Assembly: GCA_021817825.1 (NCBI GenBank)
Contig: JAKAFS010000003.1
Span: forward strand, 22,302 to 86,301
DNA length: 64,000 nucleotides
Reading direction: 5' to 3'
Source: Deltaproteobacteria bacterium
Lineage (GTDB): Bacteria > Desulfobacterota > Syntrophia > Syntrophales > UBA5619
Both the position numbers and the translations under genes were made by a program. Shown here one piece after another: positions 1-64,000 of this stretch. Each line of letters begins with the position of its first letter. Positions within the stretch are counted from its first letter, which is position 1. The notes under the pieces were generated by a model. That model was not told where the DNA came from and made no database searches. It saw nothing but the letters and a program-made list of their open reading frames with translations.

Positions 1-465
1 GGCTCGCTCTACTATCACTATGCCCGACTGATCGAAACGCTCTATGGCCTGGAGCGGATCGGCCAGCTGCTGGACGATCCGGAGATCCTGAGCAATGACG
101 TCCGCACGGCCCCCTGGGAAACGCACGTCCCCAGCCAAGGGGTGGGGGTGATCGAGGCCCCCCGGGGCACTCTCTTTCACGACTATAGCACGGACGAAAA
201 CGGCTTGCTCACCCGGGTCAACCTGATCGTGGCCACGGGCAACAACAATTGGGCAATGCATCTGGCCGCAGGACAGGTCGCCAAAACTTACGTGGACGGC
301 ACCAAGCTGACCGAAGGGATGCTCAACCGGGTGGAAGCGGCAATCCGTTGTTACGACCCCTGCCTGTCCTGCTCCACCCATGCCATCGGCCGGATGCCGC
401 TTGAAGTCACCCTCGTCGCCGCCGACGGCGCCATCCTGGACCGGGTGGCGCGGGGAAATGGATAA
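1..465 (+). CDS. [NiFe]-hydrogenase large subunit, C-terminal part (5' end outside window)
   Basis: Frame 1 is open from base 1; C-terminal motif DPCLSCSTHA typical of NiFe-site ligands and protease processing site. Confidence 0.9.
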   Translation, partial: GSLYYHYARLIETLYGLERIGQLLDDPEILSNDVRTAPWETHVPSQGVGVIEAPRGTLFHDYSTDENGLLTRVNLIVATGNNNWAMHLAAGQVAKTYVDGTKLTEGMLNRVEAAIRCYDPCLSCSTHAIGRMPLEVTLVAADGAILDRVARGNG

Positions 466-1030
466 AGCCGAAGCAATGCGGAAGACCGTTCCCGAAGTGC
501 CTCTCGCCTGCACCTCGCAGCCATCGCTGCCTCGTGCGTTGATTGTCGGATACGGCAATATCGACCGCGCCGACGATGGGATCGCCTTTGAGGTGATCAA
601 CACCCTGCGCCGTCATCAGAGCCGGGCGCCATTGGGCGACGAAGACACGGGTCTCGAAGCGCTTGGCACAGAGATCGATACCGTTTTTCTCTCCCAGCTC
701 ACACCGGAACTCCTGGAGACCCTGCGCGATTACGACCACATCATTTTCGTCGACGCCCACGTCTACCCCGACATCGGCACACTCCACTGCCGGGACATTC
801 TGCCGGAAGGAGCCCCCTCCATCCTGATCCATCACCTCACCCCGGAAATACTCCTGGCGTTCCTCAAGGCCCTTTATGGAAGAGACCCCCTTGGCCACCT
901 GGTTTCCCTGCGCGGCTACGATTTCGATTTTCACCGTCACCTTTCCGCAAAAGCCAAGCGGTGGTCGAAACAGGCGGTCCAGTACATCGAACAATGGCTG
1001 AGCGCCCACGGCCACGGGGAATGGAGATAG
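458..1030 (+). CDS. hydrogenase maturation protease (HyaD/HycI family)
   Basis: Motif LIVGYGNIDRADDGIAFEVI; overlaps end of hydrogenase large subunit; ATG at 458. Confidence 0.85.
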   Translation: MDKAEAMRKTVPEVPLACTSQPSLPRALIVGYGNIDRADDGIAFEVINTLRRHQSRAPLGDEDTGLEALGTEIDTVFLSQLTPELLETLRDYDHIIFVDAHVYPDIGTLHCRDILPEGAPSILIHHLTPEILLAFLKALYGRDPLGHLVSLRGYDFDFHRHLSAKAKRWSKQAVQYIEQWLSAHGHGEWR

Positions 1031-1052
1031 GAAGATTCAGCCATCGGGACAG

Positions 1053-1331
1053 AAGGGCCGGCGACGCCTGCATACCTTCAAGCCCAACAGCCGCCTACAG
1101 AAATATCGTCTGACCGACAAGGGTCGCCAGTGGCTGGCGCAAAAGGGGGGATTGGTCGCCCAATACCCTAAAAATATTCAGAATGAACTTGTGCCCCCAA
1201 GAAAGATCGGTGCCGGATTCGAGCGGTACAACAGGGTGGACGGGAACGATGCCCTTGACGTCTACAGGCGGCTTGAGGAATTCCTGACACCGAGCGGGCC
1301 GGTGCAGGAAGTTACTGCAATAGTACTGTAG
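1053..1331 (+). pseudogene. start-less ORF remnant (KGRRRLHTFKPNSRLQKYRLTDKGRQWLAQKGG...VTAIVL)
   Basis: Open frame with protein-like composition, no plausible start, next to partial tRNA. Confidence 0.35.
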
Positions 1332-1379
1332 AGCCCTTTTGGGCAATAAAAAAGGGACCCGTAAGTCCCTGATTTTGTT

Positions 1380-1424
1380 TGGTAGCGGGGAGAGGATTCG
1401 AACCTCTGACCTTTGGGTTATGAG
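1380..1424 (-). other. tRNA-Met(CAT) 3'-half fragment (possible att-site remnant)
   Basis: Minus strand reads CTCATAACCCAAAGGTCAGAGGTTCGAATCCTCTCCCCGCTACCA: anticodon loop, TpsiC arm, acceptor 3' side and CCA; 5' half absent. Confidence 0.8.
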
Positions 1425-1631
1425 ACGGATGAAACGGATAAAGCAACATAAACGACATTTGAGATTACCACCACAAATTAAGGGCTTGAGCTTATTTCTT
1501 AGAAATGACTATAACACAGAAAAAAGCCCTTTTGAAGGGGTTCCGTTAGAAATCCGTTAGAAAGATTTTGACGGTAAGAACGTTCCGAAGCATTCGGAAC
1601 CTGGTCCAAAAAATAAGCGACGGCCCGCAAC

Positions 1632-1670
1632 AAAAAAGGCATCCCGATGGGTTTTTCGGGGTGCCTTTTT
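1632..1670 (+). terminator. intrinsic-terminator-like hairpin
   Basis: AAAAAA GGCATCCCGA...TCGGGGTGCC TTTTT, could act bidirectionally. Confidence 0.6.
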
Positions 1671-1848
1671 CATGTCCAGATCACTTCCCCTGCGAGGGAG
1701 TGAAGATCGTCGGAAGAATCCCAGCCCCCTCCCCTGCCTGAGGACTGTGGCACCGAGTGCGGTAATCCGTTCGAAAGCGACGAGGTCTTCTTTGCTAATG
1801 CAAAAGTAGCATAATGATGATATATTGACCCAGAAGGAGGTGAAGATC

Positions 1849-2049
1849 ATGAAAATTTACTCCACGGTCGTTTCCGGCAAGGAGGTCAGCAAGTTCATCC
1901 GGATTCCCGATGAGTTCAAGGAGACGGAACTGAATGTCGTCGTGCGCCCTGTGCGGAAGAAGAAGGAGCGTTTTGCCGGGCTGTTCATGAATCCCGTTCG
2001 GGTTAAAAGGGTATCCATTCCCTCCAAGGACGAAATCCATGAACGATAG
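1849..2049 (+). CDS. antitoxin-like small protein upstream of PIN toxin
   Basis: 67 aa basic protein overlapping the start of a PIN-domain ORF. Confidence 0.55.
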   Translation: MKIYSTVVSGKEVSKFIRIPDEFKETELNVVVRPVRKKKERFAGLFMNPVRVKRVSIPSKDEIHER

Positions 2050-2464
2050 CCGTGTCTTTCTGGACACCAACATCTTCCTCTATGCCGCGCTGGAAGACGA
2101 TTTTCAACAGGGGAAGAGGACGGACGCCGTCAATCTGCTGAAGGGCCTCAATGACAAGCTTGTCTACGTCAATACCCAGGTCCTCAATGAGTTCTACAGC
2201 GTCATGCTGCGCCATGGGGCAAGCGACGATGCGATCCGGGACCGTCCCGACGCGATCATCGGGGAAACAAAGGTCTCCGTGATCACGGTCAAGACAATCA
2301 AGCGCTGTTGGGACATCAGGATGAAATACCATTACAACTACTGGGACTGCCTCATCCTGGCGTCGGCCCTAGAGCACGATTGCGACATTCTCTATACCGA
2401 GGATCTTCAGAACGGCCAAATCCTCGAAAAATCCCTGAAGATCGTCAACCCCTTCGCCCCGTAA
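2039..2464 (+). CDS. PIN domain (VapC-like) toxin
   Basis: VFLDTNIFLYAAL ... YWDCLILASALEHDCDILYTEDLQNGQ typical PIN motifs. Confidence 0.85.
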   Translation: MNDSRVFLDTNIFLYAALEDDFQQGKRTDAVNLLKGLNDKLVYVNTQVLNEFYSVMLRHGASDDAIRDRPDAIIGETKVSVITVKTIKRCWDIRMKYHYNYWDCLILASALEHDCDILYTEDLQNGQILEKSLKIVNPFAP

Positions 2465-2640
2465 CCTCCTCCTTCTTTCCCGCTGATCCTCACCACAAAA
2501 AAATCAAAAGCCATGGCCGCATTAATCCTCTCTGCGCGGCTGTTATGCTGGGTGATGTGATCCTTCGGAACTACCCTTCCCCTACCTCGCGCTCGTCGTG
2601 TTGTTGGTTTTCGCCTTGTGCACCTCTTTTTATATCAGCC

Positions 2641-2707
2641 CCGCTGCAAGGCGGCTCCGAGTAGTTGCGGAAACGCCGGGAGCGGGGAAAGAGGCGGAAC
2701 GCCGATA
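2641..2707 (+). repeat. head hairpin of the GC-rich element, copy A
   Basis: CCCCGCT...AGCGGGG followed by AAAGAGGCGGAACGCCGATAC, nearly identical to 61946-62015. Confidence 0.7.
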
Positions 2708-2747
2708 CGAATCAGCCCTGCTTCAAGTTGAGCCAACCCGCCCTGCC

Positions 2748-3895
2748 CTATCGGAACAACGCCTCGATGGTTGTCTTTTTGATCTTTTGACCTGGGTTTT
2801 CGGAGCGCCCGGCCGGACGGACCCGGCCACAGGGCGGGACCGTCCGGCGCCCTGGAATCCGCGCAGCGGTTTCGAGGGCGAGGGCTCGAATCAGGGAGAC
2901 GTGTCTCGACCGGAGCGAAGCGGAGGGCGAGTCACGGCGACCGAAAAGAAACTGATCGCCCGCGGCCGCCTGTCTCCGACGCAGGAGGGGACAGGCGGTT
3001 TAGCGGGCCACCTCGGCGCAGGAGGCGCAGCGTCCGTGGTTTTGCGGCGCGGAGCCGACTGCGCAAAAGCCCGAGGACCGGCAGTCCGAGCGCAGCGAGG
3101 TCTGCCGGGACCGGACAAAGAGAAGAAAACCGGAGGGCCTAGGCAGTCAGCGCGCAGCGCCTGTCTGCCGACGGCCCGGAGCACCAAGCAAAGGCGGCCG
3201 AGCGGAGCGTCCGCGGGGTTATGCGGTCGCGGAGCCGGACGCAACGCCCGAGGACCGGCAGTCTGAGCGCAGCGAAGTCTGCCGGGACCGGGCAAGGGAA
3301 AGTACCGAATGCCGGAGGGGCGGGCCGGTCGCCGCGCAGCGGCCGTCCGGCCTGGCCCGGAGGCAAGGAGGGAGCCCCCTGGGGCGGACGGGTGCGGTGG
3401 CAAGCGGCCGAAGGGGCGGCGCGGAGCGCAGCGCAGCCCGGCCACGACGGACGATGGCGACCGCGAGGGAGGGCCGGGGAGAAAGACGCGGCAGGCGGTG
3501 CACCAAGCCGGCAGGGAGCGACGCCTCGGCGCGACCCCGGCGACTGCAACGACAGCCGCCTACCGAACAGATCAGTGAAACGAGCACGCAGAGCCAGCCG
3601 AGCCGGTTGCGCACAAAGCATGCGGCCGGGAAATAAAACACCGCGCGAGGATCAGCAAGGGCGGTGCCGGACCTGGGGCAGAGGAAAGGGCCGGCGACGC
3701 CCTTGCCCGAGTGCGGAAGGGAAAGATGCAGGCGGCGTGACAGGGCTGGGGCAGAGGAATGCCCTGGCGCGCCGCCTGCCTACCGCCTGATGGGGTGGCG
3801 GGCGGGAATTCCCCCTCCGGGGGAGACAGGGGGGGAGAGGGAAAGCTGCAAGGGACGTGACGGCCGGACTTATGGCCGGCGCGGCCCTTGCCTAC
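2748..3895 (+). repeat. GC-rich structured non-coding element, copy A (full length in window)
   Basis: Homologous to 57112-57612 and 63056-64000; serial hairpins, GCGNAGC triloops; no convincing protein. Confidence 0.85.
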
Positions 3896-4147
3896 CCTTT
3901 AGTGGTGGCGATCCAAGAGTTGAGAATCACCATTGATGGCCGTCGCCTACACTTATGTCGATCTGGCCCGGTAGGGTATCGGGCGCCAATCACAGGATGC
4001 TTGTATTCACGTTTCGCTTTGGGCAGGCTCTGTATAGATTCCACAAATTGCCTCCCGTCCTGTAAACTTTGAGCGGTCCACAGCCGGGAGGTTCTCTTAC
4101 CGGCGCTGTCACACGCTACGCGCCCCCCGGCGGGGCAGGAGAAATTA

Positions 4148-4810
4148 TTATTTCTCGCAGTAAGTCTTGAAAAGCGCTCGGCGAAGGTGGTCGGCATACA
4201 ATACAGCTGCCGGATTGTGACCCGTAACCCTATCCTTGACGATAAGCGTAGAAACCGGGGCTTTCGACTTCTGCGTGAAAAGGATATCGTGGCCCAGGCA
4301 CAAGCCCAGGAGATAATTCAATTGCGTGCCCTCCTGGTTGCAGATCTCCGCCTGCGCAATCGGGTTGCAGGTGAGTCCATGATTGTCCTTGGTGGCGAAT
4401 TTGACGCCCCGTTCTTCCGGAGAGACCTTGCCTATCTGGCAGGCGATAGAAACCACCTCAAATCCTGCCCCTGTGAACAGCTTCGTGATCAACCCCAGTT
4501 CCCCAATCAAGCCTACGCAGGAGGCAAGGCCAATCTTCTTTAGCTTCAGCTCCTTGGCGAACTCGATGGCCTCCCTGACACGGGGCCATTTTTCGTAACC
4601 GCTCTGGATCACCTTTGCGGCGGCACGGTAGATCTCAAGATTCTCCGGGGTGGCATATTCCTTCTTTGTGGATTCGAGGGCATCCCGGAATCCGGTGGCG
4701 GCACACCAATCAGGAATGCCCTCAGGATAGTTTTTTTTGCAATCGAATTTGGTACAGGAACCACAGAGGATGCTATTTTTTTCTTTTGCCACGCTAACGA
4801 CCTCCTTCAT
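4148..4810 (-). CDS. DUF1847 family protein
   Basis: Cys-rich N-terminus (LCGSCTKFDCKKNYPEG) and KDRVTGHNPAAVLY C-terminus; paralogous to 6846-7586. Confidence 0.75.
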   Translation of the reverse strand: MKEVVSVAKEKNSILCGSCTKFDCKKNYPEGIPDWCAATGFRDALESTKKEYATPENLEIYRAAAKVIQSGYEKWPRVREAIEFAKELKLKKIGLASCVGLIGELGLITKLFTGAGFEVVSIACQIGKVSPEERGVKFATKDNHGLTCNPIAQAEICNQEGTQLNYLLGLCLGHDILFTQKSKAPVSTLIVKDRVTGHNPAAVLYADHLRRALFKTYCEK

Positions 4811-4904
4811 TTATTACCGTTTTATACTCCAATTGAAAACCCTTCAGGAAACATCGACGGTTCAGATTTCAACATCTTTTTCATCTCGTTCCTCCTTTTT
4901 CCGG

Positions 4905-5192
4905 TCATGCCATGTCGATATACCGGGAAAGGGCCTTCTGGAATTCTCTGATTTTCCCTTCCTGGTTGGTTTCGAGTATTTTAGGTACCTCTGCCAGGCA
5001 CTGGTTGAAGTAGACGCGGACAACCTGCACACCTGCCTTCTTGACGGCAGCAGTAACTGCGGAAACCTGGATCAGGATGTCAAGACAGGGTGCTTCTTTC
5101 TCCACCAACTTCTCCAGCCCGCGGATCTGTCCCTCGATTCTTTTGAGGCGGTTCACGATCGCCTTTCGGTTTTCTGTCTCCATATATACCAC
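4905..5192 (-). CDS. metal-sensing transcriptional regulator, CsoR/FrmR (DUF156) family
   Basis: VNRLKRIEGQIRGLEKLVE...CLDILIQVSAV. Confidence 0.85.
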   Translation of the reverse strand: MVYMETENRKAIVNRLKRIEGQIRGLEKLVEKEAPCLDILIQVSAVTAAVKKAGVQVVRVYFNQCLAEVPKILETNQEGKIREFQKALSRYIDMA

Positions 5193-5371
5193 CGATTTGT
5201 CAAGATGCCGTATTATACGTATGTCACCACGCCATTGGCTCTCTCCGGAAAGATATCAAGGGAAATCCAGGGAAATATCCTTTGACACGTCAAGGCACCC
5301 CTCCTATACTTCCCGTGTCTCAACAGTGTTTCTACAGGAATCGAATAAAAATCCATGCAGGGAGGACGGGT

Positions 5372-5809
5372 ATGTACACGATTCTGACGATCGGGCTGGA
5401 GGAAGCGCGCCGGGTGGTCGAAGCGGCCATAGAGAAAGCATCCGAGATGCCGGAAATGCCGATGACGGTGGCCGTGGTGGATCGTGCCGGCGACACCGTC
5501 TATCTGGTGAGGCAGGACGGCGCGAGTTCCCTGACGGTCCGCATGGCCATCAACAAAGCCCGAACCGCAGTCATGCTTACGATGGATACAAAGAACCTCC
5601 GGACCGAGCTCGCCGGCGAAGGTCTTTCGGTTGACGAATTCATCGATCCGCTGATGACCTCGATCCCCGGGGGGATCTGTCTGCGGACGGCGGATGGAAC
5701 GGTCGTCGGAGCGATCGGGACCAGCGGACGGCGGCCTCCTGCCAAAGACAGGGACCAGGAAGTGGCGTTGGTCGGGGCTCGCGCCTTCCAGCAATTCCAA
5801 GGACAATGA
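5372..5809 (+). CDS. GlcG/HbpS (heme-binding DUF336) family protein
   Basis: LEEARRVVEAAIEKASEM..MTVAVVDRAGDTVYLVRQDGA...PGGICLRTADGTVVGAIGTSG. Confidence 0.8.
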   Translation: MYTILTIGLEEARRVVEAAIEKASEMPEMPMTVAVVDRAGDTVYLVRQDGASSLTVRMAINKARTAVMLTMDTKNLRTELAGEGLSVDEFIDPLMTSIPGGICLRTADGTVVGAIGTSGRRPPAKDRDQEVALVGARAFQQFQGQ

Positions 5810-5944
5810 GCCACACCGGCCGACGGCCTTTTGCATGAGGTAAACGTCCTTCACGCCACCCTCCCGGCGATTGACTTGGGTGTCGGCATCCCGGAAAACT
5901 GCACCGAATCCGGCCTGACTCTTAGCACTGAACGCTGTCCGCAT

Positions 5945-6781
5945 TTACGCCTCGAACACCGCGCCGACCTTGCAGAAGACGAACCGGTCCCCGAACTCCT
6001 GGGCCATCCGGACGGCCGCCTTCATCCCCGTGCAGTGCGAGACACCGAGGCAGCCGATGGACATCGCCTTCAGATCGCGGATGCTCTCCTCCCGCTGCGC
6101 ATCCCCGAGCATGCCCAGGTGAGTCCCGCCAAAGACGGTGTGGATCCGAGTTTCGCCGGTCTGTTGCATCGCGTAGCGCAGGGTATTGACGATCCCGGCA
6201 TGGGCGCATCCCAGGATCACGAAGAGTCCGCCCTCGGCGCGGATAACCACCGAGAGATCCTCATCGAGCGGGTCCTGAATGAAACCCTCTCCCTGCCGGA
6301 CCAGCGACTTCGGGTCCCCGAGTTCATAGGAGGACGTCCGGGGCACGGCGCCGGTGAGCCAGAGGCCGGGGACGATCTCCCGGAATGCCGCATTCAGATC
6401 GAAGCAGGCCCCCTTGCCCTCCAGGATCTCACGCCGGAAGGGAATGCCGCTGTTGCGGAGCAAACCGCCATTCTGTTGTCGATAGCTGTCCTTGAAGAGG
6501 CCGGGGTGGGCGTAAATCGGTATCGGACGTCTTAGGTATTCGAGTACCTCCAAAAGCCCGCCGGTATGGTCGTGGTGGTGGTGACTCAGGATGATCCCGA
6601 GGATCGAATCCAGATCAACCCCCAGGACTCGGGCATTGTTCACGATGATCTTGCCGGCCCCCGTGTCCAGCAGATAGTTTCCCTGGTCGGTCTCCAGGAA
6701 AACGGCCCAACCGTGCTGGGCCAGGACCCCGTTGATGCCGAAGGCATAGTTGTCGACCAGCACCGTCGCTTTGACTTTCAT
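5945..6781 (-). CDS. MBL-fold metallo-hydrolase
   Basis: ILSHHHHDHTGGLLEVLEYL, GGTHLG motifs. Confidence 0.9.
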   Translation of the reverse strand: MKVKATVLVDNYAFGINGVLAQHGWAVFLETDQGNYLLDTGAGKIIVNNARVLGVDLDSILGIILSHHHHDHTGGLLEVLEYLRRPIPIYAHPGLFKDSYRQQNGGLLRNSGIPFRREILEGKGACFDLNAAFREIVPGLWLTGAVPRTSSYELGDPKSLVRQGEGFIQDPLDEDLSVVIRAEGGLFVILGCAHAGIVNTLRYAMQQTGETRIHTVFGGTHLGMLGDAQREESIRDLKAMSIGCLGVSHCTGMKAAVRMAQEFGDRFVFCKVGAVFEA

Positions 6782-6845
6782 TCCCCCACCTCCCGTTGAA
6801 TGCCGATAGGGCGACTCCCCGACCGTCGTCCTCTACAGCTATGTG

Positions 6846-7586
6846 TTACCCATTTTCTTTTACAGACACTTGAACAGCACCGCCTTTACGAAACTTTTCT
6901 TCCTTCAGTTTCTTGTAATAAGAGCGATACAATTGAATGGCCGCCAGCGGATTATGGCCCGTGACCCTGTCCTTGGCGACCAGAACGGTACACAGGGCTT
7001 CCGAATATCGCATCATCAGCGAATCATGCCCTACGCACAATCCCAGCAGGATGTTGAAATCGGTTTTTGCCTCATTGAGAACTTTTGCCTGGGCAATGGG
7101 ACTGCACATGGATTCATAACGACCGGGGTTACACTTTTGTTCTTCCTTTACTCCAAGATATTCCTTCGAGGTTCGCCCCACCTTGCACATCACCGAGGCG
7201 ACCTCAAATCCCTGTTCCTTAAGAATATCCGACACGATTTTCGCTTCATGTCTCAAGCCTCCGCAAAAGGCAAGCCCCAACCGCTTGTAGCCCATCTTGT
7301 GCGCCAATTCTATGGTTTCCTGGAATCCGGGCTTTACGGCATATTGTACATGGGGATTGTCCTTCCCCCTATTGACATAACACTCACCTTCCTGAATCGT
7401 TGCGTTGAGGGCAAACTGATGAATATCCGGCCGTTTATACTCTTCAATCGCATTTTCGACAGCGCCGCTCATGTTCAGCGTTGGGCAATAGCCAGGTCCC
7501 TGCCCGTCCTCATTTCGACAAATGGTCTTTTCAATGGTACAGTCCGCGCAACGGGGAAGCTTGTCTTTTTGATTTTCCATTTTCAT
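6846..7586 (-). CDS. DUF1847 family protein (second paralogue)
   Basis: LPRCADCTIEKTIC...GYCPT...LLGLCVGHDSLMMRYSEA...KDRVTGHNPLAA. Confidence 0.8.
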   Translation of the reverse strand: MKMENQKDKLPRCADCTIEKTICRNEDGQGPGYCPTLNMSGAVENAIEEYKRPDIHQFALNATIQEGECYVNRGKDNPHVQYAVKPGFQETIELAHKMGYKRLGLAFCGGLRHEAKIVSDILKEQGFEVASVMCKVGRTSKEYLGVKEEQKCNPGRYESMCSPIAQAKVLNEAKTDFNILLGLCVGHDSLMMRYSEALCTVLVAKDRVTGHNPLAAIQLYRSYYKKLKEEKFRKGGAVQVSVKENG

Positions 7587-7599
7587 CCTTTCGCTACAT

Positions 7600-7826
7600 C
7601 CTCGGCTAATGAAATCTGCTCTATCCGACAGAGTGCAAACACCACCGCCGTGGTGGCCGTCATGCATCCCTCGTAAACACCGAACGCATCATTGCCGTTC
7701 AGCACCGTCGCCTTGACCGGGAGCGCCACCCGCAAGCCCCGCCTAATAGGCGGGGATAAGGGGTGCAGTCAACAGATTTTTCCTTAACGGGAAGCCCCGC
7801 CCTGTGGGCGGGAAGCTTCACTTTCA
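7600..7826 (-). pseudogene. N-terminal remnant of a second MBL-fold gene, interrupted
   Basis: Minus strand ATGAAAGTGAAG [about 100 bp insert] GTCAAGGCGACGGTGCTGAACGGCAATGATGCGTTCGGT resembles MKVKATVLVDNYAFG of the intact gene at 6781. Confidence 0.55.
7719..7815. mobile_element. small double-hairpin mini-element (MITE-like, possibly IS200/IS605-derived)
   Basis: Two GC stem-loops AGCCCCGCCtaataGGCGGGGA and GCCCCGCCctgtGGGCGGG flanking about 40 bp, inside the degraded MBL gene start. Confidence 0.45.
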
Positions 7827-7840
7827 TATTCTTCATTCCC

Positions 7841-8300
7841 TCAAGATACGGGACCCCTCCTGTGGGTCGGCATTTTCAACCCGGTAGCATCGTCGGAACC
7901 GCCAACGAAGGGGTGGCGTTGTTCCATGCCGGACAAGGCTTCCGCAATCGGCCGCCGATCGTCGAAGGTCCTTTTGAGTTCGAGCGTCAACTTCAGGGCA
8001 TCCCGAAGCACTGTCGGCATTTCACCCAGCCGGGTAAATAATGCATGACCTTCCATCTGCAATCCTTTCAAAAAACACCCCATGGACGACTTCCTGATAT
8101 CATCCCCGGACGGTTCCAGACCCACCGATTTCCGTGTCGATCGCCAGGGTCTTCCGGTTCTCTCGTCCCAACCCAAGAGCCGGTAGTACTGCCTGACCAT
8201 CTCCTCCAAATACAGTTTGCCCACCCGGCCCTTGTCCGACCAGTTGACGGGGGAACCGCGGATGAGGCTGCGGTTTGCCCATGGACCAGGCATGACCGGC
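7841..8300 (-). pseudogene. C-terminal remnant of aldehyde:ferredoxin oxidoreductase (AOR)
   Basis: Frame reads GKLYLEEMVRQYYRLLGWDERTGRPWRSTRKSVGLEPSGDDIRK. Confidence 0.55.
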
Positions 8301-8975
8301 GGCACTGATCTCGTTGGACCAAGCCTGGTCAGAGGTGCTGATCTCGTCTTCAAGGTCCGCAAAAGCCTTGGTGAAGTGGGTGGCGATCGCCTTTCCGGCC
8401 CTCTCGGCATCCCTGTTTTCAATACACTTGAAGATCTTGTCATGCTCCTGTGTGGATTTGTCGATCCGGCGAGGGATATAGAGGGTCTTCAGGATGAAGC
8501 GGTTGGTATGGGCATGGATGTTTTCCAGGATCCTGATCAGCCACACATTTTCTGAAGCGCGGAAGATGAGGGAGTGGAATTCACCGTTGGCCCTGATATA
8601 GTTATCGACATCCTTCTTCTTGGCCAGTGCCCGCATATCCTCGCAAAGCCTGCGGAGCTCCTCGATCTTCTCGGGGTCGTTCACGATCAGGGGGGTAGCC
8701 AGACGGCCCGCCAGGCTATCGAGGTTGATCATGATCGTGTAGGCCTCCTCTACGTCACGCAGCGAGATGGAGGTGACAACGAACCCCTTGTTGCGGTTGG
8801 AATTGATGAACCCTTCCGATTCCAGATGCCGCAATGCCTCCCGGATCGGCGTCCGGCTCACATTCCAGCGTTTGCACAGCATCGGCTCCGACAGTTTCAT
8901 CCCCGGGGGAAAATCCCGGCTGACAATCTCACCCCGGATGGCGTCACATAGATCTTTCAGTGCCACTTTACCCAT
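8100..8975 (-). CDS. GntR/FCD-type transcriptional regulator with out-of-frame chimeric C-terminus
   Basis: MLCKRWNVSRTPIREALRHLESEGFI and FCD domain HTNRFI..TQEHDKIFKCIENRDAERA; C-term lies out of frame over AOR remnant. Confidence 0.8.
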   Translation of the reverse strand: MGKVALKDLCDAIRGEIVSRDFPPGMKLSEPMLCKRWNVSRTPIREALRHLESEGFINSNRNKGFVVTSISLRDVEEAYTIMINLDSLAGRLATPLIVNDPEKIEELRRLCEDMRALAKKKDVDNYIRANGEFHSLIFRASENVWLIRILENIHAHTNRFILKTLYIPRRIDKSTQEHDKIFKCIENRDAERAGKAIATHFTKAFADLEDEISTSDQAWSNEISAAGHAWSMGKPQPHPRFPRQLVGQGPGGQTVFGGDGQAVLPALGLGRENRKTLAIDTEIGGSGTVRG

Positions 8976-9083
8976 CCCTCATGCACCTGAGATAGAATCC
9001 TGAAGTGCCTGGAGCCTGCAACCGCACCGACACCACAGGGGACAGGGAGCAGTGCTTGTCGGAGGAACGGAACGCCTTCACCT

Positions 9084-9629
9084 TCAAAACGTGAAGACCA
9101 CGGCCGCCAGGACCGTCGTGTAGCCGCCGTTCTTCACGATGCTGGACTGGGTCACATTCCTCGTGCCGACGATCTTGCCGCTGATCCGGAAGATCTCCTT
9201 CTTTTCGTCCCAGCTCTCGTCCACGTTGAAATCGATGCCGAGCGTCGAGGCCAGCATGGCGGCCGCGAGATCTTCCGCATAGTCCCCTGCCTGTTGTCCG
9301 GTCTGGCCGAAGGCGTGATGTTCGCTGATATAGCCATAAGCCTCCTTGTCCGCCGGAACGGCGCAGCCGACCGAGGCGGCCAGAAGCCGTCCCGGCTCGT
9401 CGCTGGCACAACGACTCATGACGCAAAAGGTGATCGCGCCGGGCCGGATCTGCCGGATCCCCTCCGCCCGGGAGATGCGCCGGCAGCCCGGGGGCAGGAT
9501 GCTCGACACCTGCACCAGATTGCACTTCTCGATACCCGCATCCCGGAGCGCCAATTCGAAGGAGTGGAGCGCCACCCGGTGCCTGCCCACCCCCTTGGTC
9601 ACAAACATCCCCTTGGGAACAAAACCCAT
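9084..9629 (-). CDS. pdaD: pyruvoyl-dependent arginine decarboxylase
   Basis: [49 protein letters not shown]. Confidence 0.85.
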
Positions 9630-9651
9630 GACTCCCCCGGTCCCTTCCCGA

Positions 9652-10926
9652 TCAGTGATCGCAAACATTGGCGCCCGTCGTCAACTCGCCGCGGAGATAG
9701 TCGGCCACCACCTTTTCCGGGGCCTCAGAGGCGGCGCCGGTGACCACGTGAATGCCCTTGCCGACAAACAGTTCTTGCGCCCGCGATCCCATGCCGCCGG
9801 CGATGATGAGTTCAGCCCCCTGCTCCTGCAGCCAGGTGGGCAAGAGCCCCGGTTCATGGGGCGGGGGAGTGACCAGCGTGGTTTCCAGGATGGCCTTCTT
9901 GTCCGCATCCACATCATAGAGGGCGAACTGTTCGCAATGGCCGAAGTGCTGGCATAAAGAGCCGGCCGCCATGGGAACGGCGATCTTCAGTGTCTTCATC
10001 TCTTTCTCCTTGCTAGGTTGTGGCAGCGGGGCAATCCGGCTTGTCTCGGGTTTGGTTTGCTCCTGCAACTGCAAAACGGGCTGGATCGCCCGGATGAAGG
10101 CCTGGGCGGCCTCCGTCTCCCGGTTAAAATAGACGAAGGGCTTTCCCGCATCGGAGCCACCGACGATCTGCGGTTCGATGGGAATGCGGCCCAGGAACGG
10201 CACGCCCATCTGACGGGCCATGGCCTCGCCGCCGCCGCTCTTGAAAATCTCGACCATTTTCCCGCAGTGCGGACAGACCAGGCCGCTCATGTTTTCGATC
10301 ACGCCCAGAACGGGGATGTGGAGCTGCTTGCAGAAATTGATGGACTTGCGCACATCGTGGAGGGAAAGATCCTGAGGCGTCGTGACGATCACGGCGCCGT
10401 CGCTTTCGGGAATGAGCTGCGCCACGGAAAGGGGCTCGTCTCCCGTGCCGGGGGGAAAATCGACGACCAGGTAGTCCAGCTCCCCCCACTCTACCTCCGT
10501 CAGGAGCTGTTTGATGACCCCCATCTTCATGGGGCCTCTCCAGATCACCGCCTCATCCGAAGCTCCGAGGGCGAAGCCGAGGGAAACGACCTTGATCCCT
10601 CCGGCCGCTTCCAGAGGCATGATCCCACCCCCATCTGCGGATTTGAGCAGCTCCCCCTTCAGATTGAGAAGGGTGGGAACGCTGGGACCGTGAAAATCGA
10701 CGTCCAGCAGGCCGACCTCCATGCCCTCCATGCCGAGGGCGACGGCAAGATTCACCGCCACGGTGCTTTTCCCCACGCCGCCCTTCCCCGAAAGAACGAG
10801 AATCTTGTGTTTGATATCGGACATGCGCCGAACAAGCGCTTCATCCTCCGTGAACATCTTGAGTTTGTCATCGGCCTTGACGCCGCCGGCCGTTCCGCAA
10901 CCGCTCTTCTTTTCACCGCACTTCAT
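9652..10926 (-). CDS. Mrp/NBP35-type P-loop ATPase fused to NifX/dinitrogenase-cofactor domain
   Basis: [20 protein letters not shown]...; C-term [27 protein letters not shown]...ELIIAGGMG. Confidence 0.9.
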
Positions 10927-11546
10927 CACTCTTCTAAGACCTCCGCAGTTTCTTATGGTAATTGATCCACCGCCGATCACCGGCACCCTTAAATACGCCG
11001 CGATCGTGGCAGAATACTCTCGTACCACCAGGGCAATAATCATAATCCATGCCAGGGGCGACTTATCGGCCTATATAAACAATCTTTAATCAATATGAAC
11101 AGATGAGGGGGAAGTGATTTCGACAGGCGGAATAGAAGTAGCATTTCTGCTACTCCTATTCCCTTCTTTTATCGCATAAACGCAATCGATAGGGCAAGGG
11201 CACACTTGCACTTTTTAGACTCGACAGACCAATGCCGGACGATGTTTTTCAGCGGATACTGCCGTCAACACCGGTATTGAGAATCGCCAGCACAATTTTC
11301 AGATCAAAACCTAACCGTTTGGGCGCCTCCCGAAACGAGATGTGACAGGTCCTGGCAGCAGACGCAGAATTCCGTTTCCCTATATTCACTTCTCCGATGC
11401 TCACAACGATATTGCCCTCTCGGCCATAAGTTCCCCCTTCGTTAGGAGAGATTATAACCTCTCAATAGGACATTTCAACTTTTGCCTTTAGGACATTCTC
11501 GTTTTGGCGAGACAGACGAATCTGAATGGTATCGACTAAAACGTTC

Positions 11547-13160
11547 TCATGATTTCCACGACGGCTCTTCGCCGAAGAGGAGCAGCGGTTTTTTCATGTT
11601 TGCCAGGGCATTGACGATCAATTCGACAAGACCACCGTAATAGAGACGGCTACGCTCCTCCGCATGATAGTAGTTGAGGATATCCCGAATGGCGCCTTTG
11701 CAGTTGGAGCAGGGGGCACAGACATATTTCGGGGTCTCCCGGGGTTCGCCTTGAAACGCACTCAGAATTTGAAGGAACTTCTTACGACTGCTGACCAGAT
11801 TTCTCCATTCCGCAAAATTATAACCTGACATGATGGCAAAACCCGAGCCGCCGCCGCAGCAGTAATTTTCCACCCCGTGGGGCGTCATTTCCCGGAATCC
11901 CGGGGCAATCTTTCGCAAGATGCGCCTTTGAGGTTCCACGATTCCCATGGACCGTACCATGTTGCAGGGATCATGCAAGGTAACGGGGAAATTATTTCTG
12001 CGGGGATCGAATTGTAGTTTCCCGTTTAAAACGATGTCCTCCAGAGTGACCATGGCCGATTCACGTGGGACATTCAGCTCTCCCGTCAACAGTCGGTCTG
12101 CAATAACGGTCAGCGCCTTGTGTGCGTGACCGCATTCACCCATGACTATCTTCTTAACCTTCAGTCTTCGGGCGATGTCCGCATGGCTGACGGCAACTCG
12201 TGAAAATTGCACATCATCATACCATAAACCATAGTTGACCGCATCGTAACCGGTGGTTTCTGAAGATAAGGTCCACGAAATACCGGCGGCCTGAAAAATT
12301 ATGGCAAAGGCCCCGACATTTTCCGGCCAGGAAAGAATCTCACCGGCATTGTGGATCAGCAGGATGTCCGCACCTTCGACATCCCAGGGGATTTCTACTT
12401 TATAGCCCGTAATCTCTTCCATTTCTTCCTGGATGAACTCAATACTGTCCTTTGCGCCAAGCTGGTTCATACCGGTGGAAGAGCCGATCCGGAGTTGTTG
12501 GACGGAGCCCTTTTCATGGAGCTCTTTGGGGGCTATGCCCATCTCTTGGGAGAAGAGCTTGCGGATTTCGTGCGTGATCAAGCCATTGTCCACGCCGATT
12601 GGGCAAACCATGGCGCAGCGTCGGCAAAGTGTGCAACGATAGGATAGTTCGACAAGACGTACGATCGTCGTCCAATTCAGATCGATATCACCGGTCAGTT
12701 TGGCAGAGATTTTTCCACCCGGCCTGAGATATTTGTTGTAAATCCGACGCAGGACTTCGGCACGAAAAATGGGTCGGTAGATCTCCTTCCGGCCGCTCAT
12801 TTCATAGACGGGACAGGCAATAGAGCAGGTCTGGCATTTGGCGCAGTGTTCCATGGAGAGTAAAAGCGGCTGCAGGAAGGTCCAGTTGTTTTCCTTCTCA
12901 AAAAGTTTTTTCAGACCCGAGAGAAACTGACGAACCAGTGCTTCCTCCTCCTCCTTACTCGCTGGCTTGGGAATGCCGATAGCCACCGTGTCGTCCAGGG
13001 ATGTCTCAATGTTCTTGACCTTTTCCGGTTTCAGAGGGGGAATCGTTGCCTGATTGAAATCCTCATATGGAGGAGGTAACGGTGAAAGATCCCCGGACTC
13101 AATGTGGCACAGGCGGTCAAATGGTTTTGCCATGTCGGAGGGTTTCAAGGATTTGCTCAT
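11547..13160 (-). CDS. HdrD/DsrK-like iron-sulfur heterodisulfide-reductase-type subunit
   Basis: Two CxxCxxCxxxCP clusters and CCG-domain motifs (HDPCNMVRSMG..., ENYCCGGGSG). Confidence 0.85.
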   Translation of the reverse strand: MSKSLKPSDMAKPFDRLCHIESGDLSPLPPPYEDFNQATIPPLKPEKVKNIETSLDDTVAIGIPKPASKEEEEALVRQFLSGLKKLFEKENNWTFLQPLLLSMEHCAKCQTCSIACPVYEMSGRKEIYRPIFRAEVLRRIYNKYLRPGGKISAKLTGDIDLNWTTIVRLVELSYRCTLCRRCAMVCPIGVDNGLITHEIRKLFSQEMGIAPKELHEKGSVQQLRIGSSTGMNQLGAKDSIEFIQEEMEEITGYKVEIPWDVEGADILLIHNAGEILSWPENVGAFAIIFQAAGISWTLSSETTGYDAVNYGLWYDDVQFSRVAVSHADIARRLKVKKIVMGECGHAHKALTVIADRLLTGELNVPRESAMVTLEDIVLNGKLQFDPRRNNFPVTLHDPCNMVRSMGIVEPQRRILRKIAPGFREMTPHGVENYCCGGGSGFAIMSGYNFAEWRNLVSSRKKFLQILSAFQGEPRETPKYVCAPCSNCKGAIRDILNYYHAEERSRLYYGGLVELIVNALANMKKPLLLFGEEPSWKS

Positions 13161-14101
13161 TTCATCTCCTTAGGTACCGAAGACGAAATGTTGAGCCAAG
13201 ATTTCCGTCCATCCGCTTCAACATGTTTTGCCTTCCAGGTAGGTTTGAGTTCAAGACTTTTCAAAATGGCGGCTTCGATCGCTCCGCCCCGCCGGTTCGG
13301 GGCGTCGTCCCATTTGACATTGTGATAGAGGAAATACTTCATGAACATATGAGACATATGCGTCAGGGGAACGTAGGCGACCAGAAGCGAGGCCAGAACG
13401 ATGGCCACCCCTCCGCAGAAGGTTTGACCCGGAACATATGAATTCAAAGACCCTCCACCGGTCAACAGGCCAAAGACATAGGCCTTTGCGCCTTGTAGCA
13501 GCGGATCGACAAACAGGCATGTGAGGAAAGCGAACAGAAAGAAAAGCAAGATGAACAGGATGTTGAAATAATCCATGAAAGAGGAATATTCCCTCAATTC
13601 CGGATCAACCAGCCGACGACAGTGAGTTCCCACGCTGCCAATAACCCCCAGGATCAGACCGATCCACCCCGTAAAAACGATGAGGCCGTCCAACAGGGTT
13701 CTGATGGCACCAACCGCTGGCGCTGTGTCTCCTGCCCACAGGACGAAAAGGGCGTGGAGGATCAGCATGGCAAAGGTGGCGATCATCAGATACAACCCGA
13801 AATGGAAGGGGAAGGAAACCCGCCACAGGCTCCTATTTTCTTTCCGTAATCCCCGAAGGAACAAAATCTCTGGTACCATGTACTTCAGTTCATTAAACAA
13901 TGACCCACTCTGTTTCTTTTCCCACCAATTCAAATCCTCCATATAGGAGCCGCCATGGACCAGCTTGTCAGTTGTCTCATGCTGGACGGGGTAGATCTCC
14001 CAGCGGACATGCATGGGAAGGGTCAGTTGCCTATAAACCCGGTAACTGGTAGCAAGGATGAACACAAAAATGCAAAGATAAGATAACGTATAAAATCCCA
14101 T
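13157..14101 (-). CDS. DsrM/NarI-like cytochrome b membrane subunit
   Basis: Multiple TM segments, HLVPEI-like start, RRLVDPELREYSSFMDYFNILF, LTHMSHMFMKYFLYH. Confidence 0.8.
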   Translation of the reverse strand: MGFYTLSYLCIFVFILATSYRVYRQLTLPMHVRWEIYPVQHETTDKLVHGGSYMEDLNWWEKKQSGSLFNELKYMVPEILFLRGLRKENRSLWRVSFPFHFGLYLMIATFAMLILHALFVLWAGDTAPAVGAIRTLLDGLIVFTGWIGLILGVIGSVGTHCRRLVDPELREYSSFMDYFNILFILLFFLFAFLTCLFVDPLLQGAKAYVFGLLTGGGSLNSYVPGQTFCGGVAIVLASLLVAYVPLTHMSHMFMKYFLYHNVKWDDAPNRRGGAIEAAILKSLELKPTWKAKHVEADGRKSWLNISSSVPKEMK

Positions 14102-14117
14102 GGTCCGGTTCCTTTAA

Positions 14118-14324
14118 TTAAGTGAGCGTGTGGACGAGGTTCAGTGTTTCTTCCGGGGAGATGGGTTTTGAAACGAACCCTTCCAGGGCCGGTATCTGAT
14201 GGCGGGAAGACATGAAATTTCTGAAGTCCTCGGAGATTCCGGTGACAATGATGACCGGAATATATTTCCAGTGGTTGTCCGTTTTGAGCTCACGGAAAAA
14301 TTTGACTCCCGATTTCTCCGGCAT
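14118..14324 (-). pseudogene. response-regulator receiver domain lacking its N-terminal half
   Basis: MPEKSGVKFFRELKTDNHWKYIPVIIVTGISEDF...FVSKPISPEETLNLVHTL; lacks phospho-acceptor half. Confidence 0.6.
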
Positions 14325-14339
14325 TTCGTTATAATGAAA

Positions 14340-14666
14340 TCATCCCAACACCCACCACGGCGGTTGAGACAGACCCGCCATCTTGCATGCGCCTTTCGCC
14401 AGACCCGTGGGGAACAGTTCGGAGAGTTTCTTCCTGTCGATTCCGTTGTCCTTGAAAACCCTGCCGGCCATGGGGGGGATGCCAAACTGCTGAAAATAAT
14501 TCCTCAGATAATTGATGATCTTCCAGTGTTGTTCCGTCAGTGTGCATTCAATGTCCAAGGTGTATGCGTAGGCCTGGGCAAACTCTTCACTCCATTTATC
14601 CAACTCTTGCAAAAACCCATCCTCATCCACCTCATACGTTTTTCCCGCCAGTTCGATCTGCGGCAT
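14340..14666 (-). CDS. DsrC/TusE family protein with a single C-terminal Cys
   Basis: ELAGKTYEVDEDGFLQELDKWSEEFAQAYA...LTEQHWKIINYLRNYFQQFGIPPMAGRVF...LFPTGLAKGACKMAGL. Confidence 0.85.
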   Translation of the reverse strand: MPQIELAGKTYEVDEDGFLQELDKWSEEFAQAYAYTLDIECTLTEQHWKIINYLRNYFQQFGIPPMAGRVFKDNGIDRKKLSELFPTGLAKGACKMAGLSQPPWWVLG

Positions 14667-14899
14667 GTTGTAAACCTCCTTCTATACAGTCAATAAGACT
14701 TTTAAAAACGCCTAGCTACCGAGTTGACGACCATAACTTTAGCTAAGGACGGGAAACGGTATTTTTAGTCTATCATGCTAGCTTATTTTAGGTTAGCTTA
14801 TTTTAGGTTTTCATTACCATATTAGCAAGCTTCTAATAGAAAAAAAATGGTATGTCAATGACCTCAAGTCAGACAGTCGGACGCTGACCAAGTGATGTG

Positions 14900-16003
14900 T
14901 CATGGTTCAAGGATGACCCTTATCGCCCTGAGCAATGCCTGATTTTCCTCAGCATTCCCGATGCTGATCCGTAGGAGATCCGGCAAGCCATAGCTCGCCA
15001 AGGGTCGGATTATGATCCCCCGGCTGAGGAGTTTTTCAAAGAGTTCAGGAGCGCCCAGCGGCGGCTTCACGAGGATGAAATTGGCCTGCGATGTGTACAC
15101 CAGGAACCCCATTTCACCCAGAGCAACTGTCAATCTCTCCCTGCCCTGAACGACCGTCCTAATGGTTTCACTGCGAAACGCCTCATCGTCCAGGGCCGCA
15201 ATGCCCGCCGCCTCGGCCAGCAAATTCACACTGAAGGGAAGTTTCACCCTGAGCAGGCAATCGGCCAGTTCCGCCGACATGACGCCATATCCCAGCCGCA
15301 ACCCGGCAAGACCGTAAAGTTTGGAGAAGGTCCTCAGGACCACAAGATTGGGAACATTGCCCGCCAGGGAGAGGACAGAATAGCGCTCCTGGGGCACGGC
15401 AAAATCCATATAGGCTTCATCCACGACCAGCAAACAGTCCTCCGGAAGGCGGCGGTGCAGCTCCAGCACCGCTTCAACAGGCGGCGCATACCCGGAAGGA
15501 TTGTCAGGCGTGGTCAAAAAGACCATGGCTGTCGTGTCATTTACAGCCGCCAGCAGCTCCTGCATGGGGAAGGTGAAATCGCACCGCAGGGCAATCTGCC
15601 GGAAGGCAACGCCACAGAGTTGGGATTGGAGCCGGTAGATGTCGAAAGAGGGCTGAAAGGCCAGGACATGGTCCCGTCCCGGCTCAACGGCCATCCGGAT
15701 GAGGAGATCGATGATCTCGTCGGAACCGTTTCCCGCCACAATGCGGTCCTCGGGAACCCCATGATAGGCGCCCAGGGCCTGACGCAGCCGGGGGCTCCCC
15801 GCCCGGGGGTAGCGGTGCACCTCGGGCAGATGCTTTTCCAGGACCTGGAGCACCTTTGGCGATACCCCAAGGGGATTCTCGTTGCTGGCCAGTTTGATCA
15901 CCGAGGAAAGTCCATAGCGCACTTGAATCTCTTCGATGGACAATCCTGGGCAGTAGGGTGGAAAGTCGAAAAGTGCATGACGAATCAGGGAACGGCGCAT
16001 CAC
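14900..16003 (-). CDS. hisC: histidinol-phosphate aminotransferase
   Basis: LASNENPLGVSPKVL...VVDEAYMDFAV...RTFSKLYGLAGLRLGYG. Confidence 0.9.
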   Translation of the reverse strand: MMRRSLIRHALFDFPPYCPGLSIEEIQVRYGLSSVIKLASNENPLGVSPKVLQVLEKHLPEVHRYPRAGSPRLRQALGAYHGVPEDRIVAGNGSDEIIDLLIRMAVEPGRDHVLAFQPSFDIYRLQSQLCGVAFRQIALRCDFTFPMQELLAAVNDTTAMVFLTTPDNPSGYAPPVEAVLELHRRLPEDCLLVVDEAYMDFAVPQERYSVLSLAGNVPNLVVLRTFSKLYGLAGLRLGYGVMSAELADCLLRVKLPFSVNLLAEAAGIAALDDEAFRSETIRTVVQGRERLTVALGEMGFLVYTSQANFILVKPPLGAPELFEKLLSRGIIIRPLASYGLPDLLRISIGNAEENQALLRAIRVILEP

Positions 16004-16030
16004 TATCCTTTCTCGCTGGTCTTGATAAGG

Positions 16031-16408
16031 TTAGAGCAGCTTTTCGGCACCCCTATACAACTCATCGACCTGCAAAACCGCCGCAGCGACCCGGGGACGC
16101 TGCGGATCAACCCATTGCCGCATCTCTTCGTAAAGCGGGCCGGCCGTCTGGTATTCGATTTTCCCCTTGGCCTGATATGATTTCCGTTCTGTCGTGAAGA
16201 AGAGGACCGACCCCGGACTGCCCTTGAGGATGTTCTCCCTCGTCTTGTGAAAATAGTTGTCCGCCACAAGAAACCGCCCATCTTCCAGCAGCCTCGCCCA
16301 GTTGCAATAGATGGCGTTGGGAACTCCCCTTTCGTCTACGGTGCTGAAAACGATGGGACCTTCCCGACCCTCCCAAGCCGTCTGTAAAACCTCATTTTTG
16401 TGACCCAT
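16031..16408 (-). CDS. pyridoxamine 5'-phosphate oxidase-like (PPOX) protein
   Basis: GPIVFSTVDERGVPNAIYCNWARLLEDGRFLVADNYFHKTRENI. Confidence 0.8.
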   Translation of the reverse strand: MGHKNEVLQTAWEGREGPIVFSTVDERGVPNAIYCNWARLLEDGRFLVADNYFHKTRENILKGSPGSVLFFTTERKSYQAKGKIEYQTAGPLYEEMRQWVDPQRPRVAAAVLQVDELYRGAEKLL

Positions 16409-16451
16409 AGGCACCACCCTTTCCAAGGCGCTCATTTTTCCCCAATACCCC

Positions 16452-16940
16452 TCACTTCCGGAAACGGCCATCCGATCGGGCCGCGAAGACCCCATCGACC
16501 CGACCGGCAAACCAGCCGATACGGTCCGCCGGCGCCGTATCGAAGAGAGGCACATAGGGTTTGATATCCAATAACGGCGTTCCATCAACCATGTCCACAT
16601 CTTCTATATGAAGGACGGGTCCATCGATGCGGATCAACCGCACGATGGACAGGCCGATGGAATTGGGGCGCTTTGGCGACCGGCAGGCAAAGATCCCCCG
16701 TTCCACCTGATCAAGAAAGGGTTTTACCCGCAGGGCATATCCCCGGCAGAGATGCAGGTGATAGATCAGGAGGAGATGGGAGAACCCATCGAGGTCCCTG
16801 AGTCCCTCCTGGTAGGGCTCGAAGATCTCCACCTGACCGGCAACCCCTTGGGCGCCCTGAGGCTGAATAGGCATCCCCTCGATGTCTTTGAAGGGGGTAT
16901 GGATACAGCCGACAGGACGATACGTCACAACCTCTTGCAA
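16452..16940 (-). CDS. TrmO/TsaA-type tRNA methyltransferase (UPF0066)
   Basis: PVGCIHTPF..GQVEIFEPYQEGLRDLDGFSHLLLIYHLH...GIFACRSPKRPNSIGLS. Confidence 0.88.
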   Translation of the reverse strand: MQEVVTYRPVGCIHTPFKDIEGMPIQPQGAQGVAGQVEIFEPYQEGLRDLDGFSHLLLIYHLHLCRGYALRVKPFLDQVERGIFACRSPKRPNSIGLSIVRLIRIDGPVLHIEDVDMVDGTPLLDIKPYVPLFDTAPADRIGWFAGRVDGVFAARSDGRFRK

Positions 16941-17023
16941 GCCTGCACCTCATTAAATGGTCTTCCAGAATAGGCCGTTCGGGGGCACCAAGTCGGCCAG
17001 CACCCCTTTTGGCCGAAACCGTT

Positions 17024-18730
17024 CTATTTTTCTCGCTGATACGGCCAGGCCATCACGCCGCCTTCCATGACCTTCACGTTCTTCCAGCCGTTTCCTTCAA
17101 GAACGATTGCCGCCTCATAGCCCCGAAGCGAAATCTTGCAGTAGCAGACGATCTCCTTCTCCTTGTCCTGGGGAAGCTCGTGGAGCCGTTTGCGGAGGGC
17201 GCCGAGGGGCATGAGCGTTTCGCCGATCCCGAGTCGCATCTGCTCGAACTCCTCGGGCTGCCGGACATCGATCAGGAAGGGTGCCTCCCCGCAGGTCACC
17301 TGGCGATGGACTTCCGCACAGGAGGTCCCCGTCATCCTCCCCTTCATCTTGTTTTGCAGGATATGCGCCGCCGCGATGCCGTGGTCGATCGCCAGCGAGA
17401 AGGGCGGCGCGTAAGGAAGATCGGCGTTGACCATATCCTCGACGGTCAGATGTCCCTGGATGGCCATGGCCCACTGGGCGATCTGCCGGTTCACGTTCCC
17501 CGGGCCGATGCACTGGGCGCCAAGTATCCTCCCCGTCTTTTTGTCCGCCACGAGCTTCGTCACCAGGAGTTTCCCCTCCATGAACCCCGGCTTGTCGGGA
17601 CTGGCATTGATGACGGTGACGATATCGTCGTACCCCAGCCGCTTGGCGTTCGTTTCGGAGAGGCCCGTCGATCCCGCCGCGTAATCGAAGACCTTGCAGA
17701 TCCCCGTCTGGATCGTCCCGGGAAAGGTCACGCAATTTTCAGAGGCGGCGTTTTCCCCGGCCACCCTCCCCTGGAGATTCGCCAGATCGCCGTAGGGGGC
17801 CAGGACCTTTTTCCCGGTAATCCGGTTTTGCGTCTCCACGCAATCGCCGACGGCATAGATGTCTGGGTCCGTGGTCTGCATGTATTCGTTGACCTTGATT
17901 CCGCCTGTCTCGCCGATTTCGAGCCCGATGGCCTGTGCCAGTGTCACGTTGGGACGGACGCCGATGGCGACGACCGCCAACTCGCAGGAGAGCTCCGTCC
18001 CGTTCTGGAGCTTGACCCCCGTCAGTTTCCCCTTTTCGCCGAGAAAGGCGGCGATCCCGTTATCTGTGATGACGTTCGCCCCTTTGCTCCTCACATGGTT
18101 TTCCACCAGTTTGGCGAGTTCCCAGTCGAGAAAGGTCAACAGCTGCGGAAGAAGCTCGATCACCGTGATCTCGATCCCGGCCAGTTGCAGGGCCTCGCAG
18201 GTCTCGATGCCGATCAGGCCGCCGCCAATGACGACCGCCTTCTTGATTTTCTTTTAGTCACCGATTTTACGGAGAAAGTCCGCGTCCTTCATGGACTGGA
18301 GCGTGGTGATCCCTTCCAGCTCCACACCGGGAACGGGAGGCATTCGGGGGACGGAACCGGTGGCCATGATCAGCTTGTCATAGGTCATCTCCCCCGTCTC
18401 GCCCGTCACCGTATTCCGGAACGAGACAATGCGTCCCGCCCGGTCGATGGCGGTGACCTCGGTATTCACCCTGGCCTCGATGGCCTTGGCATTGAAATAG
18501 AACTGAGGGTTCCGTATCACCCCCGTGGGCGTGCAGATCAGCTGGTTCCGGTCGTCGAAGAACCCGCCGACGTAATAGGGATAGCCGCAGGAAGCCATCG
18601 ATAGATCCCCGTCCTTCTGCAGAATGGTGATCTCGGCATCATTGTCGATTCTCCTGGCCTTGGCCGCCGCCTTGGGACCCGCAGCAGAACCACCGACTAC
18701 AACGATCCTTCTTTTTTTCTCCATTTTCAT
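17024..18730 (-). pseudogene. CoA-disulfide reductase-like FAD oxidoreductase with C-terminal rhodanese domain, interrupted by in-frame TAA
   Basis: GGSAAGPKAAAKARR...MASCGYPYYVGG | TAA | KKIKKAVVIGGGLIGIETCEAL... all in one frame; rhodanese VHRQVTCGEAPFLIDVRQPEEFEQ. Confidence 0.8.
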
Positions 18731-18744
18731 CGCTCCTCGTTTTG

Positions 18745-19197
18745 TTAGTCATAGGCCTGGCGGGTCTCTTCGTCACCCATGACGTCACGGTTGACCTCCT
18801 GCCAGAACGGCGCATCCCAAGTGTGCAGACCCTGGTGGGTCAGGTAGTATTTCTGCGGAATCGGATGGGTACCGAAGACGCAATCGACCCCGAATCGCGA
18901 CTTGATGAAATCCCGGAAGAAACCGATCCTCGGACAGGGCGGATAGCCGACGATCAGACCGGTCGCCAGATGGATCATGTCGGCCCCGTTGCGGACCATC
19001 TCCTCCGGGGCATACTCGATGTTGCCGCCGGGACAGCCGTCACAGGTCGTGTACCCCACCAAGCTCACCTCCCGATCGCGATACCGGCTGAAGGCTCCGG
19101 CCCTCTCCCGTAGCGCCCGAAAGCACTTGCCGCCGGCACAACGGTGGTACCGGTCGCAGATGATGATGCCAATCTTGATGGGGTCCTTCTGTTTCAT
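18745..19197 (-). CDS. CGGC-domain protein
   Basis: IGIIICDRYHRCAGGKCFRALRER...CDGCPGGNIEYAPEEM...HLATGL..GYPPCP. Confidence 0.75.
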   Translation of the reverse strand: MKQKDPIKIGIIICDRYHRCAGGKCFRALRERAGAFSRYRDREVSLVGYTTCDGCPGGNIEYAPEEMVRNGADMIHLATGLIVGYPPCPRIGFFRDFIKSRFGVDCVFGTHPIPQKYYLTHQGLHTWDAPFWQEVNRDVMGDEETRQAYD

Positions 19198-19240
19198 TCC
19201 TTGTGTCTTCCCTCTGAAAATGTTGAAGGACGCTCCGCCT

Positions 19241-19474
19241 CTATCGGCAACAGCTTCCCGGCGCATCGCAACCGCCTTCCTTGCCGCAGCAGGTCTTGCC
19301 GCCTCTGTCCTCGATGATTCCGTCCCTTCTGGCAGACACGCCCTTCGACAGAACGCGCCGCAGCGAGACGCCGCCGCAATGTCTGCAAATCTTGTCCGTG
19401 CCTCCACCGGAGACTCCTTCGATGAATTCGGACGTTTTTCCGCAAGCGGCACATTCATACTCGTAAATTGGCAT
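19241..19474 (-). CDS. FmdB-type zinc-ribbon protein
   Basis: MPIYEYECAACGKTSEFIE...CRHCGG..LRRVLSKGV. Confidence 0.85.
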   Translation of the reverse strand: MPIYEYECAACGKTSEFIEGVSGGGTDKICRHCGGVSLRRVLSKGVSARRDGIIEDRGGKTCCGKEGGCDAPGSCCR

Positions 19475-19564
19475 CCCCATTCCTCCCAAATTCGCTAAGT
19501 TTTATTCTCTTAGGGTCGCCCCGGCAACCACATTATTACAAACTCTAATGCTACCATATTAGCA

Positions 19565-20545
19565 TTAGTACTTGATAAACTTGCCCCCCGGAACGCTGCA
19601 TATGCTGCATTTCTCCGGACGAGCTTTCTCGATGTTTCCGCAGACAGGACAGAGATAATAGAAAACCTCTTCCGTTTGATCCAGATTTTCTAATGCTTCC
19701 TTATACAGCTTTGCATGAACCTCTTCAGCTTTCATTGCAAAGGTAAAGGACATAAGTGCAGCTTTGTTTCCTTCCGCTTCGGCTTCCTTCACAAAATCTG
19801 GATACATTTCCTTATATTCGTGGGTTTCACCTGCAACGGCATCCATCAGGTTATCTGTGGTCGTACGCACTTTTCCGGCAACTTCGAAATGTTTAAGCGC
19901 ATGCAGCGTCTCGGCGTCTGAAGCAGCTCTAAACAATTTTGATGCATTTATTTTTCCATCTTTTTCGGCCTTCTTTGAGTATGCCAAATATTTTCTGTTG
20001 GCCTGGGCTTCTCCGGCAAATGCCTCCATCAGATTATTGAGCGTTTTGCTATTACTCATTTTTTTGTCCTCCTTTTTTTTATCAAAAGATTCCAATAATT
20101 TTTCCACAGCCTCTTTTGGGAAACCTTCCGTTTGCTGTTGATCAATCAGGGACTTCAGAAAATCTAAAGCATTATTACTTTGCGGAAGCATATATCCCGC
20201 TTCCCGGATAATATCCTCAGCCATAATATGATTGGATTTTTCGATAGCTTTAGCCAGCTTTCCAGGTAATCCGGCCGCGATCATCTCCTGTTCCGATTTG
20301 CTACGCAAAAGGGATTTCAGAGCATTGACGACTCCTTCGGTTTTAGGCGGCTGCGGCGGATACTCCATAGGCACCATGGATATTGCGCCGGATGGACAGG
20401 CGTCAGCACAATCTCCACAGCCAATGCACTTAGCAACATCGATGATGCTGTTCTCTGTGTCTGTTGCTCCGGTAGGGCATACGTAGAGGCACAAACAATC
20501 TTTGGTGCACAGGCGTATATTTCTAACCGCATATTTCTTCGACAT
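19565..20545 (-). CDS. ferredoxin-rubrerythrin fusion protein
   Basis: N-term CIGCGDCADACPSGAI; C-term NLMEAFAGEAQANRKYLAYSKKA...YYLCPVCGNIEKARPEKCSICSVPG. Confidence 0.88.
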   Translation of the reverse strand: MSKKYAVRNIRLCTKDCLCLYVCPTGATDTENSIIDVAKCIGCGDCADACPSGAISMVPMEYPPQPPKTEGVVNALKSLLRSKSEQEMIAAGLPGKLAKAIEKSNHIMAEDIIREAGYMLPQSNNALDFLKSLIDQQQTEGFPKEAVEKLLESFDKKKEDKKMSNSKTLNNLMEAFAGEAQANRKYLAYSKKAEKDGKINASKLFRAASDAETLHALKHFEVAGKVRTTTDNLMDAVAGETHEYKEMYPDFVKEAEAEGNKAALMSFTFAMKAEEVHAKLYKEALENLDQTEEVFYYLCPVCGNIEKARPEKCSICSVPGGKFIKY

Positions 20546-20550
20546 TATAT

Positions 20551-21219
20551 TTACCTCCCTTCAACCTTTTCAAATTTCCAGTTCGGCACCTTGCAAACAG
20601 GACAAACTTCCGGTGGGGTGTCTCCTATGTAAACAAAACCACAAATGGTACAGACATAAACACCGGTGTTTTCAAGCATGGTGTCGCCCTCTTTCCGATA
20701 TCGGGTCAGAAGGGACTTCAAAATGCGTGTTACTTTCTCACCCCAGACCAGGGCACGGAGTGCACCACGATCCTTCGCATCGGATGCTACCGCATTGGCA
20801 CTTGCAAAACCTTCCTCAAGGTCTTTTTCGATGAGGTCAAACAACTGGCTAAAATCCGGAGCGATGGCAGGTGTTGATACTGATTTAAAATAACCGGCCA
20901 GTTCCTTAAATAGTGATGCATCTTTTAGCTTATACTGTTTTTCGCAGCCCCGCGCCAGATTCGTGCAAAATGCACTTATCTCAAGCGGAGAAAGCACCTG
21001 CATATCTGTTGAAACCTTAATAACAGGTTTTGGTTTTTTTTCAGAAAATGCAGCTGTTTCACCCTGCTTTTTAAATTCAGCTCTTGTTGCTCCACAGATA
21101 GGGCAGACCCAATCATCCGGCAGGTATTCCCACTTTGTTCCCGGTGCAATGCCTGCTTCAGGAAGACCCGCTGCTTCATCATAGATGTAACCGCAAATGG
21201 AACATTCATATTTCCCCAT
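20551..21219 (-). CDS. rubredoxin-rubrerythrin-type multidomain protein
   Basis: YECSICGYIYDEAAG..WVCPICGA at N-term and YVCTICGFVYIGDTPPEVCPVCKVPNWKF at C-term. Confidence 0.85.
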   Translation of the reverse strand: MGKYECSICGYIYDEAAGLPEAGIAPGTKWEYLPDDWVCPICGATRAEFKKQGETAAFSEKKPKPVIKVSTDMQVLSPLEISAFCTNLARGCEKQYKLKDASLFKELAGYFKSVSTPAIAPDFSQLFDLIEKDLEEGFASANAVASDAKDRGALRALVWGEKVTRILKSLLTRYRKEGDTMLENTGVYVCTICGFVYIGDTPPEVCPVCKVPNWKFEKVEGR

Positions 21220-21336
21220 ATCATTCCTCCTTTTATTAAACCGGCAACAAAATATGACCATTCATTATTGAGATCTCCAGAGAATACGGGCTATGTAGAG
21301 AATCATTAGCCATGTTTAATTGCCGGAGTAATAATG

Positions 21337-21768
21337 TTAAAGACCGGTCCCGCGAACGATATACGCCTTGAGCGCCTTGTGAAGGGTATTGGCCGCCAGC
21401 AGCGCACAGTGCTTGTGATCGACGGGAAGCCGTTCCAGGTAAGCGATCACGGCCTCCTGGTTGATCCGCAAGGCCTGGCGGACGGTCTTGCCTTCCGCCA
21501 GGGTCGCTACGGCGTCGCAGGCGGCGATGGTGAAATGGCAGCCGGTCGTCCGGAAACGAATCTCCTCAATCCGGCTGCCGGAGATCTTCACAAAAAACTT
21601 GTCCGTATCCCCGCAGGGGCCGGTGATGACGGCCTGAGCGCTCGGCTTTACCATCTCCCCCAGATGGGTCGGCTCCAGGATATGCCGGAGCACCCTGGAG
21701 GAAAAGGGGTTTTCTCCCGCGTCTCCCGCCTCGCTTTCCCGATTCTCGTCTTGCCCTTTGCCGACCAT
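21337..21768 (-). CDS. NifU/IscU-like Fe-S scaffold protein
   Basis: GPCGDTDKFFVKISGSRIEEIRFRTTGCHFTIAACDAVATLAEGKTV. Confidence 0.75.
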   Translation of the reverse strand: MVGKGQDENRESEAGDAGENPFSSRVLRHILEPTHLGEMVKPSAQAVITGPCGDTDKFFVKISGSRIEEIRFRTTGCHFTIAACDAVATLAEGKTVRQALRINQEAVIAYLERLPVDHKHCALLAANTLHKALKAYIVRGTGL

Positions 21769-21811
21769 CGCCCCTCCTTCATTTCAACTTTTCGTTCCTG
21801 ATCGCCTTCAG

Positions 21812-22696
21812 TCAGCCGAGGGCAGAGACCACATTTTTCCACAGAGCCCGGATATCGTCGGCAATCGCGCCGTCTGTATACTCCACGACCGTGGTTTTCA
21901 TGATCTGCGCCTTGGTCACCGCAGGATCGTAACGGATCCGGCCGGCCATCCGGACACCCCGCTGCGCCGTTTCTTGCTCGATCCTCTCGGCCATTTCCGG
22001 GTGGATATCCCATTTGTTGATACAGAGCAGCAGGGGAATCCGGAAATGGCTGGTCAGGTCCACAACGCGCTGGACATCGTGGAGCCCCGAACAGGTCGGT
22101 TCCGTCACGGCGACCACGAGATCGGCCCCGGTAATGGAGGCGATGACGGGGCACCCGATGCCGGGGGAGCCGTCGGCGATGAGCAGAGGGAACCCCTCTT
22201 TTTCCGCCATGCCGCGCGCCTCGCGGCGCAATAGGCTGACCAGTTTCCCGCTGTTGGACTGGGCGATGCCGAGTCTGGCATGGACCATGGGCCCGTAGGC
22301 TGTCGTCGATACGAACCACTCGCCGCTGACCGCCGGTTCAAACCGGATCGCCCCTGCCGGACAGAGGCGCGCACAGAGGCCGCACCCCTCGCAGGAGATC
22401 GGATCCACGACAAACCGGTTTTCCCCATCGGGACCGGCAACGGACGAAACGGCGTCGAAGCGGCACGTCTCCAGGCACTTGCCGCAGCCGGTGCACAGAT
22501 CCTCCTGGATGGCGGCCTTTTTCCCGCCTGTGAATTCCTCCCGACGATCTATATGGGGATTCAGGACCAGATGCAGATCCGCTGCATCGACGTCGCAGTC
22601 GACGAGAATCTTCCGCTCCGCCAGGGCGGCGAAAGACGCAACCAGAGAGGTCTTTCCCGTACCGCCCTTGCCGCTGATCACCACGACCTCTTTCAT
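21812..22696 (-). CDS. MinD-type P-loop ATPase with 2x[4Fe-4S] ferredoxin insert
   Basis: VVVISGKGGTGKTSLVASFA...CTGCGKCLETCRFDAV...CEGCGLCARLCPAGAI. Confidence 0.88.
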   Translation of the reverse strand: MKEVVVISGKGGTGKTSLVASFAALAERKILVDCDVDAADLHLVLNPHIDRREEFTGGKKAAIQEDLCTGCGKCLETCRFDAVSSVAGPDGENRFVVDPISCEGCGLCARLCPAGAIRFEPAVSGEWFVSTTAYGPMVHARLGIAQSNSGKLVSLLRREARGMAEKEGFPLLIADGSPGIGCPVIASITGADLVVAVTEPTCSGLHDVQRVVDLTSHFRIPLLLCINKWDIHPEMAERIEQETAQRGVRMAGRIRYDPAVTKAQIMKTTVVEYTDGAIADDIRALWKNVVSALG

Positions 22697-23583
22697 GCCG
22701 TAGTCCCCCTCTTTGCCTGATCCATCTTGTCCTGCCTTTCGTTGACGAGGGCCGTAATGCGCCGATAGCAGGAATAAAACATTTCCCAGTACTCCGGCAG
22801 TTTCCAGAGGTCGATATCTCCCCGGGCATAGCCCTCGGCAATTCGCCTGTCGTCGGGAATAGACAGCAGGATCTCGATCCCCTCGCGCTCGCAATAGGAA
22901 CGAACCCTTTCATCCCCTGCGTCGCAACGGTTCAGGGCCACGGCGAAGGGGCGCGCCAGCGCCCGAACCATCTCGACCGCCAGCGTCAGGTCATGGAGGC
23001 CGAAGGGGGTCGGCTCCGTCACCAGCAGGACAAAATCCGTATCCCGGACGGACTCCACGACGGGGCAGGACGTTCCCGGCGGCGAATCGATGAGGCAGAC
23101 GCCCGTGGTTTCACCCTGCCGCCTCACCTGGCGGATGACCGCCGGGGTCATCACCTCGCCGATGTTCAGACGCCCCTGAACAAAACGGATGCCTTGGCTG
23201 AAACCCTCTTCAACGGACCCGATGGGATGCCCCTCCTCGACAATCGCCTTTCCCGGACATAACAGAGAGCAGGCGCCGCATCCGTGGCAGAGTTCCGGGA
23301 AGACCAGGACTTGCTTCCCCATCACCATCAGGGCATGATATTCGCAAACTTGGGCGCAGAGGCCGCAGCCGTTGCACAGATTCTCCAACACCTTCGGCAG
23401 GGGAATGGCTACCGGATAAGTTCCGGTGATTTCCGGCCTGAGAAAAAGGTGGCAGTTCGGCTCCTCGACGTCGCAATCGAGCAGGGTGACCGGATGCCCC
23501 AAGGAGGCGATGATCTGGGCAAGATTGACGGCAATCGTCGTCTTCCCCGTCCCGCCCTTTCCGCTGGCAATAGCGATCTTCAA
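22693..23583 (-). CDS. MinD-type P-loop ATPase with ferredoxin insert (second copy, TTG start)
   Basis: LLKIAIASGKGGTGKTTIAVNLAQ...CNGCGLCAQVCEYHAL...CHGCGACSLLCPGKAI; AAGGAG upstream of TTG. Confidence 0.88.
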   Translation of the reverse strand: MKIAIASGKGGTGKTTIAVNLAQIIASLGHPVTLLDCDVEEPNCHLFLRPEITGTYPVAIPLPKVLENLCNGCGLCAQVCEYHALMVMGKQVLVFPELCHGCGACSLLCPGKAIVEEGHPIGSVEEGFSQGIRFVQGRLNIGEVMTPAVIRQVRRQGETTGVCLIDSPPGTSCPVVESVRDTDFVLLVTEPTPFGLHDLTLAVEMVRALARPFAVALNRCDAGDERVRSYCEREGIEILLSIPDDRRIAEGYARGDIDLWKLPEYWEMFYSCYRRITALVNERQDKMDQAKRGTTA

Positions 23584-23673
23584 CAGATGCTCCTTGTGCT
23601 GTGCATAAAAAGGAGCGCCGGCAAGGGGATGAAAGGGGGACCGCACATCGCCCTTCGCCAGCGCTCCTGACAA

Positions 23674-24033
23674 TTACTCTGTTTTGCTGCCCGACGCCAA
23701 CGCCTCCATGCGCGCCTGAAGGTCCTTCAGCCCCTTTTCCAGATATTGGGCCTGGCCCTTTAAAGCCTCCAACTCATTCTGCGGCATCTCCGGCGGCGCG
23801 GCAAAGGACATTCCGCCGGGAACCGGACTCCCGGAAAAATGCCGCCATCCCGGCACGCCGGTGGCAAAGAAGCGATTGCGACGCCCCCGGCCGCCGCGCC
23901 CACCGAAACCAGCATTACCCATACCGCAACCTGGATTTGAAAATCCCGGGACCCCGTATCCGGCGCAGAATCCCGCGCCCCGCCCTGTCATCGGCCCCCT
24001 GCCCACAGGGCCTGTTCTGTCTCCACCCGGCAT
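23674..24033 (-). CDS. DUF5320 family small protein
   Basis: MPGGDRTGPVGRGPMTGRGAGFCAGYGVPG. Confidence 0.8.
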   Translation of the reverse strand: MPGGDRTGPVGRGPMTGRGAGFCAGYGVPGFSNPGCGMGNAGFGGRGGRGRRNRFFATGVPGWRHFSGSPVPGGMSFAAPPEMPQNELEALKGQAQYLEKGLKDLQARMEALASGSKTE

Positions 24034-24115
24034 ACTCTTTACCTCCTTTGTCCTTTTGGGGATGCCCCTTTCCGGGGTCCCCATTGATACTCCTCTTCCC
24101 GAAGGGTCAGTGCCA

Positions 24116-24370
24116 TTAATGTCTGGTCACACGCTCAAACCACGAAAAGAAGAGATCCCGTACCGCTAGGCCCAGCCCCCTGCCGCGACCCGTTGAGGTG
24201 CGGCCTGCGGCCAAGCGGAAATTCGCCTCATCCCGGGAAAAGCGGTTTCCGTAGCCCTGCTGTTGGCCACCGCTATTGATCCCAGCGGCCCCGCTTGCCC
24301 GGCAGCCGCCCAAACCACGCCCCGTCCCCGCCCCCATTCCCCGGGGGCCCGTTCCGTCTCCTTTTGGCAT
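24116..24370 (-). CDS. DUF5320-like small glycine-rich protein
   Basis: MPKGDGTGPRGMGAGTGRGLGGCRASG. Confidence 0.65.
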   Translation of the reverse strand: MPKGDGTGPRGMGAGTGRGLGGCRASGAAGINSGGQQQGYGNRFSRDEANFRLAAGRTSTGRGRGLGLAVRDLFFSWFERVTRH

Positions 24371-24458
24371 ACCATCACCTCCCTATCTCGTCTCCCACAA
24401 ACAGGCACATGCCGAACCTGCTCGTCGATGACCGTTACAGGGATTCAACTTCCCTGGT

Positions 24459-24827
24459 CTAAAAACCATGTCCCTTGGCGGTAGGCGCCATCACTTCCTG
24501 CAAGCGGCCCTCCTTCCAGGCAGCCAGTGCATCGCTGATGGTCACGATGTCGTTTCCAAACTGAAAAACCTTGATGGATGCCGCTTCCAAGGCCCGAAAC
24601 GCATTCGGTCCCACATTGCCGGTCAACAGGACATCAACGGATTTATTGGCCATCTGCTGAGCCGCTTGAATGCCGGCCCCCTGAGCCGCGTTAACGTTTT
24701 GGCTGTTTTCCAAAACTTCCACATTGCCCCCGTCGGGATCCGTCATGACAAACCACCTTGCCCTGCCGAAGACGCGGTCCACCGGGCTGTTGAGATTCTC
24801 TCCCCCTGCTGTGATGGCTACTTTCAT
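24459..24827 (-). CDS. NifX/NafY-family (dinitrogenase iron-molybdenum cofactor) protein
   Basis: MKVAITAGGENLNSPVDRVFGRARWFVMTD...LLTGNVGPNAFRALEAASIKVF. Confidence 0.85.
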   Translation of the reverse strand: MKVAITAGGENLNSPVDRVFGRARWFVMTDPDGGNVEVLENSQNVNAAQGAGIQAAQQMANKSVDVLLTGNVGPNAFRALEAASIKVFQFGNDIVTISDALAAWKEGRLQEVMAPTAKGHGF

Positions 24828-24896
24828 CTTGCACTGTCCTTTCCCTCGGTTTTGCTGTCTTAAAAAGGCTTGAATCACCCTCGCTCTTCCCCACCT

Positions 24897-25295
24897 TCAC
24901 CCTTCACTCTTGCGGGCGCCGCCTCGATGCCTTCTTCCCCCTCCCACGCATCCTACCCCAGGTCCAAAGCCGGGCAGGATGAAGCGGGCGTTGGCAAGAC
25001 CATCCTCCAGATAGGCGGCGATGACCTCTTCTATGGACCCGCGCAGACAGGGGATCACCTGTACGCCGGAGGCACGGATCATCCTTTCCAGGGGACGGGA
25101 AATGGCCCCGCACAGCAACACCTCGACACCCAGTCCTTCGAGTTGCTTCACCCGCTCCGGCAGCAGCATGGTTTCAAAGGGCACCAACGACCTGTTTTTA
25201 ACCTCCGCTCCCTGCACATCGAAAACCAGGAGACGGCAGGAGAAATCGCAAACCGTGGAAACCGTATCTTCCCAGACTGTCACCGCAACTTTCAT
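24897..25295 (-). CDS. NifX-family-like protein
   Basis: MKVAVTVWEDTVSTVCDFSCRLLVFDV...VLLCGAISRPLERMIRASGVQVI. Confidence 0.7.
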   Translation of the reverse strand: MKVAVTVWEDTVSTVCDFSCRLLVFDVQGAEVKNRSLVPFETMLLPERVKQLEGLGVEVLLCGAISRPLERMIRASGVQVIPCLRGSIEEVIAAYLEDGLANARFILPGFGPGVGCVGGGRRHRGGARKSEG

Positions 25296-25658
25296 GGCTT
25301 TCCCTCTGACACCAACACATCAAAATCGATGCCAAAGGGCAGCGAACGGGCGGCATAGATCATATCGTTATCATATTGAAGTGTTACACTTATGGCAGTA
25401 GAAAAGGAGCGGCAGCAGGGTTGCAAATGACAACAACATGGGCATGGGAAAGGACGCAATTATGCGACTCCTCCGGATGAACCTGCACGGCAGGGAAGGA
25501 TCAATCACATGCCGTGGCATCCGCAAATATCGGCGCCTGTTCACTGCAAAAAGGAGTTTACGATCTTTAGCGCCGTTGGCACATGGTTTGAAATAGGGTA
25601 TTGGGAGCATTGGCGGAGATGTCATTGCGTGACTGACAACTTATAAGAAGGAGAAAAC

Positions 25659-26144
25659 ATGTCGAAGAAGGCCTTTCAGGATTACTACCCCGATCATTTC
25701 AGCCACTGTTACGGTTGCGGCCGTCTGAACGACGAGGGATTGCAGATCAAGAGTTACTGGGATGGAGAGGAAACCCTATGCATCTATGAACCGAAACCCT
25801 GCCACACGGCCGTCGCGGGCATCGTTTACGGCGGCATGATCGCCTCGCTCATCGATTGCCACAGTACGGCCACGGCCGCGGCCGCCAAATACCGGGCCGA
25901 AGGCCGGGAGATGGGCACGGAGCCGCCCCTGCGCTTTCTCACGGGCTCTCTCCATGTCGATTACCTGCTGCCGACGCCCCTGGGCGTTCCCCTGGAGATC
26001 CGCGGCCGGGTGAAGGAAATCAAGGGCCGCAAGGTGATCGTGGAATCGACCCTCTCTGCCGGGGGAAAGGTCTGCGCCCGCGGAGAGGTCGTGGCCGTCC
26101 TGATCCCGGAACATCTGATTCCCGGGTTTTCCGAGGCCAAATAA
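25659..26144 (+). CDS. hotdog-fold PaaI-like thioesterase
   Basis: HCYGCGRLNDEGLQIKSYW...GGMIASLIDCHSTATAAAA. Confidence 0.8.
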   Translation: MSKKAFQDYYPDHFSHCYGCGRLNDEGLQIKSYWDGEETLCIYEPKPCHTAVAGIVYGGMIASLIDCHSTATAAAAKYRAEGREMGTEPPLRFLTGSLHVDYLLPTPLGVPLEIRGRVKEIKGRKVIVESTLSAGGKVCARGEVVAVLIPEHLIPGFSEAK

Positions 26145-26222
26145 AACACCTGTCCCGCAACGATTCACGGCAAGGGATGGGGAGCGGACATCGCCGAAAG
26201 TCAGAAAGACGGAGCAGTAGAT

Positions 26223-26648
26223 ATGATTGAGATTACGGAATACCCGCTTTCGCCGGAAAGCGTGATCGCCAAAGTCCGCAGCAGCAACTGCGGCTGCGTG
26301 GTTACATACATCGGACTGATTCGCGATTGCTCGGAAGGAAAGCCGGTCCTTTCGGTGGAATACAGGGACCCCCAGGAAGTGGCCGAAGCACAACTGCAGA
26401 AAATTGCCGATATGGTCAAGCGACAATGGCCGATAAGCAATATCGCCATCTCCCATCGGACAGGCATACTGAACGTCGGAGAAATCAATCTGGTGATCGC
26501 AGTCGCTTCGGCGCATCGCGAGGCAGCCTTCAATGCCTGCCAATACACGGTAGACCAATTCAAGCAGCGGCTGCCGACCACAAAGAAGGAAACCTACCGC
26601 GACAGCTACCAGGAATATCCCGCCAGCGCCCCCGCCGGCGACCGATGA
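26223..26648 (+). CDS. moaE: molybdopterin synthase catalytic subunit
   Basis: CGCVVTYIGLIRD...LSVEYRDPQEVAEAQLQKI...IAISHRTGILNVGEINLVIAVASAHREAAF. Confidence 0.88.
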   Translation: MIEITEYPLSPESVIAKVRSSNCGCVVTYIGLIRDCSEGKPVLSVEYRDPQEVAEAQLQKIADMVKRQWPISNIAISHRTGILNVGEINLVIAVASAHREAAFNACQYTVDQFKQRLPTTKKETYRDSYQEYPASAPAGDR

Positions 26649-27919
26649 AATATCCAGGGAACGGTCGTGCATTCCTGCAGGATGGTCTTGGCATCGCCCT
26701 CTGTACCTATCCCGTTGCCACGCGGGACCGTCTGTACACAGCGCCACTTTCCCAGGATCGCCCGCCGCACCAAACCCGCAAGGTGCGTACAATTGAGCAG
26801 ATTCGCACCCACCAGGATGTCGTCCCGGAAGGCGAGCAGACTGTAGCCTCCCCGCACGGGATCGCCGCAGGCCACATGCCGGACCTCTCCCTCCTTGGGT
26901 TGGATATCGCCGATGTTCGCATAGTTCCATTCGAAGACAGGGCTGATGTTCTCGGGCAGCATGCCTTGAAAGAAGGCTTCCTTGCCCGCCATCCCCAGGC
27001 CGGCCACCTGCCCCTGATAACAGGCGCTACCCCAGGTCCCCATCCAATCCTGACGGCCGGAGATAAGGTTCAGGGCCTGGCTCGCATCGCCGGCCGCATA
27101 GAGGTTCTCCACGTTCGTCCGCATCCGTTCGTCGGTCAGGACCCCGAGTTCGACCTTGACTTCTTCACGGCTGACAAAGGCGAGGCTGGAACGCACCCCG
27201 GTCGAGACGACCACCAGGTCGGCCTCTTCGATCACGTCGCCGGCAAAGTGACAAACTACCCCGCCGTCCTTTCCGCCTTCCATCCCTTCCATGCCGCAGC
27301 CCAGGCGGACATCGACCCCGTGTCCCTCCAGGAACCGCCTCAGGAACGCGGCGATCGACGGATGGGTCCCCCGCGGCAGGACCTGATCCACGACATCCAG
27401 GAGGACCACCTCTACGCCTCTTTTCGTGAGGACTTCGGCCATCTCGATCCCCACCAGTGACGCACCCAAGACCAGGGCCCGCCGGGCGTTCTGCATAGCC
27501 GCCTCCATCTTGCGGACCGTTGCCGACGACCGGAGCGTCAAGGCGCGCGGCGACTCCCTCAGGCCCGGAACCGGCGGGACCACCGGCGCTGCCCCCGTGG
27601 CGATCAGGCAACGGTCATAGGCAAGCGATCGGCCGTCGTCCAGGGTCACCCGTTGCTCCCTGGCCGCCAGCGACGCCACCGGAACGCCGAAATGACAGGT
27701 TATATCATGGTCACGATAGAAGGACGACCCAAAGGGAAAGCATCCGTCCCAGGGAACCTTCCCCTTGAAGTAATAAGGCGACAGCATCGGATTGTAGGCC
27801 GCCTCATCCGTTTCGGAAATCAGATGGATTTCGCCCGTATACCCGGCGCCTCGGGCCGCACTGATTGCGGAAAGCGCTGCCCCGCCATTGCCGAGAATGA
27901 CAAACCTTTGCTTATGCAT
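26606..27919 (-). CDS. FAD-dependent NAD(P)-disulfide-type oxidoreductase (AOR-accessory-like)
   Basis: RFVILGNGGAALSAISAARGAGYTGEIHLISET...CLIATGAAPVVPPVPG...ALVLGASLVGIEMAEVL. Confidence 0.85.
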   Translation of the reverse strand: MHKQRFVILGNGGAALSAISAARGAGYTGEIHLISETDEAAYNPMLSPYYFKGKVPWDGCFPFGSSFYRDHDITCHFGVPVASLAAREQRVTLDDGRSLAYDRCLIATGAAPVVPPVPGLRESPRALTLRSSATVRKMEAAMQNARRALVLGASLVGIEMAEVLTKRGVEVVLLDVVDQVLPRGTHPSIAAFLRRFLEGHGVDVRLGCGMEGMEGGKDGGVVCHFAGDVIEEADLVVVSTGVRSSLAFVSREEVKVELGVLTDERMRTNVENLYAAGDASQALNLISGRQDWMGTWGSACYQGQVAGLGMAGKEAFFQGMLPENISPVFEWNYANIGDIQPKEGEVRHVACGDPVRGGYSLLAFRDDILVGANLLNCTHLAGLVRRAILGKWRCVQTVPRGNGIGTEGDAKTILQECTTVPWIFHRSPAGALAGYSW

Positions 27920-28454
27920 TTCTTTGAGCACCTCCCTGAAACGGCTTGATCAGTGACCCCAATATCCGTAAGGAGGCCTTCTCGATCTTCTTTTCCCCAA
28001 TTTCTTCGACGGGCCCGTAGCCCAAGGCGCGCGTGGGGCAAGTGCGGACGCAGGCCGGCTCCATTCCCTGGTCGCGGCGGACATGACAAAGATCGCATTT
28101 AGCCATCTTGCCGTCTTCCGGAAACTTGGGCGCCCCAAACGGACAGGCCAGCTCGCAACTGTGGCAGCCCACGCAGAGATTACGATCGACAAGGATGGTC
28201 CCGTCCCCGGGACGACGCGAAATGGCCTTCATGGGACAGACGACTAGGCAGGGCGCATCGCCGCAATGCTGACAGGACAGGGAGAGAAAAGCGATGTGTA
28301 CGTCAGCGGGATGCGTTTCCAACTCATGCGTGGCGACATGCCGAAAGGCAACCTCCTCACCGGCGACAAAATCATTTTGGTCCTGACAAGCCACGACACA
28401 GGCATAGCACCCGCAGCAACGGGAGGTATCGAAAGAAAAGACATATTGAGCCAT
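27912..28454 (-). CDS. 4Fe-4S ferredoxin-type electron-transfer subunit
   Basis: Four Cys clusters: CCGCYACVVACQ, CQHCGDAPCLVVCP, CVGCHSCELACPFGAP, CDLCHVRRDQGMEPACVRTCP. Confidence 0.88.
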   Translation of the reverse strand: MAQYVFSFDTSRCCGCYACVVACQDQNDFVAGEEVAFRHVATHELETHPADVHIAFLSLSCQHCGDAPCLVVCPMKAISRRPGDGTILVDRNLCVGCHSCELACPFGAPKFPEDGKMAKCDLCHVRRDQGMEPACVRTCPTRALGYGPVEEIGEKKIEKASLRILGSLIKPFQGGAQRNA

Positions 28455-28483
28455 TCATTTTCCCCTTATCAGGCAAATGTCAC

Positions 28484-28499
28484 TGCAATGGAATTGCCT
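28484..28499 (-). promoter_or_regulatory. sigma-54 promoter (-24/-12)
   Basis: Minus strand AGGCAATTCCATTGCA: GG-N10-GC with TGGCA-like and TTGCA half-elements, about 30 nt upstream of 28454 start; sigma-54 activator gene adjacent. Confidence 0.75.
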
Positions 28500-28762
28500 T
28501 CACGCGATCAGCGGCGTATTTCTGGCAAGACTTTGTTAGGGGATATGCTCAAGAACTGTGCCATTCTCTTTGATCTTGGGATTAACTTGATTTTCCTTGA
28601 AATAATAACCGAATAGGCATTAGCCGACTGCGGAGCCCCTGCCTTGTGGTTGCAGATTGCGACTCCAGGCCACATCCTATGGTGCATCAATGCGACTTAT
28701 TTATTTTGGCGAAAGGCAAATGACCGAGCGCTCTTTACTTCGCCGGGTCCCGGGAGTGAAGC

Positions 28763-30094
28763 TTACTTACCCGAATTAACAGGAGGCTCTATCCGGAGCG
28801 CTTTCATCTTGCGAAAAAGGGTGCTTTTGTGGATGCCGAGGGCCTTGGCCGTCTTGAGGCGGTTCCATTGCTGACGACGCAGCATATTGGTGATGAAGAC
28901 CGCTTCCAGGTCCTTCATATTCATGGTTTCGCTTCTGCCCGCTGGCTGCATGTTCTGGGGCAGGCAGAGGCTCTCCGGCAGGTGATGCGGTTCGATGAGG
29001 CCGGCCTTGCAGAGGATGAAGGCGTGCTCGATCAGGTTCTGCAACTCCCGGACATTGCCCGGGTAGTCATAGGAGACCAGACAGGCCAGGGCCTCGCTCG
29101 ACAACCCCGAAATCTCCTTTTTCTGCAGCACGTTGAAATGGTGGATAAAGTGATCAGCCAACAGCGGCACATCCTCCATCCGGTCCCGCAGCGGCGGCAA
29201 TTCCATCCGGATCACGTTGATCCGGTAGTAGAGGTCTTCGCGGAATTTTCCCTCCTTGACGAGCTCCTGCAAATTCCTGTTGGTCGCAGCGATGATCCGG
29301 ACATCGGCAGAGACCGTCTCCACCGATCCTAGGGGTTCATAGGTCTTTTCCTGGAGCACCCGGAGCAACCGAACTTGAAGGGCAGGCGAAATATCCCCGA
29401 TCTCGTCCAGAAAGAGGGTTCCCCGTTCGGCCAGCCGGAAGCGCCCCGGCTTGTCCTTTTTGGCGTCCGTAAAGGCGCCGGCCTTGTAACCGAAGAGTTC
29501 GGATTCCAGCAGCGTGTCCGGCAGAGCGCCGCAATTCACCGCGATGAAGGGCTGTTTCTTCCGGGGGCCCAGATGATGGATGGCCCGGGCGAAAAGTTCC
29601 TTGCCCGTGCCGCTCTCCCCTTCCAGAAGGACCGTGCTGATACTGTCGGCCACATTGGGCAGGATGTCGAACAACTGATGCATTCGGTGGTTCTTCGAGA
29701 TGATGTCTTCAAAGGAGTACCGCTCGGCAATGGTTTTTCGGAGTTTTTCCTCGACGCTGATGTCCCGGAAGGTCTCCACGGCTCCCATGATTTGGCCTCG
29801 TTCATCCCTAAGCAGGGCCGTGGAAATGCTGATCGGCAGGCGACGGCCGGCGGCATCGACGATATGGACCGTCCGGTTGACGATGGACTTTCCCGACTGC
29901 ATGGTCTTGCGGAGGACGCACCCCTTCTCGCAGACATCCGCCTTGAGGACGTCCTTGCAGCGCTGACCGATTGCCTCTTCACGGCGGACGCCGGTGATCT
30001 GCTCCGCCGCCCGATTGAAGGAGGTGATAAGCCAGTGGTCATCGACGGTAAAAACGCCGTCGGCGATCGAGTCTAAAATGATGTCCTTTTCCAT
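28763..30094 (-). CDS. sigma-54-dependent PAS/AAA+/Fis transcriptional activator
   Basis: PAS; LLEGESGTGKELFARAIHH; GAFTDAKKDKPGRF; FLDEIGDI; Fis-type C-term. Confidence 0.93.
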   Translation of the reverse strand: MEKDIILDSIADGVFTVDDHWLITSFNRAAEQITGVRREEAIGQRCKDVLKADVCEKGCVLRKTMQSGKSIVNRTVHIVDAAGRRLPISISTALLRDERGQIMGAVETFRDISVEEKLRKTIAERYSFEDIISKNHRMHQLFDILPNVADSISTVLLEGESGTGKELFARAIHHLGPRKKQPFIAVNCGALPDTLLESELFGYKAGAFTDAKKDKPGRFRLAERGTLFLDEIGDISPALQVRLLRVLQEKTYEPLGSVETVSADVRIIAATNRNLQELVKEGKFREDLYYRINVIRMELPPLRDRMEDVPLLADHFIHHFNVLQKKEISGLSSEALACLVSYDYPGNVRELQNLIEHAFILCKAGLIEPHHLPESLCLPQNMQPAGRSETMNMKDLEAVFITNMLRRQQWNRLKTAKALGIHKSTLFRKMKALRIEPPVNSGK

Positions 30095-30159
30095 GCGCCC
30101 TTCATAACATATTTATCCACCCACTTGAAATACAAACCGCTGCGGGACGGTTGCCCGGA

Positions 30160-31464
30160 TCATGATCCCGATGCAGTTGAATCCCTCCCCATCTCCGGTT
30201 GGGAACGGCCGTGCAGGGTTTCGGGAAGAGTGACCAGCAGGGGAATCCGGACCAGAAGCTCGACGGCGACCGGGATCAGGAACAGGTACTGCGGACCGAT
30301 CCTGTCCCAGATGATCCCGGCCGTCAGGGCAAGGAGACCGCCGAGCACCATCTTGACGAACCGGTTCATCCCGACCCAGCGCCCCATCTGCTCCTGCGGC
30401 ACCAGCTCCCGCTCGATCGCCGCGCTGACCGGCAGGCCGATGAAGAAGAAACCCTGCAGGATGCCCGCAACCACCAGCCAGGCCGGTGAAGGGGCTGCCA
30501 CCAGCACGAGGTTCGACAGGCAGAAGAGCGGGATCGTGATGTAGAGCACCTTCTTGCGGCCGACCCGGTCGGCCATCCGACCGAGAGGGATCGAAAAGAG
30601 GATCGGCGAGAGGGCCGAGGCGGCGACCATCGCGCCGAGAACCAGTTCGTCGGCTCCCTTGAACTTGTGGGCATAGACCTGCATGAAGGGCAGGACCATC
30701 CCGTAGGGCAGCTGGCTGAGCGACGAGAGCACGAGCCACTTCTTGAGCTGGCGCCCCCCGTGGAGGACCGCGATAATGTCCCGGATCAGGTGGGGGCGCC
30801 CGCCGCCCCCCGGCCGGACGTACTTCCGCTCCGACAGCTGTCTCAGGACCAGTACGAAGGTGAAACCCGTGACCACCATCCCCAGGAAGAAGAGTGGGCG
30901 GATCCCGGCGGCGCTGATCCCGCCGGACAGGGAGACAATCCAGGTCGCCAGCATGGGCGCGACCATACCCAAAAGGCCCGCCGTCACCGTCTCACAAAGT
31001 AGCATTCCCGTGGCCCGATCCCGGTTGACCAGGCAGTTGCCGCAGATCGTGGCGCAGCTGTTGGTGCTCGTCGAGCTCCCGACCCAGTAGGCCATCATCG
31101 CCACGAGCGTCACCTGCCAGCTCACCGCCAGCCCATAGAGCAGGTAGGAAAGCCCCACGATGACGATTCCGATCAGATAGATCCGCTTGGGGCCGGTCCG
31201 ATCGATGATCCAGCCGGTATAGGGACCGAGGATGCCCGCGACGATCATGCCGATGCTGTTGACCAGCCCCAGCTCCGTCCCCGTGGCCCCGAGGGCGACG
31301 ATATACAGGGAGAGGTACGGGAAGACCATCTGATAGGCAAACTTGTCCAGCGAGGTGCGCAGGACCGTGACTTTCCAGTCCCGGTGCTGCCGCTTCATAA
31401 AGGAGAAGCCGTTGCCGATAAAGGCCGGCAGCGGCCCTGTGGATGGCTCGTTATGATCGCTCAA
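30160..31464 (-). CDS. MFS transporter
   Basis: About 12 TM segments; GRMADRVGRKKVLYI signature. Confidence 0.88.
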   Translation of the reverse strand: MSDHNEPSTGPLPAFIGNGFSFMKRQHRDWKVTVLRTSLDKFAYQMVFPYLSLYIVALGATGTELGLVNSIGMIVAGILGPYTGWIIDRTGPKRIYLIGIVIVGLSYLLYGLAVSWQVTLVAMMAYWVGSSTSTNSCATICGNCLVNRDRATGMLLCETVTAGLLGMVAPMLATWIVSLSGGISAAGIRPLFFLGMVVTGFTFVLVLRQLSERKYVRPGGGGRPHLIRDIIAVLHGGRQLKKWLVLSSLSQLPYGMVLPFMQVYAHKFKGADELVLGAMVAASALSPILFSIPLGRMADRVGRKKVLYITIPLFCLSNLVLVAAPSPAWLVVAGILQGFFFIGLPVSAAIERELVPQEQMGRWVGMNRFVKMVLGGLLALTAGIIWDRIGPQYLFLIPVAVELLVRIPLLVTLPETLHGRSQPEMGRDSTASGS

Positions 31465-31542
31465 ATGAATACTCCTTTTCTATCCGCCTGCGGCATGGGC
31501 AAAAAATGGAATAACCGCGCCGTCAAACGGTACAATTCGAGT

Positions 31543-32745
31543 TCAAAAGACCAGGAGTGAAATGCCGATGGTTCCCAGGATCAGCCAGACAACGTCTTTT
31601 TTCCACCCCACCAGGTAAATAACGGAAACCGCAAACACCGCCCATGCCTGCCAGTGGACGAGGGAATGGACGCCGAATTGCAGGACGACAAAAAGGAGAA
31701 GCCCGATAAAACCGGACAGGAAACCCCGGATGACCGCCTTGACGATCCTGAGATTCTTGATTTTCGCATGAGCCCGGCTGATCAGCATCATGGCCGTCAG
31801 CGACGGGGTGAAAATGCCGATAGTGGCGATGACGGCCCCGAGGACCCCCAGCACCTTGTACCCGATGAAGGTGGCCGTGATGAAGACCGGCCCCGGCGTG
31901 ATCTGTCCCAGGGCGATCCCGTCGCGGAAGGCCTTCAGATCGAGCCAGTGCATTCCGTCCACAACGACGCCCTGAATGAGGGGAATGGCGGTAAAACCGC
32001 CGCCAAAGGCAAACGAACCGATCTGGAAGAAGGTCGCGAAGAGGTTCCATGTGCCGTCAACCAGCCCAAAGGTGACGGCGAGTAAAACAGCCAGCGCGGC
32101 CGGGGGCAGAAGATTCCGCCACAGAGGCGGCGCGGGGACTTCAACCACCGGCTCGGAATGCTTCGGCGCTTTTCCCTGTTCGCCAGCGCCGCTGAAGTAA
32201 AAGAACAAAGCCCCCAGCACCCCGGAGACAAGGATGATATAAACCACATTCCAGCGCAGCCAGAGTATCCCCAGGAAAGAGAGAACCGCAATCGCAAGGC
32301 CCTTGAAGGCGGCGTTACGGTCCATGCCCTGGAAGACCGAGCGACCCATCATCAGGGTCGCGTTCACCAGCAATGCGACCACCATCGCCCCGAGGCCCAA
32401 GAAGATCGAGTGGACAAATTTCAGGTCGCCGAACGAGAAATAGGCCCAGGCCAGAATCGTGATGGCCGCCATGGCCGGAAAGGCAAACGCAAAGGGCATC
32501 AGGATGCCGCCCCATCCGCCCTTCAGCTTCTGGCCGATATAGCCCATCAGAGTCACCCCCGTCGCCCCCGGCAAGATTTGGGACAGGCTCAAGGCGTTCA
32601 TGAACTCCTCAGCGGAGATCCACTTCTTCTCATTGACGATGACTCTCTTCATCAAGGCCAGGATCGCCGGCCCGCCATAGCCGACAGCGCCGACATAGAG
32701 GGCCGTTCTCAGGATTTCCAACAAGGTCGGCTGTATCATGATCAT
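31543..32745 (-). CDS. chromate transporter (ChrA family)
   Basis: VGYGGPAILALMKRVIVNEKKWISAEEFMNALSLSQILPGATGV. Confidence 0.88.
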   Translation of the reverse strand: MIMIQPTLLEILRTALYVGAVGYGGPAILALMKRVIVNEKKWISAEEFMNALSLSQILPGATGVTLMGYIGQKLKGGWGGILMPFAFAFPAMAAITILAWAYFSFGDLKFVHSIFLGLGAMVVALLVNATLMMGRSVFQGMDRNAAFKGLAIAVLSFLGILWLRWNVVYIILVSGVLGALFFYFSGAGEQGKAPKHSEPVVEVPAPPLWRNLLPPAALAVLLAVTFGLVDGTWNLFATFFQIGSFAFGGGFTAIPLIQGVVVDGMHWLDLKAFRDGIALGQITPGPVFITATFIGYKVLGVLGAVIATIGIFTPSLTAMMLISRAHAKIKNLRIVKAVIRGFLSGFIGLLLFVVLQFGVHSLVHWQAWAVFAVSVIYLVGWKKDVVWLILGTIGISLLVF

Positions 32746-32796
32746 CTATATCCCTATGGAATGAGAAATGCGCCTCAGAGAATTACACGAAAGACC

Positions 32797-33159
32797 TCAG
32801 GCCTCATGGCAGCCGTGTTCGTGCTGTTCGCAGGCAATTCCCGAATCCTTCAGGGTTCCGGCAAGCCAGCCTTCGGCGACCTCCTTGACGTTGCCCGAGC
32901 ATCCCCGGAGGACATCGATTCCGCAACCGTTCAGGACGTTCACGGCACCCTGCCCCATGTTTCCGGCCAGCATCAATTTCACTCCCCGCTCAGCCAGGGT
33001 CTGCGCAATATTCGATTTGCAGCCGCAACCGGCAGGCGAAGAGATCGTTTCTTCCGAAACAATTTCTTTGTTCTCATTGACGGTGAATACGGTGAAGTAT
33101 TCACAGTGGCCGAAGTGTTCGTCCACCCGATTCTGAGATGACGGTAAAGCGATTTTCAT
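32797..33159 (-). CDS. NifX-family protein
   Basis: MKIALPSSQNRVDEHFGHCEYFTVFTV...LMLAGNMGQGAVNVLNGCGIDVLRGCSGNV. Confidence 0.85.
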   Translation of the reverse strand: MKIALPSSQNRVDEHFGHCEYFTVFTVNENKEIVSEETISSPAGCGCKSNIAQTLAERGVKLMLAGNMGQGAVNVLNGCGIDVLRGCSGNVKEVAEGWLAGTLKDSGIACEQHEHGCHEA

Positions 33160-33188
33160 GATGTTTTTCCTTTCAAGACGGTTTTATT

Positions 33189-33581
33189 TTACGCATGCTC
33201 TCGGCAATGCGGACAACTCATTTCATGATGCTTGCTACAGTCAGGGCGGAATGCCCGGCGGCAGCGCGGACACCGGACCGGGTCAACCGCTTTGATCGAA
33301 ACGGAACCACCCTCGATGCGAAGGACTTTTCCGTTGACGAGGACATCGGCGACCTTCCGGCGCGCCGCTTCGATGATCCTGCCGAAGGTCTGCCGCGAGA
33401 TGTTCATCCGGGCCGCTGCCTGCTCCTGATACAGTCCCTCCAGGTCGGCCAGACGGATCGCCTCATACTCGTCAAGGCTCAAAAGAACCTCTTCGCAAGA
33501 GGAAGGCTTCGCGCCCTCAGGCGAGAAACAGCTTTTCCCCGGCATGACGCCGATCTGTCGGCAACATTTCGGTCTTGGCAT
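33189..33581 (-). CDS. DUF134 HTH family protein
   Basis: MPRPKCCRQIGVMPG...LSLDEYEAIRLADLEGLYQEQAAARMNISRQTFGRIIEAARRKVADVLV. Confidence 0.9.
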   Translation of the reverse strand: MPRPKCCRQIGVMPGKSCFSPEGAKPSSCEEVLLSLDEYEAIRLADLEGLYQEQAAARMNISRQTFGRIIEAARRKVADVLVNGKVLRIEGGSVSIKAVDPVRCPRCRRAFRPDCSKHHEMSCPHCREHA

Positions 33582-33667
33582 GGTGGCGCTCCTTGAAAGC
33601 CATTATAAGCATATGCCCATAATTTGTCAAGGCGAGAAAATGAAAGTGGTGGTATTTGTCCTCTGCG

Positions 33668-34690
33668 TTAGGTTTTTCCTTCCGTTCTCTTCCCCGGGAG
33701 AGGATTGCCCAGAAGAAGCCAGATAAAGAAAGGACCGCCGAGCAGCGCCGTGATGATGCCGACGGGGATTTCGGCGGGGGCGATGATGGTACGGGCCACC
33801 GTGTCGCAAAGGGTAAGGAACGATCCGCCGAAGAGCAGTGAGGCCGGGGTGAGATACCGGTGGTCGACGCCGATGATCAATCGGCACATGTGAGGCACCA
33901 TGATGCCGACAAACCCGATGGGACCGCAGACGGCCACCACGCTTCCCACCATGGCCGATGAGCCCAGAAAGAGCACTTTCATGGTCTTTGCCGCATCGAC
34001 GCCCCTGCTGATGGCGATCTCTTCGCCCGCCGCAAGCAGGTTCAGCTCGTGGGTCAAAAGCAGCATGACGACGCTCCCGACGACCACAAAGGGGGCCACA
34101 TTGAGGACCGATTCAAAACCCGCCACTTCGAGTCCGCCCATGAGCCAGCGCATCATATGGGCGGAACGGGCAAAATCGCTCATGTACTGGGTGAAGAGGA
34201 TGAGACTGGAGAAAAAGAAGCTGATGGCCACCCCGGAAAGGAGCATCGTGCCGGTGTTAAAACCCTTTGCCAGTCGCGTGAGGCCATAGACGAGGAGAAT
34301 CGAAAGGATGGCCCCGGCAAAGGCGAAGAAGGAGATGCCCGACAGGCCGGCAATGGAGAAAACAAGGCCGAGGCGGATGTAGATCACGGCGCCGAGAGAA
34401 GCGCCGCTGGCCACGCCGAGGGTAAAGGGTTCGGCCAGGGGGCTGCGAAACAAGGTCTGAAAGGCAAGCCCGCTGAGGGCAAGGGCAGCGCCGGCCAGGA
34501 ACGAAACACAGACCCGCGGCACCCGAATCTTCCAGATAATGTCCGTATCGAGACCGCCCGAGAAGATCCGGAAGAGGGCATCCAGGGGAACGGACCTCAT
34601 GCCGATCAGGGGCGCTCCGGCAAGAACGAGAGCGGAAACAGCCAAAAGCGCCACAAGAACGACCCTTCTGCGATCTTTTTCCTTTTTCAT
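33668..34690 (-). CDS. FecCD/BtuC-family ABC permease
   Basis: Polytopic; PRVCVSFLAGAALALSGLAFQTLFRSPLAEP, GFVGIMVPHMCRLIIGVDHRY. Confidence 0.9.
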   Translation of the reverse strand: MKKEKDRRRVVLVALLAVSALVLAGAPLIGMRSVPLDALFRIFSGGLDTDIIWKIRVPRVCVSFLAGAALALSGLAFQTLFRSPLAEPFTLGVASGASLGAVIYIRLGLVFSIAGLSGISFFAFAGAILSILLVYGLTRLAKGFNTGTMLLSGVAISFFFSSLILFTQYMSDFARSAHMMRWLMGGLEVAGFESVLNVAPFVVVGSVVMLLLTHELNLLAAGEEIAISRGVDAAKTMKVLFLGSSAMVGSVVAVCGPIGFVGIMVPHMCRLIIGVDHRYLTPASLLFGGSFLTLCDTVARTIIAPAEIPVGIITALLGGPFFIWLLLGNPLPGKRTEGKT

Positions 34691-35478
34691 TGCAGCACCC
34701 CCGGCACCACCAGACGGCCCCCGGTCGCCGGATGGTTCACAATGCAGAATTCCGTTCCATAGATGGTTCGGAGCACACCTTGCTCCATGAATTCCCCCGG
34801 GCCGCCGTTAAAGACGAGGGCACCCTTCTTGAGGGCCACGATGCGTCCTCCTGCCAGGGCTGCCGCATTGATATCGTGGGTGACCGACACAATGGTTACG
34901 CCGTGAATTCTGTTGATCCGACTGAGGAGGGCGCGGACATCGGTGTCGTGTTTCGGATCGAGGAAAGTGGTCGGTTCGTCGAGCAGCATGACCTTGGTAT
35001 CTTGGGCAAGGGCAGCGGCAATGAACACCTTCTGTCGTTCACCGCCGCTCAATGTGGCCAGCAGCCGGTTGGCAAGATGACTTGTCCCTGTGGTATCCAG
35101 CGCCGCCTGGACAGCCTTTTCATCGCTTTTGCGGGCCGATGAAAAGGGACTCAGGTAGGGGTACCTCGCCATCATCAGAAATTCATCGACCGTAAAGGGC
35201 GAGGAACGGCCATCGGCCTGCGGGACATAGGAGATGAGGCACGCCAGATCTCTCTGGCGAAAGCTTTCAATCTCCTTTCCGGCAATAGTGATCCTCCCGC
35301 CGCTGCCCCTGAGGATGCGGACAAGACATTTGAGCAGCGTCGTCTTCCCCGAACCGTTCGGCCCGACAATGGACAGATACTCGCCTTCCCTGATGGTCAA
35401 GAAGATGTCTTTGAGAATCTCCTTCCTGTTCAGGGTGCAGGAAAAATGGTCTATCTCAATAATTGTCTGGTGGTGCAT
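34687..35478 (-). CDS. BtuD/FhuC-family ABC ATPase
   Basis: IVGPNGSGKTTLLKCL; LSGGERQKVFIAAALAQDTKVMLLDEPTTFLD. Confidence 0.92.
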   Translation of the reverse strand: MHHQTIIEIDHFSCTLNRKEILKDIFLTIREGEYLSIVGPNGSGKTTLLKCLVRILRGSGGRITIAGKEIESFRQRDLACLISYVPQADGRSSPFTVDEFLMMARYPYLSPFSSARKSDEKAVQAALDTTGTSHLANRLLATLSGGERQKVFIAAALAQDTKVMLLDEPTTFLDPKHDTDVRALLSRINRIHGVTIVSVTHDINAAALAGGRIVALKKGALVFNGGPGEFMEQGVLRTIYGTEFCIVNHPATGGRLVVPGVLQ

Positions 35479-36437
35479 TAGGGTTTCCTCTTAGGTTCGG
35501 AATGGAGAACCGACGCTATATCTTCGAGAGCAAGGATGAACCGGGGGCCGGGGATGACCATGTAATCCTTCTCCAGAACGTAGATACGGTTGTCCCGAGC
35601 TGCGGCCGTGCCGGATGCAGCTTCCCGCCATTTCCTGATTCCTGCCGCCCTTGCCGATTCCCCCGAGGCCCGATAATCGGTATTGACTGCGATGTCGATA
35701 ATAACCTCGGGATTGAGTTCGAGCAAACCCTCCCGCGATATCTCGGGGAAGGCCAGTTTTCCCTGATAGGCGTTGACGCCACCGGCAAGATCGACCAACT
35801 GTCCATAGAAGGTCCGGGGACCGGCCACACAGATTTTATCGAGGTGGCCGCCCATGTTCCCTCCGATGGAAACCATGACCCGTGGACGGGAGAGCCTACG
35901 AGCCCCCTGACGGATATGGTCCCTTCTGGCGGTGAGGTCCGCTGCCAGGCTTACGGAACGCTCTTCCACGCCGCACCGACTGCCGATCGCTGCGATGGCC
36001 GCAAAGATGTCTGCAATGGTCTTGTTGTTGACCACGAGCACACTGAAGCCCGCCTTGTCAAGAAACTGCCTTATGTTTTCCTGCTCGGGCAGCAGGATCA
36101 CCAGATCGGGAGCGAGACTCAGGATGGCCTCGTAATTCGCGTCATAGAATCCTCCGATTCGCGCTTTTTTTCGCGCCTCGGCCGGGAACTCGCAATAGCG
36201 GGTCACGGCCACCACGTTATCTCCCAAGCCAAGGGCAAAAAGGGTTTCCGTGATACTCGGCGCCAGAGAGACGATACGGCGACACGGTAAGTAAGCAGGC
36301 GCCTTCCGGGAGGCAAGGGAAAGGGACGCCGCAGGCTCCTGTACCCGCAGCGCCCGCTTCCCCAGATAACTGCCGCCGAAGGCCAGGGCGGTAATGATCA
36401 GCACCACGATCGTCCTGGTCAGACTGCTATTCACCAT
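35478..36437 (-). CDS. BtuF-like periplasmic corrinoid/siderophore-binding protein
   Basis: RIVSLAPSITETLFALGLGDNVVAVTRYCEFP; N-terminal TM/signal. Confidence 0.88.
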   Translation of the reverse strand: MVNSSLTRTIVVLIITALAFGGSYLGKRALRVQEPAASLSLASRKAPAYLPCRRIVSLAPSITETLFALGLGDNVVAVTRYCEFPAEARKKARIGGFYDANYEAILSLAPDLVILLPEQENIRQFLDKAGFSVLVVNNKTIADIFAAIAAIGSRCGVEERSVSLAADLTARRDHIRQGARRLSRPRVMVSIGGNMGGHLDKICVAGPRTFYGQLVDLAGGVNAYQGKLAFPEISREGLLELNPEVIIDIAVNTDYRASGESARAAGIRKWREAASGTAAARDNRIYVLEKDYMVIPGPRFILALEDIASVLHSEPKRKP

Positions 36438-36476
36438 GGAAGCCTGCCTTTATCCTGCATGAAGGTCCTTAACTTC

Positions 36477-38408
36477 TCAGAACGAAAGTTTTACCCCGCC
36501 ATAGGCGCCGATGCCCGGGGTGCCCCATCCCGCCACCTCTTCATATTCTGCATTGCAGAGATTCTCGATGCGGCTAAAGAGCTGCACATTTTTGGTAATG
36601 TCATAGGAGGCGGCCAGATTGACGAAGGTGTAACCTCCCAGAGTGACTCTCGTGGTGGAGTAGGTCATGTTGTCGAAATAGTTGTCATCCCTCTTTCCCA
36701 CATAGACGATGCCCAGATTGACGTTCCCCTTCTCCTGAAAACGGTAGTTGGCATCGAAGGCAAGCCTGTGCCTCGGCCTTCTCAGCAGGGACTTACCGGT
36801 GGTCTTGTCTTCCGTGTCTGTGTAGGTATAACTGAGCCGCAGGGCGAGTTCCTGCAAGGGCTGGAGGGAAAGGGCGGCCTCCACCCCTTGCGTTCTGGCG
36901 GCGGCGATGTTCCGGTACTTGGACTGCACACCGTCGAAATCAATCAAATTTTCAAAATCGTTTCCGAAATGGGTCAGACCGAAAGAGACCTTCTTTCCCA
37001 GCAAAGGCTGCTCGATGCCGATATCCCAGCCCTTGCTCTTTGCCGCCTCCAGGTTCCGGCTGCCGTATTGAGAATAGATCTGGTAGAGGGAGGGGGCCTT
37101 GAATCCCGTTCCATAGGTCCCCTTCAGGCGCGTTTGGGTCTGCGGAATCAGATAAGAGGCGGTGAGGCGGTAGGTGGCCTCGGTCCCGAACAGGCTGTGT
37201 TCGTCGATGCGTATCCCTGCCGTGGCGAAGAAGCGGTCGGCGAGTTTGATCTCATCCTGGAGATAGTAGCCTGTCACCCGGGCCGTTTCCTTGGCGAAGG
37301 TCTCCGTATAGGGTCCCCAGGCACTCGTCGAACTGTAGTCCGATTTCCCCTGTTCCGCTTTCACTTCGGCTCCGAAGGTCACCGTGTTGGTCTCGTGGAG
37401 AAAGAGGTTGTGCTGCCAGTCCAGCTTGTAGGACTCCCCGAGAAAGGAACTGCGCTCGGAATCACTGGGGTGCGCCGCATCGGGATCGTTCCGGTATTTC
37501 CGGTCGTTTTGGGCCAGGGAAAGACCGAGTTTCTGCGCCCATAGGCCTTCAAAAAGAGATAATTCCCCCTGGAGCTTGGTCATGAGTTCTTTTGAGTCCA
37601 CGACATAGTTCGGGTCATCGCCCCCGGCGCCGCCATAATTGTCCAGGTCGGCATGGGCGTCGGCATAACGCAGGAAAAGATCGGCCGAGAATTGCTCGGT
37701 AGGCGTCACGCCGAACCTGCCCGAGAAGGAGGTGTTTTGATAGCCGTCCCGTTCCCGGTTACCATATTTCTCTCCGGCCGCCGAGATGCCGCCGCTATCG
37801 GTCCGGGAGAGGCCGAGGGAGAAGTTGCCCCAATCGTTACCGCCGCTCAGCCCGGCCTTTTCGCGAAAGGTAGCAAAGCTCCCGCCTTCGGCGGAGACAA
37901 AGCCCGCGGCCTTGCCTTTCCCTTTCTTCGTGATGATGTTGATCACCCCGCCCATGGCATCGGAGCCGTAAAGGGTGCTCTGGGGGCCTCTGATCACCTC
38001 GATGCGCTCGATGTTATCCAGGGCGAAATTGGCCGGGTTGAAGGATCGCCCCGAGGATATCGGATCGTTCACCTCCACGCCATCGACCAATACGAGGGTC
38101 AACTCGGAAGCAGCACCCCGGATAAATATCGATGCGCTGCCCCCCTGCCCCCCTGTCTGCACCACGTCTAGCCCCGGAACGGACTGGAGGGCATCGATCA
38201 GCGTTCGTTTCTGCCCCTTCTCTATCTCACTCGCCGTGATGACGGTAGACGAGCTTCCTACCGCGGCCTCTGTGGTTTCCATCCTCGTGGCGGTCACGAC
38301 CATCTCTTCCATGCTGTAAGGTTCCGCTGCACTTGCCGTCCGCAGCCCCCATAGCCCTGTGATCAGTAAAAACACCCCTGCCAGCCTGACAACCCATATC
38401 TGTGTCAT
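36477..38408 (-). CDS. TonB-dependent outer-membrane receptor (BtuB-like)
   Basis: Plug ALQSVPGLDVVQTGGQGGSASIFIRGA...; C-terminal F; cobalamin riboswitch upstream. Confidence 0.9.
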   Translation of the reverse strand: MTQIWVVRLAGVFLLITGLWGLRTASAAEPYSMEEMVVTATRMETTEAAVGSSSTVITASEIEKGQKRTLIDALQSVPGLDVVQTGGQGGSASIFIRGAASELTLVLVDGVEVNDPISSGRSFNPANFALDNIERIEVIRGPQSTLYGSDAMGGVINIITKKGKGKAAGFVSAEGGSFATFREKAGLSGGNDWGNFSLGLSRTDSGGISAAGEKYGNRERDGYQNTSFSGRFGVTPTEQFSADLFLRYADAHADLDNYGGAGGDDPNYVVDSKELMTKLQGELSLFEGLWAQKLGLSLAQNDRKYRNDPDAAHPSDSERSSFLGESYKLDWQHNLFLHETNTVTFGAEVKAEQGKSDYSSTSAWGPYTETFAKETARVTGYYLQDEIKLADRFFATAGIRIDEHSLFGTEATYRLTASYLIPQTQTRLKGTYGTGFKAPSLYQIYSQYGSRNLEAAKSKGWDIGIEQPLLGKKVSFGLTHFGNDFENLIDFDGVQSKYRNIAAARTQGVEAALSLQPLQELALRLSYTYTDTEDKTTGKSLLRRPRHRLAFDANYRFQEKGNVNLGIVYVGKRDDNYFDNMTYSTTRVTLGGYTFVNLAASYDITKNVQLFSRIENLCNAEYEEVAGWGTPGIGAYGGVKLSF

Positions 38409-38444
38409 TGTCCTTTGCTCCTTTCTTTTCCCTCGAAAAGTGAT

Positions 38445-38620
38445 GGTGTATTCTGCGTCCGGAACAGGTCTCCTGGCTTTCGATCATCCTACTGGCTGCG
38501 CCTTCCCATCCCAGGTTGAGGACAGTGGCATTGTGCAGCGTTCGTCACGACTACAGTCGCGGGGCGGCGGGAGTTTTGGACTCCCTTCCCTTGATCCGGA
38601 TGCACCCTCTTGAAACTGTT
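38445..38620 (-). promoter_or_regulatory. cobalamin riboswitch upstream of the TonB receptor
   Basis: Minus strand GGGAAGGGAGTCCAAAACTCCCGCCGCCCCGCGACTGT...GCCACTGT...GGGAAGGCGCAGCC...GAAAGCCAGGAGACCTG. Confidence 0.88.
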
Positions 38621-38641
38621 ATACTTAACTGCATTCTACTG

Positions 38642-39547
38642 TCATTTGACCTCCTGTTCGACCGACGATACAACAGAGTCCGGATGAATGGCGTTCTTCG
38701 TTTTGGAAAATCCGTTCTGTTTGCCCAAGGCCTCCACGACTGCTTGGTACACGGTCTTTCCGATCAACTCCCCGATTTTGCTGTGGCCGCCCGTATAGGT
38801 CACCTTCGGTCCCGTGGCGCCGGAGACAACCATCATGCTGTCCGTACCCGTACCGGTGGCTTGCACCCCTTTTGTATAGCTGCTGGGTACGCGAAGATCC
38901 TCGAAGGCGGCCGTCTTCGCTTCCGTACCGGTGATGATGGTCCTGGCCATGGCCCCGTCCGTCAACCGCGCATTGGTGAGGATCACGATGTTGACTGTTC
39001 CATGGCCAGGCAGGCCGTTCCTTGCCTGACCGGCACCGGGGTCAACCTCGATATAGCTGCCTTCGTCGACTCCGGCCCTCAGCGCATTGCTCTTTGCCCC
39101 GGCCGTGGCCAGTACCGTGACCGTGATCGGGGAGAATGACAGCGTGACAACAGCCAGATTGTCCATATCGGCGGCGGTCGCCATCAGGGCAATCTCACCC
39201 CGCCGGAGTTGAAGGGCCCAAGCGATCCGTTCCTCGGTCTTCGCCTCGTAGACTTTGCTGCCGTCCTCAGTCGCCGTTTTCATGGTCTCGGAAACACGCT
39301 CCCAGAGGAGGGGATGGGCTGCATGGTTCACAGCGGCAAAGACCTGCACAAACCCGTCTTTGGTGGAGAGGAGGCGCCGCCTTTCCGGGAAGCGAATGAC
39401 GAGCGTCTTTTCCCACAGGCCATCCTGAGCCGAGCGGATGAAGGACGCCTTCGCCTGAACATTGTCCGGGATGGCAATGCCGGCCGCCCCTGCCCAGGAG
39501 GGAAGGAGGAGAAGAAAAACAGCTATGTACGTCAGAAACTTTGTCAT
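38642..39547 (-). CDS. cbiZ: adenosylcobinamide amidohydrolase (CbiZ-like) with predicted signal peptide
   Basis: QATGTGTDSMMVVSGATGPKVTYTGGHSKIGELIGKTVYQAVVEAL; N-term MTKFLTYIAVFLLLLPSWAGAAG. Confidence 0.78.
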   Translation of the reverse strand: MTKFLTYIAVFLLLLPSWAGAAGIAIPDNVQAKASFIRSAQDGLWEKTLVIRFPERRRLLSTKDGFVQVFAAVNHAAHPLLWERVSETMKTATEDGSKVYEAKTEERIAWALQLRRGEIALMATAADMDNLAVVTLSFSPITVTVLATAGAKSNALRAGVDEGSYIEVDPGAGQARNGLPGHGTVNIVILTNARLTDGAMARTIITGTEAKTAAFEDLRVPSSYTKGVQATGTGTDSMMVVSGATGPKVTYTGGHSKIGELIGKTVYQAVVEALGKQNGFSKTKNAIHPDSVVSSVEQEVK

Positions 39548-40374
39548 GTGTGATCTCCCTGAATGCCCTGCCAAGTCTCCTCATGCAGGGTAAAACGTAT
39601 GGGCAGAAGCGCCTTCGCTGCAACGGGAACTCCGTTTCGTGTGGCCGGTGCGAAGCGGGACCTCCTGACTGCTTCGATGGAAGGACCGATAAACATCTGA
39701 TTGGATGCCTCCACAACCTCGACACCCATGAGACGCCCCTGGTCGTTAAGGGAGACGGACAAGAGGACCTTGCCTTCCAGTTTGCGCCTCCTTGCCAGGA
39801 GGGGATATTCGGGCAGTTCCCGGTAAAGAAAGCGGGGGGCTTCAGGCTTTCCAAAGCTCGTGGCAACCACACCCTGACCAATATTTTGTCCGGCCCCGGC
39901 CCCTACACCCATCGCGCCGCGTGCCAACAGCCCGGGATCATTTCCTTGCCCGGCAATTGTCGGCTTTGATTTTCCATCTGCATTAGGGGTGGGAGGACCC
40001 ATGATGCCACCAACCGTCAGCGCCTCCCCCTGTTTCAACACTTGTTCATCACCGGCAGTGCTGTTTCCGGCAGGATGAAAGGGTTCGGCTTTGTGTGTAT
40101 CCGGTTCTTTGGCCGATTGGGACAACTGGGGATGAATGGACGCACTGTCTTTTCGTTTGTTCTCCTTCCGGATATGCCTGTCGGCTTGTGGCTTTCCCGA
40201 CTCCGAGCGATGAACAGTCATCCCAAGGGATGTTTCGCTTACCAGGGAAACCTCGAACCAGTCTGATTTGGGGGCGTCCTTCATGGTCCCCAATGTGAAG
40301 AAAATGGCACCGTGCAGGAGGACAGAAAGAACGGCATAGGCTATCCATCTGTGATCATCAACCAAGGCACACAC
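39544..40374 (-). CDS. TonB-family energy transducer
   Basis: N-terminal TM, Pro/Lys-rich linker, C-term YPLLARRRKLEGKVLLSVSLNDQGRLMGVEVVEAS. Confidence 0.85.
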   Translation of the reverse strand: MCALVDDHRWIAYAVLSVLLHGAIFFTLGTMKDAPKSDWFEVSLVSETSLGMTVHRSESGKPQADRHIRKENKRKDSASIHPQLSQSAKEPDTHKAEPFHPAGNSTAGDEQVLKQGEALTVGGIMGPPTPNADGKSKPTIAGQGNDPGLLARGAMGVGAGAGQNIGQGVVATSFGKPEAPRFLYRELPEYPLLARRRKLEGKVLLSVSLNDQGRLMGVEVVEASNQMFIGPSIEAVRRSRFAPATRNGVPVAAKALLPIRFTLHEETWQGIQGDHT

Positions 40375-40383
40375 CCCTCAGAC

Positions 40384-40420
40384 AAAAAAATCCCCGAACC
40401 TGGATTGACCAAGTTCGGGG
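40384..40420 (-). terminator. intrinsic terminator between riboswitch and tonB (expression platform)
   Basis: Minus strand CCCCGAACTTGGTCAATCCAGGTTCGGGGATTTTTTT. Confidence 0.85.
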
Positions 40421-40487
40421 ATGCCGTATTTCATCCACCTGACGTCGTCGATCATCCCCTTTACCACGGGGGATAATCATGCCTATA

Positions 40488-40665
40488 ACCTGCAAGAAGG
40501 TCTTCCGGCTTCCGGATCGTCTTACTTACCGCGTCTTCCCATTCCTTAAAAACGGAACAGTGACATTGGTGCGGTTTTCATCCCCGGTTACGGCGGCGGG
40601 TCCGCGACGGATTCACACCGTCTTCCCTTTTATGGCCTTGTGGCCTCTCACTTAATAGGTTCTCT
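40488..40665 (-). promoter_or_regulatory. cobalamin riboswitch upstream of tonB
   Basis: Minus strand GGGAAGACGGTGTGAATCCGTCGCGGACCCGCCGCCGTAACC...GTCACTGTT...GGGAAGACGCGGTAAG...GAAGCCGGAAGACC. Confidence 0.9.
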
Positions 40666-40914
40666 AATACAGACCGGCTGGCAATGTCAAGATCAGAATC
40701 ATTTTAAATGAACTTGAGGTGATCGCTCATGGCATCCGTCATTCGGTCAAACTCTTCGGGGCGCAGAAAGTACCCCCAAGCCGATGCACTCCGTGGAACC
40801 GGACAAAGCGAAGCGCGAGATGTAACCTTTTCGTCATTGGGACGTTGTACTATGCAAAGGGGTGTCCACCCATAGGGATGGATAAATCAACCCGCACGAC
40901 AAAGGAGGTTCAAG

Positions 40915-41214
40915 ATGGACGCAGCGAAATGGATAAAGACGGGCATTACCGGCGCGGTGGTGGGGCTGTGCATCGTCAGCGTGGCTTCCGCAGGCGATCA
41001 GATCAGGAAGCAAGACCGCAAAAAAGACGGTTCCTGCCAGACCTACCTCATGAACGGCGAAGCAGGGAGCGCAGTGGCCGCAGTTCAGACCAGGAAACAA
41101 GATCGCAAGAAGGATGGTTCCTGCCAGAGCTACTTCGGGGAAGGGAAATCAGGGTTGGAAGTAGCCGCCAATCAGACCCGTCAGCGGGACCGCAAGCGGG
41201 ACGGATCCTGCTAA
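40915..41214 (+). CDS. small exported protein with three (R/K)xDRK(K/R)DGSC repeats
   Basis: N-term hydrophobic segment then RKQDRKKDGSCQTYL, RKQDRKKDGSCQSYF, RQRDRKRDGSC; RBS AAAGGAGG. Confidence 0.7.
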   Translation: MDAAKWIKTGITGAVVGLCIVSVASAGDQIRKQDRKKDGSCQTYLMNGEAGSAVAAVQTRKQDRKKDGSCQSYFGEGKSGLEVAANQTRQRDRKRDGSC

Positions 41215-41261
41215 AACACGCAACGCCTGGCGAACGGCCGGTCGTTCCATGCAAATCCAGC

Positions 41262-41308
41262 GGCAGGGTGAGAAGCGCGGACGCGCCCTTCTCACCCTGC
41301 CTTTTTTT
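41262..41308 (+). terminator. strong intrinsic terminator
   Basis: GGCAGGGTGAGAAG...CTTCTCACCCTGCC followed by TTTTTTT. Confidence 0.88.
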
Positions 41309-41341
41309 ATAGAGCCGCGGGAGCTAGGCGGAAAGGCTGAG

Positions 41342-42214
41342 CTACCGGCCGCCACCACCGCCGGAACCACCACCACCCCCCGAACCGCCACCCGAGCCAC
41401 CGTGGCCCCCGGCGCCGCCCGAACCATAGCCACCTCCCCCGGCGCCGGCCGCACCCAAGCCTCCGGCCCGCGCCCCCGCCCCGATCTGGGCGCCGTATTG
41501 CTGCGCGATCTGTCCCGCGTTCCCATAACGGGCCTCGGCGGCGAAGGTGTTTCTCATCTGGGCCATTTCCCGGGCTGTAAAATGGTTCTGGAGGGCCTGG
41601 CAGACCACATTCCCGACGGTATTAGTGGGGACACCGAGCCTGGCCATCTCGCGGACCGTCTGCATCGATTGGAGCGCCAGCTCGTGGCGTTGCTCGGCGC
41701 TGAGTTGGCGGCTCTGCTGCTGGAGATTCTCCGCGACCCGCGCCAGGTCCCGCTGCTGAATGCCGGCGGCCATCCCCTCGGCAATGGTCCTGCCCAAGGC
41801 CTGCTGTTGCCGCGCGTCGGTCGTCAGGGAGCGTGCGTTCTGGAAGGCCGAGGCATAGCGGGAACGAACCGTTTCCATCGCCTGGATGGTCTGTTCGGCC
41901 GTGACATGCTTCGCGATCCCCTCGTGGGCCTTGCTCACGATCGGTTCGATCGGCAATTTCTCTTGGTGAGCCGCCAGGACGATCTCATGCGCTCGGACCG
42001 TGAGGCGTTCGCTGAAGCGGTTCTCTTCCATCTTCGCCGTCAGCGCGGCGACCTCATTCGGATCGATCCCGGCGCGAACCGCCTCCCTGGCGCTGGCCCT
42101 GACCCGGTCCGGCGTCTCGGGGGGCAAGCGACTCTCCCAGTCGGCGCCGAAGGCGGTCGTTCCCAGCAGAAGCAGCACAACGACTGTTCCCATCATCCTT
42201 TTCATGCTTTTCAT
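41342..42214 (-). CDS. secreted helical protein with glycine-rich C-terminal tail
   Basis: Signal peptide; ends GGGGYGSGGAGGHGGSGGGSGGGGGSGGGGGR. Confidence 0.7.
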   Translation of the reverse strand: MKSMKRMMGTVVVLLLLGTTAFGADWESRLPPETPDRVRASAREAVRAGIDPNEVAALTAKMEENRFSERLTVRAHEIVLAAHQEKLPIEPIVSKAHEGIAKHVTAEQTIQAMETVRSRYASAFQNARSLTTDARQQQALGRTIAEGMAAGIQQRDLARVAENLQQQSRQLSAEQRHELALQSMQTVREMARLGVPTNTVGNVVCQALQNHFTAREMAQMRNTFAAEARYGNAGQIAQQYGAQIGAGARAGGLGAAGAGGGGYGSGGAGGHGGSGGGSGGGGGSGGGGGR

Positions 42215-42292
42215 GATCTTGCTCCTTTCCTCCCATCTCTGGCCAAAGGCGCGAGAGGCTTATCTTCATATCGTCCTAGGACGGCATTGTCC

Positions 42293-42619
42293 CTATGGCT
42301 CAGTCGTGTACAGGCAGTTCAGGGAACCGAAATCGTCCATCTCCCGATAGGGGCAGTCCGGAAGCCGGACCTTGCCGTCGATCACATAGAAATACCTGAA
42401 TTCCCCCACCTTCGGAAGCGTGATCCGCCACGTCTTCGCGTCCGTCTTTTCCGGCCGACGGAGCGTAAAACCGTCGAGGGACGAGGCAAACTGCACTTCT
42501 CTCGCCTGACCGTCCTCGAGATACACCTGCAGGTTGTTTGCCTCCTCGCGATAGTAATGGGTGGCACACCCGGCAAGGAGAAAAAGCGGCGTCAGAATCC
42601 ACCAGGGCTGCCGCCTCAT
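42293..42619 (-). CDS. lipoprotein with CBM48-like (early-set) domain
   Basis: LFLLAGCATHYY lipobox; FASSLDGFTLRRPEKTDAKTWRITLPKVGEFRYFYVIDGK. Confidence 0.6.
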   Translation of the reverse strand: MRRQPWWILTPLFLLAGCATHYYREEANNLQVYLEDGQAREVQFASSLDGFTLRRPEKTDAKTWRITLPKVGEFRYFYVIDGKVRLPDCPYREMDDFGSLNCLYTTEP

Positions 42620-43176
42620 AAGGTCCGACCTCCAACGGCAAGCACGCTGTTTTCGCTTCCGAAATCGTCCGTCTCCCGTTCCGGGATCGTCGGGTCGGGC
42701 AGCCGTTCGCCGCTGTCCAGGAGATAAGCGAAACGATATTCCCCCTGGGGCAGGGTGAACGTATGTTCCCAATAACCGCTGTTACCCACCTTCTTCATCG
42801 GCACGGCCTTCCAATCCGTAAAGCTGCCCGTGATCTCGATCCGGCTGACGTCCGGACGGTAGAAGACGAACCGATAGGGTGTCTCCGGATACGGGACCTG
42901 CCCCCAGGGATTGAATAAGAGGAGCAGGCCTGCCGTTGCCGCAACCGCGGCAAGGGCGACCGGACGGAGAAAACGGAGGACCCGCGGCCGCGTTACCTCC
43001 AGCCGTCTTTCGGGAATGCGTTCCACGGGAGCGGAGCGCAGGCGCTTTTCCTGGTGGAGCAATTCCACCGTTTCGTCCTTGAACGGCCCCGACCCGTGAA
43101 CGGCCTCGACGAATTCGATCTTGTCGTCAAGGGTCATTTCATCATCGATAAACAGACTGATCAGCGGGTCATTCAT
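42616..43176 (-). CDS. membrane-anchored anti-sigma-like protein with CBM48-like domain
   Basis: N-term anti-sigma-like, one TM, C-term VSRIEITGSFTDWKAVPMKKVGNSGYWEHTFTLPQGEYRFAYLLDSGE. Confidence 0.65.
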   Translation of the reverse strand: MNDPLISLFIDDEMTLDDKIEFVEAVHGSGPFKDETVELLHQEKRLRSAPVERIPERRLEVTRPRVLRFLRPVALAAVAATAGLLLLFNPWGQVPYPETPYRFVFYRPDVSRIEITGSFTDWKAVPMKKVGNSGYWEHTFTLPQGEYRFAYLLDSGERLPDPTIPERETDDFGSENSVLAVGGRTL

Positions 43177-43651
43177 CCTTTGCCTCCTGCATGTATTTTC
43201 TGAGCTTCAGGCGCGCCCGGTGAACCCGCACCTTCACATTCGCCTCGCTGATGCCGGTAAGCGTCGCGATTTCGGCATAGGCAAGATCGCCGCCTGCGAC
43301 CAGGCTCAGGATCTCGCGTTCATCCGGCTCCAGCAATTTCATCGCAGCCATTACGCTGCTGTATTCAGAGCGGATGATGAGCCGCTGATCGGGGTCCAAG
43401 GACGGCTCCAAACCTTCTGCCGCCTCGCCGCTTGGTTGCTTCTTTGCTCTTCGCCTCTCGTCCAGGAAAAGATTCCGGGCAATCCGGTAGAGCAGCGGGA
43501 TGTCCCGGTTCACCTTTCCGTAATGGCTGAAATGGCGGACAAAGGTCTCCTGCATGATGTCGCCCGCCAGGCTGCCGTCCCCGGTCATCCGCATCAGGTA
43601 ATTGAAAATCTTGCCTTTCCAGTTCCGGTAGAACAGCCCGTAATCATCCAT
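43169..43651 (-). CDS. ECF-type RNA polymerase sigma factor
   Basis: LMRMTGDGSLAGDIMQETFVRHF...ISEANVKVRVHRARLKLRKYM. Confidence 0.88.
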   Translation of the reverse strand: MDDYGLFYRNWKGKIFNYLMRMTGDGSLAGDIMQETFVRHFSHYGKVNRDIPLLYRIARNLFLDERRRAKKQPSGEAAEGLEPSLDPDQRLIIRSEYSSVMAAMKLLEPDEREILSLVAGGDLAYAEIATLTGISEANVKVRVHRARLKLRKYMQEAKDE

Positions 43652-44063
43652 ACATTTCCATAACGCCGACCGTGGCAAAAGGTTACAACTTTTCTTGAAG
43701 GACAGGCCTTTTTGCAGGCGAGACAGCCGATGCAGGCTTGATGATTCACGATGATCTTAACTGCGCTGAACATCTCGGCCAACCAGCGGACCAGCCAAAG
43801 GGGCAAAAACAAGAGAGGCCGCACCAGGCACGGCAGTGCATACGCCGGGAAAAGCATGTGCCGCAATGCCTCGTTATGCGGATTTAATGAACATTCTCGC
43901 GCTTGTTGTCAAGTTCAATGTTTTACATTTTACCTTTTCCATCTTGATCTGAATCAATGACAATCCCACCGGGCAGCGGTATGGCTGAATCGTAAGGCAA
44001 TAAGGGAAATGCGCGGCATGCGCGTTGAAATTACAGTGCAACCAATATCGCAGGAGGAAAAAA

Positions 44064-44399
44064 ATGGAAACGAAAGAATGGGTGGGACACGCCGACGACA
44101 GCACCTTTGCAACAGCGGCCCTGCAAACGGCCGAACCGGTCCTGGTCGATTTCTGGGCCCCCTGGTGCGGACCTTGCCGGACATTGGCGCCGGTCCTGGA
44201 AGAGATAAGCAAGGACTATGACGGCAGGACCAAGATCATCAAGGTGAACGTGGATGAGTCCCCGAAAACCGCTTCGGAATACGGGGTTCAGAGCATCCCG
44301 ACCTTGCTCTTTATACGGGAGGGAAAGATCCGGGAGACCATAGTGGGGCTTACAACCAAGGACAAGCTTGCGGCCTTCATCGACCGGAATCTGGCCTGA
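44064..44399 (+). CDS. trxA: thioredoxin
   Basis: VLVDFWAPWCGPCRTLAPVLEEI...YGVQSIPTLLFIREG; RBS CAGGAGG. Confidence 0.93.
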   Translation: METKEWVGHADDSTFATAALQTAEPVLVDFWAPWCGPCRTLAPVLEEISKDYDGRTKIIKVNVDESPKTASEYGVQSIPTLLFIREGKIRETIVGLTTKDKLAAFIDRNLA

Positions 44400-44459
44400 T
44401 CGCCGGATGGAGGGAGATGAAGCGACATTGATGCACCCAACTACAAGGAGGAAGACGAG

Positions 44460-44600
44460 ATGAGCGATGTGTTGATTTTCCTGGTCGTCGTGGCCGCCTG
44501 GGTCTTTATCCAGGGCTGGCTCCTGCCCCGGCGGGGTATCCCCACCTGACTGCGTCCGAGCTGCTCGGTCGAGGGCGGTAAAAAGAAATCTTCAGAATAA
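44460..44600 (+). CDS. candidate selenoprotein micro-ORF (TGA at 44547 read as Sec); otherwise a 29-aa membrane peptide
   Basis: RBS AAGGAGG; MSDVLIFLVVVAAWVFIQGWLLPRRGIPT(U)LRPSCSVEGGKKKSSE*; frame open past TGA; stem-loop CCGAG-CTG-CTCGG just 3' of TGA. Confidence 0.5.
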
Positions 44601-44616
44601 CCCTGGAACAAAGCCG

Positions 44617-44666
44617 ATCAAATAGAGGACGGCGGGTCTTTTGCCTGCCGTCCTCCTCTATTTGAT
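44617..44666. terminator. long near-perfect inverted repeat closing the thioredoxin operon
   Basis: ATCAAATAGAGG-ACGGCGGG...CCTGCCGT-CCT-CCTCTATTTGAT. Confidence 0.6.
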
Positions 44667-44854
44667 GATATCTCCCCTCAGGCGATCGTCCGCGCTTCCC
44701 ACAGGACAGACTGATCAAGTGATTGGGCAGAGGCGAATGCAGTTTGCACAGGCAAAGCAGTCCTGGATGACTCAATTACATTTGAAGATTGTTCCATGAC
44801 CGTGGAAGAGTTTTAATTTCTGAAGATTTTACAGCGGATCGGTCATCCATGTCT

Positions 44855-45691
44855 TTATGTCTCCAGGGGAGATTCCGTTGCCGGATCTTTCGGCGGTTCC
44901 TGTTTTACGGCCGCCCCAAGCCCCTTCTCGACGGTATCCGACAGAGGGGGCTGCTTTACATCCGACGCTGGTGCGAGTGCCTCATCGATCCTCGGCCCTT
45001 CCGGAAGCAGGGGAGCCCGCTGCGGCTCCATCCCGGCCAGCCAGAGGGGATGGCGATGGCGCGCATAGTCGAGACGCACCGATCCCGTAACGATTCCACG
45101 GACCATCGGCCGGTTCGGCTTGAGCAGGATCGCCCCGATGTGGGCGACGAAGGCCAAGACAAAGAGGATAAAAAAGAGGTTGTGGAGCCAGGTGGCCCAG
45201 AGGACAAGCGTGTAGTTCATATCCGGTGCGTAAAGGTTTTTGGCTGTCTTCACCAGGCCGGAAAGGATCAGTACCGCGATGACAGCGGCCATGCCGAGAT
45301 AGGCAAGTCGCTGCTCGGGCAAGTATTTCTCAAATGGCGGCTCTTCCCCCTTGCCGAAAAAGGTCTTGATGACGGCGATGGAGGTTTTCAGATCACCCCT
45401 GCGGGGGATCAACCCCCAATCGCCGGAGAGCCCATGGTGGACAATATGGAACAGGGAAGCGGCAATGAAGACCACAGACGCCGCGTAATGGACCGACAGG
45501 GAGGTGATGAAGTCGCCGGACCAGGCCAATCCCGGGATGGCGGTGATCTTGTAGCGGGCAGCCATCGGGAGTTCGAAGAGTCCTGACAACAGTAAAAGCA
45601 GCCCGGAAAGCGCGATCGTCCAATGTTCCGCCAGTTCGACCACGCTATGCCGAACCACTCGGTTTTTGTCTGCTCTGATGTATTCAGACAT
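44855..45691 (-). CDS. formate dehydrogenase-type cytochrome b (gamma) subunit
   Basis: VVRHSVVELAEHWTIALSGLLLLLSGLFE...YAASVVFIAASLFHIVHH; 4 TM. Confidence 0.75.
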   Translation of the reverse strand: MSEYIRADKNRVVRHSVVELAEHWTIALSGLLLLLSGLFELPMAARYKITAIPGLAWSGDFITSLSVHYAASVVFIAASLFHIVHHGLSGDWGLIPRRGDLKTSIAVIKTFFGKGEEPPFEKYLPEQRLAYLGMAAVIAVLILSGLVKTAKNLYAPDMNYTLVLWATWLHNLFFILFVLAFVAHIGAILLKPNRPMVRGIVTGSVRLDYARHRHPLWLAGMEPQRAPLLPEGPRIDEALAPASDVKQPPLSDTVEKGLGAAVKQEPPKDPATESPLET

Positions 45692-45694
45692 AAT

Positions 45695-46681
45695 TCACTC
45701 CTCCCTCTTCGATCCGCTTTTTCTCTTGGAGACGAACGCGAAAACACCCGCTGCGATCCCGATCGCCGGGGCGGCCAGCACCGCTTTTCCGAGGCCATCG
45801 GTCTTTTCCATTCTCCTTTTGACCTTTCCCAGGCCCGGTCGCCCGGCCTCCTGCTTGACGGAAGCGTTAAGGGCGTCGAAGGCAACAGGGGAAACGTAAA
45901 GGGTGCTCGTCCCGCCGTTCTCGGTTTTTCCGTAGAGGTAACCGCTGATCTTATTCTTCAATTCCTCGGCTTTGGCGAAGATCTCTTCGCGGGGTCCGAT
46001 GGCCATCGCCTGTTTCGGGCAGGCCTCGATGCAGGCAGGTATCTTCCCGTCCTTGAGCAGGTCGTTGCAGAGATCGCATTTGACCATGATGCCGTTGCCC
46101 ATGAGCGTGGGCAGAACCTTTAAATAAACCCCAATGCCGGACTGGCGCTGCGGGATCTCCCAGGGGCAGACCGTCTTGCACTTGGCCCCGCCAAAGCAGG
46201 TGGCGGGATCGATGACGACGGCCCCGTTCTCGTGCTTGTGGTTCGAGGCGAAAGGGCAGAGGGTGGCGCAGGCCGGATTGTCGCAGTGCATGCACCGTCT
46301 CGGGATGAATACGGCCTGTTTCCTGCCGCCGACGTCCGCTTCGACCTTCTGGACGAAAATCAGATTGTAGGGCGTCAGGCGATCAAAAACGGCTTTCTTC
46401 TTTGACCAGTCTTCGACTTTGCGGGTGGGGAAAGGGATCGGAATCGGATCCACCGGTTCCGGGATGCTTCCTGTTTTTATTTTTTTACAGGCGGAGGCGC
46501 ATGCTGGGACATCAAGAGCACTGCATCCGTCGCACCGGGTGAGGTCGATCAGGCTGGCAAGCTTGCCTTCCCCGGCCCATGCCTTTTGCGGTATATTGAA
46601 AAGGGCCGTCGTTCCAATGACTGCGGACGCCGTCGCCGACTTCAGGAAACGGCGGCGGTTCAGGTTCACCATTTTTTTCAT
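45695..46681 (-). CDS. Tat-exported 4x[4Fe-4S] electron-transfer subunit (FdnH/PhsB-like)
   Basis: NRRRFLKSATASAVIG Tat signal; CDGCSALDVPACASACK, CMHCDNPACATLCP, CDLCNDLLKDGKIPACIEACP. Confidence 0.85.
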   Translation of the reverse strand: MKKMVNLNRRRFLKSATASAVIGTTALFNIPQKAWAGEGKLASLIDLTRCDGCSALDVPACASACKKIKTGSIPEPVDPIPIPFPTRKVEDWSKKKAVFDRLTPYNLIFVQKVEADVGGRKQAVFIPRRCMHCDNPACATLCPFASNHKHENGAVVIDPATCFGGAKCKTVCPWEIPQRQSGIGVYLKVLPTLMGNGIMVKCDLCNDLLKDGKIPACIEACPKQAMAIGPREEIFAKAEELKNKISGYLYGKTENGGTSTLYVSPVAFDALNASVKQEAGRPGLGKVKRRMEKTDGLGKAVLAAPAIGIAAGVFAFVSKRKSGSKREE

Positions 46682-47062
46682 CTCGCTCCTCCTTATTTTC
46701 CAGCCAGGCCATGTCAAACGATTGGAGATGGCCTGCGGAATCATTCGCTCACACCTTCCTGCGGGGCTTGCGCCTTTTGCCCCCCGATCCGCAGTTGAAG
46801 CCGAGGCGGCTGACTTCCTTTACAATCCTTTTGTCTCTCGCCGTCTTCCGTGCTATTCTTTGTTGCCACCTCTACAGCACTGCCATCTTCAATCACCGGC
46901 CCCGCCGGTAGAATAGTAGTCGGATACATGGATAATGCGATGGTTATTGTACAGGATGTCCTGCCGATATCGCAATCCCTTCGTTCAGAGGCTTTCGTTT
47001 AGGCAATGAATACAGGATGCGGCACGACCCGTCATTGACCTGAATCAACGGGAGAATTTTTC

Positions 47063-47743
47063 ATGGAAGTCATCAGGCAGATGGAGGGGCTGCCCCTCTT
47101 CCAGGGGGTCCCAGCCGAAAAGCTCAAGGCGCTGGCAGAACGCGCCCTGTACAGGAGCTACAAGGCAGGAGAAACGATCATCGGCGAGACGGACCCTGTC
47201 CGGGCCTTCTATGTCGTCGTCACGGGACTGGTCAAGTTCTACAAGATATCGGCCGAGGGGAAGGAACAGACCCTCCACCTCCTGGGGCCCGGGAACCCCT
47301 TCGGCATGTGCACCGCCTTTGCCGTCGATTCCTTCCCGGCCAACGTCATGGCCATCGGGGAGAGCACCATTCTGCTGATCCCCGGACCGGTCATGGAGAC
47401 GACGGCCATGCAGGAACCGCGTCTGCTGGTGAACATCATCCGGGTCCTCTCCGAGCGCCTCAAGGAATCCATGACCCTGATCGAATCCCTTGCCCTCAAA
47501 GAGCTCCCCCAGCGACTCGCCTCCTTCCTGGTCCACACCCTGCAAACGGGGAACGGAAAGTCGCCGGACCAATTGGAATTGACGGTCACGCAGCGCGAAT
47601 TGGCCAAGATCCTGGGGGCTACGCCTGAGGCCCTATCGCGTACGCTCCGCCGGCTGAGCGACGCCGGGATGCTCTCAGTGGCGGGACGGTCGATCCGGAT
47701 TCTGGACCGGCAGGGACTCGCCGGCCTGGCGGAGGGGGATTGA
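47063..47743 (+). CDS. Crp/Fnr-family transcriptional regulator
   Basis: cNMP-binding fold and HTH LTVTQRELAKILGATPEALSRTLRRLSDAGML. Confidence 0.9.
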   Translation: MEVIRQMEGLPLFQGVPAEKLKALAERALYRSYKAGETIIGETDPVRAFYVVVTGLVKFYKISAEGKEQTLHLLGPGNPFGMCTAFAVDSFPANVMAIGESTILLIPGPVMETTAMQEPRLLVNIIRVLSERLKESMTLIESLALKELPQRLASFLVHTLQTGNGKSPDQLELTVTQRELAKILGATPEALSRTLRRLSDAGMLSVAGRSIRILDRQGLAGLAEGD

Positions 47744-47801
47744 AAGGAAAGGAAGGGTTAATGAACGACGGCGCATGCCGCACCAAAAAACCTTCGGAGG
47801 A

Positions 47802-48728
47802 ATGACCATGGATAGCCATACAAAACCAGGATGGATGGATCGTGTCGCCGGCGCTTCCCGTGTCTTCTTTTGGACCTTGTTGGCCCTGATGCTGGTGTTG
47901 CTGATCCTGTTCCAGTTTTTCGGATCACGGGCCACGCAAAGTGCCCGCGACAATCTGCTTAAAAGCTTGGAGCAGGACAGAAAGTCGCGTGTCATTGCAA
48001 TGATCCACCGCCAGGAAAATGTGAGTTTCCTCGGCGTGCCGGTGTCGAGCAACATCAGCATTGAAGACTCGGAGGCGGTATTGCGAGCCATCCGTTTCAC
48101 CCCACCGGATCAACCCATAGACATGATCCTGCATACCCCCGGAGGGCTCGTGCTCGCGGCGGAGCAAATCGCCAAGGCTCTCGTGGAGCACAAGGGGAAA
48201 GTCACCGTTTTTGTCCCCCATTACGCGATGAGTGGCGGCACCCTGATCGCCTTGGCAGCCGACGAGATTGTCATGGATGCCAATGCCGTGCTCGGCCCGG
48301 TCGATCCGCAAATCGGCGGCATGCCGGCCGCATCGATCGTCAATCTGTTGCGCTTCAAGAGACCCGCCCAGATCAGCGACGAGATGCTCATCCTTGCCGA
48401 TATGGCACAAAAGGCACGGGTCCAGGTGGCAAGCTTCGTCGTCCAGGTGCTGCTCAAACACATGCCGCAAAAGAAAGCCGTCGAACTGGCGACGATATTA
48501 AGCGAGGGACGCTGGACCCATGATTTTCCCCTGCCGGTGCAGGCAGTTCAGCAGTTCGGACTCAAGGTCTCTACCGAAATGCCCCGCAAGGTCTATGAAT
48601 TAATGGATCTTTATCCGCAAGACGGGGGTGGAAGGCCATCAGTGCTCTACGTGCCCATCCATCGCGCCATCGACCAGAAAGGCACAGTCCCCGGCAACCA
48701 AACACCCTCAAGCACATCCGGGAAATAG
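47802..48728 (+). CDS. SDH-type Clp-fold membrane serine protease
   Basis: DMILHTPGGLVLAAEQIAKALVEHKGKVTVFVPHYAMSGGTLIALAADEIVMD. Confidence 0.85.
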   Translation: MTMDSHTKPGWMDRVAGASRVFFWTLLALMLVLLILFQFFGSRATQSARDNLLKSLEQDRKSRVIAMIHRQENVSFLGVPVSSNISIEDSEAVLRAIRFTPPDQPIDMILHTPGGLVLAAEQIAKALVEHKGKVTVFVPHYAMSGGTLIALAADEIVMDANAVLGPVDPQIGGMPAASIVNLLRFKRPAQISDEMLILADMAQKARVQVASFVVQVLLKHMPQKKAVELATILSEGRWTHDFPLPVQAVQQFGLKVSTEMPRKVYELMDLYPQDGGGRPSVLYVPIHRAIDQKGTVPGNQTPSSTSGK

Positions 48729-48743
48729 GTTTAGGACCGACAC

Positions 48744-51209
48744 ATGCCCACTAGCACAATGACAGCATCAACCGATAGAGGACGCGACCTCGCAGCGGCT
48801 TCAGTTCCCGACACGCTCACGGCGCTACGCGTAAACCCGGAGGCCGGTCTCAGCCGCGAAGAGGCCCGGGGCCGGCTGAAGGAGCACGGCTACAACGAAG
48901 TAGCCGAGCGACGGGGCCACCCGTTCCTCAAATTTCTTGGGAAATTCTGGGGAGTGTCGGCGTGGATGCTCGAGATGATCATGATCCTGTCGGCTGTCCT
49001 CCGGAAATACTCCGACCTTGCCGTGGTAAGCGCGCTTCTGGTCGTCAATGCCGTGTTGAGCTTTGCACAGGAACATCGCGCCGCCGGCGTCGTCGAAACG
49101 CTGCGGAAAAAGTTGCAGGTCAGCGCCCGCGTGTTGCGCGACGCAACATGGCAGTCCATTCCCGCTCGGGAGTTGGTCCCCGGCGACATCGTCCGCGTCC
49201 GTCCCGGCGACATCGTTCCAGCGGACGTGAAATGCCTCACCGGGACATTGAGCGTTGACCAATCGGCCCTCACCGGAGAGTCGATGGATGTCGATATCGC
49301 CCCGGGCGGCGTGCTCTCATCGGGATCCATTGTCCGGCGGGGAGAAGGCAACGGCGTGGTGATGCTGACGGGCAAGGACACCTACTTCGGTCGCACCACG
49401 GAACTCGTGCAGGAGGCGCGGCCGAAGCTCCACATCGAAGCGGTCGTCGCCAAGGTGGTTCGCTGGCTCTTCGTTATCGTCGGTACACTCCTGGCCGTGG
49501 TCATCGTCCTGTCGCTGATCCGCCATGTTCCCCTCCTCGAAATGATACCGCTCATGCTCGTCCTTTTGATGAGTGCAGTGCCGGTCGCCCTGCCCGTCAT
49601 GTTCACCGTCAGCATGGCCTTCGGGTCAAAGGAACTGGCCAAGCGCGGCGTCCTGGTCACGCGCCTCAGCGCCGCGGAGGATGCCGCAACGATGGACGTG
49701 CTCTGCGTCGACAAGACGGGCACGATCACGATGAACCAACTGACCGTGACCGGCGTGATCCCCCTGGGGAATGCGACGGAATCCGACGTGCTCTTTGCCG
49801 GCGCGCTTGCCTCCCAGGAGGCCAACCAGGATCCGATCGACCTGGCGTTTCTCGCCGCGGCAAAAGAGCGGCACATCTTCGACAACCTATCCCGGATTAT
49901 CCCCGTTTCCTTCACGCCCTTCGATGCGAAAAACCGGCGGACCGAAGCTGTGGTCGAATTCAGCGGAGAGCGGCTGCGCATGATAAAGGGCGCCGTGCGA
50001 ACCGTCGCCCAGGCCTGCGGCCTTGAGCCCCCGGCAATCGAGGCACTGGAGACGCAGGTCAGCGAATCAGCTTCGCAGGGCTATCGGACGCTGGCAGTGG
50101 CGCGCGGCCCCGAGGCGGGCGGCCCTGCATTGGTTGGCTTGGTGATGTTGGTTGATCCGCCCCGGCCGGACGCCAAGCAGCTCATCGCCACACTTCGCGA
50201 TCTTGGTGTTCCGGTAAAGATGCTCACCGGCGACGCGCTGGCCGTCGCGCGTGAGATCGCGCGCGGAGTCGGTTTACCCAACATCCGGCGTGTGGCGGAC
50301 CTGAAGGCGGCGAGCGCCCAGGCCGGGAACGAGGCGGTTGACTTGTTGGCCGGCGCCGACGGTTTCGCCGAGGTGTATCCGGAGGACAAATACATCGTGG
50401 TCCAGCACCTGCAAGCCGCGGGGCATGTGACCGGCATGACGGGCGACGGCGTAAACGATTCTCCCGCCCTGCGCCAGGCGGAGGTAGGAATTGCCGTCAG
50501 CACCGCAACCGACGTCGCCAAGGGCGCCGCGAGCGTCGTTCTGACCGAACCGGGGCTGACGAACATCGTGGCCCTGGTCGAACAGGGGCGGACGATCTAC
50601 CAACGCATCCTGACCTGGATCATCAACAAGATCAGCCGGACGATCCTGAAGGCGGCCTTCGTAGCCATCGCGTTCGTACTGACCGGCAAGTTCGTCGTCT
50701 CCGCCTTCGCGATGCTGCTCCTGGTTTTCATGACGGACTTCGCCAAGATCGCCCTGGCCACAGATCAGGTGCGACCCTCCAGGAAGCCAGAAACATGGGA
50801 CATTGGCGGCTTCATCACCGTCTCCGTGGTACTGGGCGTCGCGATGGTCATGGAATCGCTTTTCCTCTTGTGGCTCGGCTGGTCGTATTTCGACTTGGCA
50901 ACGAACAACAACGCCCTCTATACCTTCAGTTTCCTGACGCTGCTCTACTTTGCAGCATTCTCCATCCTGTCCGCACGGGAGCGCCGCCGATTCTGGGCGA
51001 CGATGCCCAGCAAGACCCTCAGGGCGGCCCTTACAGCGGATGTGCTCGTGGGCACTGTCCTGACGCTCGTCGGCCTCCCGGGGCTTCTGCCATTGCCCTG
51101 GTGGCAGATGCTCGTCATTTTCATCTACGCGATGGTCGCGTGCCTGGTCCTGAACGATGCCGTGAAGGTCGCGATGATCAAATGGCTCATTCCCACAGCA
51201 GCGGCATAG
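48744..51209 (+). CDS. plasma-membrane-type P-type H+-ATPase (type IIIA)
   Basis: VDQSALTGES; LCVDKTGTITMNQLTV; MTGDGVNDSPALRQAEVGIAVSTATDVAKGAASVVLTEPGL. Confidence 0.92.
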   Translation: MPTSTMTASTDRGRDLAAASVPDTLTALRVNPEAGLSREEARGRLKEHGYNEVAERRGHPFLKFLGKFWGVSAWMLEMIMILSAVLRKYSDLAVVSALLVVNAVLSFAQEHRAAGVVETLRKKLQVSARVLRDATWQSIPARELVPGDIVRVRPGDIVPADVKCLTGTLSVDQSALTGESMDVDIAPGGVLSSGSIVRRGEGNGVVMLTGKDTYFGRTTELVQEARPKLHIEAVVAKVVRWLFVIVGTLLAVVIVLSLIRHVPLLEMIPLMLVLLMSAVPVALPVMFTVSMAFGSKELAKRGVLVTRLSAAEDAATMDVLCVDKTGTITMNQLTVTGVIPLGNATESDVLFAGALASQEANQDPIDLAFLAAAKERHIFDNLSRIIPVSFTPFDAKNRRTEAVVEFSGERLRMIKGAVRTVAQACGLEPPAIEALETQVSESASQGYRTLAVARGPEAGGPALVGLVMLVDPPRPDAKQLIATLRDLGVPVKMLTGDALAVAREIARGVGLPNIRRVADLKAASAQAGNEAVDLLAGADGFAEVYPEDKYIVVQHLQAAGHVTGMTGDGVNDSPALRQAEVGIAVSTATDVAKGAASVVLTEPGLTNIVALVEQGRTIYQRILTWIINKISRTILKAAFVAIAFVLTGKFVVSAFAMLLLVFMTDFAKIALATDQVRPSRKPETWDIGGFITVSVVLGVAMVMESLFLLWLGWSYFDLATNNNALYTFSFLTLLYFAAFSILSARERRRFWATMPSKTLRAALTADVLVGTVLTLVGLPGLLPLPWWQMLVIFIYAMVACLVLNDAVKVAMIKWLIPTAAA

Positions 51210-51559
51210 ATTTCAGACGGCGTAACGTTTGTAAACACGACGTGTGAGAAGGGTGGTAGCGTGGTCAGCAAAGAATGCTACAAAGTCTATCGCGTTTCCA
51301 TAGGGAAGTCCCGAGCGAATCGAATAGATGGCGTGACGCCATCACCAAAATAACGCCGGGCCGAAGGAGGAAGGGGGTAAAGCCCTCCACCGACCCGACG
51401 CCGGATGGGTTTCCGTGATCTATGGTTCTCATCCCTCCATATGACTCCTATGGGAAGGGGAACCACACCCCAACCCACAGGTAGTCAACGCCGACATGGA
51501 GGAGGGCATGTCGATTCTCTCAGAGTGTGGCCTGATCAATGGCAAAGGGCATAATCAAA

Positions 51560-52240
51560 TCACTTCTTCGTTGGCGGCATAATCACGAAATGGGCCCTTC
51601 TGTTTTTCGCCCAGGCCGTCTCGTCATGCCCTTTATCCAGCGGCATCTCCTTGCCGTAGCTGATCGTCTTGATGCGTTCCTTCGCGATGCCCAAGTCCAT
51701 GAGGTATTTGGCCGCTTCGGTCGCCCGCTTGTCGCCAAGCGCCAAATTGTATTCCACTGTGCCGCGCTCGTCGGCATGTCCTTCCACAATCAGCTTGTAT
51801 TCGCTGTATTTCAGATAAGCCGGGGCGCCCGCTTTCAGGATCGCCTGAGCCTCCGGTTTCAGGTCGAACATGTCAAAATCAAAATGGATATCCGGTATCT
51901 GCAGTTCCTTTTGAAGTGCGGCCGCCCTCGCCGCCGCATCCAGTTTGGCCTTTTCGGCCGCTTCCCTGGCTGCTTTTGCCGCCGCATCTTTATCGGCCTG
52001 ATCCTTCGCCACCTGATCCCTCAGCGCCTGATCCCTTAAGGACTGCTCCCGAACGGCTCTTTCCCTGCTCGCCTGGTCGCCGGTCGCAGCCGTCGCCGGG
52101 GACTGGGCCACCGGTTTCTGATCCCGGGTCATCACTGTTTCTTCTTTCAAGGTCGTCTTCTTTGCACATCCGGTCAGGAATGTGACGGAAAAACAAACAA
52201 CAAGAGCAACCAACCCCACGCATACCAGTTTTCTTTTCAT
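51560..52240 (-). CDS. Pal/OmpA-family peptidoglycan-associated lipoprotein
   Basis: Lipobox LTGC; HFDFDMFDLKPEAQAIL...IVEGHADERGTVEYNLALGDKRA. Confidence 0.9.
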   Translation of the reverse strand: MKRKLVCVGLVALVVCFSVTFLTGCAKKTTLKEETVMTRDQKPVAQSPATAATGDQASRERAVREQSLRDQALRDQVAKDQADKDAAAKAAREAAEKAKLDAAARAAALQKELQIPDIHFDFDMFDLKPEAQAILKAGAPAYLKYSEYKLIVEGHADERGTVEYNLALGDKRATEAAKYLMDLGIAKERIKTISYGKEMPLDKGHDETAWAKNRRAHFVIMPPTKK

Positions 52241-52287
52241 TCTCCTTCTCCTTTCCAATTCCATCATGTTTGACTAGCCTGCCCTCT

Positions 52288-52791
52288 TTACGAATTCTTT
52301 CCTTTTCTCTTTGTCATCTTCAGATCCAGGGAGAGCATCGGTTTGGGGGGTATTTCCTGCACGCCGAAGATTTTGACCAGATGACCGATTCCCTCGTCGA
52401 TCTCCGCAAGATCCTCTGATAAGACGCCTTCCAATCTTGCCCCCAACAAACCTTGGATGACTTCGGGCACTGATTGAACAAGGGCCCTGCCCTCCTTGGT
52501 TAATTCGACCCAGATGATGCGGCGGTCATCGCGGGAACGATTCCGGGAAACAAGACCGCACGCTTCGAGCCTGTCGACAATCCCCACCACGGTGGCCGGA
52601 CGAAGATACATACGCTTGGCAATCTCAGAGATATTGATGGGCCCTTTTTCATGAATCACCCGTATCGCCCAGAGCTGTGGACCGGTAAGGCCGGTCTCCT
52701 GCTTGATCCGTTGCGACTGTTCGTTCAGGATCTGGAAGAGCCTTCTGATGTTGTCCATTATGTTGGAGACGATATCCTTTTTGTTTCGCAT
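52288..52791 (-). CDS. MarR-family transcriptional regulator
   Basis: LTGPQLWAIRVIHEKGPINISEIAKRMYLRPATVVGIVDRLEACGLVSRNRSRDDRR. Confidence 0.9.
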   Translation of the reverse strand: MRNKKDIVSNIMDNIRRLFQILNEQSQRIKQETGLTGPQLWAIRVIHEKGPINISEIAKRMYLRPATVVGIVDRLEACGLVSRNRSRDDRRIIWVELTKEGRALVQSVPEVIQGLLGARLEGVLSEDLAEIDEGIGHLVKIFGVQEIPPKPMLSLDLKMTKRKGKNS

Positions 52792-52843
52792 GTCCCTCCC
52801 CTCTGAAGTTTCGTTGACAGCTTCAGGCGGCTATGATAGTTTG

Positions 52844-52862
52844 CATACTAATGATTAGCATA
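52844..52862. promoter_or_regulatory. putative MarR operator in divergent promoter region
   Basis: Near-perfect palindrome ATACTAATGATTAGCAT between marR (-) and M23 peptidase (+). Confidence 0.5.
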
Positions 52863-52929
52863 TAACATTGTTTTGGGTGCGGATCAAGAGGCAAACGAGA
52901 TTAAATTGCTGACGAAACAAAGAGACTTC

Positions 52930-54174
52930 ATGAATACCATTTTCCGGAAAGCGATACTCCTGGTGATTCTATGCCTCGCCTTCCTAAGTGGCTTCAGTCT
53001 GTTGAACGACCCAGAGGAGACGCGGTCACTGCCAAAGCCGGAGATCCGCGAGATCACCGGCCGGATCAAGAAGGGGGAAACGCTCACCGATCTCTTTAAA
53101 AAGCATCATCTCGATTTCAGTGAATTGTATAGAATACGGGAGGCGTCGGCAAACATCCACCATCTTCGGGAGCTGCATCCGGGAAGACCTTACAAGATTG
53201 TCCTTAGCCAAAACGAGCAGATCGATTCCTTCAGTTACGGGATGGATGACGACTGGCTTCTGAACGTCAATCGTACGGATGGGGGGTATGCCGCCGAGAA
53301 GGTGGCTCTGGCCTATGAAAGGCAGCTCCTCCACATCGGGGGAACGATCAAGGACAATCTCATCGCATCGCTGGATAGGAGCCATAATAGCCTGCTCTTG
53401 GCGCTCACGCTCTCCGACATCTTTGCCTGGGAGATCGATTTTTCGACCGATCTGAGAAACAGCGACTCCTTCAAAATCGTGGTCGAAGGGCTCTATTCGG
53501 GCGGTCGCTTCATAAAATACGGCGACATCCTCGCGGCGGAGTTCATGAACAACGGCACTGTCTACCGGGCCTATGCCTTCCGACAGAATGGAAAAACCGA
53601 TTATTACGACGAGACGGGAAAATCGCTCCGAAAACCCTTCCTGAAGTCGCCGTTGAGTTTCCGCCGCATCAGCTCGGGATTTTCCCGGGGGAGAGTTCAT
53701 CCGATTCTGAAAATCTACCGGCCCCACCAGGGAATCGATTATGCGGCGGCCACAGGGACGCCGGTTTCTGCCTCAGGCGATGGAACGGTCATATTCGCCG
53801 GACGCAGAGGGCAATATGGCAACCTGATCGTCATCCGCCATCGCAACGGCTATAAGACCTACTACGGTCATCTGTCGAGGATCGGCCGGGGAATGAAGAG
53901 CGGCGCGGAAGTTGACCAGGGCAAGGTCATCGGCTATGTCGGTGCCACAGGCCTGGCCACGGGCCCCCATCTGCATTACGAAATGAGGCTCCATGACCGG
54001 CAGGTGAATCCTCTGTCGCTGAAAATCCCCCGCGGTACGGTGATCGCGGACGCGGCACTGCCCCCTTTTAAACAATTCACGAATCGCATGGATTCGGAAC
54101 TCGCTTCCATCCACCCTTCACCCCCTGCCGCTGCAGGACGCGCCGCCATAGGGAGAGACGGAAAAGAAGGGTAG
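52930..54174 (+). CDS. M23-family murein peptidase with LysM-like N-term
   Basis: RVHPILKIYRPHQGIDYAAATGTPVSASGDGTV...GLATGPHLHYEMRLHDR. Confidence 0.92.
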   Translation: MNTIFRKAILLVILCLAFLSGFSLLNDPEETRSLPKPEIREITGRIKKGETLTDLFKKHHLDFSELYRIREASANIHHLRELHPGRPYKIVLSQNEQIDSFSYGMDDDWLLNVNRTDGGYAAEKVALAYERQLLHIGGTIKDNLIASLDRSHNSLLLALTLSDIFAWEIDFSTDLRNSDSFKIVVEGLYSGGRFIKYGDILAAEFMNNGTVYRAYAFRQNGKTDYYDETGKSLRKPFLKSPLSFRRISSGFSRGRVHPILKIYRPHQGIDYAAATGTPVSASGDGTVIFAGRRGQYGNLIVIRHRNGYKTYYGHLSRIGRGMKSGAEVDQGKVIGYVGATGLATGPHLHYEMRLHDRQVNPLSLKIPRGTVIADAALPPFKQFTNRMDSELASIHPSPPAAAGRAAIGRDGKEG

Positions 54175-54196
54175 GGTTTCGGTCTGAAATTTTGAG

Positions 54197-55033
54197 TTGG
54201 GAAGGATCTCACTTTTGCCTTTAGAATATCTCTGGCTGCTCCCCCTGGGCCTCGCCGTCGGGGCCTACGGCACCCTGATCGGCGCCGGGGGCGGATTCGT
54301 GCTCGTGCCAATCCTGCTGCTGCTCTATCCCGAAGCGACAACGGAGACCATCACCTGCATCTCCCTTGCCGTGGTCTTCTGCAACGCCCTTTCCGGCGCC
54401 CTGGCCTACGCCCGCCTGAAGCGGATCGAGTACCGCTCCGGACTGCTCTTTTCAGCAGCCACGATCCCGGGGGCTATCCTGGGCGCCCTGGCCACGCCCT
54501 ACCTGTCCCGACAACTCTTTGACGGTCTCTTCGGCCTCCTGCTGATCGCCGTTTCCGTCTTTCTCCTGGCCAGACCAGAAAGCCGGCGGGATAAGGCGCA
54601 GCCCTGCCCGCCCAACCACCGGACCTGTACCGTCACCGAAGCGAACGGCACGGAACACCGCTTCTCCTATCATCAGCCCCTGGGGATCGGCGTGAGCCTC
54701 GTCGTCGGCTTCATCTCCAGCCTGCTGGGTATCGGCGGGGGGATCATTCACGTGCCCGTGATGGTCCATCTGCTGAATTTTCCGGTGCATATCGCCACGG
54801 CGACCTCCCAGTTCGTCCTGGCGAACATGGCCCTGACGGGGACAATGACCCATATCGTCGCCGGCACCTTCACGCAGGGCATTCGCCGCGCCGTCCTCCT
54901 GTCCATCGGCGTTTTGCTGGGGGCACAACTGGGGGCCCGCCTTTCCGGCAAGATGGAGGGGACAAGGATCATCCGGTGGCTGGCCCTTGCCTTGGGGGCA
55001 GTGGGAATACGCCTGGTCGTCGCGGCGGTCTAA
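54197..55033 (+). CDS. TauE/SafE-family sulfite exporter-like permease
   Basis: GLAVGAYGTLIGAGGGFVLVPILLLLYP..., GFISSLLGIGGGIIHVPVMVHLL. Confidence 0.88.
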   Translation: MGRISLLPLEYLWLLPLGLAVGAYGTLIGAGGGFVLVPILLLLYPEATTETITCISLAVVFCNALSGALAYARLKRIEYRSGLLFSAATIPGAILGALATPYLSRQLFDGLFGLLLIAVSVFLLARPESRRDKAQPCPPNHRTCTVTEANGTEHRFSYHQPLGIGVSLVVGFISSLLGIGGGIIHVPVMVHLLNFPVHIATATSQFVLANMALTGTMTHIVAGTFTQGIRRAVLLSIGVLLGAQLGARLSGKMEGTRIIRWLALALGAVGIRLVVAAV

Positions 55034-55053
55034 GGGAGGAAACGAGGGAAGGA

Positions 55054-55914
55054 ATGGAACAGATCATCGCCTGGTGGCAGCAGTTGCCCTATCACATGAG
55101 CCCCGAGCTCTTCTCCTGCGGCGCCCTTCACCTGCGCTATTACGGGCTGATGTATCTGGCGGCCCTGCTTTCCACCTACGGGTTGATCTCGTACCGGCTG
55201 AAGACTGAACCCTTCGGCTATTCCGCGGACACGATCCAGGGCTTTCTTTTCTGGGGCATGACGGGCGTCCTGCTCGGCGGCCGGCTCGGATACGTCCTTT
55301 TTTACAACGCCGGATATTACGCGCACCATCCCCTGGAGATCCTTTTGCCCTGGGATTTCTCGCAGGGCATGCGGTTCATCGGCATCAGCGGCATGTCCTA
55401 CCACGGCGGTGCCCTGGGGCTCATCGCCGCCGCGCTCCTCTTCTGCCGCCGACGGCGGATCGATTTTTGGAATTTCGCCGAGCTTTTCGCCCCGGCCTTT
55501 CCTTTGGGATACACCTTCGGCAGGATCGGAAACTTCATCAACGGCGAGCTTTACGGGCGGAGTACCTCTGTCCCCTGGGGCATGTATTTTCCCCTTGATT
55601 CAAGCCATCTCCTCCGTCACCCCTCCCAGCTCTATGAAGCCCTCGGCGAAGGGATACTGCTCTTCATCATATTATGGTCCGTCCGCAAGCGGAGCCCCTT
55701 CGACGGATTCCTCCTGGCGGTCTATTTGATCGGCTACGGGGCCGTTCGCTTCTGCATCGAATTCTTCCGCGAACCGGACCCGCAAATCGGCTACCTCTTT
55801 TCCTTCTTCACCATGGGGCAGATGCTCTGCATTGCCATGATCCTGCTGGGGGCGGCCGTTTACGAATACCGTGCCCGGACGGCCGTCCCGACTTGGCCGA
55901 CCGGGAGGGTTTGA
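55054..55914 (+). CDS. lgt: prolipoprotein diacylglyceryl transferase
   Basis: LLGGRLGYVLFYN, MSYHGGALGL, GRIGNFINGELYGR, HPSQLYEAL. Confidence 0.93.
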   Translation: MEQIIAWWQQLPYHMSPELFSCGALHLRYYGLMYLAALLSTYGLISYRLKTEPFGYSADTIQGFLFWGMTGVLLGGRLGYVLFYNAGYYAHHPLEILLPWDFSQGMRFIGISGMSYHGGALGLIAAALLFCRRRRIDFWNFAELFAPAFPLGYTFGRIGNFINGELYGRSTSVPWGMYFPLDSSHLLRHPSQLYEALGEGILLFIILWSVRKRSPFDGFLLAVYLIGYGAVRFCIEFFREPDPQIGYLFSFFTMGQMLCIAMILLGAAVYEYRARTAVPTWPTGRV

Positions 55915-56149
55915 TAAATTGCCGCCTTTACAAACAGGCTTTTGTGGAGTTCAGTCACGGCGCGGGGAGGAAGATCTTTCCAGACGCCATCCCCTTGGCC
56001 TGTCTTCGCTTTTCATAACAAGATGGAGCCTTAGAAGTTGCGGACATTCCGGGTCTTTACGGCACTGGTTTCGATCCTGCATTTTGAATGTCCGTCATTG
56101 GAATGATCTGATGGAGCGATGAAAATGTTCAGTGATTCCTGGTGGACCC

Positions 56150-56275
56150 ATGTTTCTTGAATCGATCGTGCAGACCTACGGATACGGGGCGCTCTTGCTG
56201 GTCGTCCTGCTGATCGGCATTGCGATCAGACTTTGGACCGCCCACCGGGAGAAGAGGCATGACGCTGCGACATGA
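56150..56275 (+). CDS. 41-aa single-TM micro-ORF
   Basis: MFLESIVQTYGYGALLLVVLLIGIAIRLWTAHREKRHDAAT. Confidence 0.35.
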   Translation: MFLESIVQTYGYGALLLVVLLIGIAIRLWTAHREKRHDAAT

Positions 56276-56828
56276 TCGGACAGACATCCGAAAATCCTGC
56301 GGGAGGTATGCCGAGCGCCTGGATCAGCCGCGCCCAGTAGTTGACCTGTGCAGCGGTGCTCGCCAAAACGACGATCTCCCGTTCCGTAAAATTGGCCGTA
56401 AGCTCGCCAATGTACTCGGGAGGAAACCGGAGCGGCGTGGACGAGATCAACCGTGCATAGCGCACGGCCAACTTCTCCCGCGTCGAGAGTGACGGGACGC
56501 TCTCGGGATCCGCTTCTTCTTGCAAGGCCCGGATTTCGGCGACGACCAGGCCTGCTTCGCTCCATTCGGCTGAATTCATGTCGATGCAGAATGGGCAGCC
56601 AGCGGCAAACGAAGCGGACAGACGGACGAGCTTCAAGATCCGCTTGTTAAGCTTGCCGTCATGATGGGCGACAAGACCTTCCAGTGCAGCGGACCCGAGC
56701 GCCGCCTTGGGATACCACGCCAGCAGCCTTGCCGGGAGCATCGGCTTACCGGTTATTTTCTCCGCGAGCAGGATCCCTGCCTTCAGAAACAGGGGAATTC
56801 GGGTGGGGGGCTCTATAAATGCAGACAT
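56226..56828 (-). CDS. carboxymuconolactone decarboxylase/AhpD-like protein
   Basis: LNKRILKLVRLSASFAAGCPFCIDMNSAEW. Confidence 0.85.
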   Translation of the reverse strand: MSAFIEPPTRIPLFLKAGILLAEKITGKPMLPARLLAWYPKAALGSAALEGLVAHHDGKLNKRILKLVRLSASFAAGCPFCIDMNSAEWSEAGLVVAEIRALQEEADPESVPSLSTREKLAVRYARLISSTPLRFPPEYIGELTANFTEREIVVLASTAAQVNYWARLIQALGIPPAGFSDVCPIMSQRHASSPGGRSKV

Positions 56829-57111
56829 GGCGCCTCCTTTCGGCCGGGATGGACCGGTCGTTGTTTGGGATGGTCGAAATGATCATATCATGAATGAAGA
56901 AGCCCGGCCCAAAATACCTGCACGGGACGATCCGGCCATGCACTGCGGCAGGAGCTGTTGATGAAGGAACTTTACCCAGCCTCCGCCTCCACGGTGGCCA
57001 GGTCGATCGGCAGATTCTCCGCGAGGAACGCTGCGCAGATGCCGATACTCACCCTTCTCGGAGAAACAACTAAACTAGCCATCCATGATCATCCCTGGAT
57101 CATCTCCTTTT

Positions 57112-57612
57112 GATTGCGGGTTTCATCTTTTGACCTGTTTTGACCTTGGCGTATCCGGGGAACGCCCGCCCGGACGGTCTTGACCAGCGGGAGAGGCTAT
57201 CCGGCGCCCTGGAATCCGCTTCAGCGGTTTCGAGGGCGAGGGCGCGAATCAGGGAAACGTGTCTCGTCCGGAGCGAAGCGCAGGGCGAGTCACGACGACC
57301 GAAAAGAAACTGATCACCCGCGGCCGCCTGTCTCCGACTTTAGGAGGTGACAGGCGGCAAGCGGGCCACCATGGCGCAGGAAGGCGCAGCGTCCGCGGTT
57401 TTGCGGCGCGGAGCCGACTGCGCAAAAGCCCGAGGACCAGGCGCGTCCGAGCGAAGCGAGGTCGCACCGGGAGCGGGCAAGGAACAGAAGAAAACCGGAG
57501 GGCCTAGGCAGTCAGCGCGAAGCGTCTGTCTGCCGACGGCCCGGAGCACCAAGCAAACGCCGGCAGAGCGGAGCGTCCGCGGGTTTTTGCGGTCGCGGAG
57601 CCGGTCCGGCCC
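57112..57612 (+). repeat. GC-rich structured element, copy B (3'-truncated)
   Basis: Aligns with 2785-3237 of copy A; ends about 10 bp before stop of the ABC substrate-binding gene. Confidence 0.85.
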
Positions 57613-57623
57613 CCTCCACAGAT

Positions 57624-58631
57624 CTATTTCCCGTAATTTTTCACAAAGGACATGTTGACAATCTCGGCGTAAGGGATTGCCTTGCTTATCAGCCCCGCAT
57701 CCATGCCCATCTTCACTACCGCGGCCTGTCCCTCTTCGGAGATGAAGCAATCGGGCTTGAACACATTCCGCATGATGGCAACCTCTTTCGCAAGCGTTTC
57801 CTTGTCAAGGGCGGTGAAAATTTTGGACAGCGATGCGGCCACCTCGGCATCGGTATGCTTTTGAATCCATAGTTGGGCATTCATCAGCGCGTTGATCACC
57901 TTTTGGCAGTTCTCCGGATTTTCCTTCACGTATTTCTCGGTCGCACAGAGCATCTCCGCAGGAAATTCATTGTTCCCGAGGTATTTCAAACGGTCCGCGT
58001 CCCTCGTCGTATCCACGAGAACGTTTACCTTCATGCCCTTGAGCTCCGGCATCTTGAACATGTTGATGAAGGCCGCTTTGATCTCCCCCTTCCCAAGGGC
58101 CATGATAGCGGCATCGGCGTTCATCTGCAGGAAGGAGACGTCCTTTGCCGGATTCAGGCCGGCCTCCTTGAGGATGGCAGAGGTGAAGGTGTAAGGAGCC
58201 GAGCCCGGATCGCTCCCGTAGATGGCCTTTCCTTTCAGGGCGGAAATTTTGGTGATCTCCGGCGGCGCGATGATGCCGTATACCCGGCTCTTCAGCATCG
58301 TCGCGATGATGGTGGACCGCATCCCCTTTTCCTGGGCAATCAACAGGGGCTCCTGGGACAGCATGGCAAATTCACATTGACCGGCCTGCATGGCCTGGAA
58401 CCCCTTGGGACCGCCGGGCGTGATGAATTCAACGGAGATTCCCTCCTTTGCGAAGAAGCCCTCCGAATCGGCTACAAACAGGGGAGCCCAGCTTATGCCC
58501 GTGATCGCGGAGATCCTGATTTTGGTCATCTCTTTCCCGCCTTTTGCAGATTCATTCTTCCCCGAGCACCCCGCAAGAAGAACCGCAACCAAAAGCGACC
58601 CCAGCACCAAACTGATAAAGCGTTTGTTCAT
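57624..58631 (-). CDS. ABC transporter substrate-binding lipoprotein (NMT1/SsuA-like)
   Basis: LLAGCSG lipobox; GISWAPLFVADSEGFFAKEGISVEFITPGGPKGFQAMQAGQCEFAMLSQEP. Confidence 0.85.
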   Translation of the reverse strand: MNKRFISLVLGSLLVAVLLAGCSGKNESAKGGKEMTKIRISAITGISWAPLFVADSEGFFAKEGISVEFITPGGPKGFQAMQAGQCEFAMLSQEPLLIAQEKGMRSTIIATMLKSRVYGIIAPPEITKISALKGKAIYGSDPGSAPYTFTSAILKEAGLNPAKDVSFLQMNADAAIMALGKGEIKAAFINMFKMPELKGMKVNVLVDTTRDADRLKYLGNNEFPAEMLCATEKYVKENPENCQKVINALMNAQLWIQKHTDAEVAASLSKIFTALDKETLAKEVAIMRNVFKPDCFISEEGQAAVVKMGMDAGLISKAIPYAEIVNMSFVKNYGK

Positions 58632-58696
58632 TTTTTCTCCTCCATCAAAATTATTTACGCTGATATATCGATAAGGCCTAGCCTGACCTCGTCCCG

Positions 58697-59527
58697 CTAT
58701 AGGTTGTTCACTTCAGTCCTACTCATACGCATCCGCAGGTTGGTTTCAGCGCGCCACCGCAACAGGTATCGTTCGACTCTCTCCAGAATGGAGTTCACCA
58801 ATAGGCCGATGATCAGGAGAACCGCTATGCAGGCCATGGCTCGTTTGATCTGAAAGAACGATGACGCATAGGAGACCATCCATCCCAATCCACCGGAGGA
58901 GCCGATGTATTCGCCGATAATGGCCCCCACCATGCAGATACTTGTGCCGATCCTGATTCCCGAGAGGATCCAAGGCATGCTGGCAGGGATGACGATGTGC
59001 CACAGGATCTGCCGCCGGTTCCCTCCCAGCAGCGTCGCCGCTTCTATTAGTTTCTGGTCGATATTTCTTATGCCGCCGTAGGTGGAGATGAACACGTTGA
59101 AGAACACCATCAGGGCGGAAAGGATCACCTTGGATTGCAAGCCGATGCCGAACCATAGAATGTAGAGCGGGGCGAGGGTTAGCTGAGGAATCCCCTGAAG
59201 CGCCGAGACGATGGGCGCGAAGATCCTGCCGAAGGTCAGGAACTGGCCACAAAGGATGCCCAGCGAGATTCCGATCAGGGATCCGTAGAAGAGACCAAGG
59301 TAGGCTTCACTGAGGGTGATGCTCACATGCCGAAACAGCTCGCCGCTTGCCGCAAAATCGATCAGGTCCAGAACGATCTCACTGGGAAAGCTTGTATAAA
59401 AGGCAATCCGTAGATTGTTTCTTGCCGCCATTTCCCAGAGGATGACCACCGCGGCGATCGCCGTGATCCGAACGGCCAGCGCGACGCTGTCCATCCTATT
59501 TTTTTCGAGCATAGTATGTCTTGCCAT
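58697..59527 (-). CDS. ABC transporter permease (SsuC/TauC-like)
   Basis: EAYLGLFYGSLIGISLGILCGQ...GIRIGTSICMVGAIIGEYIGSSGGLGWMV. Confidence 0.9.
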   Translation of the reverse strand: MARHTMLEKNRMDSVALAVRITAIAAVVILWEMAARNNLRIAFYTSFPSEIVLDLIDFAASGELFRHVSITLSEAYLGLFYGSLIGISLGILCGQFLTFGRIFAPIVSALQGIPQLTLAPLYILWFGIGLQSKVILSALMVFFNVFISTYGGIRNIDQKLIEAATLLGGNRRQILWHIVIPASMPWILSGIRIGTSICMVGAIIGEYIGSSGGLGWMVSYASSFFQIKRAMACIAVLLIIGLLVNSILERVERYLLRWRAETNLRMRMSRTEVNNL

Positions 59528-60272
59528 ATTCGACCTCTATATCCAGCAGCTTGGCCCCCCGGAGGGCTGTCTCTATACTTCTCTTCCGATCGTCCGGCTC
59601 CACAGCGTTGACCGTTCCCTCGATCCCCTCGACGGTTCCGTAAAACCCGGCAAAGGGAATGCCGATCATGGATTCCGTATCCTTCCAGTCGGCGCTGTGC
59701 CTGGTTCCGGAACACATCATGGAAACATTGACGCTGCCGGTCTTCATCGGCGTTGCCGTGCATTCGACGCATACCGCCTGGTTTCCCGACATATGCATCC
59801 CCGTTGGCAGGCCGTAGGTGAAGGTGTATCCCTGAAGCACGCGCATGATGGTTCTGGATTCGGCGGCAATCAGGACCACATCGGGGTCGGTTTCGAACAG
59901 CTCCAGCGGCTTGACAATGATGCCGTATGTATCCGGAGAGATCATGGGCACTGAACGCGCCACGGCGGAGGCCACCTGTTCGCTTTTATAGAGGCCCATG
60001 CCGCAGCCGTGAACGCCGCTGAAGAATGGCTCCGGAGGTTCGATCAATCCCAGGGCGCGACTGCCCCCGGGACAACCGGAAGTTTTCCTGTCAATCTTGA
60101 CGCTCTGTCCTGCCATGGCGCACTTCACCGCCACGCAGTAGCGCATCGGCTTGACGAGCCCTTTCGCCTCAAAGGAGCGGTATTGCAGCTCCGTTACCAG
60201 TTTGACGCCGATCGCTTTGCGGTCCAATTCCAGCAAACCGTTTATTTTTTTTACCGCCGAAACCCGGTCCAT
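59496..60272 (-). CDS. DUF169 family protein
   Basis: LLELDRKAIGVKLV...CVAVKCAMAGQSVKI...GCPGGSRALGL. Confidence 0.75.
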   Translation of the reverse strand: MDRVSAVKKINGLLELDRKAIGVKLVTELQYRSFEAKGLVKPMRYCVAVKCAMAGQSVKIDRKTSGCPGGSRALGLIEPPEPFFSGVHGCGMGLYKSEQVASAVARSVPMISPDTYGIIVKPLELFETDPDVVLIAAESRTIMRVLQGYTFTYGLPTGMHMSGNQAVCVECTATPMKTGSVNVSMMCSGTRHSADWKDTESMIGIPFAGFYGTVEGIEGTVNAVEPDDRKRSIETALRGAKLLDIEVEYGKTYYARKK

Positions 60273-60288
60273 GTTGGCTCCTTCTTGT

Positions 60289-61401
60289 TCATTGCTTGAA
60301 TGCCAGGACATCCTCTTTGCCGATCCGGAAAAAGACGTCTTGGCCTCTTGACCATTTCTGGCTGGAATTGAATAGAACATCGACGTTGATGGTGACCCCG
60401 TCAACTCCGACAGCATAACGGGTCACGTTTCCCTGGGGGATGCTGTCCGTGATCCGGCCTCTGGCCTGATGAAAACCGTCATCCGGGCCGAAGGGAACGG
60501 GAGAGATCCTTACCGCTTCGGGACGAAAGGCGGCAAGTTGGTCGGAGCTGAAACCGGATTCCGTAATCCTCCCGAAATCGCTGCCCTGAAGCAGGTTGTA
60601 GCTCCCGATGAATCCGGCAACAAAGGCGGTTTTGGGGGCGGCATACACATCCCCCGGGGTTCCCGACTGTTCCAGCCTCCCCAGATTGAATAGATGGATG
60701 GTATCGGAGATCCTCATGGCCTCTTCCTGATCATGGGTGACGAACACCGATGTCATGTGCAGCTCCCTGTGGATTCGCTTCAGGTACAGCTGGAGTTCCT
60801 TCCTGAGTTTGGCGTCTATCGCGCTGAACGGCTCGTCCAGAAGCAGGACCCTTGGGTTCATGACGAGACAGCGGGCAAGGGCGGTCCGCTGCTGTTCCCC
60901 CCCGGAAAGCTGATGGGGATATTTTTTCTCATGGCCAATAAGATCGACCATTTCCAGGGCCTGCCCGACGGCCTTCCTTACCTCCGGCTTCGAACGCGAT
61001 GCCATGCGGAGCCCGAAAGAGACATTGCTGAATACGTCCATCGTCGGGAAAAGGCAGTATTGCTGAAAAAGCATGTGGATTCCCCGCCTGTTCGCCGGGG
61101 TGTAGGTGATGTCGGTACCGTCCAGGAAGATCAAACCGCGGTCGACCGTTTCCAGACCAGCCAGACACCGGAGCAAGGTTGTTTTTCCGCAGCCCGAAGG
61201 TCCCAGAAAGGTCACGAATTCCCCCTTTCCGACGGACAAGGAGACATCGCGCAGCACCAGATTCGTTCCGAAAGATTTCTGGATGTTTTTCAATTCGATG
61301 AAATTGGACAACTGGTCATTCTGCAAGGAAGATATCTCCGCGTATTGATGTAGGCATCTTCCCAAAGTGATGGCCGGAACCTGCCTCATCTCATTCATAT
61401 T
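60289..61401 (-). CDS. ABC transporter ATP-binding protein
   Basis: FLGPSGCGKTTLLRCLAGLE; LSGGEQQRTALARCLVMNPRVLLLDEPFSAID. Confidence 0.93.
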   Translation of the reverse strand, partial: NMNEMRQVPAITLGRCLHQYAEISSLQNDQLSNFIELKNIQKSFGTNLVLRDVSLSVGKGEFVTFLGPSGCGKTTLLRCLAGLETVDRGLIFLDGTDITYTPANRRGIHMLFQQYCLFPTMDVFSNVSFGLRMASRSKPEVRKAVGQALEMVDLIGHEKKYPHQLSGGEQQRTALARCLVMNPRVLLLDEPFSAIDAKLRKELQLYLKRIHRELHMTSVFVTHDQEEAMRISDTIHLFNLGRLEQSGTPGDVYAAPKTAFVAGFIGSYNLLQGSDFGRITESGFSSDQLAAFRPEAVRISPVPFGPDDGFHQARGRITDSIPQGNVTRYAVGVDGVTINVDVLFNSSQKWSRGQDVFFRIGKEDVLAFKQ

Positions 61402-61945
61402 CGTCACCTCCATTTCGCAGTCGAACGGATGCTGCCCCGAGCTTTCCCAAAGACCTGGGTTGCCATTTCACACACGTCGCCGACGCCGCAGAAAAATGAG
61501 AAGAGCTGCAAGACGCACTTCTGAATTTTCAGAGGATGGCAGTCAACGGTGCAAAGTAAACAGTGCTGGGACAAAGGACCTCCTGATTGCGTCATGCCAC
61601 ATCTCTGCGGCATGATCCTCAGAAGGCTAAAGGATCAACATAGGAGAGAAGGCAGGACGACACGCTACCGGGAACCACACGGGTCCCCCGTTATCGCCTC
61701 ATATTAAGGGTGTGAACAATGGCAACAAACAACTCATAAAAACGCTCCAAATGATTCTTCCGAAAGATTTATAATCCTTCGATTGAACCGTGACATATTA
61801 AATATTGACACGCCTGTCAAGCTTATATTGGCTCAAACCCAGGGAACACGCAGGGAATAATACAACCGTCCGGCCTGTATCAAGGCCATTTTTACGATTG
61901 CCGAGGATCATTGCCTTTGTTTAAAAAGACATGTCTCAAACCCGG

Positions 61946-62016
61946 CCCCGCTGCGAGGCGTCTTCGAGTCGGCAAGGCGACGCCGGAAGCGGGGAAAGAG
62001 GCGGAACGCCGTTACA
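61946..62016 (+). repeat. head hairpin of the GC-rich element, copy C
   Basis: CCCCGCT...AGCGGGG then AAAGAGGCGGAACGCCGTTAC, matching 2641-2709. Confidence 0.7.
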
Positions 62017-62117
62017 GGCACCCGCAGGTCAGGCCGAAACCGTCAATATCGTATCCGTCGATGAGAGGATGATCGAGGCAGGGGCCCGGAGGCACATGAG
62101 CTGATCCTACCGGGAAG

Positions 62118-62924
62118 TCAAGGGATATCGGCATGCTCCCGGATCGCCTTTAACACACCCTGGGCAATTTTTCCGGGACGCTCGCCCACACCGGAGATCT
62201 TGGGGTTCTCAAGGCGCGGGTCTACTTCGAGCACCTTATTTTTGGTCGCCACGGGCACTCCGTCGTGCGTCAACCCGCGCAGGGTGCCGCTGATCGGCGC
62301 ATAAAGCGGCGTGACATCCACATGGGCGATTAATTCCCCCTGCGAGACGACTTCCCCGATCTGCCGAGCGGTGTGAAAGATGCCGCCCACAGGGGCGTAC
62401 ACGTACCGATCGCGGCCGTGACCCGCGATGGGGTTCGGTTCTCCTTCCAGGGGGCGCGTCGAACCATGGGTGATCACGTCGCCGAGCTGAGTTCCCCACG
62501 CCGTTTCGATGGCCAGATGAAAATTATCCCCGGCAATGCAGTTCGGCCCCAGGCCAATGGTCAAGGAAGCAAGGTGGAGTTGCACTTCCGGCTGTTGCCG
62601 TTTGCGCATCCGCGCATCCACCAGGACCTGGGGAGTAAGAAGGCCGGGCAACTGCGGGAACTCCAGCGTCGTCAGCGGAATGACCGACCGTTGGGAGACA
62701 AGAGCGATCAACGCGGGCGCATCCGCCGCATGGCGCGACATAACCCCTTCCAGCACGGCAACCCCCTCGAAGATGGCATCGCTAAAGGCCATCTTTCGGC
62801 GCGTCGTCGTGGGTTGCGGAGAATCATGCAGGACCACTCTGTAGCCGGCCTGAAACAACCTTAACGCCACCGCCGATGCAATATCGTTGCTGCCTCGAAC
62901 AAGGATCTGTAAATCCGCTTCCAT
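62118..62924 (-). CDS. YqeB-type selenium-dependent molybdenum hydroxylase maturation protein
   Basis: LQILVRGSNDIASAVALRLFQAGYRVVLHD...RRKMAFSDAIFEGVAVLEGV...GLGPNCIAGDNFHLAIETAWGTQLG. Confidence 0.8.
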   Translation of the reverse strand: MEADLQILVRGSNDIASAVALRLFQAGYRVVLHDSPQPTTTRRKMAFSDAIFEGVAVLEGVMSRHAADAPALIALVSQRSVIPLTTLEFPQLPGLLTPQVLVDARMRKRQQPEVQLHLASLTIGLGPNCIAGDNFHLAIETAWGTQLGDVITHGSTRPLEGEPNPIAGHGRDRYVYAPVGGIFHTARQIGEVVSQGELIAHVDVTPLYAPISGTLRGLTHDGVPVATKNKVLEVDPRLENPKISGVGERPGKIAQGVLKAIREHADIP

Positions 62925-63055
62925 AAATTCCCTCGCATGAAGACGATTCCCGTTTCCTGGAAACAGGAGACAGAGTCCAAGCATTGTTGCCATCATTGCT
63001 GTGTTATTTATAGCACAGTCTAGCGCCAAAAGTCGATTAATACACCTTACCTCCA

Positions 63056-64000
63056 CTCTATCGGAACTACCCTACAAGGCCATGGTACTTTGACCAGGGT
63101 TTTAGAGCGCCCGGTCGAACGGACTCGACCGCAGGGCGAGGCAGTCCGGCGCCCTGGAATCCGCGCAGCGGTTTCGAGGGCGAGGGCGCGAATCAGGGAG
63201 ACGTGTCTCGTCCGGAGCGAAGCGGAGGGCGAGTCACGATGACCGAAAAGATACTGATCGCCCGCGGCAGCCTGTCTCCGACGAAGGAGGTGACAGGCTG
63301 CCAAGCGGGCCACAAGACGCAGGAGGCGGAGCGTCCGTGGTTTTGCGGCGCGGAGCCGACTGCGCAAATGCCCGCGAACCGGGGCGTCGCGAAGCGAGGT
63401 CGCACCGGGAGCGGGCAAGGGATTAAATGACCGGAGGGCCTAGGCAGTCAGCGCGAAGCGCCTGTCTGCCGACGGCCCGGAGCACCAGGCAAAAGCAAAA
63501 GCGGCCGAGTGGAGCGTCCGCGGGTTTTATGCGGTCGCGGAGCCGGCCGCAACGCCCGAGGACCGGCAGTCTAGTCTGCCGGGACCGGGCAAGGGAAAGT
63601 ACCGAATGCCGGAGGGGCGGGCCGGTCGCCGCGCAGCGGTCGTCCGGCCTGGCCCGGAGGCAGACAGGGAGCCCCACCGGGGCGGACGGGCGCGGAGGCA
63701 AGCGGCCGGAGGGGCGGCGCGGAGCGCAGCGCAGCCCGGCCACGACGGACGATGGCAACCGCGAGGGAGGGCCGGGGAGAATGAAGCGGCAGGCGATGCA
63801 CCAAGCCGGCAGGGAGCGACGCCGCGGCGCGACCCCGGCGACTGCAACGCCGGACGCCTACCCCGCAGATCTTTGAAACGAGCATGCAGAACCAGCCGAG
63901 CCGGTTGCGCACAAAGCATGCGGCCGGGAAAGAAAACACCGCGCGAGGAAAAGCCAAGGGCGGTGCCGGTCCCTGGGGCAGAGGAAAGGGCCGGCGACGC
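63056..64000 (+). repeat. GC-rich structured element, copy C (runs off window)
   Basis: Aligns almost end to end with 2748-3702 of copy A. Confidence 0.88.

Follow-up and report, generated by a model that had tools for sequence, protein, structure and literature searches.

A large, hairpin-rich, dispersed non-coding repeat with a covarying hairpin in a Syntrophales genome

A hairpin described from three places in the window (the whole 64,000-nucleotide stretch analysed) is part of a large, non-coding, scattered repeat of about 0.9-3.2 kb that consists almost entirely of hairpins. The arms of this hairpin, designated H4, change together from copy to copy, and conservation of its folded shape is well supported. 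On balance, we read the repeat as a non-coding, non-autonomous insertion element, similar to REP, BIME and MITE sequences in behaviour and far larger.

Organisation and ends of the element

H4 is one of about ten hairpins contained in a non-coding element of 1.26 kb whose ends are exact (Table 1). The left ends begin with CCCCGCTKC, and in copy A a spacer of about 77 nt lies between the left-end module and the main part; a search of 156 genomes gave no stand-alone match to the left-end module. The right end, CCTTGCCTACC, was found in approximately ten copies from four genomes, stopping at the same nucleotide with unrelated flanks beyond it, and in one copy it reads CCTTGCCTGCC. The left module, enclosed gene and main part of copy C recur as one block on contig C18 with 94% identity, starting at the left-module boundary, indicating that the element is a discrete unit. 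The enclosed gene may be YqeB-like (a molybdenum-hydroxylase accessory gene); a Pfam search with it gave no match. Whole hairpins have been gained and lost between copies, in copy C precisely the tip of a hairpin is missing, and the versions of the element in genome G015 measure 1.9 and 3.2 kb.

Two other features of the window were recorded. Upstream of copy A lies a likely toxin-antitoxin pair (1850-2464), in which a short reading frame is followed by a PIN-domain gene (2039-2464), and two cobalamin riboswitches were detected at 38446-38613 and 40478-40666 (-), with scores of 90 and 97 bits.

Table 1. Positions of the element copies and their hairpins in the window
Feature	Position	Strand	Observation
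Left-end module, copy A: CCCCGCT...AGCGGGG hairpin and GGCGGAACGCC mini-hairpin	2638..2708	+	In most copies, about 70 nt ahead of the main part
Main multi-hairpin part, copy A	2786..3896	+	Right end exactly ..CCTTGCCTACC, common to aligned copies, followed by divergence
H1, copy A ("first stem" of the preliminary description)	2812..2848	+	82.8% of cells paired; weakly supported
H2, copy A	2849..2879	+	97.1% of cells paired; both-side changes at two pairs
H3, copy A, with GAA triloop and GGA/GGA internal loop	2894..2942	+	95.8% of cells paired; both-side changes at two pairs
H4, copy A, with outer GCCCGC/GCGGGC stem	2958..3008	+	Inner part 97.8% of cells paired; 10 both-side changes against 2.0 in shuffles
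Copy B, partial, lacking the left module and the right half	57128..57604	+	From blastn to copy A
H4, copy B	57323..57358	+	From aligned copies
Left-end module, copy C, with a gene between module and main part	61945..62015	+	From blastn to copy A
Gene inside copy C	62118..63056	-	Block repeated on contig C18
Main part, copy C, ending with the contig	63089..64000	+	From blastn to copy A
H4, copy C, with A:T where copy B has C:G	63266..63302	+	From aligned copies

Covariation in the H4 hairpin

The preliminary description placed the hairpin at 2966-2998, 57323-57358 and 63266-63302, which is accurate to the letter; its copies A, B and C are all genuine, but its total of three is too low, as the genome holds seven. 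Within the window there are six CCTGT..ACAGG pairs, where 0.8 would be expected, and copies A, B and C supply three of them. Across the whole genome (3.8 Mb in 204 contigs) a search with copy A gave eight matches, including two fragments of a single copy, and a covariance model gave seven.

H4 was analysed in an alignment of 17 copies, 13 of them distinct over the hairpin, drawn from four genomes and two metagenome contigs: seven from the genome under study (G000), six from G015, one each from G020 and G055, and one each from contigs L085 and L086. The replacement of C:G in copy B by A:T in copy C, one of the two changes on which the earlier claim of selection had been built, is real. Among the 17 copies, two adjacent stem positions take the forms C:G, T:A or A:T and G:C, A:T, C:G or T:A, respectively, with no broken pair at either. 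Outside TGT/ACA the stem has seven pairs, of which six are paired in every copy; the outermost pair of the stem occurs as several pair types and carries seven mismatches. Over the 14 pairs of H4, 97.8% of cells are paired compared with 92.0% in shuffles, and changes on both sides of a pair account for 10 cells against a shuffled value of 2.0 (sd 1.3), a count reached in 0 of 500 shuffles. Sliding the arms against each other lowers pairing to 34-64%. On a copy tree computed with H4 left out, the two best positions show three changes each, giving six separate double substitutions, on a topology in which 11 of 14 inner branches are unresolved.

The proposal that paired substitutions reflect selection on folding is thus upheld for H4 by the deeper alignment, the shuffles, the slides and the copy tree, where pairing is not broken as often as it is kept; it does not carry over to every stem. 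The CTCC/GGAG inner stem never varies among the copies, so covariation speaks neither for nor against it, and the predicted H4 fold favours an inner register that differs from the CTCC/GGAG pairing. The H4 loop (2981-2991) reads AGGAGGTGA in most copies, resembling a ribosome-binding sequence, and AGGAGGGGA in copy A.

Remaining stems and the whole predicted structure

Covariation in H2 and H3 is less strong than in H4. Taken together, the two stems are 96.4% paired, with both-side changes in 5 cells against 0.6. The G:C to T:A exchange previously reported between copies A and C in the first stem (H1) does not survive alignment. By eye, CGGACG of copy A occupies alignment columns 10-15 and CGGACT of copy C columns 14-19, while their 3' partners share columns; with 5' arms four columns apart and 3' arms in the same columns, the stems had been compared out of register. 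In register, CGAACG of copy C faces AGTCCG, so that two of the six pairs are broken, and the first stem of this copy scores z -1.0 under DNA rules and -1.6 under RNA rules against shuffles, many of which fold as well.

When copies were compared pairwise over the whole 1.1 kb RNAalifold structure, broken pairs were about as frequent as both-side changes (between A and C: three both-side, five one-side with pairing kept, five broken), and the folding claim is therefore confined to H4, H2 and H3. Part of this breakage may come from wrong pairs in the predicted structure itself.

Folded strand and nature of the folded molecule

The GCGNAGC motif, which caps hairpins of the element, is distributed over the plus and minus strands as 13/0 in copy A, 7/0 in copy B and 11/0 in copy C, as against 16/20 in the intervening 53 kb. 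As DNA, d(GCGNAGC) folds into a mini-hairpin of unusual stability; because triloops of the GNA type are found in RNA too, the motif does not discriminate between folded DNA and RNA. The main rival to an insertion element, possible but in our view doubtful, is a giant structured non-coding RNA of the GOLLD, ROOL or OLE type, with several paralogous copies under selection for folding as RNA. Such an RNA would agree with the near invariance of the H4 loop and linkers beside a covarying stem, with the score of H3 against shuffles (z -3.2 under RNA rules, -1.6 under DNA rules), with an H3 pair that is chiefly U.G (13 of 17 copies), and with better folding of the plus strand than of the minus strand (z -4.7 and -2.5, 20 shuffles each). 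However, a control stretch from elsewhere in the window scored z -3.6 against its own shuffles, and the folding z-scores consequently carry little weight. G.T combinations outnumbered A.C by just 36 to 23 cells and 30 to 22 types over 253 pairs, no clear excess, and the exact ends at unrelated sites, the patchy occurrence, the truncation of copy B and the gain and loss of hairpins as wholes suit a mobile element. Rfam, including GOLLD, ROOL, OLE, HEARO and the group I and II introns, gave no match at gathering score and a permissive search of 2600-4000 gave chance-level matches only, by which membership of an Rfam family was ruled out.

Paired changes could also arise with no function at all, if palindromic DNA underwent templated correction of one arm by the other or mutation associated with hairpins. 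Both processes readily affect GC-rich palindromes, and the absence of exactly a hairpin tip from copy C and of whole hairpins from other copies fits such an origin. Arm-to-arm correction, though, should erase mismatches, yet the GGA/GGA loop of H3 and unpaired bases of H4 persist in most copies, which makes neutral correction less likely, and the GNA caps lie on one strand only; we consider this explanation improbable.

Distribution and the case for an insertion element

Covariance-model matches were obtained in 11 of 156 Syntrophales genomes (a class-level scan covered the same 156), with several strong copies in G000, G015 and G020; beyond G015 and G020, other genomes held single copies. The weak matches in G063, G050 and G030 belong to a different short hairpin element, and the true number of genomes is accordingly below 11. 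Six congeners gave no model match, one of them (G003) having a partial blast match. A scan of the genome collection for the H4 pattern returned Syntrophaceae of UBA6112 and UBA5619, two "Deltaproteobacteria" bins and one "Acidobacteriota" contig (L086). This last and contig C169 of G000 carry the same outer-membrane efflux gene with an inserted element, at 82% identity over both; from the shared gene neighbours and insertion, L086 is probably misbinned. Being shared at that degree of identity, the insertion is old, which counts against the insertion-element reading.

The copies occupy different intergenic sites, several of them between convergent genes, as judged from a basic list of open reading frames, some of which are doubtful. 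By eye, the right end in G027 (L016 1500-1660) and that of the L141 copy in G000 (right flank) abut what seems to be the same gene 3' end, with the flank TATCCGTTTCGC...GATATCCGCCAG. An insertion element is the most likely reading because the ends are exact, the sites scattered and the occurrence patchy; the covariation and the restriction of the GCGNAGC caps to the plus strand also speak for it. The unit would run from the left hairpin module to the exact right end, mostly as one hairpin after another on a single strand. A trans-acting enzyme would spread it to intergenic sites, probably recognising the folded plus strand, and the stems would stay paired through selection for mobilisation. 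Against this reading, neither a target duplication nor a strong terminal inverted repeat was seen by eye in the flanks of the listed copies, no transposase is tied to the element, and a search of 20 relatives with the flanks of copies B and C found no syntenic empty site.

Mobilisation by RAYT enzymes was rejected, as RAYTs do not track the element: the two such genes (PF01797) of G000 are unlinked to it, and of the multi-copy genomes G020 and G015 (84-88% complete) the first has no Y1 transposase and the second a broken fragment only. A viral or plasmid origin was likewise rejected: the phage and plasmid collections gave no match to the element, and IMG/VR gave none to the one H4 pattern used.

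The different short hairpin element noted above, GCGGCAGTTGAGCAG...CTGCTCAACTGCCGC with a CCGGAGCGAAGCGG hairpin, was observed in three Syntrophales families (L148 1000-1230, L107, L111, L149 and L102), and in L148 it is framed by GCCTAAC and GTTAGGC in an attC-like manner. Integron attC sites function as folded single-stranded DNA, and this property, with the similar-looking short hairpin inside the attC-like site of G063 (L148), raises the idea that the repeat is, or belongs to, a recombination site of the attC type. However, copies A, B and C are not framed by a RYYYAAC/GTTRRRY pair. Integron integrases score above the cut-off in 20 of 61 genomes but stay below it in the multi-copy genomes G000, G015 and G020, and their distribution does not follow that of the element. 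An integron origin is thereby largely refuted, and we regard an attC-type site as very improbable.

Within the insertion-element reading, a bolder version can be put forward, although we think it rather unlikely: a kilobase-scale, protein-less mobile element whose GNA-capped hairpins would be the substrate of a trans-acting enzyme for folded single-stranded DNA, and which could transport a host gene lodged between the left module and the main part.

Comparison with known systems

In the literature that was searched, no Syntrophales repeat of this kind is described. Should the insertion-element reading be correct, an unusually large, structure-dominated family would be added to the bacterial palindromic repeats, and it would be a natural setting for asking whether covariation in such sequences stems from RNA function or from folding as single-stranded DNA. 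The case is also a warning that a functional RNA cannot be concluded from covariation by itself.

MITE-like elements, among them ERIC, are non-coding and dispersed, with exact ends, and are presumably moved in trans. The present element is likewise non-coding, dispersed and exact-ended; it differs in being much longer and mostly composed of hairpins, and in showing neither terminal inverted repeats nor target duplications. With GOLLD, ROOL and OLE (PMC12286853) it has in common a length of hundreds of nucleotides, many stems and covariation. GOLLD and ROOL are RNAs of phages or prophages, often near tRNAs (PMC12286853), whereas no tRNA is present in the window and no phage match was obtained for the element.

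REPs of the GTAG and CGTC families are numerous and 20-40 bp long (PMC3733652). Like REP and BIME sequences (PMC3733652), the element comprises palindromes that can fold as one strand and lie in intergenic DNA, frequently where genes converge or on the 3' side of a gene. Its right end presents GGTAG adjoining a hairpin, on the minus strand only, and this may or may not correspond to the tag of the GTAG family. In contrast to them, no RAYT is linked to its copies, its GNA caps lie on the strand opposite the GTAG-like tag, and it is a unit of 0.9-3.2 kb with about seven copies in its own genome rather than a high-copy repeat of 20-40 bp.
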